A DNA stretch of 64,000 nucleotides from Pseudodesulfovibrio sp. JC047 (lineage in GTDB: Bacteria > Desulfobacterota > Desulfovibrionia > Desulfovibrionales > Desulfovibrionaceae): assembly GCF_010468615.1 (NCBI RefSeq), contig NZ_WUEH01000008.1, positions 1 to 64,000 on the forward strand. The letters are read 5' to 3'. This document shows, in pieces, positions 1 through 64,000 of the stretch. The position numbers and the translations under genes are program-made. Every line of letters starts with the position of its first letter. The stretch's first letter is position 1. Under the pieces are notes generated by a model. The model did no database searches and was not told where the DNA came from. It worked only from the letters and a program-made list of their open reading frames with translations.

Positions 1-432
1 TCCATCAGGGCCATATCAAGAGTATAGGCCGAATATATGACAGCATTCGATTCTGCGTTGCCAACAAAAAAGCACTTGCCAAATGGGCGGGTCCATATAT
101 GTCTCCTTGGAGCGTTGTTTCCAGATGTGGACACGAACTCCAAGGGACAAAATTTCTATTATGCAGTTTTTACTCTCGTTGACGTGGTCCTGATTATCAG
201 GGGACTGTATATCTGGGCTGCTTGGTTTGGCCTTTTTTCAATGCTTCCGGCGATTGGGTCTCACCGAGGATGGACCCATACGTGGTGGGCCATGCTGCTC
301 GTGCCGCTGCCGATTCTCGCTATTCCGATCTTTATGCAATTGCCTGACGTCGCGAAAGATTTTATTCCTTTTTACGGAGCCTTTGTCGCAGGCTATTTTT
401 CTCATTTGATGCTTGATGGAGAATTTGTCTGA
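1..432 (+). CDS. YdjM-like metal-dependent membrane hydrolase, 5' part missing or frameshifted
   Basis: The readable frame begins at ATG 37 and ends at TGA 430-432 (131 residues). It carries the signature blocks of the YdjM/DUF457 family of membrane-bound putative metal-dependent hydrolases: LFPDVDT (about residues 28-34), SHRGWTHTWW (about 75-84) and GYFSHLMLD near the end, with hydrophobic stretches between them. The substrate of the family is unknown. The N-terminus looks wrong. The same frame has a TAG at 25-27, while another frame (from base 3) reads HQGHIKS, which resembles the GHI motif expected at the start of this family. The gene may therefore continue to the left with a frameshift near bases 20-36, or simply start at 37. 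No clear ribosome binding site precedes 37. Family assignment is fairly sure; intactness is not. Confidence 0.6.
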
Positions 433-443
433 CGTCGGAGCGT

Positions 444-475
444 GACCGGTTACGCGTTTGAACCGGTCAGCTTTT
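444..475. terminator. Hairpin terminator between convergent genes
   Basis: GACCGGTT (444-451) pairs with AACCGGTC (461-468) and is followed by AGCTTTT on the plus strand. It ends the hydrolase transcript and overlaps the stop codon of the convergent glycosyltransferase gene. Confidence 0.6.
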
Positions 476-1517
476 CGTAGAGCGTCACGTAATGGTGTGC
501 CATGGTGGTGTCCGTGTACTTGGCGACAGTGTCTGAACCATTGGCAACGAGTGTGTCAGCCAGATTCTTGTTTGTCACCACTCGTACAATGTGGGATGCC
601 AACTCTTCGGCGTTTCTATTCTCGAAGACCAGACCATCGTGTTCATGCGTCACGAGTTCCAGATTGGACGGCAGGTCCGAGGTGATGACAGGAGTGTGTG
701 TTGCCCATCCTTCCTTGATGACCGCGTTTGAGCCTTCTCCGTCAACCGAAGGGATAATGAGCACGTCCATCTCCGGCAGGACAACGCGGCTTTCCTGATA
801 GCCGAGGAACAAAATTGAACGGGCCAGATCCAGCTTTTCGGCTTGTTGTTTTAGTTCTTGGAATAACGGGCCTTCTCCGGCAATCATGCATTGCCAATCA
901 GGCATTGCTGGATGTTTTTTGAGGACATTCAAAGCGTTTATGAGCACTCCGAATCCCTTTTGTGCGCTCAGTGCGCCGACTGCGCCAAGCGTCAGTACCG
1001 GGTGTGATCTTTTTTCCCTTTCATACATGTCAGCGTCAATACCGCTGTGAATCGTGGTTGTCTTATCCTTTGGTATTCCACAGGAAATAAGAATTTCCTG
1101 AATCTCCTGACTGACCGCGACAACCGCATCGCCAGCGAGGTATTTGCTTTTGCTCCACCCTGGTTTGAGAGGGTATGATACCCGGCGACTGTGAATTAAC
1201 TTAAAGCGATTGTTTAACTTTTTAACCATGGCGGCAAGAGAAGCTCCCTTGGCATCATTAGTGTGGACGATATCCGGCTGGAATGAACGGATCAACCTCG
1301 TCAGACGAAAGACGTTGAGAGGGTTATAGTCGCTGGAAGAATGTATTTCTGCCAAAGGGATATTGGCTTCTTCCAAGAGCGGTTTTAACGGGGAATTCTG
1401 AGGAATGACGACCAGTGGTTCAAACCCGGGAGTTCGAGCAAGAAAGCGGGCAAGGTAAAAGACCTGCCGCTGTCCACCACGAATGATCTTTCCCAGATCA
1501 AGGAGCAAAACTTTCAA
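450..1517 (-). CDS. Glycosyltransferase, GT4 (group 1) family
   Basis: A 355-residue GT-B fold glycosyltransferase. The N-terminal domain starts MKVLLLDLGK and has the glycine-rich IRGGQRQ segment typical of GT4 enzymes. The middle contains VVAVSQEIQEIL and IHSGIDADMY, which mark the linker between the two Rossmann-like domains. The C-terminal nucleotide-sugar domain has GALSAQKGF and the E-x7-E region IIPSVDGEGSNAVIKEGWA. The enzyme would transfer a sugar from an activated donor onto a lipid or polysaccharide precursor in the cytoplasm; donor and acceptor cannot be told. It lies 9 bases downstream of the SucC-SucD fusion gene on the same strand and is probably cotranscribed, although no functional link is obvious. 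Family assignment is secure, specificity unknown. Confidence 0.85.
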   Translation of the reverse strand: MKVLLLDLGKIIRGGQRQVFYLARFLARTPGFEPLVVIPQNSPLKPLLEEANIPLAEIHSSSDYNPLNVFRLTRLIRSFQPDIVHTNDAKGASLAAMVKKLNNRFKLIHSRRVSYPLKPGWSKSKYLAGDAVVAVSQEIQEILISCGIPKDKTTTIHSGIDADMYEREKRSHPVLTLGAVGALSAQKGFGVLINALNVLKKHPAMPDWQCMIAGEGPLFQELKQQAEKLDLARSILFLGYQESRVVLPEMDVLIIPSVDGEGSNAVIKEGWATHTPVITSDLPSNLELVTHEHDGLVFENRNAEELASHIVRVVTNKNLADTLVANGSDTVAKYTDTTMAHHYVTLYEKLTGSNA

Positions 1518-1526
1518 GATAAACCT

Positions 1527-3608
1527 CTATGTATTCAGAGCCTTGGCTGTCATTTCCGCAATGGCCTCAAGACTTGGGCAGATTGCGAATCCGGCACGGC
1601 TCATGGTTGTAAGTTTGCTTTCAATGCCGCCGCCTTTTTCAAGGATGGCTCCGGCGTGACCCAGTCGTTTGCCGGGAGGGGCCGTCTGGCCAGCAATGAA
1701 AGAAATGACAGGTTTGTCGAATCCGGTGGCCATAACGTATTCCGCCAGATTTTCTTCGGCCTGTCCGCCGATTTCGCCGAGGACGACCACGGCGCGTGTT
1801 TTATCATGATTTCGAATTATTTCAAACATATCAACAAAATTGACACCGATGAACGGGTCGCCGCCGATGCCGACACACAAGGACTGGCCCAGACCGGCTG
1901 AGGTCAGGCGATCGGCCACTTCATACGTAAGAGTGCCACTGCGGGAAAGCACGGCGACAGGGCCGGGCATAAAAGGTGTCGAAGGAAGAATACCGATTTT
2001 TGTTGTGCCGGGAACGATGAGTCCCGGTGTGTTCGGGCCGACAACACGAGTGGGAGAATCGGCGATTTGATGAAAGGTGGACAACATGTCGTGCTGCACG
2101 ATGCCCTCTGTGATACAAATGGCCCATGGAATTTCATTGGCAGCGGCTTCGTACACGGCATCAGCCGCCATCTGCGGTGGGACAAAGAGAATGCTTGCCC
2201 CAATCGTATGTGACTGTTTGGCTTCGGCAACAGAATTGTACACCGGAACGCCAAGTACGGTTTGGCCTCCCTTGAAAGGAGTGACCCCGGCCACTATATT
2301 CGCTCCATATTCCTGCATGAGCCGGGTGTGGAGTTGGCCTTCGCGTCCAGTGATGCCCTGAACAAGGATGGGGGTCTCCCGGTCAATGCCAAAGAGTGCA
2401 TCGCTGGTGTATCCAGTTGCTTTGGGCGTCTGTCCGGCAGGGCAATCCATGGGAGTCGGAAATTCAAGCGAGGGAGCCTGTGTCGGTTTGAGCGTGTTCA
2501 GGATGTCAATGGCCTCTTTCATATCCTTGGCCATATGGAGGTCGTTGACCTTGAGATCCTTGAGAATCTGCAAGCCTGAGTCGGCATCTTTGCCGGACAT
2601 ACGGACTACGATGGGTTTTTGAGGAGCGGCTCCCTTAAGTGCCCCTTGCATGGCGAGCGCGACTTTTTCGCAGGAGAGAATGCCTCCGAACAGGTTGATG
2701 AAAATTGCTTGTACCTGCGTGTCGCCAAACAGCAGTTTCAGCGCGGTTTCCATTCGTTTTTGATCCGCAGCTCCACCCAGATCAAGGAAGTTGCTGGCCG
2801 GAAGGTCGGAGAAGTTGAGGAGGTCCATGGTCGCCATGGCCAGACCTGCGCCATTGACCATCAGGCCGACCCAGCCGGGGAGTTTGACAAATGAAAGGCC
2901 GGCATCTCGGGCCGTGTTTTCTTCTGGCGAGGCGTGTTCCCGTTGGTAATATGTTTCCATTTCCGGGCGCAGGTCGGCTGCGTTGTCGTCGATCTCCACC
3001 TTGCCGTCCAACGCGACAAGTTGTTGGTCTGCGGTGAGAACCAGGGGATTGATCTCGGCCATGAGCAGCCCATTGTCGAGCATCCCATTGAAAAGATTGG
3101 TCAGGAGCGTGGCAAAATCCTTTAAGAGGTTTTTGTTTAACTCTAGATGGAAAAAAGCCGCTCTGATTTGGTGCGGAGCAAGTCCCCCGGGGAGCCTGAT
3201 TTCTTGCACGAGCAGGTTGTCCGGGCCGAGATTTTCGATTTCGACACCACCTTCGCGACCCACTGTCAGGAGAATGCTCTTGCGTTCTCGGGAAACCGTG
3301 AGAGAAATATAAAATTCCCGTTCAATGGAGGACCCCGGCTCAACGCGGATAAAGGGAACTGAATGCCCTTTGATTGTCAGGTTGAAAAGCGTTCGTGCGG
3401 TTGCCGGGAAATCCGCAGGGTCGTCAATTTTGACAATACCGCCGGCCTTGCCGCGTCCTCCGGTCAGGACTTGCGATTTCAGGAACCATGGCAGTGGAAA
3501 TTCTGGTTTGAAGTCGTTTTCGTCGCCCGGGTAGACAGCAAGGCCTTCGGGGGTGGGGATACCGGCTTTTGTGAAGAGAATTTTGCTCTTGTGTTCATTA
3601 AGTAGCAT
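1527..3608 (-). CDS. Fused succinyl-CoA ligase-like protein (beta domain + alpha domain)
   Basis: A 693-residue fusion. The N-terminal half is a SucC-like ATP-grasp/CoA ligase beta domain (GRGKAGGIV near residue 50, [16 protein letters not shown] near 310). The C-terminal half is SucD-like: CoA-binding [31 protein letters not shown], and the phospho-histidine loop [10 protein letters not shown] with the catalytic histidine at about 651. The expected reaction is reversible thioester formation between an acid such as succinate and CoA with nucleotide triphosphate. The usual enzyme has separate subunits; here they are joined in the order beta-alpha. ATG 3608 is chosen over two upstream in-frame ATGs because AGGAG lies seven bases before it and the first residues then match the SucC N-terminus (NEHKSKILF for NLHEYQAKELF). 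Acyl substrate is not certain. Confidence 0.85.
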
Positions 3609-3820
3609 GTCGAGCTCCTGATTGCAGTCCATAGACGGAAGCATCTTATAGTGGGTTTGTGCAGACGAATCAATGTAAATGTCTTGCCATATTGCGTTTA
3701 TGAAATGGATATGCGTGCGAGTTTTTTCCTGCCTTTCGTGGGTGTTTTTTTATACAAAACGCTGTGAGCCAACATGCTGTTTTTTGGGGTAGTTGGCTGT
3801 TCCCGTGAAGTGGTCTTCTT

Positions 3821-4933
3821 TTATTGTCTTGAACGACGGGTCAATGCATGTGCTCTGAGAGTCCTGAGTTTTTCACCGGATTTTGCTCCGAGATTCCTGT
3901 CTTCTGGTTTGAGTTTCACCTTGAGAATGGTTGCGAGATTTCGTTGGGCTCGGCTGCGATAATCTTTATCCTGATCAACCAGAACAAGGGCAAAAAGCGG
4001 TTCCAACGTCTCTGAAAGATGTGTGTCCATGAGAAGATCGACTTTGGTTCCGGCGCGCAGTTCTTCATATCGGGCCGCAATCATGTGCCATTGTGCGGCT
4101 TTTATTCCCGCAGTGAGGTGTCGATTGGACAACTTGAGCCGGTGAACAAGGGTCTTGATGCGTGGGATTCCGGCACGATCATGTCCGTAGTGGTGCGGAA
4201 GGCGGTCCTTGGGCGTGGCTGTCTTGCCAATGTCATGACAGAGTCCCATCCATACAGTCATGGGGTCTCCGGCCAGACTGTCCATGGTCCGGCAGGTGTG
4301 TTCCAGAACATGCGTATCGTGATACGGAGCAGGTCCGGCGGGAATGGTTGCGGCATCGTAAAATTCTTCGAACCAGGGCGACAGGCAGTCTGTTTCCGCG
4401 AGCAATCGCAGAAAATTGCCGGGAGCCGGGGCCGAAAGTGCCTTGATGAGTTCCTGACCAACTCGTTCCGGGGACAGGGTTGCAAGCAGCCCTGTTTTTG
4501 CGACGGCCCGCATGGTGTCTTTTAGTTCCATATGTGGGGTGAAATCGGGAAGCTGTGCCCAGAAACGCGCGGCACGATAGACCCGGAGTGGATCGATATG
4601 GAATGCCTCGTGAGAAGCGGGGCGGAGGATGGCGTTGTTCAGGTCGTCCAATCCGTGCGGATGGCAGATCAATTCTCCATCGTCATCCAACAGGAGAGCA
4701 TTGACAGTCAGGTCTCTGGCTTTTAATTCTTCCAAGAGTGTTTCTGCTCGTGGAAAGGAAAATTCAAGCCCGTCCATCATGAAAATGGGAAAGGCCAATC
4801 CAATTTCGTGAGCCTTTGGAAACGCGTTGGTGAAATCGTCACGGGAAGTACCCGTGACAAGGTAGTCCCGATCATGGATAGGCCTGCCGAGTAGGAGGTC
4901 GCGGACAGCTCCGCCAGCAAGATAAAAGTGCAT
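3821..4933 (-). CDS. cca: tRNA nucleotidyltransferase with HD domain, CC-adding type by loop deletion
   Basis: A 370-residue class II nucleotidyltransferase in the E. coli Cca arrangement. Motif A is GGAVRDLLLG followed by DRD with the two metal-binding aspartates at 21 and 23; motif B is RDLTVNAL; motif D is DPLRVYRAARF. A C-terminal HD phosphohydrolase domain (HDTHVLEH, LCHDIGK) lies near residues 210-260. Compared with E. coli Cca as I recall it, about 18 residues are missing between motif A and motif B: SFPRAE runs straight into TLLEELKARDLT. Deletion of this flexible loop is the known hallmark of enzymes that add only CC to tRNA 3' ends. A second nucleotidyltransferase of A-adding type lies at 50062-52749. 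ATG 4933 is used because homology starts there. Divergent from birA, 27 bases apart. Confidence 0.88.
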   Translation of the reverse strand: MHFYLAGGAVRDLLLGRPIHDRDYLVTGTSRDDFTNAFPKAHEIGLAFPIFMMDGLEFSFPRAETLLEELKARDLTVNALLLDDDGELICHPHGLDDLNNAILRPASHEAFHIDPLRVYRAARFWAQLPDFTPHMELKDTMRAVAKTGLLATLSPERVGQELIKALSAPAPGNFLRLLAETDCLSPWFEEFYDAATIPAGPAPYHDTHVLEHTCRTMDSLAGDPMTVWMGLCHDIGKTATPKDRLPHHYGHDRAGIPRIKTLVHRLKLSNRHLTAGIKAAQWHMIAARYEELRAGTKVDLLMDTHLSETLEPLFALVLVDQDKDYRSRAQRNLATILKVKLKPEDRNLGAKSGEKLRTLRAHALTRRSRQ

Positions 4934-4960
4934 AATCGATACGATAACATAAGGTAACTC

Positions 4961-5857
4961 ATGATTCCACAAGGTATTTTCCTCGTTGAAAGTTCACCGG
5001 AACAGATAGCGGCAACCCATGATTCATGGTGTGCGGACATCGAGTCGCTCGGGCCGTGGTCTGTCTGTGATAACGCCGATTTTTCAGGACAAACGTGCAA
5101 GCGGGCACAGTGTGAAAGTGCTTCAACGCTGGTTGTTTTCCCTGCCTGCCACACGACCATGGAGTTGGCCCGGTCAATGGCTGAAGACTCCCTTTTGGGG
5201 GAGTGGGGAGCGGTTCTCAGTGTGGTGCAGGACGGCGGCAGGGGGCAACTCCGTCGCCCTTGGGTCTCGTTGCCGGGGAATGTTCATGCGTCCATTGTTT
5301 TGCCAAAGCCTCCCTCAGTCGGACCGTGGCGGGATATTTTACCGCAAATACTTCCACTGGTGGTCGGTTCCCTGTTTGCCGATGTTTTGCAGTCGCTTGG
5401 TGCGTCCATACAACTCAAATGGCCGAATGATATTCTTCAAAATGGTCGCAAGGTCGGTGGAATGCTGATCGAGGAACGGGCGGGCATCACGATTTTGGGG
5501 CTGGGGTTGAACCTCGCAGGGTGCCCGGATGACAGACAAATGCGTGATGATTGTTCGGCCCCTGCTGGAACGCTTGCCTTTTCGACGTTCAGCGGGGGGC
5601 CTTTGGTTCTCCTTGAAACCCTTGTAAGTCGTGGCAAAAATGTGTATGCAGTCATGCTCGACGAGATTCCACCTGCTCAATGTCTTCGCATGATTGAGAA
5701 CAGGTTGGCCTGGATGGGAAAGACTGTCCTGGTCCACGAGGGAAACCAAGATTCATATGAGGCCGTGATAACGGGCCTTTCCCCTCAAGGGGGACTCGTT
5801 GTAGTGCGTGGTGGAGAAGAAATTGTTCTGTATTCAGGGTCTATTTTTCCTCTCTAA
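4961..5857 (+). CDS. birA: Biotin--protein ligase, without HTH domain
   Basis: A 298-residue biotin ligase that would make biotinyl-5'-AMP and attach biotin to the acceptor lysine of carboxylases. The catalytic core holds GRGQLRRPW (the adenylate-binding loop, around residue 92), KWPNDI (around 151) and KVGGMLIEE, followed by a C-terminal SH3-like end. The first 55-60 residues do not resemble the winged-helix repressor domain of E. coli BirA and contain four cysteines (CADIES, VCDN, TCKRAQC), so transcriptional repression is unlikely. AAGGTAACTC precedes the ATG. The next gene, 69 bases downstream, is pyruvate carboxylase, its likely substrate, and the two are probably cotranscribed. Confidence 0.88.
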   Translation: MIPQGIFLVESSPEQIAATHDSWCADIESLGPWSVCDNADFSGQTCKRAQCESASTLVVFPACHTTMELARSMAEDSLLGEWGAVLSVVQDGGRGQLRRPWVSLPGNVHASIVLPKPPSVGPWRDILPQILPLVVGSLFADVLQSLGASIQLKWPNDILQNGRKVGGMLIEERAGITILGLGLNLAGCPDDRQMRDDCSAPAGTLAFSTFSGGPLVLLETLVSRGKNVYAVMLDEIPPAQCLRMIENRLAWMGKTVLVHEGNQDSYEAVITGLSPQGGLVVVRGGEEIVLYSGSIFPL

Positions 5858-5926
5858 ATCCCGTGTAATGCGGGGCGGTTCCAGTCCGTGTTTTTTTATT
5901 TTTTGTCTAGGAGACCAGTGAGTTCC

Positions 5927-8900
5927 ATGAAGCCAAAGTCCTTTGAAGAGGTACTTGAAGAGGTCAAAGGAAAGCGCATACTTGTTGCCAACCGGGGTAT
6001 CCCGGCCCGGCGCATTTGTCGCTCCATTACTGAAATGTTCAACGCCAAGGCGATTATGACCGCCACCGACGTTGATAAAACCTCCCCTGCGACATCGGGA
6101 GCAAACGAGCTGCTTTTGCTTGGTTCCGACCCTCGCGCTTATCTCGATCTGGACCGGGTCATTCGTGAAGCCAAGGCCAAGGATGTCGTTGCCATTCATC
6201 CAGGCTGGGGATTTGGCGCCGAGGATGATTCCTTTCCCGCTAAATGCAAGGAAGCAGGAATTATTTTCATTGGTCCCGAACAGGAGCCGATGCGGATTTT
6301 GGGCAACAAGGTTGCGGTCCGCAAACTCGCCATCGAACAGGACGTTCCGGTGGTCCCCGGGTCCGAAGGGGCTGTTTCGATTCCAGAAGCGCGCGAAATC
6401 GCCAAGGAAATCGGATTTCCCGTCATGCTTAAGGCAGAAGGCGGCGGCGGTGGCCGTGGTATTTATGAAGTCTATCAGGAAGAGGATCTGGAGAACGCGT
6501 TTTCAAAGGCGTCCGCTCTGGCGCAGGCCTCTTTCGGCAATCCGCGTCTGTATGTCGAAAAATTGCTGACTTCAGTCCGTCACATCGAGATTCAGGTCAT
6601 TTCCGACCAGTACGGCAATGTATTTTGTATGGATGAACGTGATTGTTCGGTTCAGCGGAATCATCAGAAGCTGATCGAAATCACTCCTTCTCCCTGGCCG
6701 AAATACACGCCTGAATTGCGTGCGCGGCTCAAGGAATATGCACGTCGTCTCGTGTCAGCTGTTGGATATCATTCCTTGGCGACTGTTGAGTTCTTGGTCG
6801 ATGCCGATTGTGTGCCGTATCTCATTGAGGTAAATACTCGTTTGCAGGTTGAGCATGGTATCACCGAATGTCGGTATGGTATTGATCTGGTTGAAGAACA
6901 GATTGCCATTGCTTTCGGTTCCAAGTTGCGGCTCAATGACGAAGAGACCAAACCGTATCAGTGGGCCATGCAGTGCCGAATCAACTGCGAGGATCCGCAA
7001 AAGAATTTTGAACCCAATTCCGGTCGTATAACCCGGTATGTTTCTCCGGGTGGTCAGGGAATTCGTATCGATTCCTGTGTGGGAGATGGCTATCGTTTCC
7101 CGTCCAACTACGATTCCGCAGCCGCCTTGCTGATTTCTTATGGTAACTCCTGGAATAAGGTCGTTGCCTTGATGAAGCGTTCCTTGCGCGAGTACATGAT
7201 CGGGGGGCTGAAGACCACGCTTCCTTTCCATTGCAGAATCATCGATCAGCAAAAATTCGTGGATGCGGACTATGACACCAATTTTGTCCGTCAGAATTAT
7301 ACCGAGCTTATGGATTACTCGGATCGTGAGCCGGATTTTCTGCGCATGATGCGTCTTGTGGCCGAGATTTCGGCCTTGGGCTACAACAAATATGTCCAGT
7401 TGGGCGAATATCGTGGTCGTGAGGACAAGCGTGTTGGCCGTTTTGAGCTGGTTGAACCGCCTGAGAGGTCGTCGGGATTCGAGCCGCATTTTTCGCGGAG
7501 TATGGATCGGGATGCCATTTTGGACACATTGCGGACTGATCGGGAGAGTGGCATCATCCACATGACCGATACCACCACGCGTGATATCACACAGTCCAAT
7601 AGTGGTAACCGGTTCCGTCTGGCTGAAGATCGTATTGTCGGCCCATCTTTGGACAAATGTGGGTTTTTCTCTCTTGAGAATGGTGGTGGGGCGCACTTTC
7701 ATGTCGCCATGCTCGCCAACATGACCTACCCATTTTCCGAAGCTGCGGAATGGAACAAGTTCGCACCCAATACATTAAAACAGATTCTTGTTCGGTCCAC
7801 CAATGTTCTGGGGTACAAACCCCAACCGAAGAACGTCATGCGGTTGACCGGCGAGATGATTAATGAGCATTACGAGATTATCCGTTGTTTCGACTTCCTG
7901 AACCATGTCGAAAACATGCGGCCTTTTGCCGAGGTTGCCATGAATTCGAATCGGAATATCTTTGAACCCGCTCTTTCCTTGTCGTGGGCCAAGGGCTTTG
8001 GCGTGGATCGGTACCTGCAAGTGACTGATTCCATTATCGCCATGTGTGCCGAGGCCGGTGGCGTGACCAAGAAGCAGGCCGAGAAGATGATTATTCTCGG
8101 TCTCAAGGATATGGCTGGCGTGTGTCCGCCCCGATTCATGCGGGAACTCATTGCGACCATTCGAGCGAAATACCCTGAGTTGGTCATTCATTGTCATCGT
8201 CATTATACGGATGGGCTTTTTGTCCCAACCATGGGTGCGGCCGCTGAAGCTGGTGCGCACATTGTGGATGTGGCTGTTGGTGCGTCTGTTCGTTGGTATG
8301 GTCAGGGCGAAGTTCTGTCTACGGCCGCGTATATCGAAGATGAAATTGGTCTGAAAACCAATCTGGATAAAGACATGATCCGTTCGACCAACTTCAAGTT
8401 GAAACAGATCATGCCGTATTACGATAGATACACTGCTCCATACTTCCAAGGAATTGACCACGATGTGGTTCGGCATGGAATGCCGGGCGGTGCGACATCT
8501 TCCTCTCAGGAAGGTGCCTTGAAGCAGGGGTATATTAAACTGTTACCGTACATGCTCAAGTTCCTTGAAGGAACTCGGAAAGTGGTTCGGTATCACGATG
8601 TGACCCCTGGTTCACAAATTACCTGGAATACCGCATTCTTGGCGGTCACCGGAGCATACAAGCGTGGCGGCTCCCGCGAGGTTCGTCGGTTACTGAATGT
8701 TCTGGATATTGTGACTCTGTGCAAGGAAGAGGACCTGACCAATCATGAACGGGAAGCCAGACTCGCGTTGTATCGCGATTCAAATGATGCTTTCCGGAAT
8801 TTGTTACTTGGGAAATTCGGCAAAATGCCACTTGGTTTCCCGGAAGATTGGGTCTACCAGTCCGCTTTTGGCAAGGGCTGGGAAGTTGCCATCAAGGAGC

Positions 8901-9628
8901 GGACCGAAGAGTCGCCGTTGACCACTTTGGTGGATGTTGATTTGGACGTCGAGATGCAAGCATTACAGAATCGATTGCACCGGCATCCTACAGACGAGGA
9001 ATTCGTCATGTATCTCAACCACCCTGGAGATGCCATTTCGACCATCGATTTCTGTGAGAAGTTCGGCAACATCAACAATCTGCCGGTTGACGTTTGGTTT
9101 GAAGGGTTGGAGAAGGGCGAAGTCCTGCAATTCCAGGGCAACTGCATGAAACCGCACCGGATGCGTATTCTGGATATTTCCGAGCCGGATGAAAACGGCA
9201 TGGCCGTTGTTCGTTATGCGCTTGATTCAGAGATCATGAGTCATCAGGTGAAGGTTGCCGAGCCGGATGTTGGCGGCAAGGAGTCCACTGAAATGGCGGA
9301 CCCGATGAATGAATATCATGTCGGTTCTCCTAGCAACGGTGATTTGTGGGTGACGCATGTTCGGCCAGGTGACAAGGTCAAGGCCGGTGAAGAACTGTTC
9401 AATATCTCCATCATGAAACAGGAGAAAGCTGTTCTTGCCCCCATTGACGCAACAGTCAGACGGGTTATCAAATCCGCCAACTACACCGAGGACAAAAAAA
9501 TGATTCCGGTGGTCGAAGGCGAGTTGATCGTCGAGTTGGGACCCGAAGTTGGCGTCTGCCCGACATGCAAAAGTGATGTCCCGAGTGAGGATTGCAATTT
9601 CTGCCCTCAGTGTGGACAGAAAATCTAA
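5927..9628 (+). CDS. pyc: Pyruvate carboxylase, divergent, with C-terminal zinc ribbon
   Basis: A 1233-residue single-chain biotin carboxylase/carboxyltransferase/BCCP protein expected to convert pyruvate, bicarbonate and ATP to oxaloacetate. Residues 1 to about 480 are the biotin carboxylase ATP-grasp (GGGGGRGIYEVY, EVNTRLQVEHG). The carboxyltransferase domain has TDTTTRD, FSLENGGG, the carbamylated-lysine motif LKDMAG (K727) and HCHRHYTDG at the place of the usual HTHDTSG. The BCCP domain has ISIMKQE with K1164 as the likely biotinylation site; the common motif is AMKM. The last 20-odd residues form a C-x2-C-x11-C-x2-C zinc ribbon not found in textbook pyruvate carboxylases. ATG 5927 has AGGAGA upstream. 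Downstream of birA; followed by a terminator. Confidence 0.9.
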   Translation: MKPKSFEEVLEEVKGKRILVANRGIPARRICRSITEMFNAKAIMTATDVDKTSPATSGANELLLLGSDPRAYLDLDRVIREAKAKDVVAIHPGWGFGAEDDSFPAKCKEAGIIFIGPEQEPMRILGNKVAVRKLAIEQDVPVVPGSEGAVSIPEAREIAKEIGFPVMLKAEGGGGGRGIYEVYQEEDLENAFSKASALAQASFGNPRLYVEKLLTSVRHIEIQVISDQYGNVFCMDERDCSVQRNHQKLIEITPSPWPKYTPELRARLKEYARRLVSAVGYHSLATVEFLVDADCVPYLIEVNTRLQVEHGITECRYGIDLVEEQIAIAFGSKLRLNDEETKPYQWAMQCRINCEDPQKNFEPNSGRITRYVSPGGQGIRIDSCVGDGYRFPSNYDSAAALLISYGNSWNKVVALMKRSLREYMIGGLKTTLPFHCRIIDQQKFVDADYDTNFVRQNYTELMDYSDREPDFLRMMRLVAEISALGYNKYVQLGEYRGREDKRVGRFELVEPPERSSGFEPHFSRSMDRDAILDTLRTDRESGIIHMTDTTTRDITQSNSGNRFRLAEDRIVGPSLDKCGFFSLENGGGAHFHVAMLANMTYPFSEAAEWNKFAPNTLKQILVRSTNVLGYKPQPKNVMRLTGEMINEHYEIIRCFDFLNHVENMRPFAEVAMNSNRNIFEPALSLSWAKGFGVDRYLQVTDSIIAMCAEAGGVTKKQAEKMIILGLKDMAGVCPPRFMRELIATIRAKYPELVIHCHRHYTDGLFVPTMGAAAEAGAHIVDVAVGASVRWYGQGEVLSTAAYIEDEIGLKTNLDKDMIRSTNFKLKQIMPYYDRYTAPYFQGIDHDVVRHGMPGGATSSSQEGALKQGYIKLLPYMLKFLEGTRKVVRYHDVTPGSQITWNTAFLAVTGAYKRGGSREVRRLLNVLDIVTLCKEEDLTNHEREARLALYRDSNDAFRNLLLGKFGKMPLGFPEDWVYQSAFGKGWEVAIKERTEESPLTTLVDVDLDVEMQALQNRLHRHPTDEEFVMYLNHPGDAISTIDFCEKFGNINNLPVDVWFEGLEKGEVLQFQGNCMKPHRMRILDISEPDENGMAVVRYALDSEIMSHQVKVAEPDVGGKESTEMADPMNEYHVGSPSNGDLWVTHVRPGDKVKAGEELFNISIMKQEKAVLAPIDATVRRVIKSANYTEDKKMIPVVEGELIVELGPEVGVCPTCKSDVPSEDCNFCPQCGQKI

Positions 9629-9704
9629 GAAAAATACATGACCATTCAAATTGGTTGAGTCATTAAAAAATGGCACGACCAGAAGCCTTTGAAATGAAAA
9701 TAAG

Positions 9705-9744
9705 GGCCGATAAGCATTAAGTGCTTGTCGGCCTTGTTTTTTTT
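9705..9744 (+). terminator. Rho-independent terminator after pyruvate carboxylase
   Basis: A 12-pair stem, GGCCGATAAGCA (9705-9716) with TGCTTGTCGGCC (9722-9733), one G-T pair, a five-base loop and a run of eight T from 9737. It separates birA-pyc from the PEP synthase-like gene. Confidence 0.85.
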
Positions 9745-9989
9745 ATGAATATCAGTGCGAATTGTGTCGCTGTTCTTCGTTGAAATGTGTGCTTTAAAGT
9801 GGTTTTTTGGTACAATGGTCTGACCAATAGTTTCATTGACGAACCTGTCTGATAGACTGTAAGCGGGTATTCGAAGCTCATGGCTTGATTGTTCTTTTTA
9901 GAGTGTTGAATCGTAATCGTAGAAAGTCACAATGACTTTGGTAGGGGAGGTTTTCCCTGAACGCCAAAGTGAATTTCCAGGAGGAAATG
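9745..9989 (+). promoter_or_regulatory. Upstream region of the PEP synthase-like gene with a TACAAT box and short palindrome
   Basis: About 245 bases without a gene. TACAAT at 9811-9816 could be a -10 box, but no good -35 lies at the right distance. Overlapping its end is TGGTC-T-GACCA (9816-9826), an 11-base palindrome placed where a regulator could act. AGGAGG at 9979-9984 is the ribosome binding site of the next gene. The promoter call is weak. Confidence 0.3.
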
Positions 9990-12900
9990 ATGGCCAAGAC
10001 CCAGAAAAAGCCCGCCGCCAAGGCTGCTGCCAGCAAAGCCGGGGCAAAAACTGAGAGTCTCCAGAAAAAATTGGTCCTGAATGGGGCCGATATTAAGAAG
10101 ATCGGTGAAGAAGCCGAACTTCTTGTCGGTGGAAAGAATTATAATACAGCAATCATCAGTCAGGTTGCTGGGATTCGGGCCCCTGAGTTTAGGGCTATTT
10201 CATCGCATGTCTTTCACCATATCCTCGACGAGACCAAGGTGAACGCCGCTGTTGTCCGCTCAATGGTTGATAAGGAATACAACCGGGTTGATTGGAGTTC
10301 AGACGCCGTTAACGAAGATTCCGAATATTTACAGCAGTTTGTTCGTGAAGTTGGCAAAAAGATTCGTGAACAGTCTGAAAAACAATCAGGCACGCCGATC
10401 AAGCTGCGGACCTTTATCAATAACGTTGTTGAAGGGTTTGCGACATCTCCTGAGGGTATTGATCAACTTCGAATGCGTTCGGTGTTGGTCCAGTCGGCCA
10501 TCCTTTCCGTCAATATCCCTGCTGAAATAGGCAAGGAAGTCAAAGGCGCCTATCTTTCCATATGTAAGGAAGCCGGTCTTGACGATGTTCCGGTTGCGGT
10601 CCGTTCATCTGCTGCAGGTGAAGACAGCCGCAAAAAAGCTTTTGCCGGTTTGCAGGACACGTATCTCAATATCGTTGGTGCGGATGAATGCCTGGAAGCG
10701 TATCACTGGGATTGTGCGTCCGCGTACAACCTGCGTTCCATGACCTATCGCCGTGAAGCCATTCTGGATGCCATTACCAAGGCCGAGGAAACCGGCGATG
10801 TGGCTATTGCCGAACTCGCCAAGAAGGAATGGGCCATTGAGCATACGTCCTTGTCCGTCTGCATCATGCGCATGATTAATCCCGTGATTTCGGGAACGGC
10901 GTTTAGTGCGGATACGGCAACAGGCTGTCGTGGAACCGATCGGAATGATTTGGTGTCCATTGATGCAAGTTATGGCTTGGGAGAGGCTGTTGTTGGCGGC
11001 ATGGTCACTCCTGACAAATTTTATGTCTTCCAACGCGATGGCAGCCGTGAGGTTGTTATCCGGTATATGGGCTGCAAGGAAAAGAAGATCATCTACCGGG
11101 AAGACGGCAGCGGAACCCAAGTGGTCAAGGTGCCGAGTAACGAAGTGTATCGTTGGGCATTGTCCATTGCACAGGCTGAGATGGTCGCTCAAGGTGTTCG
11201 AGCTATTTCAAAGGCCTATGGCGGCATGATAATGGATTCCGAATTCTGCATCGACAAATCGGATCGACTGTGGTTTGTCCAGGCTCGTCCTGAAACTCGG
11301 TGGAATGAAGACATCGAACTGCATCCCAATACGATTTTCATGCGCCGTCTCGAAGTGGACAAAAAGGCCATTGCTTCGGCTGAAGTCATTCTCGAAGGCA
11401 ACGGGGCTTCCCGTGGCGCAGGGCAGGGCACAGTCAAATATCTCCGTTCCGCTCTGGAATTGAACAAGATCAACAAGGGTGACATTTTGGCCGCTCAGCG
11501 GACTGATCCGGACATGGTTCCCGGTATGCGTATCGCTTCGGCCATTCTCGCCGATGTGGGCGGTGACACCAGCCATGCGGCCATTACTTCTCGCGAACTT
11601 GGTATTCCGGCCATCATTGGTATTCAGCGACTCGAAGCCTTGCGGTCACTTGAAGGACAGCAGGTCACGGTCGATGGCTCACGAGGTAAAGTCTATCGTG
11701 GCGAGTTGCCTCTGGTAGAAGTCGGTGGCGAAATCAATGTCGCGGAATTGCCGGCCACCAAGACCAAGGTCGGTTTGATTTTGGCTGATGTCGGTCAGGC
11801 TCTGTTCCTGTCTCGGCTTCGTCAGGTCCCTGATTTCGAAATTGGTTTGCTTCGTGCTGAGTTCATGCTTGGCAATATTGGTGTGCATCCCATGGCACTC
11901 GAGGCGTATGACAAGGATACGCTGAATGATCTGGTGGAAGAAAAAATCCAGCAGATGGATATGCGTTTGACCAAGGTCATGAAGGAACAGCTTGCGTCCG
12001 GTCTGATTACCATGCCGCTCAAATTGCGTGAATACGTCGGACTTATTACGGGGCTGACGCATGAGATGGAAGCCTTGGCTGAACAGGAAGGTGCCCGGAG
12101 CACGGATGCCGTTTTGGCCATGCATCGCCGTTTGCGCGAAATGGATCATAAATTGGATGACCACATTGCGTTGGCAACGGAACGACTTGATATTCTCAAG
12201 ACGTCCATTGACGCTGAAGCGCATGTTGCCGTGGTGCTGGGATACCATGACATGCTCGAATCCGAACCAGAAGCCCGGTCCGAGGCGTGGCAGATTCGTC
12301 AGCAGCATGAAAAAACGGTGGCTGAGTTTGTTGAACGTTTGAAGGATGAGCCGGAATTTGGCGCATATTTGGACAAAATTACTCGCCTGCGTGAAGAAGT
12401 CGCTCTCAAGATGGGTTTGAAATCCGAAATGGATGAAGTGGCAACATTGCCTGACCGGATTCGTCATCTTCTTGAAACCCGAGGCTATACCACCGGCAAG
12501 GAAAATTATATCCAGACCCTGTCCCAGGGATTGGCTTTGTTTGCCATGGCTTTTTATGGCAGCAATATCGTCTACAGAACCACTGATTTCAAATCCAATG
12601 AATATCGGAATTTGCTTGGTGGTTCGTTGTTTGAAGCGCATGAAGATAACCCCATGATCGGATATCGCGGTGTCTCTCGGAATATCCATGATTGGGAACT
12701 CGAAGCCTTCAAGCTCGCTCGGGGCATTTATGGCGGCAAGAATTTGTCTATCATGTTCCCGTTTGTCCGGACGTTGGAAGAAGCTCGCTCCATGAAGCGG
12801 TATCTCAAACAGGTGCATAATCTGGAATCCGGCAAGGATGGCCTCAAGGTTATCCTGATGGCGGAAATTCCGAGTAATGCCGTCTTGTGCAAGGAATTCC

Positions 12901-13571
12901 TCAAAGAAGTGGATGGGTTCTCCATCGGGTCCAATGATATGACGCAGATGGTTCTGGCGACCGATCGTGATAATGCCAGTTTGCAACACATCTATGATGA
13001 AGAAGATCCTGCCGTTGTCTGGGCTATCTTGTCCGCGATTTTCGCTGGGCAGAAAGTCGGTAAAAAGGTCGGATTCTGCGGACAGGGCGTGTCCAATAGC
13101 GTCATCTTGCGCGGATTGGTCGCCATTGCAGGGATTGTGTCCGCTTCTGTTGTTCCTGATACGTATTGTCAGACCAAGATGGATTTGGCCGCTATTGAAG
13201 CCCAAAATATCAAGACCCGCGATTTGGGTGAATGGCTTAAAAAGCAACATATGCAGAATTTGCAGGATCTGCTCGAAGTTAACAGCTACGGGCATATTCT
13301 GAAAAAATATAAATCGCCTGAAGATTTCATGGAATGGTACGAAGGTGAACTCGATCGTTTTGGCGAGCAGCTTCGTGACCATATGGAAACGCCGAAGGAA
13401 GAGTTCTATCGTCAAGAAATGGAACAGTTCCGGTCCATTTTCCATAAACCGGTGATTTACGCCAGTTGGGATTGGCACCATACTGTCAGAGATGCCATGG
13501 TTCATGCCGGGTTCGATTCCTTTGAGGAACAGGAAGCCGCGCTTGAAGAACAACGTAAAAAGCAATGGTAG
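9990..13571 (+). CDS. PEP synthase / pyruvate phosphate dikinase-like enzyme, long form
   Basis: A 1193-residue protein with all three PEP synthase parts. An N-terminal ATP-binding domain (VAVRSSAAGEDS, FVQARPETRW). A swivelling phosphohistidine domain with GDTSHAAITS (H529), and GIPAIIGI. A C-terminal PEP/pyruvate barrel with RTTDFKSNEYRNLLGG, NPMIGYRG, LMAEIPSN, SIGSNDMTQ and the GFCGQG catalytic cysteine. Expected reaction: interconversion of pyruvate and PEP with ATP. It is about 400 residues longer than E. coli PpsA: it carries an Ala/Lys-rich N-terminus, a charged, probably helical insert around residues 620-820, and about 100 extra residues at the C-terminus (after CQTKMDLAAIE). ATG 9990 has AGGAGG at ideal spacing. 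Adjacency to pyruvate carboxylase places it at the pyruvate/PEP node. Exact activity is inferred. Confidence 0.85.
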   Translation: MAKTQKKPAAKAAASKAGAKTESLQKKLVLNGADIKKIGEEAELLVGGKNYNTAIISQVAGIRAPEFRAISSHVFHHILDETKVNAAVVRSMVDKEYNRVDWSSDAVNEDSEYLQQFVREVGKKIREQSEKQSGTPIKLRTFINNVVEGFATSPEGIDQLRMRSVLVQSAILSVNIPAEIGKEVKGAYLSICKEAGLDDVPVAVRSSAAGEDSRKKAFAGLQDTYLNIVGADECLEAYHWDCASAYNLRSMTYRREAILDAITKAEETGDVAIAELAKKEWAIEHTSLSVCIMRMINPVISGTAFSADTATGCRGTDRNDLVSIDASYGLGEAVVGGMVTPDKFYVFQRDGSREVVIRYMGCKEKKIIYREDGSGTQVVKVPSNEVYRWALSIAQAEMVAQGVRAISKAYGGMIMDSEFCIDKSDRLWFVQARPETRWNEDIELHPNTIFMRRLEVDKKAIASAEVILEGNGASRGAGQGTVKYLRSALELNKINKGDILAAQRTDPDMVPGMRIASAILADVGGDTSHAAITSRELGIPAIIGIQRLEALRSLEGQQVTVDGSRGKVYRGELPLVEVGGEINVAELPATKTKVGLILADVGQALFLSRLRQVPDFEIGLLRAEFMLGNIGVHPMALEAYDKDTLNDLVEEKIQQMDMRLTKVMKEQLASGLITMPLKLREYVGLITGLTHEMEALAEQEGARSTDAVLAMHRRLREMDHKLDDHIALATERLDILKTSIDAEAHVAVVLGYHDMLESEPEARSEAWQIRQQHEKTVAEFVERLKDEPEFGAYLDKITRLREEVALKMGLKSEMDEVATLPDRIRHLLETRGYTTGKENYIQTLSQGLALFAMAFYGSNIVYRTTDFKSNEYRNLLGGSLFEAHEDNPMIGYRGVSRNIHDWELEAFKLARGIYGGKNLSIMFPFVRTLEEARSMKRYLKQVHNLESGKDGLKVILMAEIPSNAVLCKEFLKEVDGFSIGSNDMTQMVLATDRDNASLQHIYDEEDPAVVWAILSAIFAGQKVGKKVGFCGQGVSNSVILRGLVAIAGIVSASVVPDTYCQTKMDLAAIEAQNIKTRDLGEWLKKQHMQNLQDLLEVNSYGHILKKYKSPEDFMEWYEGELDRFGEQLRDHMETPKEEFYRQEMEQFRSIFHKPVIYASWDWHHTVRDAMVHAGFDSFEEQEAALEEQRKKQW

Positions 13572-13593
13572 TCCGTAATACATAGAATACCGA

Positions 13594-13629
13594 GAAAGGC
13601 TCCTCTTTAGAGAGGGGCCTTTCTTTTTT
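13594..13629 (+). terminator. Rho-independent terminator after the PEP synthase-like gene
   Basis: GAAAGGC (13594-13600) pairs with GCCTTTC (13617-13623); the inner bases CCTCT and AGAGG also pair. A run of T follows. Confidence 0.85.
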
Positions 13630-13774
13630 GGTGAAAGGACTGCGAAAAAAAGGCACACAAGAGTGTCGTTTTCGGTGGTGATATATGCAGTGCCGCCAGG
13701 CAAAGGAAAGAAGTTATGCGGCATCAAGTACCTGTTTTACAATAAAAATGTTTAACAATAGTAAGCAATAGCCG

Positions 13775-13803
13775 TTGACGCTACCCCCCATTTTGAATAT
13801 GAT
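13775..13803 (+). promoter_or_regulatory. Candidate sigma-70 promoter of the DUF342-motA-motB-motB operon
   Basis: TTGACG (13775-13780), a 17-base spacer and TATGAT (13798-13803), about 108 bases before the first ATG of the operon. The rest of the 340-base gap from 13572 holds a terminator and AT-rich sequence with no gene I can support. Confidence 0.55.
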
Positions 13804-13911
13804 TCCTAATATATCAAAAAATTATGTAATATCAGACAGTTTGTTTGACAAAAATGTTCGAAAACAGCCGTTTCATAAACGGATTAGCAATTTGCCATCT
13901 CAAGAGAATTC

Positions 13912-15027
13912 ATGCCGTTTTTATTGAAACATCATTTTGATCCTGATTGGGATTTTTCCAGGCTCAGGCCTGAAAAACAGGCTGATGGGAGCGTGAACCA
14001 TCATGAGTTGCATTATGTCAATAATGTTTCGAAAGGTGATGTGATCGCGGAATGGGTCTGTCTGGATGCCGCTGATGTCAGTGATGCACGATTTGTTTTT
14101 GATGTAATGGATTTCCCTGCCGGACGCGGCACTGGTATTCGTTCGACATGTGCGGACAAACTGTTTGCCGCCGTGGATGGGTACGTGTGTTACAAAGAGG
14201 GTAAAATTGTCGTCCGAGAGACCCTGACTATACATTCTGATGTCGATTATCACACTGGAAATGTGAATTTCATCGGAAAAATTGTTGTCGAAGGGTCCAT
14301 TCGAACCGGCTTCAGTGCCCGGGCTGTCTCAATGTCCATAGAAGGCCAGATTGAAGGCGCGCAGGTCGAAGCGGTTCGCACCATTCATTGCATGGGGGGA
14401 GTCAAGGGTGGAAAGGCCGCGCAGCTTGAAGCCGGCCGCGATCTGAAACTTGCCTATTGCGAGTACGCAACGCTTGTCGCTCACAATGATATTCTCATCA
14501 AGGGAGCCGCCATGCATAGCACCATCTATGCGGGGAAACGGTTGGCTGTCGGGGATCGATTAACAGGCGGGAATATTTGCGTTTATGAATATGTCTATGT
14601 TGGGAGTCAGCTTGGCGGTGGATTGGATACTGACACCTCCTTGGTCTTGGGATACAAACCGTCCTTGCTTCATGCCGATGAACGGTACAATCAGCGTATC
14701 AAGATTCTTCATGACGAAATTGCTTCGTTTGAAAAGGTGCTGAACAAGGGAGACGAGTTCCGTGCCGAGTTTGAACCATTGTTGGAGTCCGCATTGCGGG
14801 AACTCGATTTGTTGAAGGCCTTGAAGGTCAAGTTGTGGGAAGGAATTTATGCGACGGAACGCCTTGAGAAGTGCAAGATTCTGGTGCCGGGAATCGTCAA
14901 GCCAGGTGTCGAAATAAGTATTGGTTCCGCTTTTTTGAAAGTGCAAGATTTTTTGGAAGATGTGTATTTTTATTACGATAATGATGAAGTGAAAATTGGT
15001 GCTTCCACCAATAGAGTTAAAAGATAA
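13912..15027 (+). CDS. FapA/DUF342 family protein
   Basis: A 371-residue cytoplasmic protein with the FapA-type (DUF342) arrangement: an N-terminal alpha/beta part, then a run of short glycine-spaced beta strands in the middle (IVVEGSIRTGF, IEGAQVEA, GGVKGGKAAQLEAGRDL, IYAGKRLAVGDRLTGG), then a helical C-terminal segment (about residues 255-310) and a final strand region. The middle resembles a right-handed beta-solenoid as in polymer-forming bactofilin-like proteins. The molecular role of this family is not established. It is the first gene of a tight operon with motA (3 bases apart) and two motB genes, so a role linked to motility is plausible by context only. A sigma-70-like promoter lies upstream. 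Confidence 0.75.
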   Translation: MPFLLKHHFDPDWDFSRLRPEKQADGSVNHHELHYVNNVSKGDVIAEWVCLDAADVSDARFVFDVMDFPAGRGTGIRSTCADKLFAAVDGYVCYKEGKIVVRETLTIHSDVDYHTGNVNFIGKIVVEGSIRTGFSARAVSMSIEGQIEGAQVEAVRTIHCMGGVKGGKAAQLEAGRDLKLAYCEYATLVAHNDILIKGAAMHSTIYAGKRLAVGDRLTGGNICVYEYVYVGSQLGGGLDTDTSLVLGYKPSLLHADERYNQRIKILHDEIASFEKVLNKGDEFRAEFEPLLESALRELDLLKALKVKLWEGIYATERLEKCKILVPGIVKPGVEISIGSAFLKVQDFLEDVYFYYDNDEVKIGASTNRVKR

Positions 15028-15030
15028 TAT

Positions 15031-15786
15031 ATGGATATTGCAACATTAATTGGGTTGGTTGGCGCATTCGGACTGGTGGCGACGACGATTTTCATGGGTG
15101 GAAATGCTGCTGGTTTCATTGATATTCCATCGGTGGTGGTGGTTATTGGTGGAACCTTTGCCGTCACGTTTGTCATGTTTCCGCTTGGCGTGGTTATCAA
15201 TGCGTTCAAGGTCGGCATGAAAACCCTTCTTTTCAAGTCGGATGATCCTATCGAGATTATCAATCTCATTACCGGACTGGCTGATACAGCTCGCAAGGAA
15301 AGCATCATAGCCCTTGAAAAAGTGGCGATTGACAATGCTTTTCTCAAGAAGGGCGTCATGCTTGTTGTTGACGGTTCGAGTGAAGGACTTGTTCGGTCTG
15401 TCATGGAGATTGAGCTTGAATTCATGAAACAGCGACATCGGCAGGGCCAAGCTGTTTTCAAGGGAATGGGAACAATGGCGCCGGCATTTGGCATGATCGG
15501 GACTTTGATCGGATTAGTTAACATGCTGTCCAATCTGTCCGATCCGTCTTCCATTGGACCGGCCATGGCCGTGGCTTTGTTGACGACTTTTTATGGTTCG
15601 GTTTTGGCTAATTGTATTTTCTTGCCCATGGCCACCAAGCTGGAAGAACGGTCCAGTGAGGAAGTCCTGTTCATGCAAATCATGATTGAAGGCGTTTCTT
15701 CTTTGCAGCGGGGAGATCATCCGTCGGTGGTTAAGGAAAAACTTCAGGCCTTTTTGTCTCCTGCTTTACGAAAAAAGAGTGTGTAA
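15031..15786 (+). CDS. motA: Flagellar motor stator protein MotA
   Basis: A 251-residue inner-membrane protein with four hydrophobic segments: two at the N-terminus (residues about 1-55, separated by GGNAAGFIDIPS) and two after residue 145 (MAPAFGMIGTLIGLVNML and AVALLTTFYGSVLANCIFLPMA). A cytoplasmic loop of about 100 residues lies between the pairs, as expected for MotA/PomA. The conserved proline region of the third helix (APAFGMIGT) is present. With MotB it would form the stator ion channel that drives the flagellar motor. Its length matches the shorter MotA/PomA type rather than the 295-residue E. coli protein. It is followed after 23 bases by motB. Whether H+ or Na+ is the coupling ion cannot be read with confidence. 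Confidence 0.92.
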   Translation: MDIATLIGLVGAFGLVATTIFMGGNAAGFIDIPSVVVVIGGTFAVTFVMFPLGVVINAFKVGMKTLLFKSDDPIEIINLITGLADTARKESIIALEKVAIDNAFLKKGVMLVVDGSSEGLVRSVMEIELEFMKQRHRQGQAVFKGMGTMAPAFGMIGTLIGLVNMLSNLSDPSSIGPAMAVALLTTFYGSVLANCIFLPMATKLEERSSEEVLFMQIMIEGVSSLQRGDHPSVVKEKLQAFLSPALRKKSV

Positions 15787-15809
15787 TTTCGGTCTATTGA
15801 GAGGAGCAC

Positions 15810-16574
15810 GTGGCGAATAGAGCAGAAGAAATTCTCAGGCGAAAACCTCCGGAAGAGCCTCCGGCGGAGGATGGACTTCCTCCCTGGATGGCGACATTTG
15901 CGGACATGATGACACTTTTGTTGTGTTTTTTCGTGTTGTTGCTGTCTTTTGCCGAGCAGAGTGAGCAAAAGTACCGCGATGCGTTAGGATCGATCAAGGG
16001 AGCTTTTGGGGTCAAGGAAGTGCGGGCTGTTTCGGATGAAATGGCTCAGTTCAATACCAGCCGAACCGTCAAGGACATGGCCTCCAGCATATCGCATGAT
16101 GAGCGGTTACTGCTTGGTGTGGTCATGCGGATCAAGTCGTTGCTTGCGGATGAAAATATAGCATTGAAAGCGGGAATGGGCGTCACTGCTGACAGGGACG
16201 GCGTGGTTTTTAGTGCCCAATCCGCTGCCTTGTTTCGTCCAGGCTCTGCGGATCTGGCGGATGGGGCAGACCGAATTCTTGATAAGGTTGTGAAAGTCCT
16301 GAAGGATTACAAGTTGAATATTGTCGTGCGAGGTCATACCGACGACAGACCTATTTCTTCTCCACGATATCCTTCGAATTGGGAATTATCTGCGGCTCGT
16401 GCGGCCATGGCATTGAATTATCTCATTGATAAGGGCGGCATCGAAATCAATCGGGCCAAAGCGGTCGGGTATGCGGATACGAGACCGGCTGTTTCCAATG
16501 ATTCTGATGAAAATAGGTTGAAGAATCAGCGCGTTGAATTTTATCTTCATATGCCGCAACGGGATGCGTGGTAG
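15810..16574 (+). CDS. motB: Flagellar motor stator protein MotB (first copy)
   Basis: A 254-residue protein. The cytoplasmic N-terminus leads into PPWMATFADMMTLLLCFFVLLLSF, the single transmembrane helix with the essential proton/sodium-carrying aspartate (FAD). A periplasmic plug/linker follows, then an OmpA-like peptidoglycan-binding domain at about residues 130-250 (VVRGHTDDRP, NWELSAARA, NQRVEFYL). It starts with GTG 15810 and has GAGGAG nine bases before. It would anchor the stator to the cell wall. The second MotB-like gene starts at or just after its stop codon. Confidence 0.9.
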   Translation: MANRAEEILRRKPPEEPPAEDGLPPWMATFADMMTLLLCFFVLLLSFAEQSEQKYRDALGSIKGAFGVKEVRAVSDEMAQFNTSRTVKDMASSISHDERLLLGVVMRIKSLLADENIALKAGMGVTADRDGVVFSAQSAALFRPGSADLADGADRILDKVVKVLKDYKLNIVVRGHTDDRPISSPRYPSNWELSAARAAMALNYLIDKGGIEINRAKAVGYADTRPAVSNDSDENRLKNQRVEFYLHMPQRDAW

Positions 16575-16582
16575 GGAAAAGC

Positions 16583-17332
16583 ATGGCTGAACAAGAACCG
16601 ATTGAACAGCAGGAAGGGGTTGCTTCTGATCCCCCAAAGCCGGATGCAGGCATTCCTCCGTGGATGGCGACATTTGCGGATATGGTTACGCTGTTGCTGT
16701 GTTTTTTCGTCTTGCTTTTGTCGTTTACCAACACTGATGTGGCGAATTTTAAAACAATGATTGGTTCTGTGCAGGAAGCGCTCGGCGTTCAATTTGACGA
16801 TGTTGGTGCCACCGGGGTGCCCTATGCTGAAACGCGGTTTTCCGAACGAAGAAGTGTCAAGGAAAACAGGCAGATTGTCGAACTCGGTGCTCGGATCAAG
16901 AAGAGTATTCGAGCGCACGATTTGGCGCACATGGCCCGAGTGAGTAGTGACAAATCAGGTGTGATGCTTCGTTTGAGCAATCATGTGATGTTTGCCAAGG
17001 GGGGCATTGAATTGACGGATGAGGCTCAAAAAGGGCTTCGGGTTGTCATTGATGCCATGGAGAAGAGCGATTTTAACCTTATCATCCGTGGCCACACAGA
17101 TGGCGAGCATGTGGAATCAACGCTGTACAATTCCAATTGGGAGCTGTCAGCAGCCCGCGCCGCCCGGTGCCTCCGGTATATCCTGCACCATTCCACCATC
17201 CCGGCAAAACGTATGAAGGCCGTCGGATACGCCAGTGCCAAACCCATCCTTCCCAGCACTTCGGAAGAAAACAAACGAGTCAACCGCCGTGTCGAATTTT
17301 TCTATATGCCACCCGGACGCTCCAAGTGGTAA
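16583..17332 (+). CDS. motB: MotB-like stator protein (second copy)
   Basis: A 249-residue paralogue of the preceding protein. It keeps PPWMATFADMVTLLLCFFVLLLSF with the functional aspartate, and an OmpA-like C-terminal domain (IIRGHTDGEH, NWELSAARAAR, NRRVEFFY). The transmembrane parts are almost identical, while the linker (about residues 45-110) and the tail differ. The two may assemble with the same MotA as alternative or mixed stator dimers; this is inference. ATG 16583 is taken because AGGGA precedes it; an in-frame GTG at 16568 would overlap the first motB. It is the last gene of the operon and is followed by a strong hairpin. Confidence 0.88.
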   Translation: MAEQEPIEQQEGVASDPPKPDAGIPPWMATFADMVTLLLCFFVLLLSFTNTDVANFKTMIGSVQEALGVQFDDVGATGVPYAETRFSERRSVKENRQIVELGARIKKSIRAHDLAHMARVSSDKSGVMLRLSNHVMFAKGGIELTDEAQKGLRVVIDAMEKSDFNLIIRGHTDGEHVESTLYNSNWELSAARAARCLRYILHHSTIPAKRMKAVGYASAKPILPSTSEENKRVNRRVEFFYMPPGRSKW

Positions 17333-17334
17333 TG

Positions 17335-17371
17335 AAAAAAGGAAAAGCCTCGTTTTTGACGAGGCTTTTCC
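17335..17371. terminator. Hairpin after the second motB
   Basis: GGAAAAGCCTCGT (17341-17353) pairs perfectly with ACGAGGCTTTTCC (17359-17371). The A-run at 17335-17340 would give a U-run on the minus strand; on the plus strand no T-run follows, so termination may rely on the long stem. Confidence 0.65.
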
Positions 17372-17605
17372 TTGGTGAATGTAGAGGGAAATACGTAAAA
17401 TTGATTGTAGCTCCCTGTTTATATAGGCGAATAGGGGGAAGACGTTTTCTAGATTGCTAGTTCCTTGTCTCTTTTTTGAAAATAAACTTTGTCTATGCGG
17501 GGATTCTGTTCTACGTCGCCATTTTGGTTGATAATTCAACGGTTTCACGATCAAAGTTCCTTAAAATCGGTTTATCTATTGCATGCTCTCATTGGAGGAT
17601 TTCCC

Positions 17606-18568
17606 ATGGCGAACCCTGAACATTTAAAGATTTTGAAACAAGGCGTTGCGACTTGGAATAAATGGAGGGAGGACAATCCAGAAATAAAGCCTGATTTTGA
17701 AGGTGAAGGCCTTCAAGGGGCAGACCTCATGGAAGTAAATTTTATGGGGGCAAATCTTATGGAAGCAAGTCTTAGAGGAGCAAACCTTGAAAAGGCGGAT
17801 CTTAGAAAGGCGAACCTTAAAAATGCGGATATGGGATGGGGGCCTCTTCCGAGTACCAAAAAATTGATAATTGGATCAGAGTCTTCCTTCCCTTCGCAAA
17901 AAAAAACTCAAAAGAAGAAATCCCAAACAACAAATCTCAAATTGGCGAATCTTAAAGGGGCTGATCTCCGACAAGTGAACCTTAGAGATGCAAATCTTGA
18001 GAATGCGGAGATTAGAGGGGCAGATCTCAGGGGAACGGATTTGAACAATGCTTATGTTCATAATACGAAAATTGACAATACAATGCTTTGCTTGGGCATC
18101 AGCACTCAAGGTAGTTACGGCAGTCAGCTGTTTGTCCGCCATGTTCGGGATTTGGATTATATCGAGGAAACTAAAGAAAAGTATCCTTGGAAATATCGGA
18201 TATGGAAATGGACCTCCAACTGTGGACGTTCCATCGGTCAATGGGCTGCCTGGTCATTTGTCTTTGCTTGCCTTTTCGGTGTTGTTTTTGCCAATTATCC
18301 AGTCTGGAGTTGGCTTCCCGACCAGCTGCAATCTTTGCTTACAGTCATAGCTCCGAAAATGAGTTACAGCAATCCAATAATGGCCGATGGTTGGTTTACA
18401 CCTTACTATTTCAGTATAGTCACCTTTACCACCCTCGGATTCGGTGATGTGACCCCAACCAACACCGCTGGTCAAGTCTGGTTGGCTCTTGAGGTCATAC
18501 TTGGCTACATCATGCTCGGTGGCCTCATAACTTTATTTGCTACTAAAATGGTTCGCCAAAGCGGATAA
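17606..18568 (+). CDS. Pentapeptide-repeat protein fused to a two-helix K+ channel pore
   Basis: A 320-residue protein in two parts. Residues about 35-155 are tandem A(D/N)Lxx pentapeptide repeats (ADLMEVN, ANLMEAS, ANLEKAD, ANLKGAD, and so on) that should form a quadrilateral beta-helix, interrupted by a Lys/Ser/Gln-rich loop near residues 90-108. Residues about 205-318 form an Ion_trans_2 pore: helix one (WSFVFACLFGVVFANYP), the pore loop with selectivity filter TTLGFGD near residue 275, and helix two (ALEVILGYIMLGGLITLFA). This filter matches potassium channels. The beta-helix would lie in the cytoplasm and may gate or tether the channel; its ligand is unknown. ATG 17606 has GGAGG eight bases upstream. 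It stands alone between terminators. Confidence 0.85.
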   Translation: MANPEHLKILKQGVATWNKWREDNPEIKPDFEGEGLQGADLMEVNFMGANLMEASLRGANLEKADLRKANLKNADMGWGPLPSTKKLIIGSESSFPSQKKTQKKKSQTTNLKLANLKGADLRQVNLRDANLENAEIRGADLRGTDLNNAYVHNTKIDNTMLCLGISTQGSYGSQLFVRHVRDLDYIEETKEKYPWKYRIWKWTSNCGRSIGQWAAWSFVFACLFGVVFANYPVWSWLPDQLQSLLTVIAPKMSYSNPIMADGWFTPYYFSIVTFTTLGFGDVTPTNTAGQVWLALEVILGYIMLGGLITLFATKMVRQSG

Positions 18569-18638
18569 CACGATTCTAGTCATTTCGGTTTTTTGCTGAC
18601 TCTCGGGGATTGTTTATTTTCCTTTTTTCTCATGCGGT

Positions 18639-18666
18639 AAAAAAGGCCCAGACAAATTCTGGACCT
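18639..18666 (-). terminator. Terminator of thiM
   Basis: Read on the minus strand: AGGTCCAGA, a five-base loop, TCTGGGCCT, then a T-run (A-run at 18639-18644 on the plus strand). One mismatch in a nine-pair stem. Confidence 0.65.
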
Positions 18667-18797
18667 GAAATTTTATTATTGAAAATAATTTTGAGGTATT
18701 ATTCTGTCAAAAAAATATGTGAACATCCACCTAAGAGGAGTGTCAGAGTGGCACATACTATCGAAGTGTGCTTCAAAAAGATGAGGCCGCCGGTCCA

Positions 18798-19598
18798 TTA
18801 TCCCTCAATTGTGCAATTTGCTCTTATGGCCTCTTTATTCAGCGAATAGAGGGCATCGAGAAAATGCATCTGAAAACTGCCAGGACCGTCAGCCTTGGCG
18901 GCAGCCATTCCGCCCGCAGTTTTCATCAGAGCCATGCCTGCCACGGCTGCATCAAACGCGGAGTCGGCCACGCCAGCACAAGCTCCGCAAATGGCGGTCG
19001 AGGTGCAGCCCATGCCGGTCACCTTGGCCATGAGAGACGTCCCACCTTGCAACCATACTGTCTCTGTGGTGGAAACCACCATATCCCGCTTTCCGCTGAC
19101 GACCACAACACAATCAAAGTGTTCTGCAAGATATTCCGCCGCTGTTTCTGCTGCTTGTGTCGTGTGTATGGAGTCCACGCCTTTGGTCTGTCCGTCCGCG
19201 CCAGCTACCGCCATAATTTCTGAGGGGTTACCGCGAATAATGGTCGGGGCAACTTCTTGAAGAATTTTCGTACAGGTTTGCGTCCTGAACGAACTGGCAC
19301 CCGCGCCCACCGGATCAAAAATAATCGGCTTGGATGCCGCCTTTGCCGCCTTTCCGGCGACAAGCATACTGGAAACCCATGGCTCACTCAACGTCCCAAT
19401 ATTTAGCACAAGGCTGTTGGATATGGCTGCCAGTTCTTGCATTTCTTCCTGCGCATGAGCCATGAGAGGAGATGCGCCAAGAGCCAGCAGAGCATTGGCC
19501 GTATTATTCATGACCACATAGTTGGTGATATTGTGGACAAGCGGTGCTTTGGAACGAATCCGTTCAACAATATCCCAGGTCCGGGCAAGTAGCGTCAT
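18798..19598 (-). CDS. thiM: Hydroxyethylthiazole kinase
   Basis: A 266-residue ribokinase-fold enzyme that phosphorylates 4-methyl-5-(2-hydroxyethyl)thiazole in thiamine salvage. Characteristic blocks are VHNITNYVVMNNTANALLALG at the start, SPLMAHAQEEM, DPVGAGASSFR, GNPSEIMAVAG and TGMGCTSTA, where the last holds the catalytic cysteine/anion hole region. The length matches E. coli ThiM (262 residues). It stands alone: no thiD or thiE lies beside it, and I see no TPP riboswitch signature in the upstream 200 bases. The start ATG 19598 gives the expected N-terminus. Confidence 0.92.
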   Translation of the reverse strand: MTLLARTWDIVERIRSKAPLVHNITNYVVMNNTANALLALGASPLMAHAQEEMQELAAISNSLVLNIGTLSEPWVSSMLVAGKAAKAASKPIIFDPVGAGASSFRTQTCTKILQEVAPTIIRGNPSEIMAVAGADGQTKGVDSIHTTQAAETAAEYLAEHFDCVVVVSGKRDMVVSTTETVWLQGGTSLMAKVTGMGCTSTAICGACAGVADSAFDAAVAGMALMKTAGGMAAAKADGPGSFQMHFLDALYSLNKEAIRANCTIEG

Positions 19599-19815
19599 AA
19601 TGCAGCTCCAATATGTTCTTTTTCTCTACTATTCATCAACGTCTTCACGCTTTTATCCTGAACGCTCGTTGTGGTCCAGTGACATGTCCTTCGAGAGTTG
19701 CTTTTTTCTAAGAGACTGAATGTTGATTTCGTTACTTGCGTTGTTTTTTTGCGTTTGTCGTAGGGGGAGGATCTTTGCGGCTGCAAGAAATCTTTGACTC
19801 ACAGTAAATTTCGCT

Positions 19816-19864
19816 AAAAACACGAAAGCCCTTATTCTTTCGCGGAAGAATAAGGGCTTTCGTG
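19816..19864 (-). terminator. Terminator of ssrA
   Basis: A long near-perfect hairpin: CACGAAAGCCCTTATTCTT (from 19821) with AAGAATAAGGGCTTTCGTG (to 19864), six-base loop, followed on the minus strand by TTTTTAG. It lies 34 bases beyond the tmRNA 3' end. Confidence 0.85.
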
Positions 19865-19897
19865 CTTTTCTTGAAACCGTATAGGTCGGTCTAAAAA

Positions 19898-20281
19898 TGG
19901 TGGAGGCGGGGAGAATCGAACTCCCGTCCGAGAATGATCCGCAAAAGCTTCTACAGGTTTAGGTCCGGAATAAACATTCGCCCGATGGATTGCTCCGGGC
20001 CAGACGGCCATCGAACTAGGTCTTTAAGTGTTTCGCATCAGATACAAAGATCAAATAGGTGATGCTAGCCCTATGATTTGTCGATTCGTTTTGCCTATAA
20101 GGCGTCAACAAAGGAATCGTGACAAACTATGTTGTCAGATAGCAACTCTGCAATTAAGCAGCCATTGCGTAATCGTAATTGTCGTTTGCAATTATCTTGT
20201 GGTCGATTTTTACGAGGCCATCGACCAACCTCGACCTGCAGCCTTGACTTCAACAATCCCCGTCGAAACCAGTGCGCCCCC
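19898..20281 (-). ncRNA. ssrA: Transfer-messenger RNA (tmRNA)
   Basis: The minus strand begins GGGGGCGCACTGGTTTCGACGG, the conserved tmRNA 5' end, and finishes with GGAGTTCGATTCTCC and CGCCTCCACCA, the tRNA-like T arm and acceptor, giving 384 bases. The resume codon and tag open reading frame lie in the first third. The RNA would rescue stalled ribosomes with SmpB and tag the incomplete protein for proteolysis. A promoter-like pair and a terminator flank it. Confidence 0.96.
20154..20189 (-). other. tmRNA tag reading frame: ANDNYDYAMAA
   Basis: The resume codon GCA at 20189-20187 opens a frame reading ANDNYDYAMAA and ending TAA at 20156-20154. With the alanine carried by tmRNA itself the full tag would be A-ANDNYDYAMAA. 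The hydrophobic AMAA end is the expected ClpXP-type degron. Confidence 0.9.
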
Positions 20282-20307
20282 ATTTCAAAGAACAAGCGGA
20301 CACAAGA

Positions 20308-20335
20308 TATATAAGGAGTTTGCCGTGTTTGGCAA
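20308..20335 (-). promoter_or_regulatory. Candidate ssrA promoter
   Basis: On the minus strand TTGCCA (20335-20330), a 16-base spacer and TATATA (20313-20308), about 27 bases before the mature 5' end. A short leader to be removed by RNase P fits this position. Confidence 0.5.
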
Positions 20336-20508
20336 CTCTATTTCACTCCAGAAATAAAAAAAAGGCTCACTGAAGGTGTTTTTTTTGAAAGTTTCAGTTT
20401 CATGGGATGTTATAAAATGTCTAGAAAATATCTAAAATACAATTTTATAGTGCTGGAGCAGGGAAGTATCCAGAAATACGTCGAAAAAAGCGGCGAATCG
20501 GAAAATCG

Positions 20509-21642
20509 TCAATCGAGCGTGCGGCGATAGCGTTTCAGACCGATGGCAACAATGATGATCCAGAAAACGAGAATCGGCCAAACATGAGGGATTGATTCCT
20601 GAAAGGTGTTCCCCTTGAGAAGGATGCCACGGATGAGGCGGAGATAGTGCGTCAGCGGAAGGACCGAGCCGAGGTATTGCGCCCACTGAGGCATTCCTCT
20701 GAAAGGAAACATGAATCCGGAAAGGAGCAGGGAAGGCAGGAAAAAGAAAATGGAGACCTGAACCGCTTGAAGCTGGTTTTTGACCACTGTGGAAATGGTC
20801 ACGCCCACAGAGAGGTTCGCTCCGATAAAGACCACGGAAAGCGCAAAGGTCAACGTCACGCTACCATGCATGGGAACGTCGAAAAGCAGCCATGCCGCCA
20901 GAATGATGAGAGTGATTTGCACATACCCGACAAAAATGTACGGGATGATTTTTCCCAGCATGACTTCCAGCGGACTGACAGGGGTGGCCAGCAAATGTTC
21001 CATGGTGCCACGTTCCGATTCCCTGGTGATGGCAAGGGCGGTTATCATGACAAGGGTCAAGGTCAGGATGACACCGATGAGACCGGGGACAATATTATAT
21101 TGGCTCTCTGCTTCCGGGTTGTAATCATTATGGATTCGGATATCTACCGGGAGTGCTCCCTGATTGAGGGATGCGGTCGGGCCTTTCAGTTCCTTGGCCA
21201 GTGCTCGGCGGATGATTTCAGGAAATGATCCCACGGCGTTTCCGGTTGCCATGGGGTCTGTGGCATCGGCTTCAAGGAGCAGTACAGGGCGGGCGTTGCG
21301 GAGGATATCACGCCCGAATTGTTCGGGAATGGTGATGACGAATTGAACAATTCCTTGTTTGATGAGTTCGGTCGCTTCGGCCCGAGTTTGTGGATGATGC
21401 GTGATGTCAAAAAAGGTGCTTGTTTGCATTCCCGTGATAATAGCCCGAGAAAATTGGGAATTATCACCAGACAGAACAGCCGTTGGCAAATGGCGGGGGT
21501 CCGAGTTGATCGCGTAGCCAAAAAGGATCAGCTGAATGAGCGGGATGCCAATCATCATGGCAAAGGTGAGCCGGTCCCGACGCATTTGAATGAATTCCTT
21601 GCTCACCATGGCGATGAATCGTTTGATGGAGAAAAAGTTCAT
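20509..21642 (-). CDS. ABC-2 type transporter permease
   Basis: A 377-residue membrane protein of the YhhJ/YbhR-like ABC-2 permease family. One transmembrane helix near the N-terminus (MMIGIPLIQLILFGYAI) is followed by a large periplasmic domain (about residues 50-170). Then come five helices, including LIGVILTLTLVMITALAITRE and the ABC-2 signature ERGTMEHLLATPVSPLEVMLGKIIPYI (about residues 210-240). It would form the channel of an efflux or export complex with the two preceding gene products. It overlaps the ATPase gene by four bases. The substrate is unknown; such tripartite sets usually export drugs or envelope-active compounds. Only one permease is encoded here, so a homodimer is expected. 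Confidence 0.88.
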   Translation of the reverse strand: MNFFSIKRFIAMVSKEFIQMRRDRLTFAMMIGIPLIQLILFGYAINSDPRHLPTAVLSGDNSQFSRAIITGMQTSTFFDITHHPQTRAEATELIKQGIVQFVITIPEQFGRDILRNARPVLLLEADATDPMATGNAVGSFPEIIRRALAKELKGPTASLNQGALPVDIRIHNDYNPEAESQYNIVPGLIGVILTLTLVMITALAITRESERGTMEHLLATPVSPLEVMLGKIIPYIFVGYVQITLIILAAWLLFDVPMHGSVTLTFALSVVFIGANLSVGVTISTVVKNQLQAVQVSIFFFLPSLLLSGFMFPFRGMPQWAQYLGSVLPLTHYLRLIRGILLKGNTFQESIPHVWPILVFWIIIVAIGLKRYRRTLD

Positions 21643-22595
21643 TTCAATGCCCCCTTGCTTTGTTGCATGAGGTCAATGAACACTTCTTCCAGATTCGTTT
21701 CAATGCGGGTCCATGTGTACGGTTCTTTTTGAAAAGGGCGGATTTTTTGTTCGAGTATTTCGGCGTTTTTCCCACTGACGTGAAGCGTGTTGCCAAAGGC
21801 GACAACCTGATCGATGCCAGCGGTTTTTTTGAGTTGGAGCGAAAGTTCATGCAGCCCTTTTTCGCCAGATGGCAGGCTGACGGTCCATGTGGTCAACCCC
21901 GCGTTATCAATCATTTCCGTGACGGTTCCGGTTGCAAGTAGGGTCCCATACGCGATGTAGGCGAGTCTGTGACACCGTTCGGCTTCATCCATGTAATGCG
22001 TGCTGATGAGTGCCGTAATGCCCTGTGAGGCGAGAGTGTGGACCTGATCCCAAAAATCTCGTCTGGCTCCGGGGTCCACCCCGGCGGTCGGTTCATCCAG
22101 AAGGAGTAGTTTGGGGGAATGCAGCGTGCTGACGCCCAATGAAAGCCGTTGTTTCCAGCCGCCGGACAAATTGCCTGCCAACTGTTTTTCAAAGGGGCCG
22201 AGTCCCATCCTCTCGATACATTCGTCGGCTTTTTTGGCAGGTGCAGCGAGGCCGAACACCCGCGCAGTGAATTCGATATTTTCTCGAACAGTCAAGTCCT
22301 CATAAAGACTGAATCTTTGCGTCATGTATCCGACATGCGGTTTTATGCGGGCTGCATCGTTGATGACATCGTAGCCAAGGCAGGTCCCCGATCCTGCGTC
22401 GGGTTTGAGCAGGCCGCACAACATACGGATCGAGGTGGTTTTTCCCGACCCATTTGGGCCAAGAAATCCATAGATTTCACCCCGGCGGATTTTTATGTCC
22501 AAATTGTTGACCACTTTTTTGGGGCCAAAGGATTTGGTTAATCCCTGAACGTCGATGATGATATCGGAGGACATGCGAGATACCGTCGCTGTCAT
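21639..22595 (-). CDS. ABC transporter ATP-binding protein
   Basis: A 318-residue ATPase of the CcmA/YbhF class. Walker A GPNGSGKTTS (about residue 50), Q-loop MTQRFSLYEDLT, signature NLSGGWKQRLSLG (about 145), Walker B LLLLDEPTAGVD, and the H-loop ALISTHYMDEAERC are all present and intact. About 80 residues after the nucleotide-binding domain form the usual accessory domain of exporter ATPases. It overlaps the membrane fusion gene by ATGA and the permease gene by four bases, so all three should be translated together. Confidence 0.9.
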   Translation of the reverse strand: MTATVSRMSSDIIIDVQGLTKSFGPKKVVNNLDIKIRRGEIYGFLGPNGSGKTTSIRMLCGLLKPDAGSGTCLGYDVINDAARIKPHVGYMTQRFSLYEDLTVRENIEFTARVFGLAAPAKKADECIERMGLGPFEKQLAGNLSGGWKQRLSLGVSTLHSPKLLLLDEPTAGVDPGARRDFWDQVHTLASQGITALISTHYMDEAERCHRLAYIAYGTLLATGTVTEMIDNAGLTTWTVSLPSGEKGLHELSLQLKKTAGIDQVVAFGNTLHVSGKNAEILEQKIRPFQKEPYTWTRIETNLEEVFIDLMQQSKGALK

Positions 22596-23560
22596 TGAGG
22601 GAGGCTGGGGATGGTCACATCAATCGGTTGCCCGGGATGAAGGGACCGGGCCTGTTCTGGCGAAGGTCGGGCTTTGAGCATGAAGACGAGCTTGGCCCGG
22701 CTCTGGCTGGAATAGATGACGGGAGGGGTAAACTCGGCTTCAGGGGAAACATATGTGATCGTGACGTCAACCGGGGAGTCCGCGCCATCATACGTGACAA
22801 CAGCCTTTTGCCCCTGGTGGACTTTTCCGACAAGGGTTTGGGGGACGAAAAATCGGACTTCAATGTTTTCGGCGGGCAAAAGAGAAACCACAGGCTGTCC
22901 GGCGGGAACCCATTCTCCCTTTCGGAATAGTGTATCAAAGACAAAGGCGGATTGCGGCGCGGTCTGATTTTTCTGATCGTAATTCCATTGAGCCTGATCC
23001 AAAAGGGCCTGGGCCTGCAAAACCGCAGCAGTGGCGGCTCTGATTTCGTCGTTTCTCGCACCGAGTCGAGCGGTTGTCAGGTCCGCATTTATCTGTCGAA
23101 CACGTTGGACTTTTTGTTCATAGTCGCTTTTTGATCGGTCCAATTCCTCTTGGGAAATGGTCTTTTCGGCAATGAGCTTGATGCGACGGTCGTATTCAAT
23201 TTTTGCGAGGGCCGCTGATGCGTTCGCCTGTTGGAGCTGTGCCTGAATTGAAGCAATTTCGGATGGTCGTTGTCCTTTTTCCAAGTTGGAGAGATTGTCC
23301 TGTGCCTGCTGGAGACCGTGGATGGCTGCATTCACCGCTGCTTTTTCGAAATTGCGTTCCAGAGTGAAGAGTGGAGCGTTTTGGGGGACATCTCGTCCTC
23401 GGACGACAGCCAGTTCTTCCAGTGTGCCGCCAAGAGGAGACGCGACCAGAACGTATTCTCCTTCGACATACCCCTGGAAGACGTTCGCAGGGTCGTTTGA
23501 ACATCCGAAGGAGATACTCAGCAGTATTGCTGCAAAAATGAAAAATGACTTGTGTATCAT
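22592..23560 (-). CDS. HlyD-family membrane fusion lipoprotein
   Basis: A 322-residue periplasmic adaptor. The N-terminus is a lipoprotein signal peptide: hydrophobic FFIFAAILLSI followed by the lipobox SFGC. It continues with a lipoyl/barrel-sandwich half (ASPLGGTLEELAVVRG), two long helices with Gln/Ala-rich coiled-coil character (about residues 75-175), the second barrel half (LFRKGEWVPAGQPVVSLL) and a beta-barrel domain (VGKVHQGQKAVVTYDG). It would link the inner-membrane ABC permease to an outer-membrane channel, which is not encoded nearby. ATG 23560 is chosen because the signal peptide starts there; the ribosome binding site is weak. Confidence 0.87.
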   Translation of the reverse strand: MIHKSFFIFAAILLSISFGCSNDPANVFQGYVEGEYVLVASPLGGTLEELAVVRGRDVPQNAPLFTLERNFEKAAVNAAIHGLQQAQDNLSNLEKGQRPSEIASIQAQLQQANASAALAKIEYDRRIKLIAEKTISQEELDRSKSDYEQKVQRVRQINADLTTARLGARNDEIRAATAAVLQAQALLDQAQWNYDQKNQTAPQSAFVFDTLFRKGEWVPAGQPVVSLLPAENIEVRFFVPQTLVGKVHQGQKAVVTYDGADSPVDVTITYVSPEAEFTPPVIYSSQSRAKLVFMLKARPSPEQARSLHPGQPIDVTIPSLPQ

Positions 23561-23578
23561 GATGTATTGGCTTTGTTT

Positions 23579-23608
23579 ATTATGAATCAAGCTACGCGTG
23601 ATTGACAA
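23579..23608 (-). promoter_or_regulatory. Candidate promoter of the HlyD/ABC operon
   Basis: On the minus strand TTGTCA (23608-23603), an 18-base spacer and CATAAT (23584-23579), 18 bases before the adaptor start codon. Confidence 0.4.
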
Positions 23609-23691
23609 AAAAAACAATGTATCTGTCGGGAAAAAACACGGCCTGTACGCTGTATTTTGGGGGGAGGGGGAAGAATTGGAACGACACAATG

Positions 23692-23728
23692 AAAAATCCC
23701 CCGTAGATCGTGTGATCTACAGGGGGAA
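23692..23728 (-). terminator. Terminator of tRNA-Met
   Basis: Minus strand CCCCCTGTAGATC, CACAC-type loop, GATCTACGGGGG, then ATTTTTC. It lies just beyond the tRNA 3' end. Confidence 0.75.
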
Positions 23729-23737
23729 TTTCAATCG

Positions 23738-23814
23738 TGGTAGCGAGGAGAGGACTTGAACCTCCGACTCTGCGGATATGAGCCGCATGCTCTGACCAAC
23801 TGAGCTACCTCGCC
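23738..23814 (-). tRNA. tRNA-Met (CAU), elongator type
   Basis: A 77-base cloverleaf on the minus strand: acceptor GGCGAGG paired with CCTCGCT (one G-U pair at position 1), D arm GCTCAGTTGGTCAGAGC, anticodon loop CTCATAT with CAT, T arm GGAGGTTCAAGTCCTCT, encoded CCA. The G1-U72 pair argues against the initiator, whose first pair is normally mismatched, but tRNA-Ile (lysidine-modified CAU) cannot be fully excluded by eye. Confidence 0.9.
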
Positions 23815-23915
23815 ACATTTGTTTCGTTCAGCGAGGACGGTTTATAGATCGACTCTTTGGTCTTGGCAAGAGAAAATTTCACTTTTTTTCATTTTTTCTG
23901 TTTTTTTTGAACATA

Positions 23916-24707
23916 TTACAAATACAGGAGAATTAAAGGAGCCAGTGCCAGCCGGTATATGGCAAAGGGACGGAGGGTCAATTTACCCAGCAAATAGATA
24001 AATCCCTTGATCGCCAGCCAGGCGGAAATAAAGGACACCAAAAAGCCGAGCAGCAAGAAGAGAAAGTCGCCGCCTTCGAACAAGGTGTAGTTCTTGAGCA
24101 GGTCATATCCGGTTGCTGCGAACATGATGGGCACTGCCGCGATAAAAGAATATTCAGCAGCAACAGTCCGGCGGGTGCCGAGTAACATGCCTCCCATGAT
24201 GGTTGCTGCAGAGCGGGAGAACCCTGGCCACAGTGCCAGACATTGGAAACAGCCGATCCCCAAGGCTATTTTTGGTGTGATTTTATCAAGGGACGTGACG
24301 TGTTCCGATTTTTCCATGCCTTCCACAATGAAAATCATAATGGCACCAGCAGCCAGGGCGATGGCCACGGTTGTTGGGCTGAACAGGAACTCTTTTATAT
24401 ATCCATGTGTCATGAGTCCCACGACAGACGCCGGAAGAGAGGTCAAAAAGAGCAGCCAGAGACCGTAGAATCCTGAAAATTTTTGTGTAGGATTCGGGCG
24501 GAGCAGGCCAAAAAAGCGATCCCAGTAGATGAGAACAACGGCCAGAATGGCTCCGAGCTGGATGACGATGTCGAATGTTTCGGCTTTCGGGCCGGTAAAG
24601 TCGAGCAAATGGCCAGTGATGATGAGGTGGCCGGTGCTGGATATGGGCAGGAATTCGGTCAGTCCTTCGACAACGCCAAGGATGATCGCTACGTACCATG
24701 GTGCCAT
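23916..24707 (-). CDS. uppP: Undecaprenyl-diphosphatase (BacA/UppP)
   Basis: A 263-residue polytopic membrane enzyme that dephosphorylates undecaprenyl diphosphate to recycle the lipid carrier of cell-wall precursors; over-production of this family gives bacitracin resistance. The first motif, VEGLTEFLPISSTGHLI (about residues 11-28), contains the catalytic glutamates, and the second, PGFSRSAATIMGGML (about 155-170), the essential serine and arginine. Eight hydrophobic stretches are visible. ATG 24707 is chosen because GAGAGG lies upstream and the protein then has the usual length and N-terminus. Divergent from the small gene at 24852. Confidence 0.93.
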   Translation of the reverse strand: MAPWYVAIILGVVEGLTEFLPISSTGHLIITGHLLDFTGPKAETFDIVIQLGAILAVVLIYWDRFFGLLRPNPTQKFSGFYGLWLLFLTSLPASVVGLMTHGYIKEFLFSPTTVAIALAAGAIMIFIVEGMEKSEHVTSLDKITPKIALGIGCFQCLALWPGFSRSAATIMGGMLLGTRRTVAAEYSFIAAVPIMFAATGYDLLKNYTLFEGGDFLFLLLGFLVSFISAWLAIKGFIYLLGKLTLRPFAIYRLALAPLILLYL

Positions 24708-24851
24708 GTGCGCCTCTCGGTATGCAAAAAAAGGTTGATATTCAGACTTGAACGTTGGGCCTAGCCCAACTAAGAGTGTCTTGCAAGCCTTTGGATGCTG
24801 GTGTATTTGATCTGATTGAACCTTTGAATACAAATTGCAGGAGTTCTTTTT

Positions 24852-25034
24852 ATGACAACCATCATGCCGCAAAGCGAACAGACACGAAAAGCCATTGCCT
24901 GGGTCAGCGAAAAAATCGATGTTCCTTCGGAGTCAGTTCCTGCCTCGTTTATTGAAGAAGCCGCCATGCGCTTCAATCTTTCTCCCAAGGACGTTGAATT
25001 CCTTCAGCGTTTTTTCACGAAAAAACAGGATTAG
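24852..25034 (+). CDS. Small protein of unknown function upstream of lptF
   Basis: A 60-residue acidic-to-neutral soluble protein without cysteines, signal peptide or membrane segment. AGGAG lies about nine bases before ATG 24852, and the stop is nine bases before lptF, so it should be cotranscribed with lptF-lptG. The sequence contains FIEEAAMRFNLSPKDVEFLQRFF, which looks like a small helical domain. I do not recognise the family. The good ribosome binding site and the operon position make it likely to be real. Confidence 0.6.
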   Translation: MTTIMPQSEQTRKAIAWVSEKIDVPSESVPASFIEEAAMRFNLSPKDVEFLQRFFTKKQD

Positions 25035-25043
25035 AATCAGTCT

Positions 25044-26210
25044 GTGCAGATCCTTCAACGACAAATATTTACTGAACTTTTCAAGCTTTTCGGCTTGACG
25101 GTTTCCTGCCTGCTTGGACTTATCCTGGTGGGGAGGATGTTGCAGCTCCGGTCCCTGTTCCTGTCTCAGGATATTGGTTTTTTCAATATCTTACAGCTGT
25201 TCTTTTATTTGACGCCATTCTTCTTGTTGCTCATTACACCCATCGCCACGATGTTGAGTGTTTTCCTGACATTCTTGCGGATGAGCACGGATAATGAGTT
25301 GACCGCACTTAAGGCCAGCGGGGTCAGTCTGTATCGAATGCTGCCCGCTCCGTTGCTTTTTTGTACGTTGTGTACCTTGTTTACTCTGTTCATCTCTGTC
25401 TGGGGACTTTCATGGGGAATGGATATGTTCAAGACCAAATTGTATCAATTTGCCAGAACACATTCCAAATTCGCTTTGCAACCGGGGGTCTTCAATAAGG
25501 AATTTCCTGGTATTACCTTTTATGCCCACCAGGTTGATAATGAGAAAGGTGAGTTGAAATTCGCGTTTGTTCGAGACGAATCCATCAAGGGGACGTCTGT
25601 GGTGGTCGTGGCTCCAGAAGCGCAGATCAAATCCACTCCGGCGACCGCAAAAATCAAGATTACCTTCAAGAATGGCAATATCTTTCGCCAGAGCGGAGAC
25701 GAATTGAACATCCTCAAATTTGGTTCCTACGCCATCACGCTTGATTTGGGGAAACTCCTCGGAGGGTTCAATTTTAGTGAGGACAAGGCAAAGGATATGC
25801 CGCTTTCTCGACTCAGTGCCATTCGCAAGGATCACAGCAAGGCCCCGGATCGCGGGGAACGGTTCTACCGCAAGGTTGATACCGAGTTCTTCAAGCGCAT
25901 CTCCTTGCCGGTCGGATGTTTGATACTCGGGATATTCGCTATCCCTATCGCCTGCACGTTCAGGGGATTAAAACAACAATATGGACTCCTTTTGTCCATG
26001 GGACTGTTCTTTGTCTATTATACAATGTTTTCGGTAGGAGTGAGCATGGGGGAATCCGGGGCGATTCCTCCCGAATATGGATTATGGGCGCCGAATATCC
26101 TGTTTGTTTTTGTGGCATTGGTCGGTATGCGCTATGCCAACAAGGAGCGGACGCCCACACTTGTTCATTGGTTTATGCATCTGCGGTTTCACAAGAGGGC
26201 GAGCGCATGA
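25044..26210 (+). CDS. lptF: Lipopolysaccharide export permease LptF
   Basis: A 388-residue YjgP/YjgQ-family permease, start GTG 25044. Three helices at the N-terminal side (FKLFGLTVSCLLGLILVGRML, FFYLTPFFLLLITPIATMLSVFLTF with the conserved LKASGVS loop after it, and LLFCTLCTLFTLFISVWGL). A periplasmic beta-jellyroll of about 150 residues. Then three helices at the C-terminal end (LPVGCLILGIFAIPIACTF, LLLSMGLFFVYYTMF, LWAPNILFVFVALVGM). With LptG and LptB2 it extracts LPS from the inner membrane toward LptC/A/D. LptG starts inside its stop codon. Confidence 0.9.
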   Translation: MQILQRQIFTELFKLFGLTVSCLLGLILVGRMLQLRSLFLSQDIGFFNILQLFFYLTPFFLLLITPIATMLSVFLTFLRMSTDNELTALKASGVSLYRMLPAPLLFCTLCTLFTLFISVWGLSWGMDMFKTKLYQFARTHSKFALQPGVFNKEFPGITFYAHQVDNEKGELKFAFVRDESIKGTSVVVVAPEAQIKSTPATAKIKITFKNGNIFRQSGDELNILKFGSYAITLDLGKLLGGFNFSEDKAKDMPLSRLSAIRKDHSKAPDRGERFYRKVDTEFFKRISLPVGCLILGIFAIPIACTFRGLKQQYGLLLSMGLFFVYYTMFSVGVSMGESGAIPPEYGLWAPNILFVFVALVGMRYANKERTPTLVHWFMHLRFHKRASA

Positions 26211-27355
26211 GGAATATCCTGGGCGTTGGCGTTCTCAGTCGCTACCTGATTCGGCAGAATGTGTACCTGATGGCCATTTGTCTGGCTGTAGGGACCGGTA
26301 TCTATCTGTTGTCCGACATTTTTGATCGGTTGGATGACTTTATTGCAGCCGGTCTGGGTGCTGAAACGATCCTGTTTTATTTTGTGGTCAAAATTCCCTT
26401 GATCGTGTCCCAATTGATGCCCGCCATTTTTTTGCTTGCCATGGTTATTCAACTGGGCGTGTTAACTCGATCGCGGGAAATGCTTGCCTTGCGAGCCGGT
26501 GGGGTCGCCTTTTCGTGGTTTATCCGTTTTTTTGTGATGTATGCGATTATCTGGAGTGTTGGGCAATTGGTTTTTTCTCAATTCCTTGGCGTGTTTGGCG
26601 AGTACGAAGCCAATCGAATCTGGAAAGAGGATGTGCGGAAAAAGCAGTTGGACGAATTGACGATCAAGAATTTGTGGTTTCGAGACGGTCCATTTATCGT
26701 CCTTGCTGACAAAGCTCATCCCGGGAAAAGTCGGGCAAGCGGTATCACTGTGTATGAATTTACCTCGGATAGTCAGGATCTCATTCGTATCTTGACCGCC
26801 AAAAAGGCCTTGATTGATGACAATGGTTGGGGACTGCTCGATGTGCAGGAGTTGGATACTCGAACATTTGTCCAGGTAAAACGGTTGTCTCAATTCCTTT
26901 CGGTCAGACAAAATTTGAAGGCATATGCCGCCGTGGAACTCAAAGGTGACAAGGCGCAACTCCCCCTTTTGGAGTTGTCGAAGGCGATCAAGAAACTTCA
27001 GGAATCCGGCTCGAATGTAGAAATTTTACGGACGGTCTGGCATGGGAAGCTTTCCTATGCTTTTTCCATGGTGGTCATGGCGCTGTTTGCCCTGACGTTG
27101 ATTACATTTTCAGAGAATATGTATGCCAATATCGGGCTGGCATTGATCCTGATTTTTGTTCAATACGGGATGCATGTTGTCGGGGCGACAGCGGGTGAAA
27201 AGGGAGTTTTGCCGCCCATCATGGCTGCCTGGCTTGGCAATGCCATAATGGGGGCGTTGGCGTCGTTGCGATTGGCTTGGGTTGCTCTGCCGGGGTTTCA
27301 GCATTTTGTGAGAGATCTGGTGAGCGGCGTGCGGCTGAACGTGCGTCAAAGTTGA
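26207..27355 (+). CDS. lptG: Lipopolysaccharide export permease LptG
   Basis: A 382-residue YjgQ-type permease. The start is ATG 26207, overlapping the TGA of lptF as ATGA; a longer open frame to the left lies inside lptF and is not used. The layout mirrors LptF: helices at about 15-35, 55-80 (IVSQLMPAIFLLAMVIQLGVL), the LALRAGGVAF coupling loop, a periplasmic jellyroll, then three terminal helices (FSMVVMALFALTLITF, NIGLALILIFVQYGMHVV, IMAAWLGNAIMGAL). The stop codon touches the stop codon of the convergent engB gene with no spacer. Confidence 0.9.
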   Translation: MRNILGVGVLSRYLIRQNVYLMAICLAVGTGIYLLSDIFDRLDDFIAAGLGAETILFYFVVKIPLIVSQLMPAIFLLAMVIQLGVLTRSREMLALRAGGVAFSWFIRFFVMYAIIWSVGQLVFSQFLGVFGEYEANRIWKEDVRKKQLDELTIKNLWFRDGPFIVLADKAHPGKSRASGITVYEFTSDSQDLIRILTAKKALIDDNGWGLLDVQELDTRTFVQVKRLSQFLSVRQNLKAYAAVELKGDKAQLPLLELSKAIKKLQESGSNVEILRTVWHGKLSYAFSMVVMALFALTLITFSENMYANIGLALILIFVQYGMHVVGATAGEKGVLPPIMAAWLGNAIMGALASLRLAWVALPGFQHFVRDLVSGVRLNVRQS

Positions 27356-27937
27356 CTATATCTGAGCGTATTCGCTGAGGATATCCCAGAGTTTTTCTTC
27401 ACCTTTGCCGGTTTTGCTGGAAAATGCCAATGGGGTTTTGTCCTGTTGAAGAATATCTTTCCATTGATTTTGCAGCTGTGCAAGATCGCGCTGCTTGGGT
27501 TTGTCAGCCTTGGTAAGAATGGGAATGACCGGGATACCCAGGTTTTTCAGATACGAAGTCAGCTCCATATCTATTTTTTGCGGTTTGAGACGCGAGTCCA
27601 GAAGTACGGCTACCGCTTTCAGATGTGGCGTTTCTGTCATGTAGGCTTCGATGAGCTTGGCCCATTTTGCTCGTTCTGTCTTGGAGCATTTGGCATAACC
27701 GTAGCCGGGTAAGTCAACAAGGAAATAGCCGTCAGGGTTGACTTTATAATAATTCAGACTCCGGGTTTTACCTGGTTTAGAACTGATTTTTGCCAACTTT
27801 TTTCGTCCAGCCAATCGATTGACCAGTGAGGACTTTCCGACGTTGGAGCGTCCCGCCAAGGCGATTTGTGCTTCTTCGAAGTGTTCAAGCTGCTTGATTT
27901 CGTATATTGTTTTGACTAACTCAATGGTTCGGTTCAT
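27356..27937 (-). CDS. engB: Ribosome biogenesis GTPase YsxC/EngB
   Basis: A 193-residue small GTPase needed for 50S assembly in several bacteria. G1 GRSNVGKSSL (about residue 28), G2 region KPGKTRSLNYY, G3 DLPGYG, G4 TKADK and the G5 AFSSKTG are in the right order. Length equals the family norm. ATG 27937 gives the expected short N-terminus. Convergent with lptG at zero distance and divergent from aroQ. Confidence 0.94.
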   Translation of the reverse strand: MNRTIELVKTIYEIKQLEHFEEAQIALAGRSNVGKSSLVNRLAGRKKLAKISSKPGKTRSLNYYKVNPDGYFLVDLPGYGYAKCSKTERAKWAKLIEAYMTETPHLKAVAVLLDSRLKPQKIDMELTSYLKNLGIPVIPILTKADKPKQRDLAQLQNQWKDILQQDKTPLAFSSKTGKGEEKLWDILSEYAQI

Positions 27938-28045
27938 AAAGAAATACCGCTTTTGCTGATGGTTTTTATCAAGGCTCTCTTTTCGTCATTTTTGCGGAGC
28001 GAGTCAAGGCAAGGAAGAGAAAAAAACAGAAAAAGGGAAATTGGC

Positions 28046-28513
28046 ATGGTTCACTGCAACATATTGTTGTTGAATGGTCCGAATCTTGGGCACATAGGCA
28101 AGCGACAGCCAGAGATTTATGGTTCTCAAACCATGGATGACGTCCCTGTCCTCCTTGATAAGATTATGGGCAAGGCGGCTGAACGCATTATGCTTTCCCG
28201 TTTTCAGTCAAATTCCGAAGGCGGTTTGATTGACCGTTTGGAACAGGCCAAAGAAGAAGGCATTGACGGCATTGTGTTCAATGCAGGGGCATATACGCAT
28301 ACCAGCCTCGCCATTGCCGACTGTCTTGCCTGGATTGATATTCCGTGCGTGGAAGTGCATATCAGCAACATTTGGGCGCGCACCGATCAACCCCTCAGGC
28401 AGCGATCGCTCATGGGGGAGCAGTGCATCGGCGTCATTGCCGGATTTGGCATTCTGGGGTATGCCCTCGGTGTTCAGGCGGTCTATGAACGTCTGACTGA
28501 GGACAAAAAATAG
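28046..28513 (+). CDS. aroQ: 3-dehydroquinate dehydratase, type II
   Basis: A 155-residue type II dehydroquinase of the shikimate pathway. It shows LLNGPNLGHIGKRQPEIYG (active-site arginine/tyrosine loop), FQSNSEGGLID, NAGAYTHTSLAI with the catalytic histidine, and VEVHISNI. The start ATG 28046 has AAAGGGA upstream; an open frame extends further left but has no homology. It heads a plus-strand run aroQ-efp-ftsK-lolA. The type II enzyme is a dodecamer of this size. Confidence 0.93.
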   Translation: MVHCNILLLNGPNLGHIGKRQPEIYGSQTMDDVPVLLDKIMGKAAERIMLSRFQSNSEGGLIDRLEQAKEEGIDGIVFNAGAYTHTSLAIADCLAWIDIPCVEVHISNIWARTDQPLRQRSLMGEQCIGVIAGFGILGYALGVQAVYERLTEDKK

Positions 28514-28557
28514 TATGAAAATGACCGGACTGACCGGGTAAACATTGTGGAGTAGAC

Positions 28558-29115
28558 ATGATTGCAACCAAAGATTTCAGGACTGGCCTGAAGATTGAAA
28601 TAGACGGAAAGCCTTTTGAAATTGTTGAATTTCAGCATTTCAAACCGGGCAAAGGTGGCGCCATGATGCGCACGAAACTCCGTCATATGAGAACGGGTCA
28701 GGTTCTGGACAAGACCTTTCGCTCTGGCGAAAAGGTGAAAAAGCCGGACATGGCGGTTGTTGAAATGCAATATATTTATAAAGATGGCACAGACTTTGTG
28801 TTCATGGATCTTGATACCTATGACCAAATGAACGTTCCTGGTGAGAACGTTGGCGAAAAGGGTGGATACGTCAAGGAAGGAGACACCGTCAAAGTCCTGT
28901 TGTATAATGGTGAGCTGATTGGTGTTGACCTGCCCGCCAATGTCAGTCTGGTTGTTTCCCAGACCGACCCTGGTATCCAGGGAGACCGTGTGAGCAACGC
29001 GACCAAGCCTGCCACCCTTGAAACCGGCTTGAAGATCAACGTACCGCTCTTCATTAATGAAGGTGAGACGATCAAAGTTGACACCCGCAGCGGAGAATAT
29101 CTGGGACGCGAATAA
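28558..29115 (+). CDS. efp: Translation elongation factor P
   Basis: A 185-residue three-domain factor that relieves ribosome stalling at polyproline. The tip of domain I is FKPGKGGA with K32 where the modified lysine of other EF-P proteins sits; no epmA, epmB or earP gene is seen in this window. The C-terminal end (VPLFINEGETIKVDTRSGEYLGR) is typical. GTGGAG lies seven bases upstream of the ATG. It is 44 bases behind aroQ and followed by a terminator. Confidence 0.95.
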   Translation: MIATKDFRTGLKIEIDGKPFEIVEFQHFKPGKGGAMMRTKLRHMRTGQVLDKTFRSGEKVKKPDMAVVEMQYIYKDGTDFVFMDLDTYDQMNVPGENVGEKGGYVKEGDTVKVLLYNGELIGVDLPANVSLVVSQTDPGIQGDRVSNATKPATLETGLKINVPLFINEGETIKVDTRSGEYLGRE

Positions 29116-29152
29116 AGCGGACTTGCAACACGTTGTGAAAATTGGGTAAAAA

Positions 29153-29189
29153 GGGTCGTGGACAGCGTGCTGTCCAGGACCTTTTTTTA
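29153..29189 (+). terminator. Terminator after efp
   Basis: GGGTCGTGGACAG and CTGTCCAGGACC form a stem with one mismatch and a CGTG loop, followed by a run of eight T. Confidence 0.8.
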
Positions 29190-29203
29190 CAAAGTGAGAG
29201 TTC

Positions 29204-31417
29204 ATGGCAAAAAAGCGGCAAAAAATAGTACAGCATGGCAAAAAAGGACGTGGCCCTGAAATTTTGGGGTTGTTTTTTCTCTTTATGTCCGCGTTCCTTT
29301 TCCTGAGTCTTCTCTCCTTCAGTCCAGGAGACCCGAGTTTCAATCAGGCGGTGACATCAGGGGCATCCGTCCAAAATGTGGTCGGATATGCCGGTGCATA
29401 TTGTGCCGGTTTCCTTGTGACCATTTTTGGACTCGGAGCGTTATTCTGGCCGGTATATTTTCTGTATCTCGGATTGGCCAAATTCGTTTCCAGATTGAAA
29501 CTGTCCTCGACCCGTTGGTTCGGGCTTGCCGGGTTGTTTGTTGCCTTTGAAGCGTGGGCCATGCATCCGTGGTTTTCCTCGGTGCCGCACGATGCCTATG
29601 GCCTGATAGGTGGCGGGTATTTCGGCCGTGAGATCATCACCCGATTCACTTTGCCGTATCTGCGTCCAGTTGGTTCGTTTCTGTTATGGCTTTTTGTCAC
29701 GATCGTCTCTTTGCAAGGGGTGATTGGTTTTACCTGGGCCTCGGTTTGGAACCGTTTGTTGGTGTGGTGGGGAATATACCGTGACGGTGCCCTTAAGCGG
29801 CAGGAAATGCGGAAGAAACGGAAAAAGGACAAGGTTTCGATCCGACGGGAAAAAACACAAAAGACAGCCGATGATCTGGATTTGCAGTTTGTTAATTTGG
29901 AGCAAAAGTCCCCGACCAAGCCGAAAAAGGTTTCTCAACCAAAGGCACAACCTCGAGCAAAAGTCGCATCGTCCGTTTCAGTCGGTGATGGAGCATTGCC
30001 TGAAACCGAACTTTTGACGCCTCCTGCTTCAAAAAAGACGAGTCAGACACAGGAAGTTTTGCAGCCTTTGGCTGAGAGATTGAAAGAATGTCTGAATGAT
30101 TTCAACGTGCAAGGTGAAATACAACAAGTTGTCCCTGGTCCGGTGGTGACCATGTTTGAATTCAAACCAGCGCCTGGTATCAAGGTCAGCAAAATTGAAA
30201 ATTTGACAGATGACATCGCATTGGCCTTGCGGGCCGAATCCGTTCGAATTGAAGCACCCATTCCCGGAAAGGATTCCGTGGGCATCGAGATTCCCAATAT
30301 TGACCGAGAAATGGTCTATTTGCGGGAAGTCATTGAGTCCGAAGAGTTTACCAATTCGAAGTCCCCATTGACCATGGCTTTGGGAAAGGACATCCATGGA
30401 TCGACCAAGGTCGCAGATCTGGCAAAAATGCCGCATCTTTTGGTCGCAGGAGCAACGGGAGCTGGTAAGTCTGTTGGCATCAACGGTTTTTTGTTGAGCC
30501 TTTTGTACAAGGCCGGTCCTGATGAAGTGAAATTATTGCTGGTTGACCCCAAACGGATCGAATTGGCGCCATATGCCGAATTGCCCCATCTGGTGCATCC
30601 GGTTGTGACGGACATGAATCTTGCCAAAAGCGCGTTGGAGTGGGCTGTTTTTGAAATGGATTGCCGGTACAAGAAAATGGCGCAACTCGGCGTCCGTAAT
30701 ATTGAAGGATACAATACCAAGCTGGCGTCCATGGGGGAATCGCTTCCCGAAGAATTTCAGCACATGAAACCGATGCCGTATCTTGTCATTATTATTGACG
30801 AGTTGGCTGATTTGATGATGACGGCTGCCAAGGAAGTCGAGCAGTGCATTGTTCGACTGGCGCAATTGGCCCGTGCTGCCGGTATCCATATGATTCTGGC
30901 AACACAGCGTCCCAGTGTGGATGTGGTGACAGGTATTATCAAGGCGAACTTCCCCACACGTATTTCGTTTTTTGTCACGTCAAAATTTGATTCACGGACC
31001 ATTCTGGATGGCGTTGGAGCCGAGCGACTGCTTGGCAAGGGCGATATGTTGTTCAAGCCCAGTGGTGGCAAACTGAAACGAATGCATGGCGCGTATGTGG
31101 ATGAGACGGAAATTGCACATGTTGTGAAGTTTTGGAAGGATTCGGTACCGCAGGAATTCGATCTTGATTTTTCGGATTGGAAACAGCAATCCGGAGGCGG
31201 GAATGGAGCTGGCCCAGCCGGGCAATCCGATGATCCCGTGTATGACGAAGCGGTTCAATTCGTCCTGACCCAGGGTAAGGCCTCCATTTCGCTGTTGCAG
31301 CGTCGGTTTAGAATTGGATTCAACCGCGCGGCTCGTTTTATCGAGCAAATGGAAAGCGAAGGAATTCTTGGTCCTCAGGAAGGCAGTAAACCTCGCAAGG
31401 TTCTCAAGTCGGAATAA
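29204..31417 (+). CDS. ftsK: DNA translocase FtsK
   Basis: A 737-residue translocase for chromosome segregation and dimer resolution at the septum. Four hydrophobic segments span about residues 20-175. A short basic linker (KRKKDKVSIRREKTQK) follows, then the RecA-like motor: Walker A GATGAGKSVGIN (about 415), DPKRIELAPY, Walker B VIIIDELADLMM, and ATQRPSVDVVTG. The C-terminal gamma winged helix (YDEAVQFVLTQGKASISLLQRRF) would read KOPS. It is shorter than E. coli FtsK mainly because the linker is short. Gene xerD, which acts with FtsK at dif, lies at 49122 in this window. lolA follows 13 bases later. Confidence 0.94.
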   Translation: MAKKRQKIVQHGKKGRGPEILGLFFLFMSAFLFLSLLSFSPGDPSFNQAVTSGASVQNVVGYAGAYCAGFLVTIFGLGALFWPVYFLYLGLAKFVSRLKLSSTRWFGLAGLFVAFEAWAMHPWFSSVPHDAYGLIGGGYFGREIITRFTLPYLRPVGSFLLWLFVTIVSLQGVIGFTWASVWNRLLVWWGIYRDGALKRQEMRKKRKKDKVSIRREKTQKTADDLDLQFVNLEQKSPTKPKKVSQPKAQPRAKVASSVSVGDGALPETELLTPPASKKTSQTQEVLQPLAERLKECLNDFNVQGEIQQVVPGPVVTMFEFKPAPGIKVSKIENLTDDIALALRAESVRIEAPIPGKDSVGIEIPNIDREMVYLREVIESEEFTNSKSPLTMALGKDIHGSTKVADLAKMPHLLVAGATGAGKSVGINGFLLSLLYKAGPDEVKLLLVDPKRIELAPYAELPHLVHPVVTDMNLAKSALEWAVFEMDCRYKKMAQLGVRNIEGYNTKLASMGESLPEEFQHMKPMPYLVIIIDELADLMMTAAKEVEQCIVRLAQLARAAGIHMILATQRPSVDVVTGIIKANFPTRISFFVTSKFDSRTILDGVGAERLLGKGDMLFKPSGGKLKRMHGAYVDETEIAHVVKFWKDSVPQEFDLDFSDWKQQSGGGNGAGPAGQSDDPVYDEAVQFVLTQGKASISLLQRRFRIGFNRAARFIEQMESEGILGPQEGSKPRKVLKSE

Positions 31418-31430
31418 TTGGAGAAATTGA

Positions 31431-32123
31431 ATGTATAAAGTGTTTTTTTCATGCGTTGCACTGGTGTGTTGTCTTGTGTTGGCATCTGTTGCTGTGGCAA
31501 AGGAGCCTCTTGCTCCTGAAGAACTTCCTGACCTGATGCAGCAACGATATGAAACCCTGAAAACATTCAAGGCTGATTTTGTGCAGGAATTGACCAATGT
31601 TGCCAGCGGTGACGTGGCCACCAATGCGGGGAAAATCTGGTTTAGCCAGCCGTCTCAGGTTCGTTGGGAGACGCAAAAACCGGCAAAGGAATTGTTGGTT
31701 GTCGGGCCGGATCACGCATGGAACTACGTTGAGGACGAAGCGTTCGCCATCAAATACAATGTTTCTCAATTGTTGGATTCAAAAACGATTTTGCGGTTCA
31801 TTTCCGGACAGGCCAACATCAAGGAAGATTTTGTGGTCAAAACCGAATGGGAAGGGGCTGCCGCTGTTCGAGAACGGTGGGCAAAGGACCTGACGGTTTT
31901 GCAATTAATTCCCAAGGAAGCGGAACCGGGAATGGTTCTGGCCTTTATTGGCGTTGAACCAGACACCGGCCTACTTCGCCAGGTCATGATTGTGGATTTT
32001 TATGGCAATGGCAATGAAGTTACGTTGTCCAACGTTGCCTTGAATGTGGACTTGCTTCCTGAAATGTTTACTTTTGTTCCCCCGCAAGGGACTCAAGTGG
32101 AAGACAATACGCAGGGATTCTAG
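31431..32123 (+). CDS. lolA: Outer-membrane lipoprotein carrier protein LolA
   Basis: A 230-residue periplasmic protein with a clear signal peptide (VFFSCVALVCCLVLASVAVA, cleavage near residue 23). The mature part has the LolA-type half-barrel pattern: YETLKTFKADFVQEL, GKIWFSQPSQVRWE, VVGPDHAWNYVEDE. It would carry lipoproteins from LolCDE to the outer membrane. GGAGA lies before the ATG. Follows ftsK closely, as often seen. Its TAG stop shares the tetramer CTAG with the stop of the convergent pseudouridine synthase gene. Confidence 0.88.
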   Translation: MYKVFFSCVALVCCLVLASVAVAKEPLAPEELPDLMQQRYETLKTFKADFVQELTNVASGDVATNAGKIWFSQPSQVRWETQKPAKELLVVGPDHAWNYVEDEAFAIKYNVSQLLDSKTILRFISGQANIKEDFVVKTEWEGAAAVRERWAKDLTVLQLIPKEAEPGMVLAFIGVEPDTGLLRQVMIVDFYGNGNEVTLSNVALNVDLLPEMFTFVPPQGTQVEDNTQGF

Positions 32124-32875
32124 TCGAGTTTTACCGCTTTTTTCAGGGTCTTGAGTTCACCGGATGTCAGCTCTCGCCACATGCCTCGTTTGAGGTTGGC
32201 CAGATGTATCGGGCCTTGCTTGATCCGTCTCAAATGAAGAATGGTCAGACCAAATTCATCGCACATCCGGCGAATTTGTCGGTTGATCCCCTGAATCAGG
32301 GTGATTTCCATTTGCTGTGTGCCAGCGACCGGTTTTTTGAGCTCAACTTTGGCCGGAGCCAAAGTGTCACCTTCAGGCAAAGTCATTCCCTGTCGCATCT
32401 GTTTGGCCGCTGATGCCGGAATCGTTCCGCGTACAGTGACCTGGTAGACTTTTGGCAGGTGATACTTGGGATGGGTGAGGCGATAACACAGGTCCCCATC
32501 CGTGGTCAGCAAAAGCAATCCTTCAGAAAAATAGTCGAGCCGTCCCACAGGAAAGGGGCGTAACTTCTGAATTTCTTTTGGAAGCAGATCGAGAACTGTT
32601 TGGCGTCCCTGCGGGTCCTTGACGGTTGAAACCGTTTCAATGGGCTTGTGCAAAAGGACTGTCATTGTGGTCCCCATGCCGGGGAGGGCTATTTTCTTCC
32701 CTCTGACAGTGACGGAATCTCGCTGTGGATCAACCTTGATTCCAGGAGAATCCGCGAGGGTTCCATTAACGGAGACCTGGCCATTGAAGACCAGTTCATC
32801 TGCGCCGCGACGGGAAGATATTCCGCATTGGGCGATATATTTATTCAGTCGAATATGATGTGTTTCATTGGGCAT
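32120..32875 (-). CDS. RsuA/RluB-family pseudouridine synthase
   Basis: A 251-residue enzyme with an N-terminal S4 RNA-binding domain (IRLNKYIAQCGISSRRGADELV, residues about 7-60) and a catalytic domain whose key aspartate sits in GRLDYFSEGLLLLTTDGDL (about residues 116-134). Further motifs are YQVTVRG and QGINRQIRRMCDEFG. It would convert a specific rRNA uridine to pseudouridine. Family members RsuA, RluB, RluE and RluF differ in target, and I cannot tell which this is; the length and S4 domain favour RluB or RluF type. Confidence 0.87.
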   Translation of the reverse strand: MPNETHHIRLNKYIAQCGISSRRGADELVFNGQVSVNGTLADSPGIKVDPQRDSVTVRGKKIALPGMGTTMTVLLHKPIETVSTVKDPQGRQTVLDLLPKEIQKLRPFPVGRLDYFSEGLLLLTTDGDLCYRLTHPKYHLPKVYQVTVRGTIPASAAKQMRQGMTLPEGDTLAPAKVELKKPVAGTQQMEITLIQGINRQIRRMCDEFGLTILHLRRIKQGPIHLANLKRGMWRELTSGELKTLKKAVKLD

Positions 32876-32884
32876 TCGTTGTTC

Positions 32885-33499
32885 TTAGACATGAATGGTC
32901 TTTGTGGCAAGCTGGAAACTCGTGACAATATCGAGCATATTGGTGACATCGCCCACTTGTTTGTTGGCCGTCAGTCCAAAAAATTCCAGACATGTTCCAC
33001 AGACAAGGATGGAAACACCTTCTTTTTCAAGCTCTTGCAAGGCTGCAAGACTCTTGCTGCCCTCAACTGCCAGCTTGACGCCGCCGTTAACCATGACAAT
33101 ACGCCACAAGTCGGTCCCGAGTTCTTTCAATGTGCTCACGAAATTGAACATGAGGCTGGAACCGAGTGTGTCGTCGCCAGTGCCCATGGTCTCGGCGGAA
33201 ATGAAAACCAGGATTTTCTGGGCATCGAGATTTTCAATGTCCTGATGTGACATGATGGTACAGACTTCGCATTCAGCCGTTTTGGATCGATGGGCTGTCA
33301 CGGTAAATTCAGTCCCTTCATGTGACGAGGTAACGTCGTAACCCTGCATTGTCAGAAAGCGGGAAACATTTTCCTTGGCCGCTTCATTGTCAACACAGAC
33401 CGTCAGCAGTTCAGGGGCTTGATTCTCCAGAACTTCTTTTGTTTTCAGAACAGGTTGAGGGCAGGGTAGTCCCTGGCAATCGAGTGAAATTTCGGACAT
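32885..33499 (-). CDS. yedF: YedF-type selenium metabolism / sulfurtransferase-like protein
   Basis: A 204-residue two-domain protein. Residues 1-75 are a TusA/SirA-like domain with the CPxP motif (LDCQGLPCPQPVLKTKEVL). Residues about 95-204 form a DsrE/F-like domain with VNGGVKLAVEGS and a CGTCLEFFGL cysteine pair. This fused arrangement is annotated as YedF, a family that co-occurs with selenium use; the exact reaction is not proven. ATG 33499 follows AAGGAG at seven bases, so a longer frame upstream is not used. It is transcribed just ahead of the pseudouridine synthase gene (9 bases apart). Confidence 0.82.
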   Translation of the reverse strand: MSEISLDCQGLPCPQPVLKTKEVLENQAPELLTVCVDNEAAKENVSRFLTMQGYDVTSSHEGTEFTVTAHRSKTAECEVCTIMSHQDIENLDAQKILVFISAETMGTGDDTLGSSLMFNFVSTLKELGTDLWRIVMVNGGVKLAVEGSKSLAALQELEKEGVSILVCGTCLEFFGLTANKQVGDVTNMLDIVTSFQLATKTIHV

Positions 33500-33615
33500 G
33501 ATTTCTCCTTTGAACGGAAGAGCACCACAGGAACTGTGAGAGGTCAAATAGATAAACTGTATTTAATTTGAATCATGGAAAGATTTTTTTGATACAGGAT
33601 CTTTTCTTGTCCTGC

Positions 33616-33640
33616 CTGCCTTGAGTCGCTATGAAGGCAG
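33616..33640 (+). other. Hairpin just upstream of the acyltransferase gene
   Basis: CTGCCTT (33616-33622) can pair with AAGGCAG (33634-33640) around an 11-base loop, 19 bases before the next ATG, with no T-run after it. It may be a leader structure; I see no known riboswitch pattern. Confidence 0.35.
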
Positions 33641-33658
33641 AACGGAGAGAGATGCATC

Positions 33659-34324
33659 ATGAAAATACCTATTGATCCATTGCGGTTGGTCCCACTTGTT
33701 TCCGCTCTTTATAAAGGATGGCAAAAAACGTTGCGTTTTGACGTCGATGGCGATGTGAAGGCTTTTCTGGAAAAGAGCAAAGAAGGCACTCCATTCATTG
33801 TTGCCTTGTGGCATGGTGAATTATTCCCGCTGGCCGCGTATGTTCAGAATGTGGATTGTTCATTTGTCATTATGGTCAGTCAAAGCAAGGATGGAGAACT
33901 TATCTCCAGGTTTCTGGAACGCAATGGGCATATCACGGTTCGTGGTTCGAGTTCTCGTGGAGGTGTTCAGGCCTTGATTAAGGCTAAGCATCTAATGTTA
34001 AAAGAAAAATATTTGGGAGCGATTACCGTTGATGGCCCACGTGGACCACGTCATACCGTGAAAAATGGTATTTTTCTTCTCGCCCAAAAAACTGGAGCGC
34101 AGATTCTTCCCGTCCGAGCATTTGCCAATCGAGCGAAACGATTTCAATCATGGGATCGCTTTGTACTTCCCTATCCTTTTGCCACCTGTCAGCTTCGGAT
34201 TGGGGAACCTCTGGAAGTCACAAAAGAGAAATTGGGGAAGGACGTGCTCAAGCGAGAACGTGAACGCTTGGAGCGTCGTTTATTCGATTTGGGAAAGGAT
34301 CAAGAAGGAGAGGGGGACGCCTGA
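33659..34324 (+). CDS. Lysophospholipid acyltransferase-like protein (DUF374)
   Basis: A 221-residue member of the DUF374 branch of acyltransferases. The region ALWHGELFPLAAYV (about residue 48) carries the catalytic histidine in the H-x4-D/E-like position of the superfamily. RGSSSRGGVQAL, TVDGPRGPRHTVKNG and LPVRAFANRAKRF are the conserved blocks of DUF374. The N-terminus is mildly hydrophobic but no long transmembrane helix is evident; membrane association is likely. Substrate unknown, possibly lipid A or phospholipid acylation. Convergent with gcvT. Confidence 0.82.
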   Translation: MKIPIDPLRLVPLVSALYKGWQKTLRFDVDGDVKAFLEKSKEGTPFIVALWHGELFPLAAYVQNVDCSFVIMVSQSKDGELISRFLERNGHITVRGSSSRGGVQALIKAKHLMLKEKYLGAITVDGPRGPRHTVKNGIFLLAQKTGAQILPVRAFANRAKRFQSWDRFVLPYPFATCQLRIGEPLEVTKEKLGKDVLKRERERLERRLFDLGKDQEGEGDA

Positions 34325-34341
34325 GCATCCCCCTTTGAACG

Positions 34342-35427
34342 TTAGTCGGTTTTTTGTCTCGCAGTTCCCTCGGTGAAGAAAGGCAGTGACGACTGATGCG
34401 CCGGCAATTCCGCACGAGCCGTTTTGACAATGAACTCCTTTTGCTCTGCGTCTTCGGCCCGAACATAGGCCAGAGCAATACAATGTCCCAGACTGGGAGC
34501 AAAGGAACCACTGGTGATGACCCCTGTCTTTTCACCGTTGGGCAACAAGACTTCGTCATGATGGCGAGCGGTACGACGTCCGTCGATGCTCAAGGCGACG
34601 AGTGATTCCTTGACGTCTGCCAGACCAGATTTTCCAATATATTCTGTTTCTTTTTTTAGAAAAAATCCGGCTCCTGCTTCTTTGGGAGTGTGGTTTTCAT
34701 CCAAGTCCTGACCATAGAGAGGATAGCCGATTTCCAAACGGAGCGTGTCGCGTGCGCCGAGGCCAATCGGTTCGACACGGTCATCTGCTGCAAGTTTTTT
34801 CCATATTTCCAACGCTTTGGACGCGGGGAGATACAGTTCATAGCCAAGCTCGCCGGTATAGCCCGTTCGGCTGATAATCATGGGGAAACCCGCACAGTCT
34901 GTGACTTCAAAGTTGAAATATTTCAGATGATTCCAGGATGATCCAAGAAGGGTGTTCAAAACATCCAGACTTTCTGGTCCTTGAATGTCGATTTTACCCG
35001 TTTCATCGCTGACATCCGTGAAAGTCAGGCCCTTTGGAAGATTGGCCGCAATGTGGTTGAAATCCTTTTGACGACAGGCTCCATTGACCACGAGCATGTA
35101 TTCGTCTTCTGCGAGACAATAAATGATGAGATCGTCATTGATGCCACCAGCTTCGTTCAACAAAAAACCGTAGCGGCATTTCCCGGGTGCCAGGGTTTCC
35201 AAATCATGAGAGACAACGGTATTCAACCCGGCTTTGGCTCCGGCCCCCGACAGTTTGAATTCACCCATATGGCAAATGTCAAAGATACCGGCTTTGGAAC
35301 GGGTGTGTTTGTGTTCGACAATAATACCTTTGTATTGCACTGGCATATCAAACCCGGCAAAGGGGGCCATTTTGGCACCGTTTTCCCGATGCCACTCTGA
35401 GAGCGGTGTTGTAGCAAGAGATTCCAA
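34342..35427 (-). CDS. gcvT: Aminomethyltransferase (glycine cleavage T protein)
   Basis: A 361-residue folate-binding T protein. The N-terminal region HRENGAKMAPFAGFDMPVQY is typical of GcvT, as are the folate site (FDICHMGEFKLSGAGA), VNGACRQKDFNHI, the catalytic aspartate region GLGARDTLRLEIGYPLYGQDLDE, and the C-terminal barrel segment (GVITSGSFAPSLGHCIALAYV). With GcvH, GcvP and Lpd it would release ammonia and transfer the methylene group to tetrahydrofolate. None of those partners is in this window; instead it lies 21 bases behind a large gene of unknown function and is probably cotranscribed with it. Confidence 0.93.
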   Translation of the reverse strand: MESLATTPLSEWHRENGAKMAPFAGFDMPVQYKGIIVEHKHTRSKAGIFDICHMGEFKLSGAGAKAGLNTVVSHDLETLAPGKCRYGFLLNEAGGINDDLIIYCLAEDEYMLVVNGACRQKDFNHIAANLPKGLTFTDVSDETGKIDIQGPESLDVLNTLLGSSWNHLKYFNFEVTDCAGFPMIISRTGYTGELGYELYLPASKALEIWKKLAADDRVEPIGLGARDTLRLEIGYPLYGQDLDENHTPKEAGAGFFLKKETEYIGKSGLADVKESLVALSIDGRRTARHHDEVLLPNGEKTGVITSGSFAPSLGHCIALAYVRAEDAEQKEFIVKTARAELPAHQSSLPFFTEGTARQKTD

Positions 35428-35448
35428 TGTATACTCCTTTTTGAGGTG

Positions 35449-37245
35449 CTAGATGGTGCCGGAAGTCGGTTTACTCGCGACCCGGGATTTTCTGATGGAC
35501 CGAAATTCATCGAGGAGCATGACCAGTTCTTGGTAGAGCTTCCTGATATCTCGGCCATATGGTGAAAGGCTTTTTTCATCGATATTGATGTATTTTCTGC
35601 GGAGATAGGCATCCGAGACCACATCATTGCCAATAATCAATACTTTTACGACGAGGTTGTCGAAGTAATTAACGATTTCAAATTTGAGCTCACTGAGGAT
35701 TTCCGTCATGAGTATGAGCATTCGACGGTAGGAGATATGTTCTCCCTTGTATTGTCTGTAGCGGAGATCTTCAAGGATACGCACCTTGCGCGCCTGCTGA
35801 ATTTGACCATATCTGGCCCAGACTTCCTGATGCAAAGCGTAATGGTCATTGAAAACGTCATAGTTATCAGGTGCGAGGAGATAACCGTCAAGGACGCGTA
35901 CTATTTGAGAATAATAGTTGTCTGAATAATCAACAATTCGGTGCATGTGTTTGGAGAGCCACATGAAAAGTACTTTGAGCCGTCTTTCATGGGTGTCCGT
36001 GTCCGTAATGACTTCAGTTCGCTTGTAGTTGACGGGGATTCGATATTCACCTCGGACAATGTCATTGAGACGGAGAATCATGTTTCGGACATTTTGAATG
36101 ATATTCAGGCTGTCGTTTACCCGTCCGGTTATCGGATGAATGATTTCTTGTTTGAGTACGGACAACGCACGGTTTTCCCGGACGTTTTTAGGACTGTAGT
36201 CGTGCTGCTGGTAAATGACTCTGAGAATGACGACATGCTTCTTGTCGTCAATGAAGAAGCCCTGATCCTTTAGCAATTCGATAAGGTCTTTTTGATTCTC
36301 ATTGATTTGGACTAATGCGGTTTTTTCGATTCGTGGGTATTTCAACAACTTTTTGGGTGTGCCGGGCGGCGGAGACATCATGGTCGTGATCGTTCGGTCG
36401 CTTTGGCCCAGTACTCGAACAATAAATCGTTCATTTTGCCGGAGAAGGCGAATGGCAAACATGGCTGAAGACGTGCGGCGTTCCGAAACAATGGGAAATC
36501 CATGCAATTCCATCATGAACTGGTACACGAAGAGGCGATTGCATTCGTACATGAGGTTGTTGCCGGGTTTGAATTTGCCGATTCTCAGTCCGAATTGTTT
36601 GAGTTCACTGTCCAGATTGGAGGGGAGAGAGGCGTAAACCCCTTGAAGAGTAAATTCACCGGAACTGTCATGCGCGAGCACATGGGCGCGTTCAAGTTCC
36701 AGCAAAAAGGGGAGAATTTTGGGATACGCTGCCATCGAGCAGACGTCTTTCCCTTCAAATTCATCTATGAATTCAGAATGATATCGTTTTGAAAGACGAC
36801 TTTGGAAGGTCTGAACATTATGTGAAATAACATTTTCTTCTATGGTACAATTATCATGTCGTTGCATCTCTTCCCAATCTGAGGGAGCATGTAAGGCGTC
36901 GTATTGAAAGACTTCTTGAAATGAGTTGAGTTGTCGCTCAAACGCGACCATGGAAAAGCCAGGTAATGCCTTGTATTCATACAGGTCGACTTCAAAAGAT
37001 GGCAGCAATTCCCGCGCTTGGACAAGTGGATAGTCTTTGACTTCAAAATACGGTTTGAGCAGACAATACTTTATGTGTTTGAAGTCAATAAATGTCTTCA
37101 AGTCTTCAAGCGTCTTGAGTGTGCGCTTCTTGGCTGTTTCACCATCTGATTCTTGAAAATCAGGTGCTTTGCTGAATGCTTTTTTCCACATGAAGAGTTG
37201 TCCCGGGATCAGGTCAATAATTACAAGAGCGCCTCGTTCAGGCAA
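35449..37245 (-). CDS. Large protein of unknown function, upstream of gcvT
   Basis: A 598-residue protein. No signal peptide, membrane helix, cysteine cluster or nucleotide-binding P-loop is visible. It is rich in charged and aromatic residues; parts such as residues 430-590 (RIVDYSDNYYSQIVRVLDGYL, HKEVWARYGQIQQARKVRIL-like stretches) look helical. I do not recognise the family. TTG 37245 is the first possible start after an in-frame stop; ATG 37191 is the alternative and no ribosome binding site decides between them. The stop is 21 bases before gcvT. No terminator lies between them, so one transcript is likely. Confidence 0.7.
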   Translation of the reverse strand: MPERGALVIIDLIPGQLFMWKKAFSKAPDFQESDGETAKKRTLKTLEDLKTFIDFKHIKYCLLKPYFEVKDYPLVQARELLPSFEVDLYEYKALPGFSMVAFERQLNSFQEVFQYDALHAPSDWEEMQRHDNCTIEENVISHNVQTFQSRLSKRYHSEFIDEFEGKDVCSMAAYPKILPFLLELERAHVLAHDSSGEFTLQGVYASLPSNLDSELKQFGLRIGKFKPGNNLMYECNRLFVYQFMMELHGFPIVSERRTSSAMFAIRLLRQNERFIVRVLGQSDRTITTMMSPPPGTPKKLLKYPRIEKTALVQINENQKDLIELLKDQGFFIDDKKHVVILRVIYQQHDYSPKNVRENRALSVLKQEIIHPITGRVNDSLNIIQNVRNMILRLNDIVRGEYRIPVNYKRTEVITDTDTHERRLKVLFMWLSKHMHRIVDYSDNYYSQIVRVLDGYLLAPDNYDVFNDHYALHQEVWARYGQIQQARKVRILEDLRYRQYKGEHISYRRMLILMTEILSELKFEIVNYFDNLVVKVLIIGNDVVSDAYLRRKYINIDEKSLSPYGRDIRKLYQELVMLLDEFRSIRKSRVASKPTSGTI

Positions 37246-37470
37246 CGATTTCTTATCTATATAGGGATATTAGATGAAATACAATGATAAGGAACATGAT
37301 TCCAGCTCTTTCAACTCCGTGTGGTTTTAGGACACCTTTGACTGAAATCGTCTGATTGGAATGAAACAATAGTCCTGAATAATTGACATTCTCTGTTTTT
37401 TTACGTAGTTGATTTGTGCTTTTGAGGGAGTCTGGATACAGTCGGACTCTGCGACTAAACGAGGCGATTC

Positions 37471-37674
37471 ATGAAAAAAAAAGACCAATGTCCCAGGGCA
37501 CAATTGAACGAACAGTATTGTACATGCACTGATGACTGTGACAAGCATGGGCTGTGTTGTGAGTGTTTGCATTATCATCGACAGCGAGGGGAACTCCCCG
37601 CGTGTTATTTTACAAAAGAAGAAGAGCGGACATTTAATCGGTCTGTGGAATTTTTCATTCGACGGAGAGTTTGA
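37471..37674 (+). CDS. Small cysteine-rich protein, DUF6485-like
   Basis: A 67-residue basic protein with seven cysteines: CPRAQLNEQYCTCTDDCDKHGLCCECLHYHRQRG, then LPACYF. The spacing suggests a small zinc- or metal-binding fold. It resembles the DUF6485 family of short proteins found in anaerobes; function unknown. GAGGCGATTC precedes the ATG. It is divergent from the 598-residue gene and followed by the inositol-monophosphatase-like gene 69 bases later. Confidence 0.7.
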   Translation: MKKKDQCPRAQLNEQYCTCTDDCDKHGLCCECLHYHRQRGELPACYFTKEEERTFNRSVEFFIRRRV

Positions 37675-37743
37675 GATTCGAGGAGAGTGCAGGGGGATTC
37701 GTGACAACGATGTGCCCCTGTTTTTTATCATAAGGGGATACTC

Positions 37744-38532
37744 GTGCATTTTGATGGACAACACCTGCTGGAAGACCTTTTGCCGATCGTTGATCGAGCT
37801 GGAGACATGGTGTGTGAAGCGGCAAAAAAAACCAAGAAAATTCAGTATAAAGGCCGAATTGATTTGGTGACTGAGACTGATCTTGCCGTTGAAACCATGT
37901 TGAAAGAGGCACTTGGGACTCTTTTGCCAGGGTCGGATTTCTTGGCCGAAGAAACGGCCAACGCAACGATCCCGGGAGAATGTACTTGGATTATCGACCC
38001 TATTGATGGCACTACGAATTTTGCGCACGGGTTGCCGTTTGTTGCCAATTCCATCGGGCTTTGGCATAAGGACCAGATGATCTTGGGTGTTATCAATCTT
38101 CCGCTTTTGGGCGAAGTCTTTACCGCCGTCAAGGGCGGGGGGGCTTTCATGAATGGTCAACCTATCGCTGTTTCGAGCACATCCGATCTTGAACACGCTT
38201 TGCTTGCGACGGGATTCCCATATGATATTGAAACACATCTGGAAACGGTCCTTTCTCATTTGAAGGCCGTCTTGCCAGTGACGCAGGGATTGCGGAGACC
38301 CGGTGCTGCTGCATTGGATTTGGCATATATCGCATGTGGTCGGTATGATGGTTTTTTTGAAAGTGCTTTGAATCCGTGGGACACGGCGGCTGGAATTTTA
38401 CTTGTTGAAGAAGCCGGAGGACGGATCAGCGAATTCGCGGCGGATACCCCGTATTCGTTGGGTGCTCCGTCGATACTGGCAACCAATACATTGCTTCATG
38501 AGAAGATCAGCTCGTTGCTTTGTCAGGATTAA
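37744..38532 (+). CDS. Inositol monophosphatase family protein
   Basis: A 262-residue Mg2+-dependent, lithium-sensitive-type phosphatase, start GTG 37744 with AAGGGG nine bases upstream. Metal-site motifs are present: DLVTETDLAVE, FLAEET, WIIDPIDGTTNFAHG (about residues 80-95) and the C-terminal WDTAAGILLVEEAGG. Members (SuhB, CysQ, fructose-1,6-bisphosphatase type IV) act on sugar or nucleotide phosphates; this one reads like SuhB but the substrate is open. Its TAA stop shares TTAA with the convergent Nudix gene. Confidence 0.88.
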   Translation: MHFDGQHLLEDLLPIVDRAGDMVCEAAKKTKKIQYKGRIDLVTETDLAVETMLKEALGTLLPGSDFLAEETANATIPGECTWIIDPIDGTTNFAHGLPFVANSIGLWHKDQMILGVINLPLLGEVFTAVKGGGAFMNGQPIAVSSTSDLEHALLATGFPYDIETHLETVLSHLKAVLPVTQGLRRPGAAALDLAYIACGRYDGFFESALNPWDTAAGILLVEEAGGRISEFAADTPYSLGAPSILATNTLLHEKISSLLCQD

Positions 38533-39068
38533 AGGGTCGCGAGAAGCCCTGTTTCCCAGAGAACAACCAGATTGGGTGTTAAAAGTTCTCGAAATTCTTT
38601 GATCAGACAATTGAGTTCTTCCTGGGAATAATAAAATCCTTCAGCGACTTCATCCGGATTGGGTGTGATTGGGTGGGTGTTCTTGGGCACGGTATACAGG
38701 CTGATATGCTCGAATCCAGTTTCCGGCCCAGCCGGAAGTTCCTTCAAGAATTGAAGGCGTTCAACGTCCAGATTGAGTTCATTTTTTAGTGCGCGAAGTC
38801 CTGCGTCGTATGAAGCTTCTCCAGCTCGGGGATGGGTTCGGACTGAAATATCCCATCGCCCGGGGAAAAAGGGCTTCATGGTGTTTCGTTTTTGCAGAAA
38901 AATTTTGCCGACGGGGTCCAAGACAATGACTTGGACCGAACGGTGCTTCAAAAGCTGGCGATGAATGGCTGTTTTTGGAAGGACTGCCAGCGGGCGATTG
39001 TGTGCGTCGACCACTTCAAGTGGTTGGGTATCACGTTCTGTGCCGAGCGGTTTTTTATTGAAAATCAT
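38529..39068 (-). CDS. Nudix protein resembling IPP isomerase-like branch
   Basis: A 179-residue Nudix-fold protein. The region LQKRNTMKPFFPGRWDISVRTHPRAGEASYDAGLRALKNEL corresponds to the Nudix box area, but the box is degenerate: where hydrolases have REUxEE this one reads RALKNE, leaving only the last glutamate. The pattern and the flanking motif PGxWDxS resemble IPP isomerase and YfcD-like proteins rather than classical pyrophosphohydrolases. ATG 39068 is preferred over an upstream frame because GGAG lies before it and homology begins there. It is divergent from rimI with 97 bases between the starts. Confidence 0.75.
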   Translation of the reverse strand: MIFNKKPLGTERDTQPLEVVDAHNRPLAVLPKTAIHRQLLKHRSVQVIVLDPVGKIFLQKRNTMKPFFPGRWDISVRTHPRAGEASYDAGLRALKNELNLDVERLQFLKELPAGPETGFEHISLYTVPKNTHPITPNPDEVAEGFYYSQEELNCLIKEFRELLTPNLVVLWETGLLATL

Positions 39069-39165
39069 GATGTTGGCTCCAAGAGTGTATGATGTGCCAC
39101 TGCAATCGGTATACACTTGATACAGGTATTTTGCCAGTGTTCAAAAATGGTCGATGAGGTTTGGA

Positions 39166-39618
39166 ATGTACGATGATGTTGTTGTGTTGGGAGAAAAGGA
39201 TGTGCAGGACCTCATTGAATTGGAGGCCCTGTGTTTCGCCTACCATTGGACGCGAGAGCAGTTTCTTTTGGGGCTGTCGCGAAAGGCTTTTGTCGTGCTC
39301 GGCATTCGAGACCGTGCCGTCTTATCCGGGTACATTGCTTTTTCAATGATTGAAGACGAGATGGAAATTCTCAATATTGCAGTCCGTCCCCAGTACAGAA
39401 GGCGCGGTTTGGCTGCGAAATTGTTGGCGAAAAGTTTGGCGGCATGCGAGGAGCATCACATCACGAAAAGTTTTCTGGATGTCAAGATATCCAATGAACC
39501 AGCCTTGTCACTGTATAGGAAATTCGGGTACAAAAAAATTGGTGTGCGTAAAAAATACTATCCGGACACCAAGGAAGACGCGTTACTTTTCAGGTATGAT
39601 TTCCCAACGAAAGATTGA
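39166..39618 (+). CDS. rimI: Ribosomal protein S18 alanine N-acetyltransferase-like (GNAT)
   Basis: A 150-residue GNAT acetyltransferase. The acetyl-CoA loop is RPQYRRRGLAAKLL (about residue 73-86), preceded by EMEILNIAV and followed by FLDVKISNEPALSLYRKFGYKKIGVRKKYY, the C-terminal pattern of RimI. RimI acetylates the N-terminal alanine of S18; other GNAT targets are possible. ATG 39166 is preferred over ATG 39154 because GAGG lies six bases before it. The next gene, pgk, begins 20 bases after the stop. Confidence 0.82.
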   Translation: MYDDVVVLGEKDVQDLIELEALCFAYHWTREQFLLGLSRKAFVVLGIRDRAVLSGYIAFSMIEDEMEILNIAVRPQYRRRGLAAKLLAKSLAACEEHHITKSFLDVKISNEPALSLYRKFGYKKIGVRKKYYPDTKEDALLFRYDFPTKD

Positions 39619-39637
39619 ACGAGAAACGAGGAAGAAA

Positions 39638-40837
39638 ATGCTTTTTATAGATCAAGTTGCGATTGCGGGGAAAAAATTGCTTTTTCGTGTGGACTTCAAT
39701 GTCCCGCTTGAAAATGGCGTGATTACGGATGACAACCGTATTCAGGCTGCAATCCCAACGCTGAAATATGCGTTGGACAAAGGGGCTTCGATCATCATTT
39801 GCGCACATTTGGGGAAACCCAAAGGGCAGGTGGTGCCGGAACTCTCTTTGGCTCCGGTTGCGCAACGCACTGGGGAATTGCTTGGCGTTGACATCGAGTT
39901 GATTCCCGGCCTGCTGGGAGCCAGCGCGGTTGAAAAAGCGGCTGTGCTTCAGCCTGGTCAGGTTTTGATGGTGGACAATCTCCGGTATAATCCTGAAGAG
40001 ACAGGGAAGACCGCGGCCGAGCGGGGCGATTTTGGTCAACGACTTGCCGCACTTGCCGATATCTATGTCAATGACGCGTTTGGCGTTGCCCATCGTGAAA
40101 ACGCTTCAGTCGTGGATATTCCCCAATTTATCCCGAGTTGCGGTGGCTTCCTGTTGAAAAAAGAACAGGAATTTCTTGGTGACGCCCTGCTTGATCCCAA
40201 ACGACCATATGTCTGTATTTCTGGTGGGGCAAAGGTTTCTACCAAGCTGGGAATTTTGACGAATCTGCTGGGCAAGGTTGATGATATCATCATTGGCGGT
40301 GCCATGGCGAATACCTTCATGCTCGCCAAGGGATACGAAGTTGGCCGTTCTTTGGTGGAAAAGGATCTGGTTGATAACGCCCGAGCCATTATGGACAAGG
40401 CGGAATCAATGGGGTCACGGCTTCATTTACCCGTGGATTATGTGTATGCTGACTCGGTTGGTGCGACTGAAGCTGGCGGAGTCTGCGCTGCGGACGCCAT
40501 CCCTGCTGATGCCGTCGTTCTTGATATCGGCCCGGAAACGATCAAGCGATTCGTGGTTGTTCTTGCCCGATCCAAGACCGTGGTGTGGAATGGTCCTATG
40601 GGATTATTTGAAACACCAGCCTTTGCCAAAGGGTCGCAGGCAGTGTGTGAAGCCATTGCCAACCTTGATGACGCATTGAGCATTGTGGGAGGTGGCGACA
40701 CAGACGCGGTTGTCCATTCCATGCACCTCGCTGACAAAGTGAGTTTCATTTCAACAGGAGGAGGGTCCTTCCTTGAGTTTCTCGAAGGAAAGGAATTACC
40801 CGCTTTCACGGCACTGAAGGAGAGCTTGAATTCATGA
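39638..40837 (+). CDS. pgk: Phosphoglycerate kinase
   Basis: A 399-residue glycolytic/gluconeogenic kinase that interconverts 1,3-bisphosphoglycerate and ADP with 3-phosphoglycerate and ATP. RVDFNVPL (about residue 17), AHLGKPKG, DNLRYNPEE, NDAFGVAHR (3-PG binding) and the nucleotide-binding GPMGLFETPAFA and GGGDTDAV are all present. ATG 39638 with GAGGA upstream gives the usual N-terminus; a much longer open frame to the left lies over rimI and is not used. Overlaps tpiA by ATGA. Confidence 0.96.
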   Translation: MLFIDQVAIAGKKLLFRVDFNVPLENGVITDDNRIQAAIPTLKYALDKGASIIICAHLGKPKGQVVPELSLAPVAQRTGELLGVDIELIPGLLGASAVEKAAVLQPGQVLMVDNLRYNPEETGKTAAERGDFGQRLAALADIYVNDAFGVAHRENASVVDIPQFIPSCGGFLLKKEQEFLGDALLDPKRPYVCISGGAKVSTKLGILTNLLGKVDDIIIGGAMANTFMLAKGYEVGRSLVEKDLVDNARAIMDKAESMGSRLHLPVDYVYADSVGATEAGGVCAADAIPADAVVLDIGPETIKRFVVVLARSKTVVWNGPMGLFETPAFAKGSQAVCEAIANLDDALSIVGGGDTDAVVHSMHLADKVSFISTGGGSFLEFLEGKELPAFTALKESLNS

Positions 40838-41589
40838 AAAAACTCATGGCTGCCAATTGGAAAATGTACAAGACTTGGGACGAAGCCCGGGACACGGCGG
40901 AAGCGTTGGTCAAACTGACGGCTCCAGCCCTTTCTGATGACAGGGAAGTGCTCGTTTTTCCGCCATTTACCGCATTGAAAGGTGTGGCCGACATTGTGGC
41001 CGGTCAAAAAGGTTTTTTTGTTGGCGGTCAAGATTTTTATAGTGCGGAAGAAGGGGCTTTTACCGGAGAAATTTCTCCCGGAATGCTTGAAGATGCCGGG
41101 GCCTCATATGGGCTGACGGGACACTCTGAACGGCGGCACATTCTGGGTGAGGATGATGCGTATATCGGGCAAAAAACAGCGTATGGACTTGCCAACGGAC
41201 TCAACGTCATTTTGTGTGTCGGAGAAAAAATCGAAGAACGAAAGGGCGGTTCGGTCGAGGCTGTTCTCGAAAGACAAATCCGAGCCGGAGTGAAAGATGT
41301 CCCGACAGATATTGCGCCGAATCGACTCAGTATTGCCTATGAACCTGTTTGGGCGATCGGTACCGGAGAAGTCGCTGGACCTCGTGAAATTGAAGATGCC
41401 CATGCTTTTGTCAGGAAAATCCTTATTTCTGTTTTTGGAAAAAAAGCCAATGAAATGAGGATATTATATGGTGGAAGTGTCAAACCGGCCAATTGCTCGG
41501 AGATTATTGCGCTTGACAATGTCGATGGAGTATTGGTAGGAGGCGCGAGCTTAGACGGTGAAAGCTTCAGTCAGATTGCTTTGGCCTGA
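40834..41589 (+). CDS. tpiA: Triose-phosphate isomerase
   Basis: A 251-residue TIM-barrel enzyme. AANWKMYKTW contains the substrate-binding lysine, TGHSERRHILGE the catalytic histidine, AYEPVWAIGTGEVA the catalytic glutamate and flexible loop, and ILYGGSVKPANC and GVLVGGASL the phosphate site. Length is normal. Starts within the stop codon of pgk (ATGA), so the two are translationally coupled. Confidence 0.96.
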   Translation: MKKLMAANWKMYKTWDEARDTAEALVKLTAPALSDDREVLVFPPFTALKGVADIVAGQKGFFVGGQDFYSAEEGAFTGEISPGMLEDAGASYGLTGHSERRHILGEDDAYIGQKTAYGLANGLNVILCVGEKIEERKGGSVEAVLERQIRAGVKDVPTDIAPNRLSIAYEPVWAIGTGEVAGPREIEDAHAFVRKILISVFGKKANEMRILYGGSVKPANCSEIIALDNVDGVLVGGASLDGESFSQIALA

Positions 41590-41629
41590 GAGAGCGCATG
41601 TTAATGTGGAATAAGAGAAGGATATAATT

Positions 41630-41971
41630 GTGGATACCTTGGTCATAGTCATTCATGTTTTGGCTTGCATCTTTTTGATCGGTGCAGTAATGCTGCAATC
41701 CGGCCACGAAGGGATGGGAGTCATTTTCGGCGGCGGAAGCAGTACAATGTTTGGAAGCTCCGGCGCGGGTGGACTTTTAGTGAAAGTCACCGCAGGTCTG
41801 GCAACGGTTTTCCTTGTTACGTCATTGGGATACAATATCCTGAGTGGAAACAAGGTCGCTGATGAAGACTCCATCATGTTGCAAAGCGACACGGTAGAGA
41901 CAACAGCTCCGGCCGAACCTGTGAAGCCGGGTATTACGTTCCAGGATACTGGAGACGCCAAGAGCGAATAG
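41630..41971 (+). CDS. secG: Preprotein translocase subunit SecG
   Basis: A 113-residue two-helix inner-membrane protein that assists SecYE. Helix one is LVIVIHVLACIFLIGAVMLQS, followed by GHEGMGVIFGGGSSTMFGSSGA, the conserved glycine-rich loop, and helix two TAGLATVFLVTSLGYNIL. The start is GTG 41630 with AAGGAT upstream. The C-terminal tail is acidic and proline-containing, longer than needed. A tRNA-Leu(GAG) gene begins 15 bases after the stop; E. coli also has secG directly before a tRNA-Leu(GAG) gene, so the linkage is old. Confidence 0.93.
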   Translation: MDTLVIVIHVLACIFLIGAVMLQSGHEGMGVIFGGGSSTMFGSSGAGGLLVKVTAGLATVFLVTSLGYNILSGNKVADEDSIMLQSDTVETTAPAEPVKPGITFQDTGDAKSE

Positions 41972-41986
41972 CTCACAGCATACAGT

Positions 41987-42073
41987 GCCGAGGTGGTGGA
42001 ATTGGTAGACACGCTGTCTTGAGGGGGCAGTGGAAGAAATTCCGTGGGGGTTCGAATCCCCCCCTCGGCACCA
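41987..42073 (+). tRNA. tRNA-Leu (GAG), first copy
   Basis: An 87-base type II tRNA: acceptor GCCGAGG/CCTCGGC, D arm GTGGAATTGGTAGACAC, anticodon loop TTGAGGG with GAG, a long variable arm (TGGAAGAAATTCCG), T arm GGGGGTTCGAATCCCCC, encoded CCA. Fifteen bases after secG, so probably processed from its transcript. Confidence 0.96.
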
Positions 42074-42082
42074 CGAATATAA

Positions 42083-42120
42083 AAGGGTTGCAACCAACAG
42101 GTTGCAACCCTTCCTCTTTT
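42083..42120 (+). terminator. Terminator after the first tRNA-Leu
   Basis: AAGGGTTGCAACC (42083-42095) and GGTTGCAACCCTT (42100-42112) pair perfectly around AACA, followed by CCTCTTTT. Confidence 0.85.
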
Positions 42121-42276
42121 GGTTTGGGAGGGGGGGGCAATCATGGACGTAGCCTGTCTTTACGTGATGTCAATTTCGTTTTTTGTGGTTCACATCTCGT
42201 TTTTTTGTATGGCTCATTGCCGGCATTCGTGACAGTATTGCGGAGTTGTTCAACTCTAATCCGTGGGTGCGTAACT

Positions 42277-42858
42277 GTGGTTTTTTTTCAAGACAATACC
42301 TATGAAAACACGGTTTTCGAAGAGATCAAACTGACCGAGACCGAGACCGTGACTGGTGTTGAATTCTACAATTGTACATTCACGAATTCCTCGTTTCAAT
42401 CCTGTCGGTTCGTTGAATGTTCTTTTGACAATTGCGAATTTATTCGATGCAATCTCTCCCTGATCGAAATACCTTCAACGTCTTTTTTGGGTGTCCGGTT
42501 CATGGATTGTAAGATGCTTGGGGTGAATTGGAGCGGCACAGGAGGATTTTTGTCGGCATCGTATGACGGATGCCTCATGGACAATTCCCTTTTTGCCGAT
42601 ATGAATCTCACTCGATTCAAGTTTTCGAACTGTTCGTTGGTTGAAGCATCTTTTTCCAGCGTGAAAATGCGGTACTCGGTGTTTGATGACTGTGATTTGA
42701 AACGATGCCAGTTCCATCAAGCTGATTTGAGTTTTGCGGATTTCACTACGGCATATAATTATTATATGAATTCGACGACCAATACGCTTCATAAGACACA
42801 ATATTCATTGCCAGAAGCTGTTTCTTTGCTCGCTAATTTGGGAATTGTTCTTAAATAA
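42277..42858 (+). CDS. Pentapeptide-like repeat protein between two tRNA-Leu genes
   Basis: A 193-residue protein made of repeating blocks with Cys/Phe at the centre: EFYNCTFTNSSFQSCRFVECSFDNCEF, then RFMDCKM, KFSNCSLVEASF, VFDDCDLKRCQFHQADLSFADF. The period of five matches pentapeptide repeats and should form a beta-helix that may mimic DNA or mediate protein contacts. Function unknown. GTG 42277 is a guess: the reading frame is open much further left, but that part covers the tRNA gene and terminator and cannot be coding. The ribosome binding site is poor. The C-terminus (TNTLHKTQYSLPEAVSLLANLGI) leaves the repeat pattern. Confidence 0.72.
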   Translation: MVFFQDNTYENTVFEEIKLTETETVTGVEFYNCTFTNSSFQSCRFVECSFDNCEFIRCNLSLIEIPSTSFLGVRFMDCKMLGVNWSGTGGFLSASYDGCLMDNSLFADMNLTRFKFSNCSLVEASFSSVKMRYSVFDDCDLKRCQFHQADLSFADFTTAYNYYMNSTTNTLHKTQYSLPEAVSLLANLGIVLK

Positions 42859-42988
42859 TTGCATGTATTTATGACAAAAAAGGTAAAAAAAGACGTTGAA
42901 CAGGGTTAAATGAAAAAAAAATGAATGTATCTTCATTTTTTTGTTGACTTTTTCTCGATATAAGTCAAAAACTCTTTTCCGGCACGAC

Positions 42989-43075
42989 GCCGAGGTGGTG
43001 GAATTGGTAGACACGCTGTCTTGAGGGGGCAGTGGAAGAAATTCCGTGGGGGTTCGAATCCCCCCCTCGGCACCA
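42989..43075 (+). tRNA. tRNA-Leu (GAG), second copy
   Basis: An 87-base gene identical in sequence to the copy at 41987, including the encoded CCA, 915 bases further on. AT-rich sequence with TTGACT and TATAAG lies just upstream and may hold its own promoter, although the spacing of those boxes is too short to call. Confidence 0.96.
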
Positions 43076-43091
43076 TCCAAAAGGATATCAA

Positions 43092-43130
43092 AAGGCTTCT
43101 AGCTAAACAGCTGGGAGCCTTCCTCTTTTT
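43092..43130 (+). terminator. Terminator after the second tRNA-Leu
   Basis: AAGGCT (43092-43097) and AGCCTT (43116-43121) with an inner TAGCT/AGCTG pairing, then CCTCTTTTT. The flank CCTTCCTCTTTT is the same as at the first copy although the stems differ. The rest of the gap to 43371 shows nothing I can support as a gene. Confidence 0.75.
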
Positions 43131-43371
43131 CTCCGTCAGCACGTTCGATTTTTCGTCGAAAACGCATGTGCGCCCAGCTCCCACGCGTTCGACCTGCAAG
43201 GCGACGACCCCATTCTACAGCGCATATATCCCTAACATTGGGGATGAACCAGTTCTCATGGGCAGATAAATTTGTTTGTTCAATTTTGCTTTATAGGGTA
43301 ATCATCTCAAAGGTGGTTTGGGCCTATTTTTATAAACGTTTCATTGTACCAAGCAGCATACGAGGTTGTTC

Positions 43372-44133
43372 ATGAGATTTCGCGCTGTTAGCACTATCCT
43401 GTTTCTTGTCATTTTCAACGCAGGCTTTGCAGCCGCCCAATCCAACGACATCGCATCCTGGGACGGGCAGTACGTGGGGTTTGGAATCGGTGGAGCTTGG
43501 GGAAAAGCCGATCCTGAAGTCCAGACCCAGAAAGGCACTTATTTCATCACAACTGACCCTGACCAATTGGACCCGGAAGGCTCGCGCAATATGTACGGCT
43601 CCGATCTGAGCGGAAACGTTTTTTTTGGATTCAACGGCCAGAAAGATAGATTTGTATATGGGGTCGAGGGAAATTTGTCCTTGAGCAAGTATGACGAGAC
43701 CCACCACTCTGGAAATGTTACTTACCTGACCTTGCCCACCGACTCCTTTTCCATCACCACCAAAGTCAAATCCGACTGGGCAGTCAGCATCCGGCCCCGC
43801 GTAGGCTATGCCCTTGAGAAATCCCTGATTTACATAACTGCCGGACCGATCCTCAGGCGTTTTGAATACGACTTTACCTTTACCGACACAGAAGGTGGTG
43901 GCAAATCGCTACACTTCAATAAAGAAGCATGGAAACTGGGGCTTATCGGAGGACTCGGCTACGAACATAAGCTTCTGAACGACTGGTCTGTCAGAACCGA
44001 ATACCTGTTCTCCACCTACACGAATATTATTGATGGCGACTCTCGATTGGCAAGCTATCCGGAAGACGGGTTCAAACACGACCTGGACTTCACCGAACAC
44101 AGCCTGTGCATCGGTATATCCAAACGATTCTAG
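43372..44133 (+). CDS. Outer-membrane beta-barrel protein
   Basis: A 253-residue protein with a signal peptide (VSTILFLVIFNAGFAAAQ, cleavage near residue 23). The mature part has alternating aromatic/glycine strands (YVGFGIGGAWGK, VFFGFNGQKDRFVYGVEGNLSLS, AVSIRPRVGYALEKSLIYITAG, KLGLIGGLGYEH, DWSVRTEYLFSTY) and ends ISKRF, a terminal phenylalanine as used for BAM-dependent insertion. It resembles the OmpA-like/OMP_b-brl eight-strand barrels of alpha- and deltaproteobacteria. ATG 43372 has GAGG seven bases upstream. It stands alone. Confidence 0.8.
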   Translation: MRFRAVSTILFLVIFNAGFAAAQSNDIASWDGQYVGFGIGGAWGKADPEVQTQKGTYFITTDPDQLDPEGSRNMYGSDLSGNVFFGFNGQKDRFVYGVEGNLSLSKYDETHHSGNVTYLTLPTDSFSITTKVKSDWAVSIRPRVGYALEKSLIYITAGPILRRFEYDFTFTDTEGGGKSLHFNKEAWKLGLIGGLGYEHKLLNDWSVRTEYLFSTYTNIIDGDSRLASYPEDGFKHDLDFTEHSLCIGISKRF

Positions 44134-44293
44134 TAAAAAAATAGGCGTTCAGGGCCTCTTCGGATTATCGTCTAGGTTGAAGCAACAGACGCGCCGCTGG
44201 ATACATGGTCATGTTTCTGGACATTTGATTTCATTTATCCGTTTGGATTTTCGAGAGACAGGATTCAAGTGTGTTTTCATTCTGTATAAATGA

Positions 44294-44330
44294 GAAAAAA
44301 CCCGATGCTCTTTGAAGAGCATCGGGTTTT
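44294..44330. terminator. Bidirectional terminator
   Basis: AAAACCCGATGCTCT (44297-44311) and AGAGCATCGGGTTTT (44316-44330) with a TTGA loop. It can serve both the beta-barrel gene (plus) and the TPR gene (minus). The 160 bases before it hold no gene. Confidence 0.85.
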
Positions 44331-44369
44331 CGTGTTCAAACAGTGTGAAACCGAATTGTTACAATGGAA

Positions 44370-46457
44370 TCAGAAAGGGTAGACTAAAGCACTTGTGCTG
44401 GCCTTTTTCGTGCCACTTTTCTTTTCGATGGCATCAATGCGTGCCTTGGCAGCTTCGCGCTGCTCCTTGCGACCGGCATTGCGGACAACCGTACCAAGCA
44501 ACCGTTTGGCCGTGTCGTATTTGCCTCGCTTTTCGTAAATCAGGGCAGCACGATACATCGCTGTCAGTGCCCAGATGTTCTCCTTTGGATACTGCCAGGC
44601 CAGTTTGAGGTAATAGTCCAGGGCCTTTTCCGGATGACGCATGCCGTATTCTCCCTCGCCAAGCCAGAAAAGGGTTTCTGCCTGCAACGCGGTTGTCATG
44701 GATTCTTTGACATCCCACATGGCCAAAAGTTCCTTCTGTGCGGTTTTGTAATCCTTTCTCTGCTGATAAAGCAGGGCCATGCGCAAACGAGTCATGACTG
44801 GGATCGGTTCTCCCGTTGCAACCATATCCTGGTAAGTTTGCAAGGCCGCTCCCTGTCGACCGGCATTTAATTCAATGCGAGTTTTGATATCCAACCAGGA
44901 TACCTTTAGATTCGCCGGAAGTGCTGGTTCCTCGATTTTATTCAAGTAAAAGGCACTGAGCTGCAAATGTTTTGCCTTGGCCGCGTCGTTGGCCAGATAG
45001 AGCAATCCTTGAATCCCGAATGATGCATTTTCAAAAAGGAATGCGGCACGTTTGGCCAAGGATTGGGAGGGTTTTTTCTCGAAACGTTTCTGCCAGTGGG
45101 CAAGCAACAATAATTTGTCCAAAGGGAATAGCTCGTTTGACAGTTGAGCAAGTTCCTTGGGAGAAAACGCCATCCAGAAGGGAGCTTCTGTCAATGGATG
45201 GATGTCATGACCAGCGGCTCCGGACAGGGCTGTGAGAATAGGGGAGAGTGCATAGGCTTCAGTGGGATTTGAGGGGAGAACATTGTTCAAGTTTTCCTTG
45301 AAGGAAAGAAGTCCTGCCAATTGTAATGAAATCGGAAGTGTTCGTTTATTCAGGGAATTCCAGACATTCTTTGCTGTGGAAAAATCCCCATTCGAGAGCG
45401 TTAACGCCAATTTGAAGTTTGAAAGCAGGGCGGTTGTCTGTTCGGAAATCAACATGGACCGTAATTCATTATCAATAGCTTTATTGGCATCATCAAGTGG
45501 CATGGCCAACAAATTGTTTTTGAATTGATTCCATGGCCCGGAATGAGGATTGCCGAGAAACCATGTCTCTTTAGATGTAGAATAAGGAGCTAGCATATTG
45601 CCGGCCCAGAATGCGTGTGCTTTGAGATAATTGCCTGAAATAAAAGGGGCTAGGTCAGCGGGAAGTGTTCCGTTTTCAAGGAAAAGGACCACGGCTTTCC
45701 AAAAAAATCGTACAGGATCCAGGGAAAGCTGATCGAGCTGTTTGTTGGCAGCCTCAAATTTGCTCAAGGAAACCGATGCCATGGACTGGGCGATGATGTT
45801 GGTCTCGTCAACGGAGAGAAAAGGGGCTTGAGCCAGGGTGACTTCTGTATTTTCCTTGTTTTCTTCTTTTAATTGTAAAGACTTACCTTCAAGAAGAACC
45901 TGAGCCTTGTCCCAGAAAGAATCTTTCCAAACCTGTTGCCCGACAGAGAGAACCTGAAGAAGGGCTTCCTTTTGAGAAGCTCGGGATAGTGTGTGATTGG
46001 CCGTATAGGACCAATACATTTTGAGCCAGACATCATGCCAGATAGTTTCAAGTTGTGGTTCTGCTTTGAGCCGTTTATTGCTTGTTGATGCATCCATGAA
46101 CCGTGTGGCCTGGGTAAACCACAGGACCGCTTTGGAGAGGTCTCCAAGACCTCTGAATGCCTGTCCGCCGATCCACAGACGTTCGGCTTCGAGTTTTTTG
46201 TCGTCGAAGGCAGCGGTCATTTCAATGATTTCAAGAGCCTGAGCCGGAGAATTCAGATTGAGATACACCTGCGCCCGTTTTAAAACGTCTTGGGGTGTTT
46301 CGTCTGTCTTTTCAGCAGCGTATTCTTTTTCCAGCCGATCCCAAGCTCGATAATGTTCAAGCCATTGTTGAAAGCTTTGTTGTGGGGCGGCCAGACTATT
46401 AGTCCCGAAAACAAATAAACAGAGCAGTGAAGCGCAAAAGGAGAGTGAAAGTTTCAT
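44370..46457 (-). CDS. Periplasmic tetratricopeptide-repeat protein
   Basis: A 695-residue protein with a signal peptide (LSFCASLLCLFVFGTNSLAA). The mature protein is almost wholly helical. TPR-like helix pairs are visible at about residues 90-125 (AERLWIGGQAFRGLGDLSKAVLWFTQA) and clearly at 560-680 (RLRMALLYQQRKDYKTAQKEL, TLFWLGEGEYGMRHPEKALDYYLKLA, MYRAALIYEKRGKYDTAKRLL). No enzymatic domain is recognised: no lytic transglycosylase or peptidase motif. The end (KKASTSALVYPF) has a terminal phenylalanine. It probably acts as an envelope assembly or interaction protein; the exact role is unknown. Confidence 0.78.
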   Translation of the reverse strand: MKLSLSFCASLLCLFVFGTNSLAAPQQSFQQWLEHYRAWDRLEKEYAAEKTDETPQDVLKRAQVYLNLNSPAQALEIIEMTAAFDDKKLEAERLWIGGQAFRGLGDLSKAVLWFTQATRFMDASTSNKRLKAEPQLETIWHDVWLKMYWSYTANHTLSRASQKEALLQVLSVGQQVWKDSFWDKAQVLLEGKSLQLKEENKENTEVTLAQAPFLSVDETNIIAQSMASVSLSKFEAANKQLDQLSLDPVRFFWKAVVLFLENGTLPADLAPFISGNYLKAHAFWAGNMLAPYSTSKETWFLGNPHSGPWNQFKNNLLAMPLDDANKAIDNELRSMLISEQTTALLSNFKLALTLSNGDFSTAKNVWNSLNKRTLPISLQLAGLLSFKENLNNVLPSNPTEAYALSPILTALSGAAGHDIHPLTEAPFWMAFSPKELAQLSNELFPLDKLLLLAHWQKRFEKKPSQSLAKRAAFLFENASFGIQGLLYLANDAAKAKHLQLSAFYLNKIEEPALPANLKVSWLDIKTRIELNAGRQGAALQTYQDMVATGEPIPVMTRLRMALLYQQRKDYKTAQKELLAMWDVKESMTTALQAETLFWLGEGEYGMRHPEKALDYYLKLAWQYPKENIWALTAMYRAALIYEKRGKYDTAKRLLGTVVRNAGRKEQREAAKARIDAIEKKSGTKKASTSALVYPF

Positions 46458-46888
46458 TGTCCCTCAAGTGCCGAGAACGGCTATTTGGAGTGTCTTTGAT
46501 GCGACAGCTGTATCAGGCTCGAAAAAAACTCTCAATGGGGAGTTTATGACACAAAACCCATTTTGAGGCCGTAAAAAAGAAGACGCAAGGGAATAGCGAT
46601 TGTCCATGTGTTCAAAAAACAATGGGGCAATCGGTGGACCAATTTTAAATGGCCAATTCGGTCTCAATTTGTTAAAAGTTTACATAATTTACATTATGAG
46701 ACAAATATATAAATACTTGATATATCGATATTAATTTGAATTTAACGTCGGAGGTTCTGTCGTTATACTCTTCGTGTGCTTATTGATAAGTCGTACTCAC
46801 TGTCTCATTTCGTATATGCGTCGTTTTGAGGGTTTTTATGAATTGCTGGTCGATACTTGGGCGCAAATGCGTCTGGGGGGATTCCTGG
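46458..46888. other. Gene-free AT-rich region with an inverted repeat
   Basis: About 430 bases with no gene I can support. The core (about 46660-46745) is strongly AT-rich. CATAAT-TTAC-ATTATG at 46683-46698 is a perfect six-base inverted repeat, suited to a regulator dimer, upstream of the TPR gene on the minus strand. Confidence 0.4.
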
Positions 46889-46918
46889 GCCAAAAAAAAG
46901 GCCCTGGGATGGGCCTTT
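46889..46918 (-). terminator. Terminator of the dapL-folK-YHS operon
   Basis: AAAGGCCC (46897-46904) pairs with GGGCCTTT (46911-46918); on the minus strand a T-run follows from the A-run at 46892-46899. Confidence 0.8.
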
Positions 46919-46943
46919 CTCTCTTTGTGATGTGTTTTGGTGC

Positions 46944-47222
46944 TTATTCTTCGTCTTTTTCGATGCTCGGTGCCTGAATTTGCTTCAAAAACTTGTCCCG
47001 GCATTCATAGGAACAAAACATGTGGACCGTGTCCCCTTCCCGGACTCGAATGGAGCTGTCTTTTTCGACATAGGTGCCGCATACCGGGTCTTTGACCATT
47101 TCACCGGAGGCCACTTTATCTTTGATGACCTTTTCGTTGTTCATTTCCTTTTTCTTTTTGTCTCCCATGAAGAGCTTGTAAACAAGGAAAATAGCTGCGC
47201 CAATGACCAGGAATTTCAGCAT
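46944..47222 (-). CDS. Membrane-anchored YHS-domain protein
   Basis: A 92-residue protein. Residues 1-18 (MLKFLVIGAAIFLVYKLF) are one membrane helix, followed by a basic patch DKKKKE and a YHS domain: KDPVCGTYVEKDSSIRV and HMFCSYECRDKFL, whose cysteines form the metal-binding set of this TRASH-like fold. It may bind a transition metal at the inner membrane; no partner is proven. ATG 47222 is chosen because the helix starts there; a longer frame runs into folK. Third gene of the operon behind folK (23 bases). Confidence 0.8.
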   Translation of the reverse strand: MLKFLVIGAAIFLVYKLFMGDKKKKEMNNEKVIKDKVASGEMVKDPVCGTYVEKDSSIRVREGDTVHMFCSYECRDKFLKQIQAPSIEKDEE

Positions 47223-47245
47223 GGTATGTCTCTTTATGTAATGGT

Positions 47246-47746
47246 TTAAGCTTTTTGCCAAATGGTGTGGCCATCGAGTTTGTACTCGATGGCATCCAGA
47301 GCCGCATCAATGGATGTTCCGTCCGGGAAAATGAAGTTCGGTGCGATTTCCTTCAAAGGAACCAGAACAAACGCCCTTTCCTTGGCCCGTGGATGCGGCA
47401 ACGTCAAAAAGTCCATCTCCATGGTGACGTCACCCCAGGCGATAATATCCATGTCCAGAGGTCGTGGACCACCCTTTACGGATCGTTCTCGGCCCATTTT
47501 TGCTTCAATGGCCATACATGTGGACAGGAATCCCTGTGCCGACCAGATTTCAGCGTCGATTTCAAGGCCGATTATCTGGTTGGTGAACCATGGTTGATCC
47601 GTGACTTCGCCTTGCGGTTCGGTCGTGTAGTATTCAGAGACGCCTCTGAGACGAATTTCATCGCCATAGTCTTCGAGCTTTATCAGTGCTTCGTTCAGAT
47701 TGTCTTCCGTGTCTCCGACGTTGGAGCCAAGGCTGACATAGCACAT
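47246..47746 (-). CDS. folK: 2-amino-4-hydroxy-6-hydroxymethyldihydropteridine diphosphokinase
   Basis: A 166-residue folate enzyme that transfers diphosphate from ATP to the pterin. CYVSLGSNVGDTEDNL, the substrate region TEPQGEVTDQPWFTN, the MGRERSVKGGPRPLDMDII ATP-site motif and LPHPRAKERAFVLVPL are the HPPK signature. Its ATG overlaps the stop of dapL by one base (TAATG). folB and folP are not nearby. Confidence 0.93.
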   Translation of the reverse strand: MCYVSLGSNVGDTEDNLNEALIKLEDYGDEIRLRGVSEYYTTEPQGEVTDQPWFTNQIIGLEIDAEIWSAQGFLSTCMAIEAKMGRERSVKGGPRPLDMDIIAWGDVTMEMDFLTLPHPRAKERAFVLVPLKEIAPNFIFPDGTSIDAALDAIEYKLDGHTIWQKA

Positions 47747-48912
47747 TATAGTTTCGATATTCTGGATACCGCCTCCTCAAGCAGATCGTTATTGACAGTC
47801 AGGGAAATACGGAAATATCCCTCCCCTGGCGTGCCGAAACCATTGCCGGGTGTGAGGACAACGCCTGTCTGTTTCAGAACGTTCGTCACGAATTCCGACG
47901 AGTTGTTTCCTTCAGGAACATTGCACCAAAGATAAAAGGATGCGTCGGGAACACGGTGCTTGATGCCCGCTTTGTTCAAAGCGGCGCTGACCACATCCCT
48001 GCGTTCCTTGTAGATGGCGCGAAATTTTTCCGCATGGGGTTCGCCATGACGAAGCGCGGCAATACCGGCTTCCTGAACCGCCTGAAAAATGCCGGAATCC
48101 ACATTTTCCTTGATTTTGCCCAGTCCGGCAACGAGATCACTATTCCCCACTGCCATGCCGACGCGCCAGCCGGTCATGTTGTAGGTTTTGGACAGGGAAT
48201 GGAATTCGATGCACACGTCTTTTGCGTGCTCGCATTCCATGATGGAAATGGGACGGTTTTTCGGATCATAGTAGATTTCCGTGTAGGCGGCATCGGAAAT
48301 GACGATGACGTTGAATTCCCGGGCCTTTTCAATCAGCCGATCATAAAATTCCTTGGTCGCTGTGGCGGCAGTCGGATTATTCGGATAGCACACGAAAATC
48401 ATCTTGGCCTTGGCCCAGGTGTCGTTGCTGATTGCATCCAGGTCGACTAGGAAATCGTTTTCTTCCAACAAAGGCAGGTATTCAACAACTCCACCGGCGA
48501 ATTCCGTGGCAACGCCGTAAACCGGGTAATTGGGAGTCGCAACGAGAGCCAAGTCCCCGGGGTTGATATATGCCAACGGGAAATGGGCAATGCCTTCCTT
48601 GGAACCGATCAGACTGACAACTTCTGTCTGGGCATCAAGGTCCACGTCAAAACGTTGTTTGTACCAGTCTGCCACAGCCTGACGATAGGCGGGCATTCCG
48701 ACATAGGACGGATATTGGTGATTGACAGGCTTTTTCGCCCCTTCGTACAGCGCCTCAATGATGAATTCAGGGGTGGGCAGATCGGGATCACCAATTCCCA
48801 GACTGATAATATCCATACCGTTGGCGGCCACTTCCGCTTTGGCCTTGTCGATGGCCGCGAAAAGATATGGGGGCAGCGAGGAAAGGCGGTCAGCCAATGT
48901 AAAATGAGACAT
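47746..48912 (-). CDS. dapL: LL-diaminopimelate aminotransferase
   Basis: A 388-residue fold-type I PLP aminotransferase. ADRLSSLPPYLFAAIDKAKAE, SLGIGDPDLPTP, YPNNPTAATATKEF, the PLP-lysine motif SLSKTYNMTGWRVGMA and the C-terminal substrate arginine region GEGYFRISLT match DapL, which converts tetrahydrodipicolinate straight to LL-diaminopimelate. Other class I aminotransferases (aspartate/alanine type) share parts of this, but the N-terminus is that of DapL. ATG 48912 follows AAGGAG by nine bases. A strong promoter-like pair lies 38-67 bases upstream. lysA, the last step of the same pathway, is at 58092. Confidence 0.9.
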   Translation of the reverse strand: MSHFTLADRLSSLPPYLFAAIDKAKAEVAANGMDIISLGIGDPDLPTPEFIIEALYEGAKKPVNHQYPSYVGMPAYRQAVADWYKQRFDVDLDAQTEVVSLIGSKEGIAHFPLAYINPGDLALVATPNYPVYGVATEFAGGVVEYLPLLEENDFLVDLDAISNDTWAKAKMIFVCYPNNPTAATATKEFYDRLIEKAREFNVIVISDAAYTEIYYDPKNRPISIMECEHAKDVCIEFHSLSKTYNMTGWRVGMAVGNSDLVAGLGKIKENVDSGIFQAVQEAGIAALRHGEPHAEKFRAIYKERRDVVSAALNKAGIKHRVPDASFYLWCNVPEGNNSSEFVTNVLKQTGVVLTPGNGFGTPGEGYFRISLTVNNDLLEEAVSRISKL

Positions 48913-48949
48913 GTATGAATTCTCCTTAAATTTCTTCAATACAAACACT

Positions 48950-48979
48950 TTCATAATTGCGGCTTGACCCGGTGTCAAT
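48950..48979 (-). promoter_or_regulatory. Candidate sigma-70 promoter of dapL-folK-YHS
   Basis: On the minus strand TTGACA (48979-48974), an 18-base spacer and TATGAA (48955-48950), 38 bases before the start codon of dapL. Confidence 0.6.
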
Positions 48980-49067
48980 CCGAACTGTTGCGCTTTGAGC
49001 GGTCCCTTGGTAGCACTCTTGAGAGTGGCGGAACCAGATATTCAAATTCTTTCTGGCTGTATCTTTT

Positions 49068-49096
49068 TTGAAAAGGTATCATCCAATACTTTAAAT
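49068..49096 (+). promoter_or_regulatory. Possible promoter of xerD
   Basis: TTGAAA (49068-49073), a 17-base spacer and TTAAAT (49091-49096), within AT-rich sequence, 26 bases before the start of xerD. Weak -10. Confidence 0.35.
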
Positions 49097-49121
49097 ATAT
49101 AAATATGACCCGAGTGTTTTC

Positions 49122-50045
49122 GTGAATCACAAAAAATTTGAAAAATCATCGAAAAATGTCACGCATCCATGGGTTGATCGGTATCTGGAATTTGTCCTGA
49201 TCGAAAAAGGACTCTCTGAGAATAGTCTGTCCGGGTATGCCGACGACCTGCATTCTTTGTTGACGTTTTTGAGCGAAAAATCTTTTTCCCTTGAAGATCT
49301 TTCTGACAAAACGCTTTTTTTATACCTGACGTATCTGCGGGCCAAAGGTTTGAAAAGTCGTTCACTGGCTCGGCATCTGTCCTCGTTGCGTGGCTTTTTT
49401 ACCTTTGCGGTGAATGAAAAATGGTACAAGAAAGACCCCGGTCATCTTTTGGAAAATCCTAAATTACCCAAAAAACTTCCGGAATTTCTGACAAAAGAGG
49501 AAATCTCTCGAATTCTCGCCCTTCCCGACACGTCCACAAAGCTTGGGATGCGGGACAAGGTTATCCTGGAGCTGCTCTACGCGGCCGGATTACGAGTATC
49601 TGAATTGATCGCCATGAAAGTGTTGGATTTTGATCCCCAGGTGGGACTTCTCAAGATCTTTGGCAAGGGAGCCAAGGAACGGCTGATTCCGATTCACTAC
49701 ACCGCTCAGGAATATTTATCGCAATACATTGAATTCACACGCCCTTCGTTCAAGCCTGTCGAAGATTTCATGTTTTTGAATCGTTCGGGCAAGGGGCTGA
49801 CCCGTCAAGGTGTCTGGAAGCTCATCAAGAAATTTGCTACATTGGCCCAGATAAAGCGACCAATATCGCCACATACCTTCCGCCATTCTTTTGCCACGCA
49901 TCTTTTGGAAGGTGGTGCTGATTTGCGAACGGTCCAATTGCTTTTGGGGCACGCGGATATCAGTGCGACGGAAATTTATACCCATGTGGAGTCGAACAGG
50001 TTGAAAAGTTTGCATCAGCGGTATCATCCCCGCTCCTCAATGTAG
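49122..50045 (+). CDS. xerD: Tyrosine recombinase XerC/XerD
   Basis: A 307-residue site-specific recombinase. The N-terminal SAM-like core-binding domain spans about residues 18-105. The catalytic domain keeps the full set R158 (AAGLRVSEL), K182, H251 and R254 (HTFRHSFATH), H277 (LLGHADIS) and nucleophile Y286 (EIYTHV). With FtsK it would resolve chromosome dimers at dif. The start is GTG 49122. XerD is preferred over XerC from overall look, not proven; a single Xer is also possible in deltaproteobacteria. The next gene starts 16 bases after the stop. Confidence 0.88.
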   Translation: MNHKKFEKSSKNVTHPWVDRYLEFVLIEKGLSENSLSGYADDLHSLLTFLSEKSFSLEDLSDKTLFLYLTYLRAKGLKSRSLARHLSSLRGFFTFAVNEKWYKKDPGHLLENPKLPKKLPEFLTKEEISRILALPDTSTKLGMRDKVILELLYAAGLRVSELIAMKVLDFDPQVGLLKIFGKGAKERLIPIHYTAQEYLSQYIEFTRPSFKPVEDFMFLNRSGKGLTRQGVWKLIKKFATLAQIKRPISPHTFRHSFATHLLEGGADLRTVQLLLGHADISATEIYTHVESNRLKSLHQRYHPRSSM

Positions 50046-50061
50046 GCTGAAGTGAAATAGA

Positions 50062-52749
50062 ATGAGTAAAAAAACACCGAAATTGTCCGCACCAATCGTC
50101 ATCACAGGACATGCCAATGCGGATTTTGACGCTTTGGCCGCGATGGTCGCCGCGAGTAAATTATATCCTGATGCCGTGCTTATTTTTCCAGGCAGTCAGG
50201 AAACAAATCTCCGGAATTTTTTCATTGAAAGCACAATATATCTTTTTAATTTCAAGGCGTTCAAGGACATTGATCCTACGTCTGTGGAATTGCTCGTCGT
50301 GGTGGATACCCGACAGCGTTCGCGGATTCCGCATGTTCGTCCCGTGCTGGATAATCCCAATTTGCGTATTCATGTCTATGACCACCATCCTGACAGTGAA
50401 GAAGATTTGCCTGCGGAAAAAAGTGTGGTCAGATCGTGGGGAGCGACAACGTCAATCATCGTGGACGAGATTCGGAAACAGGGATTATCGGTCAATCGAG
50501 AGGAAGCCACCCTCCTCGGTCTTGGCATATATGAAGACACCGGGTCTTTTGCGTTCAATACCACGACCCCGCATGACTTTGAGGCCGCAGGCTGGCTCAA
50601 GATGCAGGGAATGGATATCGAGGCAGTCTCAGAACTCCTGACTCGGGAACTGTCTGCCGCACAAGTCACGTATCTCGGCGATTTGCTCAAAAATGCAACG
50701 ACGTATGATATCCATGGTGTTGACGTTATCATCACTGAAATTTCCACCGACCGTTTCGTCCCGGATTTTGCCTTGTTGGTGCATAAATTGATGGACATGG
50801 AAAAAATCAAGGTGGTTTTCGCTCTGGGCCGTATGGCTGATCGGATTCATGTGGTCGCTCGGTCAAGAAATCCTGACGTGAACGTCGGACAGATCTGTTC
50901 TTCGCTTGGAGGTGGCGGCCATGAAGCTGCGGCTTCGGCCACAGTGAAAGACAAGACTCTGGCCGAATTGCGGGATGATCTGTTTGCCCTGTTCTATTCC
51001 CAGATTAATCCGCAAATCGTGGTCGAGGGGCTGATGTCCCGCCCTCCTGTTGTTATCGGCAGTGACAAAAATATCGCGGATGCCGTGGAGCTGATGACCC
51101 GGTATGGATTGAAAGATGTCCCGGTCGTGGAGACCGAGACCATGGAATGTGTTGGTATTATGGGACACAAGATCGCAGACAAGGCTCTTTCGCATCATTT
51201 GGGACAGGTGAGCCTGTGTGAATACATGACCCGGTCCTTTGATACCGTCGAAGTGAAGACGGATTTGTACCGTGTCATGGAGATCATTTTGAGCAATCGA
51301 CAGCGAATGTTGCCTGTCGTTGATAATAAGGTATTGGTTGGAGTCATCACTCGAACAGATTTGATGAACATGCTGATTGATGAACCGGCTCGTATCCCGG
51401 ATTCGTTGTTGCCGGACCGACGTCGAGAACGCAGTATCGTGGGGCAAGTGCGAAATCGTCTTCCACAAAAAATGCTTGAACTTTTAAAGACTGCGGGAGA
51501 ACTTGGACTCAGTCTGGGCTGGGAAATATACGCTGTGGGCGGGTTTGTTCGCGATATCCTTTTGGGTCGGCCCAATTTTGATCTTGATCTGGTGGTTGAA
51601 GGCGATGGTATCGCCTTTGCCCGCAAATTTGCCAGTCTTGCAGGAGGTCGGGTCAAGGCGCATTCCAAATTCAAGACCGCCGTGGTCATTCTTGATGACG
51701 GTCAACGGGTGGATGTGGCGACCGCTCGGCTTGAATATTATGAATACCCAGCCGCATTGCCAACTGTGGAGCTGTCATCCATCAAGATGGATTTGTATCG
51801 ACGCGATTTTACTGTCAACGCCTTGGCTCTGCGGATCAATCCTGGAAAATTTGGACAACTCGTTGATTTTTTCGGCGCAGAACGGGATTTGAAAAACCGA
51901 ACCATCCGCGTGTTGCATTCATTGAGTTTTGTCGAAGACCCCACACGAATTTTGCGGGCTATTCGATTTGAACGCCGTTTTGATTTTCGCATTGGCGGAC
52001 AGACCATGCGGCTGATAAAAAATGCGCTCAATCTGGAGCTGTTCAGCAAATTGTCTGGCACCAGAGTCATGCATGAATTGCAGTGGATCATGAATGAAGA
52101 TGACCCGCTCGCCTGTTTTGTCAGGATGCAGGAGCTGGGGATCATGGCCGCCATTCATCCGCTCCTCAAATTGACCCGAGATCGGGTCCAGATTCTGACG
52201 GAATTGGGTAAGGTCCATAGTTGGTACAAGTTGTTGTATCTGGAACCGGAAGTGACGCCGTGGAAACTGTACATTCTCGGCATGACATTGGGGATCAAAC
52301 ACAAGGATATCGAGCAGATCACGACCCGTTTGCATTTTACCAAAAAGGAAGAGCGAGATTTTATTCAGTTGCGTGATATGATCGGCGACGCCCTGATGAA
52401 GCTTATGAGTTGGCGTGAAGGCTCATCTAAACTCAGTCAGTTGTATACCATCCTGCACCCGCTTCCCGTGGAAGGCGTGTTGTTTCTCATGGCACGGAGT
52501 CAAAAGGAACATATCCGCCGCCATATTTCACAATATCTCGCTCGGTTGCGGTATATCGAGATTGATGTCGACGGTAAAGATTTGCTAAAGATGGGGCTTG
52601 AGCCAGGTCCTATTTATGCCTTAATTCTTGATGCGCTCATGTGTGCCAGGATAGACAATCAGGTCGAGACCTATGAAGAACAGTTGGCCTTTGCTCAAAA
52701 AAGGTATGAAGATTACCGTACCGAGGAACAGAATTCTACTGAAAAATGA
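50062..52749 (+). CDS. DHH-CBS-poly(A) polymerase fusion, A-adding type tRNA nucleotidyltransferase
   Basis: An 895-residue protein with three parts. Residues about 12-310 are a DHH phosphoesterase (HANADFDAL, VVDT, YDHHPDSEED) with a DHHA1 domain (GGGGHEAAASA). Residues about 315-450 are two CBS domains. From about 475 comes a class II nucleotidyltransferase: GGFVRDILLG, FDLDL, RRDFTVNAL, EDPTRILRAIRF. The loop before motif B (TARLEYYEYPAALPTVELSSIKMDLYRRD) is full length. This architecture is known for A-adding enzymes, for example in Aquifex, that complete the CCA end after a CC-adding enzyme. The short-loop enzyme at 3821-4933 would be the CC-adding partner. A DHH part could also act on nanoRNA or cyclic dinucleotides. 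Confidence 0.85.
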   Translation: MSKKTPKLSAPIVITGHANADFDALAAMVAASKLYPDAVLIFPGSQETNLRNFFIESTIYLFNFKAFKDIDPTSVELLVVVDTRQRSRIPHVRPVLDNPNLRIHVYDHHPDSEEDLPAEKSVVRSWGATTSIIVDEIRKQGLSVNREEATLLGLGIYEDTGSFAFNTTTPHDFEAAGWLKMQGMDIEAVSELLTRELSAAQVTYLGDLLKNATTYDIHGVDVIITEISTDRFVPDFALLVHKLMDMEKIKVVFALGRMADRIHVVARSRNPDVNVGQICSSLGGGGHEAAASATVKDKTLAELRDDLFALFYSQINPQIVVEGLMSRPPVVIGSDKNIADAVELMTRYGLKDVPVVETETMECVGIMGHKIADKALSHHLGQVSLCEYMTRSFDTVEVKTDLYRVMEIILSNRQRMLPVVDNKVLVGVITRTDLMNMLIDEPARIPDSLLPDRRRERSIVGQVRNRLPQKMLELLKTAGELGLSLGWEIYAVGGFVRDILLGRPNFDLDLVVEGDGIAFARKFASLAGGRVKAHSKFKTAVVILDDGQRVDVATARLEYYEYPAALPTVELSSIKMDLYRRDFTVNALALRINPGKFGQLVDFFGAERDLKNRTIRVLHSLSFVEDPTRILRAIRFERRFDFRIGGQTMRLIKNALNLELFSKLSGTRVMHELQWIMNEDDPLACFVRMQELGIMAAIHPLLKLTRDRVQILTELGKVHSWYKLLYLEPEVTPWKLYILGMTLGIKHKDIEQITTRLHFTKKEERDFIQLRDMIGDALMKLMSWREGSSKLSQLYTILHPLPVEGVLFLMARSQKEHIRRHISQYLARLRYIEIDVDGKDLLKMGLEPGPIYALILDALMCARIDNQVETYEEQLAFAQKRYEDYRTEEQNSTEK

Positions 52750-52882
52750 TGTGTTTCTGGCTTGCTCTCTTGAAACAAGCGGTGTAGAAAAAAACGATAT
52801 TTATGGTGTCTTTGTTTTCGTTGACATAGGGACAGCCTGACGGCTGGTGTGATCGAGAACGGACGCAAAGGATTGAAAGATA

Positions 52883-53374
52883 ATGGTGGACGTGTTGTGG
52901 GCGCCGTGGCGTCTGAATTACATACTTGGACCCAAGCCGGATGAATGTGTTTTTTGTATTCCAGACGATTCGTCTGAAGATGAAGAACGATATATTCTGG
53001 CGCGAGGAAAACACTGTTTTGTCATCATGAACAAATTCCCGTATAACAATGGGCATCTCATGGTAACGCCATACCGGCATGTCAGTCATTTGACGGATTT
53101 GACGCTTGAAGAATCCAATGATTGTATGTTGTGGCTCAGGCATTGTACAGCTGTCCTCGAGACAATTTTCAACCCTCAGGGAATAAATATGGGACTGAAT
53201 CTGGGAGAGGCGGCAGGTGCTGGAATCGCTCAGCATTTGCATTTTCAGATAGTTCCTCGGTGGAATGGAGATGCTTCATTCATGGCTGTTTTCGGGGAAA
53301 CGACGGTTATCCCGGAGCACTTGAATTCAACTTACAGCAAACTCAAGCCGCTATTTGATGAAATAACTGCTTAA
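52883..53374 (+). CDS. HIT-family hydrolase (AP4A-type)
   Basis: A 163-residue histidine-triad protein. WAPWRLNYI at the start and CVFCIPDD near residue 25 are typical of the HIT subfamily close to Ap4A phosphorylase-like proteins; FPYNNGHLMVTPYRHV and the triad segment AGIAQHLHFQIVPRW (H-x-H-x) are intact. It would hydrolyse or phosphorolyse nucleotide substrates. It heads a run HIT-lapA-lapB-mutS; lapA begins ten bases after the stop. Confidence 0.88.
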   Translation: MVDVLWAPWRLNYILGPKPDECVFCIPDDSSEDEERYILARGKHCFVIMNKFPYNNGHLMVTPYRHVSHLTDLTLEESNDCMLWLRHCTAVLETIFNPQGINMGLNLGEAAGAGIAQHLHFQIVPRWNGDASFMAVFGETTVIPEHLNSTYSKLKPLFDEITA

Positions 53375-53384
53375 GGAGATGTTC

Positions 53385-53732
53385 ATGCGTTTTATCAAAG
53401 TCCTGTTTCTGTTGGCTCTTTTTGTTTTTTCCATTCTTTTCTTCAGTCAAAACATAGAAGTGTTACAGCAGGAATTAACGTTGATTTTAGACATACCGTA
53501 TGTTGTGACGTTGCATTCCATCCCCCTGCCTTTTAGTGTCTTGATCCTGTTGGCTTTTGTGGTAGGGTCTCTGTTGACCATGGTCTATTTCATTATTGAT
53601 AAATTCCGTTCAGGCTCAAAGCTCAAAGAGTGTCGGACCCGTATGTCGAGCCTGGAGCAGGAATTGAATTCCCTGCGGAATCTGCCCATCAGTGCCGATC
53701 AGCCGTATTCTGAAAACGAAGAAGACAAATAA
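53385..53732 (+). CDS. lapA: Lipopolysaccharide assembly protein LapA-like
   Basis: A 115-residue inner-membrane protein with two helices (FIKVLFLLALFVFSILFFSQN and LPFSVLILLAFVVGSLLTMVYFIID) and a charged cytoplasmic tail with a short coiled coil (RMSSLEQELNSLRNL). This is the LapA (DUF1049) layout. ATG 53385 is used because AAGGAG lies six bases before it and leaves no space before the ATG at 53379. LapA works with LapB to control LPS synthesis through LpxC turnover in E. coli. Confidence 0.85.
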   Translation: MRFIKVLFLLALFVFSILFFSQNIEVLQQELTLILDIPYVVTLHSIPLPFSVLILLAFVVGSLLTMVYFIIDKFRSGSKLKECRTRMSSLEQELNSLRNLPISADQPYSENEEDK

Positions 53733-53743
53733 TAAGGAATTGT

Positions 53744-54895
53744 ATGAGTTGGCAGCTTTTTAAACGCAAAAAGGTCGCAACCTTTGACAAGAATTTCAAA
53801 GCAGCACGTGAAGCTGGCGGAGGTGTCTCTCTGCCGGTTCAAGACACCCGTGCGGCGATTGAAGAGCTCAGTCAGGTTGTTAAAAATGACCCTGAAGCGG
53901 TTGAGATTTACCTTGCACTCGGCAGTTTGTACCGCTCGCAAGGAGAAATCGAGCGTGCCATCCAGATTCGAAACAGTCTTATTGTCAGGCCTGGTCTTGA
54001 TCGAAAGTTCAAGGCCAGAGCCTGGTTTGAATTAGGCCGGGATTTCAGGCGTGCCGGATTTTTGGATCGGGCGGAAAAAGCCTTTCAGGAAGCGCGTTCT
54101 CATGGGCAGGATCCTACGGCGATCCACAAGGAAGTGGCCCGGTTGGCCGCTGAACGTGGTGATTTTGAAAAGGCGGCCGAGTCCTATGGTCAATTGAATC
54201 TGCCCTTGCCTCAGGCCCATTATCTTGTCCGACTCGCACTTGACCGTTTTGCCGATGGCAATAACTCTCAGGCACATCGAGCCTTGCGTCACGCGATTCG
54301 TGCGTATCCCGGTGCTGTCGAGGCGTGGCTGGAACAAATTGTTCAGGCGTATAAAACCGGCAACGCTACAAAGGTTGCGGACATCCTTGGTCAGGGATTG
54401 GAACGGGTCGCTCCTGATTTGCGGTTTGTCCTTTTTGAAGGTCTGTTCCTCTCGGTTCGACGAGCGGAAAAGGCCAAGGAATCATCACTCGGCGAAGATC
54501 ATGAGTGGTCTCGAGTGTGCCCTGATGAAAAGTTGGTCCATGCGATTCTCCCTGTCATAGAAAGGCAGGATCCGGATATCCTTCTTTTGTATTACGGAGC
54601 CATGTTCCTGCTCCGTATTGAAGAATTTGAAGACGCCCAGGATTGGTTGGAAAAGGCATTGATGCTATTGCCAGATTTTTGGATGGCTCGACTTGAGTTG
54701 TTTGAATTGTCCCGGGCTGACCAGACATTGACGCCGTTCTATAAAGAACAATTGACTTTCTTCATTCACCGCGCGCGGAACGTCCGTCGTTTTGTCTGCC
54801 GTCGGTGTGGCTTGAAGAGAGACCAATTATTCTTCAACTGTCCCCGTTGTCGAAGCTGGCATTCCATTGCGTTTCGCACGGACATTTCCGAATAA
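53744..54895 (+). CDS. lapB: LapB/YciM-like TPR protein with rubredoxin-type zinc domain
   Basis: A 383-residue protein with TPR helix pairs from about residue 45 to 310 (AIEELSQVVKNDPEAVEIYLALGSLYRSQGEIERAIQIRNSLI opens the array). A C-terminal metal domain has CRRCG and CPRCRSW, two CxxC knuckles as in LapB. LapB of E. coli begins with a transmembrane helix; here the first 30 residues are charged and no such helix is visible. It may be held at the membrane by LapA, encoded 11 bases upstream. Role: coordination of LPS synthesis and export, inferred from the family. Confidence 0.85.
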   Translation: MSWQLFKRKKVATFDKNFKAAREAGGGVSLPVQDTRAAIEELSQVVKNDPEAVEIYLALGSLYRSQGEIERAIQIRNSLIVRPGLDRKFKARAWFELGRDFRRAGFLDRAEKAFQEARSHGQDPTAIHKEVARLAAERGDFEKAAESYGQLNLPLPQAHYLVRLALDRFADGNNSQAHRALRHAIRAYPGAVEAWLEQIVQAYKTGNATKVADILGQGLERVAPDLRFVLFEGLFLSVRRAEKAKESSLGEDHEWSRVCPDEKLVHAILPVIERQDPDILLLYYGAMFLLRIEEFEDAQDWLEKALMLLPDFWMARLELFELSRADQTLTPFYKEQLTFFIHRARNVRRFVCRRCGLKRDQLFFNCPRCRSWHSIAFRTDISE

Positions 54896-54916
54896 ATTTA
54901 ACTTCCCAGATATATC

Positions 54917-57547
54917 GTGGCAAAGAAAAAACTGACGCCAATGCTTGAGCAGTATCTCCGCTTCAAAGAGGAGAATCCAGGCTGCCTGTTGTTCTTTCGT
55001 ATGGGCGACTTTTACGAGTTGTTCTTCGAAGATGCCGAAACCGTGGCCAGAGCTGTTCAAATCACTCTGACAAGTCGGAATCCCAATGATGAAAACCCTA
55101 TCCCCATGTGCGGAATGCCTCACCACTCCGTGGAGCCGTACTTGAGCCAATTGCTCGATAAAGGATATAAAATTGCCATCTGTGATCAGGTGGAAGATCC
55201 CAAGGAAGCCAAGGGGTTGGTGAAACGGGATGTGACTCGTGTTCTCACCCCGGGGACTGTTGTGGAGGATTCCAACCTGACGTCCAAGGCGAACAACTAT
55301 CTTGGTGCCCTTTTTTGGGATGATGCCCGTGATGCCGGTGGTATTGCCTGGCTCGATTTTTCCACGGGTCAATGGGCTGGGTTATCGAGTCGGCGAGAGG
55401 TGGAACTCTGGCAATGGATGACCAAAATTGGTCCGAGAGAGTTATTGCTCCCACAAGGGAAAAAAGTGCCGCCACAATTTTCCGAATTGGGGGCACAGGT
55501 GACCAGTGTTGCAACTGGGGCGTATTTCGATCTTTCGGCTTCAGCCAACAGAGTGTTGGAAATGCAGTCTGTTCCTGATTTAGAAAGTCTCGGATTGGGT
55601 GGGAAAAATGAGTTGGTTCGCGCCTGTGGTGCTCTGCTGAAATATCTTGAGCAAACGCAAAAAGGCAATTTTGGGCATTTGGGCGAATTCAAGCCGTTGA
55701 ATTTGGGAAAACATCTTCTTCTCGATGAAATCACCGAAAGAAATCTTGAAATTTTTCGACGACTTGATGGTAAAACCGGCCTGGGAACAGTGTGGCATGT
55801 TCTTGACCGAACGCTGACACCAATGGGTGGTCGGCTATTGGAAGCCCGTTTGCGACAACCGTGGCGACATCTTTCTCCCATAGAAAAGACCCTTGATTGC
55901 GTGACCTTTTTCTTTGAACATGACCAATTTCGTTCCGATGTCCGTCATGCGTTGAATTCCGTGTATGATCTGGAACGACTTTCCACTCGAATTTTTCTTG
56001 GCCGGGCAATGCCAAAGGATTTTATTGCGCTGCGGAAAAGTCTATCCATGCTGCCCGTGCTCAAAGCCTGTCTTATCAAGCACAACTTTGAAACCGCCCC
56101 GGAGTTACGCAAGATATTCAAGAAATGGGATGCGATGGATGATCTGGCGACACTGCTTGAGTCCGCATTTGTCGATAGCCCTCCTCCGGTCATCACCGAT
56201 GGTGGATTATTCAAGAAAGGCTATAATGCCGATTTGGATGAGTTTATTGAATTGAATGAACATGGCGAAGACAAACTTCGGGAATTGCATGAAAAAGAAT
56301 TGAAGACCAACGATATTCCCAAACTCAAGCTCGGTTTCAACAAGGTCTTTGGCTATTATTTCGAAGTGTCAAAAGCCTATAAGGGACAAGTGCCTGAGCA
56401 TTTTGTTCGTCGTCAGACCCTCGTCAACAGCGAACGGTATATCACCCCGGAACTCAAGGAAATGGAGGACCGGATCATCTCGGCCTCTGAAGAGCGCAAG
56501 AGTCTGGAATACAAATTATTTCAGGAGTTGCGAGAGGTTCTCGCCAAGGCTCGGCAACGTTTTTTATTCATGGCTGATATCGTGGCAGCACTGGATTATT
56601 GGCAAGGGCTGGCTGAATCAGCTCGTGTCAACGAATGGTGCCGCCCTGTGCTTCATGATGGCATGGAAATCGAGATTGAAGCAGGACGACATCCGGTTGT
56701 CGAAGAGGCAATGGGAGCGTCAAATTACATCCCCGGTGATCTGAAAATGGACAAGGATCGACGGATTTTGCTCATTACCGGCCCAAATATGGCGGGTAAG
56801 TCCACAGTCTTGCGACAGGTCGCCATCCAGACGATCATGGCGCAGATCGGTTCATTTGTTCCGGCCAAGTCTGCACGAATCGGTTTGGCCGATCGGGTTT
56901 TTTCTCGTGTTGGGGCTTCGGATAATCTGGCACAAGGCCATTCGACCTTTATGGTTGAAATGACGGAAACTGCCCGAATTTTGCGCCAGGCCACTAAACG
57001 GAGTCTGGTTATTTTAGATGAAATAGGTCGGGGAACCAGCACTTATGATGGACTTTCTTTGGCCTGGGCCGTGGTAGAAGAACTCTCCTCTCGTGCCAGT
57101 GGTGGTATCCGAACGCTTTTCGCTACACATTACCATGAATTGACCAGCCTTGAAGGAAAGATTGAAGGATTGCGTAATCTCAATATCGCGGTCAAGGAGT
57201 GGAAAGGTGATATCGTCTTTTTGCGCAGACTTGTTCCCGGTCCTGCTGACAGGAGCTATGGTATTGAAGTGGCCAAATTGGCCGGTGTGCCGCGCGGTGT
57301 TGTTGAACGGGCGCGGGAAATTCTTGCGAAGCTTGAAGAAAAGTCGCAGGATACTCATTCCAAGGGTGCTGTGGAACGGGCTTCCCAGACATTGTTGCCC
57401 GGATTTGGTGCGCCCCCTATTGAGGTGCCTGAAAAATTGGTCGAACACCCGATCATCACGCAGCTCGTCGATCTCGATGTGGACGGCATGACGCCAATTC
57501 AGGCGTTGATGTTGCTCAATCAGTGGAAAGACATGATAAAAGGATAA
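54917..57547 (+). CDS. mutS: DNA mismatch repair protein MutS
   Basis: An 876-residue mismatch sensor, start GTG 54917. The N-terminal mismatch-recognition domain has FFRMGDFYELFFEDA with the Phe-x-Glu wedge. The lever and clamp domains span about residues 270-560. The ATPase has Walker A GPNMAGKST, DNLAQGHSTFMVEM, Walker B LVILDEIGRGTSTYDG and ATHYHELTSL. The length matches MutS1. mutL is not in the window. The following lipoprotein gene starts six bases after the stop. Confidence 0.96.
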   Translation: MAKKKLTPMLEQYLRFKEENPGCLLFFRMGDFYELFFEDAETVARAVQITLTSRNPNDENPIPMCGMPHHSVEPYLSQLLDKGYKIAICDQVEDPKEAKGLVKRDVTRVLTPGTVVEDSNLTSKANNYLGALFWDDARDAGGIAWLDFSTGQWAGLSSRREVELWQWMTKIGPRELLLPQGKKVPPQFSELGAQVTSVATGAYFDLSASANRVLEMQSVPDLESLGLGGKNELVRACGALLKYLEQTQKGNFGHLGEFKPLNLGKHLLLDEITERNLEIFRRLDGKTGLGTVWHVLDRTLTPMGGRLLEARLRQPWRHLSPIEKTLDCVTFFFEHDQFRSDVRHALNSVYDLERLSTRIFLGRAMPKDFIALRKSLSMLPVLKACLIKHNFETAPELRKIFKKWDAMDDLATLLESAFVDSPPPVITDGGLFKKGYNADLDEFIELNEHGEDKLRELHEKELKTNDIPKLKLGFNKVFGYYFEVSKAYKGQVPEHFVRRQTLVNSERYITPELKEMEDRIISASEERKSLEYKLFQELREVLAKARQRFLFMADIVAALDYWQGLAESARVNEWCRPVLHDGMEIEIEAGRHPVVEEAMGASNYIPGDLKMDKDRRILLITGPNMAGKSTVLRQVAIQTIMAQIGSFVPAKSARIGLADRVFSRVGASDNLAQGHSTFMVEMTETARILRQATKRSLVILDEIGRGTSTYDGLSLAWAVVEELSSRASGGIRTLFATHYHELTSLEGKIEGLRNLNIAVKEWKGDIVFLRRLVPGPADRSYGIEVAKLAGVPRGVVERAREILAKLEEKSQDTHSKGAVERASQTLLPGFGAPPIEVPEKLVEHPIITQLVDLDVDGMTPIQALMLLNQWKDMIKG

Positions 57548-57552
57548 GATGG

Positions 57553-57999
57553 ATGCGTACAATATTTGTCCGAACCCTTGTGCTTGTCAGTGTTCTGACC
57601 ATTGTTTCCGGGTGTGCTCTGGGCCGCAAGGAATGGCCTGCATCCGTAAACAGTGAAGACGCCTTTGGTTTGAAGCTCATGGATGGAGTCAGGCAAGATG
57701 AGTGCCTTTTGTTGCAGATAGCGGTCACCGGAGCCACTCATCGGCTTTGGCGCGCCAGTGTGCAATATGAAGCGGTTGGAACAGCACCGGGCCAAGGATG
57801 TGAGGGATGTCCCTTTGTTCCCCGGAATGCGGTTCATTTCACCCGAGATCAGGACGGATTCAATCTGAAAGGACAGACGCTTCAATTGAGTATCTGTGGT
57901 CTTGAGCCAGGGATTGAGTATCGATTCAGAGTTGCCGGGAAAAGTGAACTCTCCGTCATGCCGATTGAATACACCGATGTCTTTCAGGCCGTGCCATAA
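57553..57999 (+). CDS. Predicted lipoprotein of unknown function
   Basis: A 148-residue protein with an N-terminal lipoprotein signal (RTIFVRTLVLVSVLTI, lipobox VSGC at about residue 20). The mature part has a CEGC pair (GQGCEGCPF) and a fibronectin-like end (LSICGLEPGIEYRFRVAGKSE). I do not recognise the family. ATG 57553 follows AAGGA, and an ATG four bases earlier is out of frame. It sits between mutS and lysA. Confidence 0.65.
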   Translation: MRTIFVRTLVLVSVLTIVSGCALGRKEWPASVNSEDAFGLKLMDGVRQDECLLLQIAVTGATHRLWRASVQYEAVGTAPGQGCEGCPFVPRNAVHFTRDQDGFNLKGQTLQLSICGLEPGIEYRFRVAGKSELSVMPIEYTDVFQAVP

Positions 58000-58091
58000 T
58001 TTCAAGATTTCATTTGATATGTGGAAAGTATTGGATGATACACACAAAGACAGTGTAGAAAGACAGCATATCATTTTTGAGGAGATCATAT

Positions 58092-59330
58092 ATGCATCAT
58101 TTTGAATACCGCGACGGCGTCCTTTTTGCCGAAGACGTCAGTGTGACCGCTTTGGCCGAAGAGTATGGAACCCCATTGTATATTTATTCTGCCGCTACTT
58201 TCAGGCGTCATTTCAAGGCTTTTGATTCCGCCTTTAAAGGGTTGGATCATTTGACCTGCTATTCCGTCAAAGCCAACTCGAATTTGTCGATTCTTAAATT
58301 GTTGGCTGCTGAGGGTGCCGGCATGGATATCGTTTCCGGTGGCGAGTTGTTTCGAGCCCTCAAGGCCGGCGTTTCGCCAGAGAAAATTGTGTATTCCGGA
58401 GTGGGAAAACGCGATTCGGAAATTCGTGATGCTTTAAAAGCCGGTATTTTGATGTTCAACGTGGAATCCGTTGCCGAGCTTGAACGTATCAACAGTGTTG
58501 CCGGAGAATTGGGGATGAAAGCTAATGTGAGTTTCAGAATCAACCCGGATGTTGATCCGCAGACTCACCCGTATATTTCAACTGGCATGAAAGAAAATAA
58601 GTTCGGATTGGATATTGAAAATTCTTTGAAAGCGTATCAACGCGCAGCAGAAATGGATCATGTTGAACCTGTCGGTATGGATTGTCATATCGGTTCACAG
58701 CTCACAAGTATTGAGCCATTTCTTGAAGCGTTGGACAAATTGCTGCATTTCAATTCCCAATTGAAAAAAATGGGAATAATCATTCAGTATCTTGATCTTG
58801 GCGGAGGATTGGGTATTGCATATGATGCCGAAGAACCGCCCCACCCGTCTGAATTTGGTCAGGCTCTTAGTGAAAAATTACAGGGTCTTCCTTTGAAGGT
58901 TATTTTTGAACCTGGCCGTGTTATTGCGGGGAATGCAGGTATTCTTGTGACCAAAGTGGTATATACGAAATCAAACCCAACAAAGAATTTCCTTATTGTT
59001 GATGCCGGTATGAACGATTTGATTCGTCCGAGTTTGTATGGTTCGTATCATCGTATCGGTGAAGTCGAACTCAGTGGTCGTCAGCATAAACCGTTTGATG
59101 TCGTTGGTCCCATTTGTGAATCCGGCGATTTTCTTGCTCGAGATCGAGAGTTGCCTGCCGTGGATCAGGGAGAACGACTGGTCGTCTACTCCGCTGGAGC
59201 GTATGGATTTACTATGGCGTCGAATTACAACACCCGTCCCCGTGCCTGTGAGTTGCTTGTGGATGGGGATACCGTCCATGTTGCCCGGAAACGGGAAACA
59301 TATGAAGATCTTGTTGCAAACGAACTCTAA
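58092..59330 (+). CDS. lysA: Diaminopimelate decarboxylase
   Basis: A 412-residue PLP enzyme that converts meso-diaminopimelate to lysine. YSVKANSN has the Schiff-base lysine K60, MDIVSGGELFRAL, GVGKRDSEI, MDCHIGSQL, DLGGGLGIAY, FEPGRVIAGNAG and VGPICESGDFLA are the LysA landmarks; AYGFTMASNYN ends the substrate site. ATG 58092 is preceded by GAGGAG; the frame reads five codons further left without a good site. It completes the DapL-type lysine route together with dapL. A terminator follows. Confidence 0.96.
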   Translation: MHHFEYRDGVLFAEDVSVTALAEEYGTPLYIYSAATFRRHFKAFDSAFKGLDHLTCYSVKANSNLSILKLLAAEGAGMDIVSGGELFRALKAGVSPEKIVYSGVGKRDSEIRDALKAGILMFNVESVAELERINSVAGELGMKANVSFRINPDVDPQTHPYISTGMKENKFGLDIENSLKAYQRAAEMDHVEPVGMDCHIGSQLTSIEPFLEALDKLLHFNSQLKKMGIIIQYLDLGGGLGIAYDAEEPPHPSEFGQALSEKLQGLPLKVIFEPGRVIAGNAGILVTKVVYTKSNPTKNFLIVDAGMNDLIRPSLYGSYHRIGEVELSGRQHKPFDVVGPICESGDFLARDRELPAVDQGERLVVYSAGAYGFTMASNYNTRPRACELLVDGDTVHVARKRETYEDLVANEL

Positions 59331-59337
59331 AAGAAAA

Positions 59338-59363
59338 GCCGGGAGTTCGCTCCCGGCTTTTTT
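59338..59363 (+). terminator. Terminator after lysA
   Basis: GCCGGGAG (59338-59345) and CTCCCGGC (59350-59357) with a TTCG loop, then six T. The next start is 13 bases later. Confidence 0.85.
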
Positions 59364-59375
59364 ATTGCAGGACCC

Positions 59376-60119
59376 ATGATGCCCAGACTCAATTCTTTTT
59401 TCGTATCCCCACAGAATTGGCCGACAGCAATCGGCGAAACCGTTGTTTTGGACGGGCCGGAGGCTCGCCATATGGGAACGGTTTTGCGAACTGTGCCGAA
59501 TCAGACCGTTCGTCTTTTTGATGGACAAGGGCATGATGGACTTTTTTCCATTCGAGAAGCTGGCAAACGACGCGCTGTGCTTGACGCTGTTCAACTTGAC
59601 GAACACGCTGCTCCTGTCAATGGGATAACCGTGGCCATCGGTTGGGGAAAATCCAAACGTCGCAAATATCTTTTAGAAAAAAGTGTTGAACTTCAAGGGG
59701 CTGGGATTGTTTTTTGGCAGGCAAACCGCAGTCAAGGTTTGGTCCCGGCTGCGGTTAAAGACGCGTGGGTGGACACAACCATTCAGGCAGCCAAACAATG
59801 TGGAGCGACATTTCTTCCGAAAATACAGACCGCTCCGGGCGGCATTGACACCTTGATCACTTTGCGAGATTCGTATGACCATGTTGTTGTCGCATGGGAA
59901 TCAGACTCGATTGCAACACGCTTGTCGCCCGATATGCTTGCGCGAGGCCGTACACTTGTCGTCATTGGTCCGGAAGGCGGTTTTGACGACGATGAAGCGC
60001 AGCGGTTGATACAAGCGAATTTCGTGCCGGTGACATTTGGACAGTCGATTCTCCGTTGGGAAACGGCTGCCACCTATTGTCTCAGTCTGGCCATGTTTGG
60101 TATACAGGAAGCATCATGA
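59376..60119 (+). CDS. rsmE: 16S rRNA (uracil-1498-N3)-methyltransferase
   Basis: A 247-residue SPOUT methyltransferase. A PUA-like N-terminal domain (GETVVLDGPEARHMGTVLRT) is followed by the catalytic part: GWGKSKRRKYLLEKSVELQGAGIVFWQANRSQ, then the SAM-binding knot IGPEGGFDDDEAQ and FGQSILRWETAATYCL. It modifies U1498 of 16S rRNA. Its stop overlaps the start of rarA (ATGA). Confidence 0.92.
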   Translation: MMPRLNSFFVSPQNWPTAIGETVVLDGPEARHMGTVLRTVPNQTVRLFDGQGHDGLFSIREAGKRRAVLDAVQLDEHAAPVNGITVAIGWGKSKRRKYLLEKSVELQGAGIVFWQANRSQGLVPAAVKDAWVDTTIQAAKQCGATFLPKIQTAPGGIDTLITLRDSYDHVVVAWESDSIATRLSPDMLARGRTLVVIGPEGGFDDDEAQRLIQANFVPVTFGQSILRWETAATYCLSLAMFGIQEAS

Positions 60120-61339
60120 AATTAGAAATAGAAGAAACGCATCCCTTGGCGGATAGGATTCGTCCGACATCATTGGATGAATTTGTTGGACAAGGACATA
60201 TTAGAAATCGAATCGAGGCTTTTTCCAAATCCAAGAGAATGCCCAGCTTGTTACTGTTTGGCCCTCCCGGATGTGGAAAATCCACATTGGCTTTATTGCT
60301 TGCCCAATTGACCGGCAAAAAATATCTGCGGGTCAGTGCGCCTGAAGCCGGACTGACTTCCTTACGTAAAAGGTTACCCGGGCAAGACATTCTTATCTTG
60401 GACGAATTACACCGTTTTTCCAAGGCGCAACAAGATTTTTTCCTTCCCATTTTGGAAACTGGTGAAATCACGTTGTTGGCCACCACCACGGAAAATCCGT
60501 CTTTTAGCGTGACTCGGCAACTGTTGTCGCGGTTGCATGTGCTTCGGCTCCGTCAGTTGAGTCGTGAAGAATTAATTGACGTCAGTCAACGGGGTGCGGA
60601 AGAGCTGAGTGTAGAGCTTGAAGAAGAAAGTCATAAAATGTTGGCTGCGATGGCTGGTGGCGATGCCCGTGCCTTATTGAATTTATTGGAATATACTGCC
60701 GAGTTGCCCAAGGAAAAACGATGCCCGGACTGTTTGCGGGAATCGTTGCCGGAAATTGTTGTTCGTGGCGACAGGGACGGGGATTCTCATTATGAATTGG
60801 TTTCCGCGTTGATTAAATCCATCCGAGGCAGTGACCCTGACGCGGCCTTGTACTATTTGGCGTGTCTTATTGAAAGCGGTGAAGACCCCCGGTTCATCAC
60901 TCGTCGTTTGATTATCTCCGCCTCCGAGGATATTGGACTTGGCGATCCCCATGCCCTGAGCCATGCCATGGCCTGCCACCAGGCGGTTGAAGCGATTGGG
61001 ATGCCTGAAGGATTCATCCCCATGTCTCAGACCGCAGTCTATTTGGCCCTGGCTCCCAAGAGTAATTCGACCTATGCGGCCTATCGAACCGCGCAAAAGG
61101 AAGTACGGGAAAACGGGCCGAAATCTGTTCCGTTACATCTACGGAATGCAACCACGTCTCTCCAGCGGGAATGGGGCTATGGTCGAGGCTATCTCTATCC
61201 ACACAATTTCCCCAAGGCGTGGGCAGATCAGGAGTATCTTCCCACCGAGTTAACAGGCCGAAAATTTTATCATCCGAAAGATCAGGGAGAAGAACCAAAA
61301 CTGCTTGCATGGTTAAAACAATTTCGTCGAGGTCGATAA
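60116..61339 (+). CDS. rarA: Replication-associated recombination protein A (MgsA/RarA)
   Basis: A 407-residue AAA+ ATPase. ADRIRPTSLDEFVGQGHI starts the family. Walker A LLFGPPGCGKST, Walker B ILILDELHRFSKAQQDFFLPILETG, sensor TTTENPSF and RLLSRLHVL follow; the C-terminal tetramerisation domain contains RRLIISASEDIGL and LPTELTGRKFYHP. It acts at stalled forks. ATG 60116 fits the family N-terminus; the frame further left lies within rsmE. Confidence 0.94.
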   Translation: MKLEIEETHPLADRIRPTSLDEFVGQGHIRNRIEAFSKSKRMPSLLLFGPPGCGKSTLALLLAQLTGKKYLRVSAPEAGLTSLRKRLPGQDILILDELHRFSKAQQDFFLPILETGEITLLATTTENPSFSVTRQLLSRLHVLRLRQLSREELIDVSQRGAEELSVELEEESHKMLAAMAGGDARALLNLLEYTAELPKEKRCPDCLRESLPEIVVRGDRDGDSHYELVSALIKSIRGSDPDAALYYLACLIESGEDPRFITRRLIISASEDIGLGDPHALSHAMACHQAVEAIGMPEGFIPMSQTAVYLALAPKSNSTYAAYRTAQKEVRENGPKSVPLHLRNATTSLQREWGYGRGYLYPHNFPKAWADQEYLPTELTGRKFYHPKDQGEEPKLLAWLKQFRRGR

Positions 61340-61348
61340 GATGATTGA

Positions 61349-61388
61349 AAACGGCTCCCGCTGTCACAACAGAGGGAGCCGTTTTTTT
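61349..61388. terminator. Bidirectional terminator between rarA and the CgeB-like gene
   Basis: AAACGGCTCCC and GGGAGCCGTTT form the stem, with a loop of about 14 bases, and T-runs follow on both strands (seven on the plus strand). It closes two convergent transcripts. Confidence 0.8.
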
Positions 61389-61394
61389 GTTTAT

Positions 61395-62666
61395 TTATGA
61401 GGACGAGGTGTACAATTTTTGCCATTCATCCAAAAAAAGTAATGCGGTATCCAAATCCGATAATTTGCCCTGCTGTTGTCGCACGGCCCAGATGAGATCC
61501 TTGAAAGAGACATCGTCCGGGAGGCCTAGTTGCTCGATCAATGCTCTGATATCTCGTTGAAGTTCAGGGGGATAGTCGGCGGCGAAAAGCGACGTGTCTG
61601 ACCGGGGGTGAGGCCATCCCGAAAGACGGTGTGTCGTGAAATCAATGAGTGTCCGCATTCGCTGTACATATGTATGGTCTTTGAGCACTCGTGCCCTGCC
61701 CCGCATGGCGAACTGTGTGCGAGCAGCGGGATCATTGAGGAAAAGGTCAATTTTATCCGTCAATTCCTTGATGCTGTTGAAAGTGGCTAGTTCGTTATTT
61801 TCAAACGCTTCTCCCAAAAGACTTCTGGTGTCCACCAATTGAAATGCACCACAGGCCGCCAGTTCGAATGTGCGCGGATTGACGAAATCGCCGCCTGTGA
61901 CCAATGACTCAGCCTGAACGCTGGAATGCAAATTCAAGTTGATGGTGGTGGCATTGAAAATTTTGACACATTCTTCGGGCGATATCCGTGCGCCTTTGCA
62001 TTGGACCAATGGTTCGAGCACATGATCCCCATCCCATTCTGTTCCCCATATTTTGAAATCATGAGAAACCAATTCTTTAAATGCTTCCCGGCGGTTTGGG
62101 TAGCCTGCTCCCATGAATGAGATGTCTGATCCGAATTTGCGTTGTTCAATGGACGACAACGAAAGCGGTCTGTGAAAATCGGGTTGGGCGGCAAGGGGCA
62201 AATACAGAACATTTGGCTGCCCAATAGCTTGAATATCTTCAACGCATTGTCCTTTTTGGATAACCGCAAAAATATCGTACAGTGGTGCAAAGGCTTTCCA
62301 GTAGGTGAAAAGCCGATAGTCTTCGACGAACCACATGGCCGTGGCAACGCCATCTCGACGAAGTCGTTTAAGCGCCTGTCGATTGAGTGGAGCCTGTGCC
62401 AGACATAAAACCATATCGGGTTCGAAGGTTTCAACCTTTGCGAGAATGGATTGGCTGACCACATTCAGCAAGGAGTTTTGCAGATAATCCAAACGGTCCG
62501 AAGTGACCTTGAGATCTTTTAGCGCGGTATATGCCGGATAAAAATCAGGAGCTTCAAATATTTCGACCAGATGCCCATCCTGTTTCAAAGCCGATGCCAC
62601 ATATCGACCAATGGGAAGAGAACCGCCATACAGCGGCAATACGACGAGAATACGCAAATTAGTCAT
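61395..62666 (-). CDS. CgeB-like glycosyltransferase
   Basis: A 423-residue protein of the CgeB/DUF3880-plus-glycosyltransferase group. NLRILVVLPLYGGSLPIGRYVASALKQ opens a GT-B N-terminal domain, followed by WFVEDYRLFTYW. The C-terminal half has DISFMGAGYPNRREAF, NLNLHSS and the donor-binding segment FVNPRTFELAACGAFQLVDTRSLLGEAF (the E-x7-E-like region). It would modify a protein or glycan in the cytoplasm; in this branch the target is often flagellin or a surface glycan, but nothing here proves it. ATG 62666 is used: it overlaps the stop of the GT9 gene by eight bases. ATG 62678 and TTG 62687 are alternatives. Confidence 0.78.
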   Translation of the reverse strand: MTNLRILVVLPLYGGSLPIGRYVASALKQDGHLVEIFEAPDFYPAYTALKDLKVTSDRLDYLQNSLLNVVSQSILAKVETFEPDMVLCLAQAPLNRQALKRLRRDGVATAMWFVEDYRLFTYWKAFAPLYDIFAVIQKGQCVEDIQAIGQPNVLYLPLAAQPDFHRPLSLSSIEQRKFGSDISFMGAGYPNRREAFKELVSHDFKIWGTEWDGDHVLEPLVQCKGARISPEECVKIFNATTINLNLHSSVQAESLVTGGDFVNPRTFELAACGAFQLVDTRSLLGEAFENNELATFNSIKELTDKIDLFLNDPAARTQFAMRGRARVLKDHTYVQRMRTLIDFTTHRLSGWPHPRSDTSLFAADYPPELQRDIRALIEQLGLPDDVSFKDLIWAVRQQQGKLSDLDTALLFLDEWQKLYTSSS

Positions 62667-63921
62667 TGCAATGTCCATGGGGTTCAAAATGTTGCATTTG
62701 GGTCATCCAGTCTTTTTCCCGTTGGATTCTTTGGGCGAATACCTGTTCGTCTGCCTGGAATTGAGTGCCGGTTTTGAGCAGGTATTGTGCGATGAAATTT
62801 CTGAATACCGTTCGAGAAGCTGTGTCCGAGTCTGTTCCGGCTAAGGGCGTGTAGATTTGTCCCAACGTGTCAAAATCAGACTGGAATTTAATGAGATTGT
62901 CAGGGAGATGTTCTTTTTTCCGTGTGACGAGAAATCGTTTGAATTCCGGCGATTCAAACGGGGCGAGGCAGGCAACGTCAAGCTCGCACGGTCGAGTTTC
63001 CAAACAGGGAAGGCAGTGGGTTATCGCCTGATAGACCGTGTGCCCTGCCCCATACGGACCTGTTTCAAAACACCATGCCGAAGAGAGAAAAAAGGCCATC
63101 ACCGGTGTGCCTAAGTGAGCAGCCAGGTGCATGGTCCCTGTATCCGGTGTCATCAGCACGTCAAGTGAATCAACTATTTCGACCAGATCATTCCAATCGG
63201 TTTTGCCTGCAAGATTTCGGGTCTTCTTTTGAAGCGCAGGAGAGAGATTTTTAAAAACAGCGTGCCCTGCTGCCTGCTCTGTTTGTCCGCCAAGCAAGAC
63301 GATCGAGTCTGTTTTTTGGACGGTTCCGAGTGTTGAAACAATCGTCGCAAGCGTTGTTGGAGGGAGTGAGCGTCTGGATTCTCGACCGGCCAGCACTACA
63401 CCTATTCCGTTCCCTTTCGGTGTTGCGGGAGGATTGACTGATTCCGGTTTGATCCTCTCTGGACAATATCCGGCCCAAAAATCCATGAGGTTGATGCCCA
63501 GCCGTCGCAAAGAGGACCATCGCATGGCCATGGCGGGCCATGTTTCTGTGCATTCCTGTCCGTTTCGCCATGAGTATCCCCGGACTTTTTTCGCGTCAAA
63601 CAGCGCCGCCAATCGGAAATTGAGTCCTGAAAAATTGAGATTATAAATGGTATCAAAGTCAAGAGCTTGAAGCGAAGCGAATGTTTGTCGGTTGTCAATC
63701 AACAGACGCTGGAGCATTGTCGAAGCATTCCTTCCTGTCCCATGTGCGGTTATTGGATGGATGATGACATGCGGATAAACCAAACGGGCCAACGGTGCCA
63801 GCGATGTATCAAGACACAGATGCACTTCACTATTTTGGCATGAAGCAAGGCTCTGTATGAGTCGTTTTGTCTGGATCAAATCCCCGAAACGGGCCAGTTG
63901 GATAACAAGGTATTTTTTCAT
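62659..63921 (-). CDS. GT9 (heptosyltransferase-like) glycosyltransferase
   Basis: A 420-residue glycosyltransferase of family 9. KKYLVIQLARFGDLIQT begins the N-terminal domain. GVVLAGRESRRSL, IVLLGGQTEQAA, LAGKTDWNDLVEIV and the signature MTPDTGTMHLAAHLGTPVMAFFLSSAWCFETGPYG (about residues 250-285) match ADP-heptose:LPS heptosyltransferases; the acceptor may be LPS core or another glycan. The cysteine-rich LPCLETRPCELDVACLAP segment follows the active site. The start is uncertain: ATG 63921 fits the family best, but the frame stays open to ATG 63990 and the window edge, and a TAA in another frame just before 63990 would suit coupling to an upstream gene. Confidence 0.8.
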   Translation of the reverse strand: MKKYLVIQLARFGDLIQTKRLIQSLASCQNSEVHLCLDTSLAPLARLVYPHVIIHPITAHGTGRNASTMLQRLLIDNRQTFASLQALDFDTIYNLNFSGLNFRLAALFDAKKVRGYSWRNGQECTETWPAMAMRWSSLRRLGINLMDFWAGYCPERIKPESVNPPATPKGNGIGVVLAGRESRRSLPPTTLATIVSTLGTVQKTDSIVLLGGQTEQAAGHAVFKNLSPALQKKTRNLAGKTDWNDLVEIVDSLDVLMTPDTGTMHLAAHLGTPVMAFFLSSAWCFETGPYGAGHTVYQAITHCLPCLETRPCELDVACLAPFESPEFKRFLVTRKKEHLPDNLIKFQSDFDTLGQIYTPLAGTDSDTASRTVFRNFIAQYLLKTGTQFQADEQVFAQRIQREKDWMTQMQHFEPHGHCND

Positions 63922-64000
63922 ATGTTTTTTCACGGCGTCAGAAATGTAGCGCAACTTGAGTGAATCTTGCAAGAACCGGGCAATTCCCATTTTACTTGTT

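Follow-up and report, generated by a model that had tools for sequence, protein, structure and literature searches.

A loop-less Escherichia coli-type Cca of Pseudodesulfovibrio sp. JC047, predicted to add CC beside a putative A-adding partner

E. coli Cca adds CCA. CCA synthesis is reportedly split in Geobacter sulfurreducens, for which the title of a 2009 study by Bralley et al. names separate C- and A-adding enzymes together with a poly(A) polymerase, and CC-adding enzymes are said, following Neuenfeldt et al. in 2008, to have arisen repeatedly. Three PDB chains are referred to below: 3wfo, labelled poly A polymerase, which we take to be the Aquifex aeolicus CC-adding enzyme; 1vfg, presumably the A-adding chain of Aquifex; and 3h37, presumably a chain of Thermotoga maritima.

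Two sequence features bear on these activities. In a 2025 paper (PMC11784652), the amino-acid template (motif D) of A- and CCA-adding enzymes is given as EDxxR or DDxxR only, that of CC-adding enzymes varies at the first position, and the loop glycine G70 of E. coli Cca is reported to be important for A addition. Deletions or mutations of the loop abolish or strongly cut A addition in the enzymes tested, according to PMC11784652 and PMC7014341, the latter citing the work of Neuenfeldt et al. for the loop deletion. A long loop placed into a CC-adding enzyme did not always confer CCA addition, as a review notes (PMC3925840), and the loop is therefore not the sole determinant. No paper tying these enzymes to Desulfovibrio or Deltaproteobacteria was found in a literature search whose coverage leaves the main papers outside and which has little bearing on novelty.

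Here we describe the cca gene of the window, that is, the whole stretch of 64,000 nucleotides analysed, and a second nucleotidyltransferase gene at 50062. From their sequences we consider it highly probable that Cca has become CC-adding by loss of its flexible loop, that A76 is added by the 50062 protein and that the pair serves for repair. The features discussed are as follows.

3821..4933, minus strand: cca, an open reading frame for a 370-aa tRNA nucleotidyltransferase of class II, E. coli Cca type, with CC addition predicted
4232..4237, minus strand: HD pair H233 D234 of the C-terminal HD domain, in invariant alignment columns
4583..4597, minus strand: motif D (amino-acid template) IDPLR, residues 113-117, with I at the E/D position
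4715..4750, minus strand: site of the missing flexible loop, RAETLLEELKAR, residues 62-73, placed by alignment
23738..23814, minus strand: tRNA-Met gene, CCA encoded
41987..42073, plus strand: tRNA-Leu (gag) gene, CCA encoded
42989..43075, plus strand: second tRNA-Leu (gag) gene, CCA encoded, identical in sequence to the first
50062..52749, plus strand: DHH-DHHA1-CBS-CBS-nucleotidyltransferase fusion of 895 aa, the predicted A-adding partner

The cca gene starts with an ATG at 4933 and its coordinates include the stop codon. The protein matched the Pfam families PF01743 (PolyA_pol head) and PF12627 (RNA-binding neck), and all the class II signatures, GGxVRD...DxD, RDxTxNA and motif D, are present. 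Its top NCBIfam match was NF008137 (multifunctional Cca) at 194 bits, below the cut-off of 451, and it is 73% identical to a relative in a Pseudodesulfovibrio metagenome assembly. The window protein and 14 relatives of the genus all keep the DxD pair, the third acid, the RD in motif B and, in motif D, both D and R. An alternative TTG start at 4972 would run into the divergent birA start at 4961; an N-terminal extension suggested by upstream conservation was discarded, the conserved stretch being the start of birA. The two genes start back to back (window 4933-4961, 27 bases between), and a birA start was seen by eye upstream of cca in all 20 genus loci viewed, window included. An AlphaFold2 model of the window Cca, built on a two-sequence alignment with one relative, had a mean pLDDT of 37 and was set aside.

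Window Cca is 35% identical to E. coli Cca and colinear with it through head, neck and C-terminal HD region, with the HD columns kept, but lacks both the 18-residue loop and the EDPLR template of the latter. A MAFFT alignment of window Cca, 14 orthologues from its genus and E. coli Cca placed a single 18-column gap relative to E. coli between RAE and the helix preceding motif B, where the window protein reads PRAE-TLLEELKARDLT; the E. coli residue G70 falls inside this gap. Accordingly, the distance from R62 to R73 is 11 residues as against 29 in E. coli, that from motif A to motif B 66 as against 84, and that from the third acid to motif B 16 as against 34. The window protein thus lacks the flexible loop of E. 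coli-type CCA-adding Cca. The first-pass annotation, which had put the shortfall ahead of motif B at about 18 residues and called the loop missing, is borne out by this alignment, and the shortened length holds in every same-genus locus measured.

Indeed, the motif A-motif B distance is 66 in all 30 genus loci parsed, window and L004 counted (of the other 29 same-genus loci, 28 could be parsed, the exception being L061, which is truncated by a contig end). The third acid lies 16 residues ahead of the motif B arginine in the window and in 29/29 other same-genus loci, L061 included, although the proteins of L004, L038 and L039 are identical and these loci are therefore not all independent. Absence of the loop is a fixed character of the lineage, and neither chance nor an assembly error.

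Of the 47 second enzymes that were measured in the order, taken to be Desulfovibrionales, 44 (window included) share the 16-residue spacing and the other three have 32 (60 genomes were sampled, of which 7 had an unread hit and 6 no close match). For the phylum we used the third acid-motif B distance, obtained from profile picks and a MAFFT alignment, because insertions elsewhere in the head spoil the motif A-motif B measure. It amounts to 30 in 21/21 A-adding-type proteins and to 33-34 in 8/8 E. coli-type reference Ccas, all of these with template E, and to 31 in loop-bearing single enzymes. Among the best 40 PF01743 loci, mostly poly(A)-polymerase-like by eye but including two single-enzyme rows (L077 and L084), it ranges from 28 to 62. 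In the third-acid column itself, Q stands in place of E or D in L247, L250, L253 and L255, which are outer orthologues from the order, and in L141, L146 and L148, three further partners in the phylum sample; if the alignment is right, these enzymes would use two acids.

The template of the window Cca, IDPLR, carries isoleucine at the position that is described as variable in CC-adding enzymes. Across the order's 44 loop-less enzymes, counting that of the window, this position is D in 16, E in 9, A in 7, I in 4, S, N and T in 2 each, and V and Q in one each; it is thus acidic in 25/44 and non-acidic in 19/44. In the phylum sample, 56 of 97 loop-less second enzymes have an acidic and 41 a non-acidic residue; E is found in 11/11 loop-bearing second enzymes. 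The difference between loop-bearing and loop-less enzymes, counted as E versus any other residue, gives p 2.5e-7, uncorrected for kinship.

The C-terminal part of the protein provides no such distinction. Among the columns that the window Cca shares with E. coli are H212, H233, D234, H248, H251 and H283, and a motif scan found the HD motif in 42/44 rows of the order (L004 being a duplicate row), in 7/8 E. coli-type loop-bearing enzymes and in 70/89 other loop-less partners, as well as in the chain of 3wfo. Since the HD motif is common among loop-less partners, it does not set the window Cca apart, and the initial view that keeping it is unusual for a CC-adding enzyme had to be given up.

The predicted partner at 50062 has a loop segment of 30 residues and the template EDPTR, hence both a loop and an acidic template. 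Its top match, NF041569 (A-adding tRNA nucleotidyltransferase), extends over positions 3-876 of 880 with 861 bits, below the cut-off of 1440, which was passed by none of the proteins in the 34 genomes scored (top score, 1096 bits). A genome search for PF01743 found no third protein beyond Cca and the 50062 fusion; the window genome has a separate A-adding-type enzyme beside the CC-adding candidate. Split CCA synthesis would be shared with G. sulfurreducens, judging by the title of the 2009 study, which in contrast also lists a poly(A) polymerase where two PF01743 proteins were found here. An extra PF01743 protein, poly(A)-polymerase-like by eye, occurs in families f4 and f5 (L005-L014). The two genes are about 45 kb apart in the window; by eye, they are separated by about 30-90 kb in many same-genus genomes and by up to 300 kb in others of the genus. 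This spacing is regional synteny and not an operon.

By reading-frame length, an A-adding-type protein is present in all of the 59 close genomes (of 60) with a PF01743 hit, window included, two of these proteins being shortened by contig ends. In a phylum sample of 108 genomes, window included, the A-adding type was assigned to 101 by a hand list; five of these proteins are short, lacking DHH and CBS, and two were seen in pieces. A loop-less partner accompanies the A-adding type in 97/101 genomes versus 0/7 genomes without it, in which a loop-bearing enzyme is present and a loop-less one was not found. This association has a Fisher p of 4.6e-9 (G076, unmeasurable, excluded) but amounts on the gene tree to one phylogenetically independent pair, the seven loop-bearing single enzymes forming one clade. 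G135 encodes a loop-less partner together with the A-adding type and, as a third enzyme, an E. coli-type Cca that has the loop (L133, L220).

Three A-adding-type genomes depart from the pairing, having a loop-bearing second enzyme alone. All belong to family f26: in G132 and G153 the second enzyme beside the A-adding type has a loop of 33 residues and template E, and G108 is alike except that its A-adding gene was seen as a piece. The second enzymes of these three genomes (L238, L241 and L242) all read EDPLR, and two of the three loops begin like those of the E. coli type. In a further set of exceptions, the partners of G036, G049 and G053 (L228, L229 and L230) have a 32-residue segment of loop length but of different sequence, with the templates ADPLR, SDPLR and EDPLR; these are possibly CC-adding enzymes whose loop has decayed without being deleted. 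Exceptions of this kind, in families f2 and f26, are useful for testing whether loss of the loop marks a CC-adding enzyme.

The reading that we favour runs as follows. The ancestor of the window Cca would have been an E. coli-type CCA-adding enzyme, and the part lost would be the flexible loop that follows the third catalytic acid and precedes motif B. The single nucleotide pocket, deprived of the loop, would be fixed for CTP and could not switch to ATP, so that polymerisation would end after C75. The template residue serving the ATP state may have drifted later, giving the I of the window Cca, and the DHH-CBS-nucleotidyltransferase encoded at 50062 would be left to add A76. Damaged tRNA ends may first be cleaned by the HD phosphohydrolase domain that Cca has kept. 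CC-only addition is well supported by two signs, loop loss and the non-acidic IDPLR. The 50062 protein likely adds A, given its intact loop, its likeness to NF041569 and its loop-less partner. The division of labour proposed in the first-pass annotation is retained as a prediction for both enzymes, and the claim attached to the HD domain is dropped.

Other explanations concern either member of the pair. The 50062 fusion might be a complete CCA-adding enzyme as in Thermotoga, leaving to the loop-less protein an accessory CC-adding or end-healing role. Indeed, CCA addition is documented for the Thermotoga homologue of the Aquifex A-adding enzyme (PMC3925840), and family membership therefore cannot separate A- from CCA-adding enzymes; the nucleotidyltransferase half of the 50062 protein scored higher with 3h37 (260 bits) than with 1vfg (190 bits), and in G046, a genome 94% complete, a 50062-type protein is the sole PF01743 protein found. 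G050 and G054, in which a partner was not found either, are nevertheless just 84 and 85% complete, and retention of the loop-less enzyme in 97/101 genomes would be odd were it dispensable. We regard this explanation as unlikely, though the most serious of those weighed here.

It is much less probable that Cca still adds CCA, another segment replacing the loop. The core motifs are intact and R62, at the place of the arginine of E. coli ARTE, is invariant in 15 genus sequences; yet just 6 of the 15 have an acidic residue (E or D) where E. coli has the E of this stretch, a compensating insertion was not found between third acid and motif B, the template is IDPLR, and A addition is reportedly lost or strongly impaired when the loop is deleted or mutated in the enzymes tested (PMC11784652 and PMC7014341). 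Slightly less credible again is a degenerate nucleotidyltransferase site in a gene retained mainly for HD phosphohydrolase activity. In its favour, the histidine and aspartate columns of the HD region stay unchanged as far as E. coli, and Q takes the place of the third acid in the four outer orthologues of the order; against this, the DxD pair, third acid, motif B RD and motif D residues show no substitution in the window and its 14 genus relatives. A CC-adding Cca working with an A-adding 50062 protein thus remains the preferred reading.

The origin of the loop-less enzymes was examined with a quick tree of 110 head-and-neck sequences with the loop columns removed, its rows picked by hand from a pool of 222 measured rows and 8 reference loci. 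All 23 enzymes sampled from the order cluster together (SH-aLRT 100) and join the loop-bearing E. coli-type Ccas and the loop-less L131, L132 and L134 (SH-aLRT 93), while the other loop-less partners (44 tree rows) are placed elsewhere. On this tree a single origin for all loop-less enzymes was rejected (AU test, p 0.00012). For the E. coli-type loop-less forms, namely the window clade with L131, L132 and L134, the comparison of one loss with two gave p 0.468. A profile of 15 of the other loop-less partners matched 3wfo with 426 bits over residues 33-506 of 525, as compared to 172 bits for 3h37; read from the profile alignment, 3wfo has a loop stretch of 20 residues and begins its template with R. 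The window Cca resembles this presumed Aquifex CC-adding enzyme in its short loop segment (16 residues versus 20), in a non-acidic first template residue, in the A-adding enzyme beside it and in an HD motif in the body. It differs in lineage, the Aquifex enzyme matching the larger partners of the phylum whereas the window clade goes with the E. coli-type Ccas.

These data lean, somewhat better than evenly, towards an independent origin of CC addition on an E. coli Cca backbone within the order to which the window's bacterium belongs, apart from the Aquifex type found in much of the phylum; the loop would have been lost and the template have drifted later, the HD domain being kept in a background of encoded CCA. 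CC addition by loop loss is already a known route; for a protein that very probably adds CC only, the E. coli-type backbone and the separate origin would be the points of interest. Were the independent origin true, split CC and A addition would have been kept purely as a tRNA repair pathway. The window Cca illustrates how much of a CC-adding prediction can be drawn from sequence, since the length of its loop segment, its template, its partner and its place in the gene tree all point the same way. As a clean natural deletion beside the well-studied Cca, the E. coli-type loop-less lineage makes a good test of template decay after loop loss, and it also suits asking why a cell that encodes CCA keeps two separate enzymes.

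The CCA ends are indeed encoded. Rfam located 59 tRNA places in the genome. ARAGORN was run on 50 loci plus the window, picked to cover 52 of these 59 places (collectively, not by one-by-one matching), and read 105 tRNA genes, at least one from every source; they represent 42 distinct sequences, and 42/42 end in CCA. As every tRNA gene read encodes CCA, the Cca and 50062 pair most likely repairs eroded tRNA ends, a role that the sequences suggest. The three tRNA genes of the window are among those with encoded CCA, and its two tRNA-Leu (gag) copies lie about 1 kb apart.
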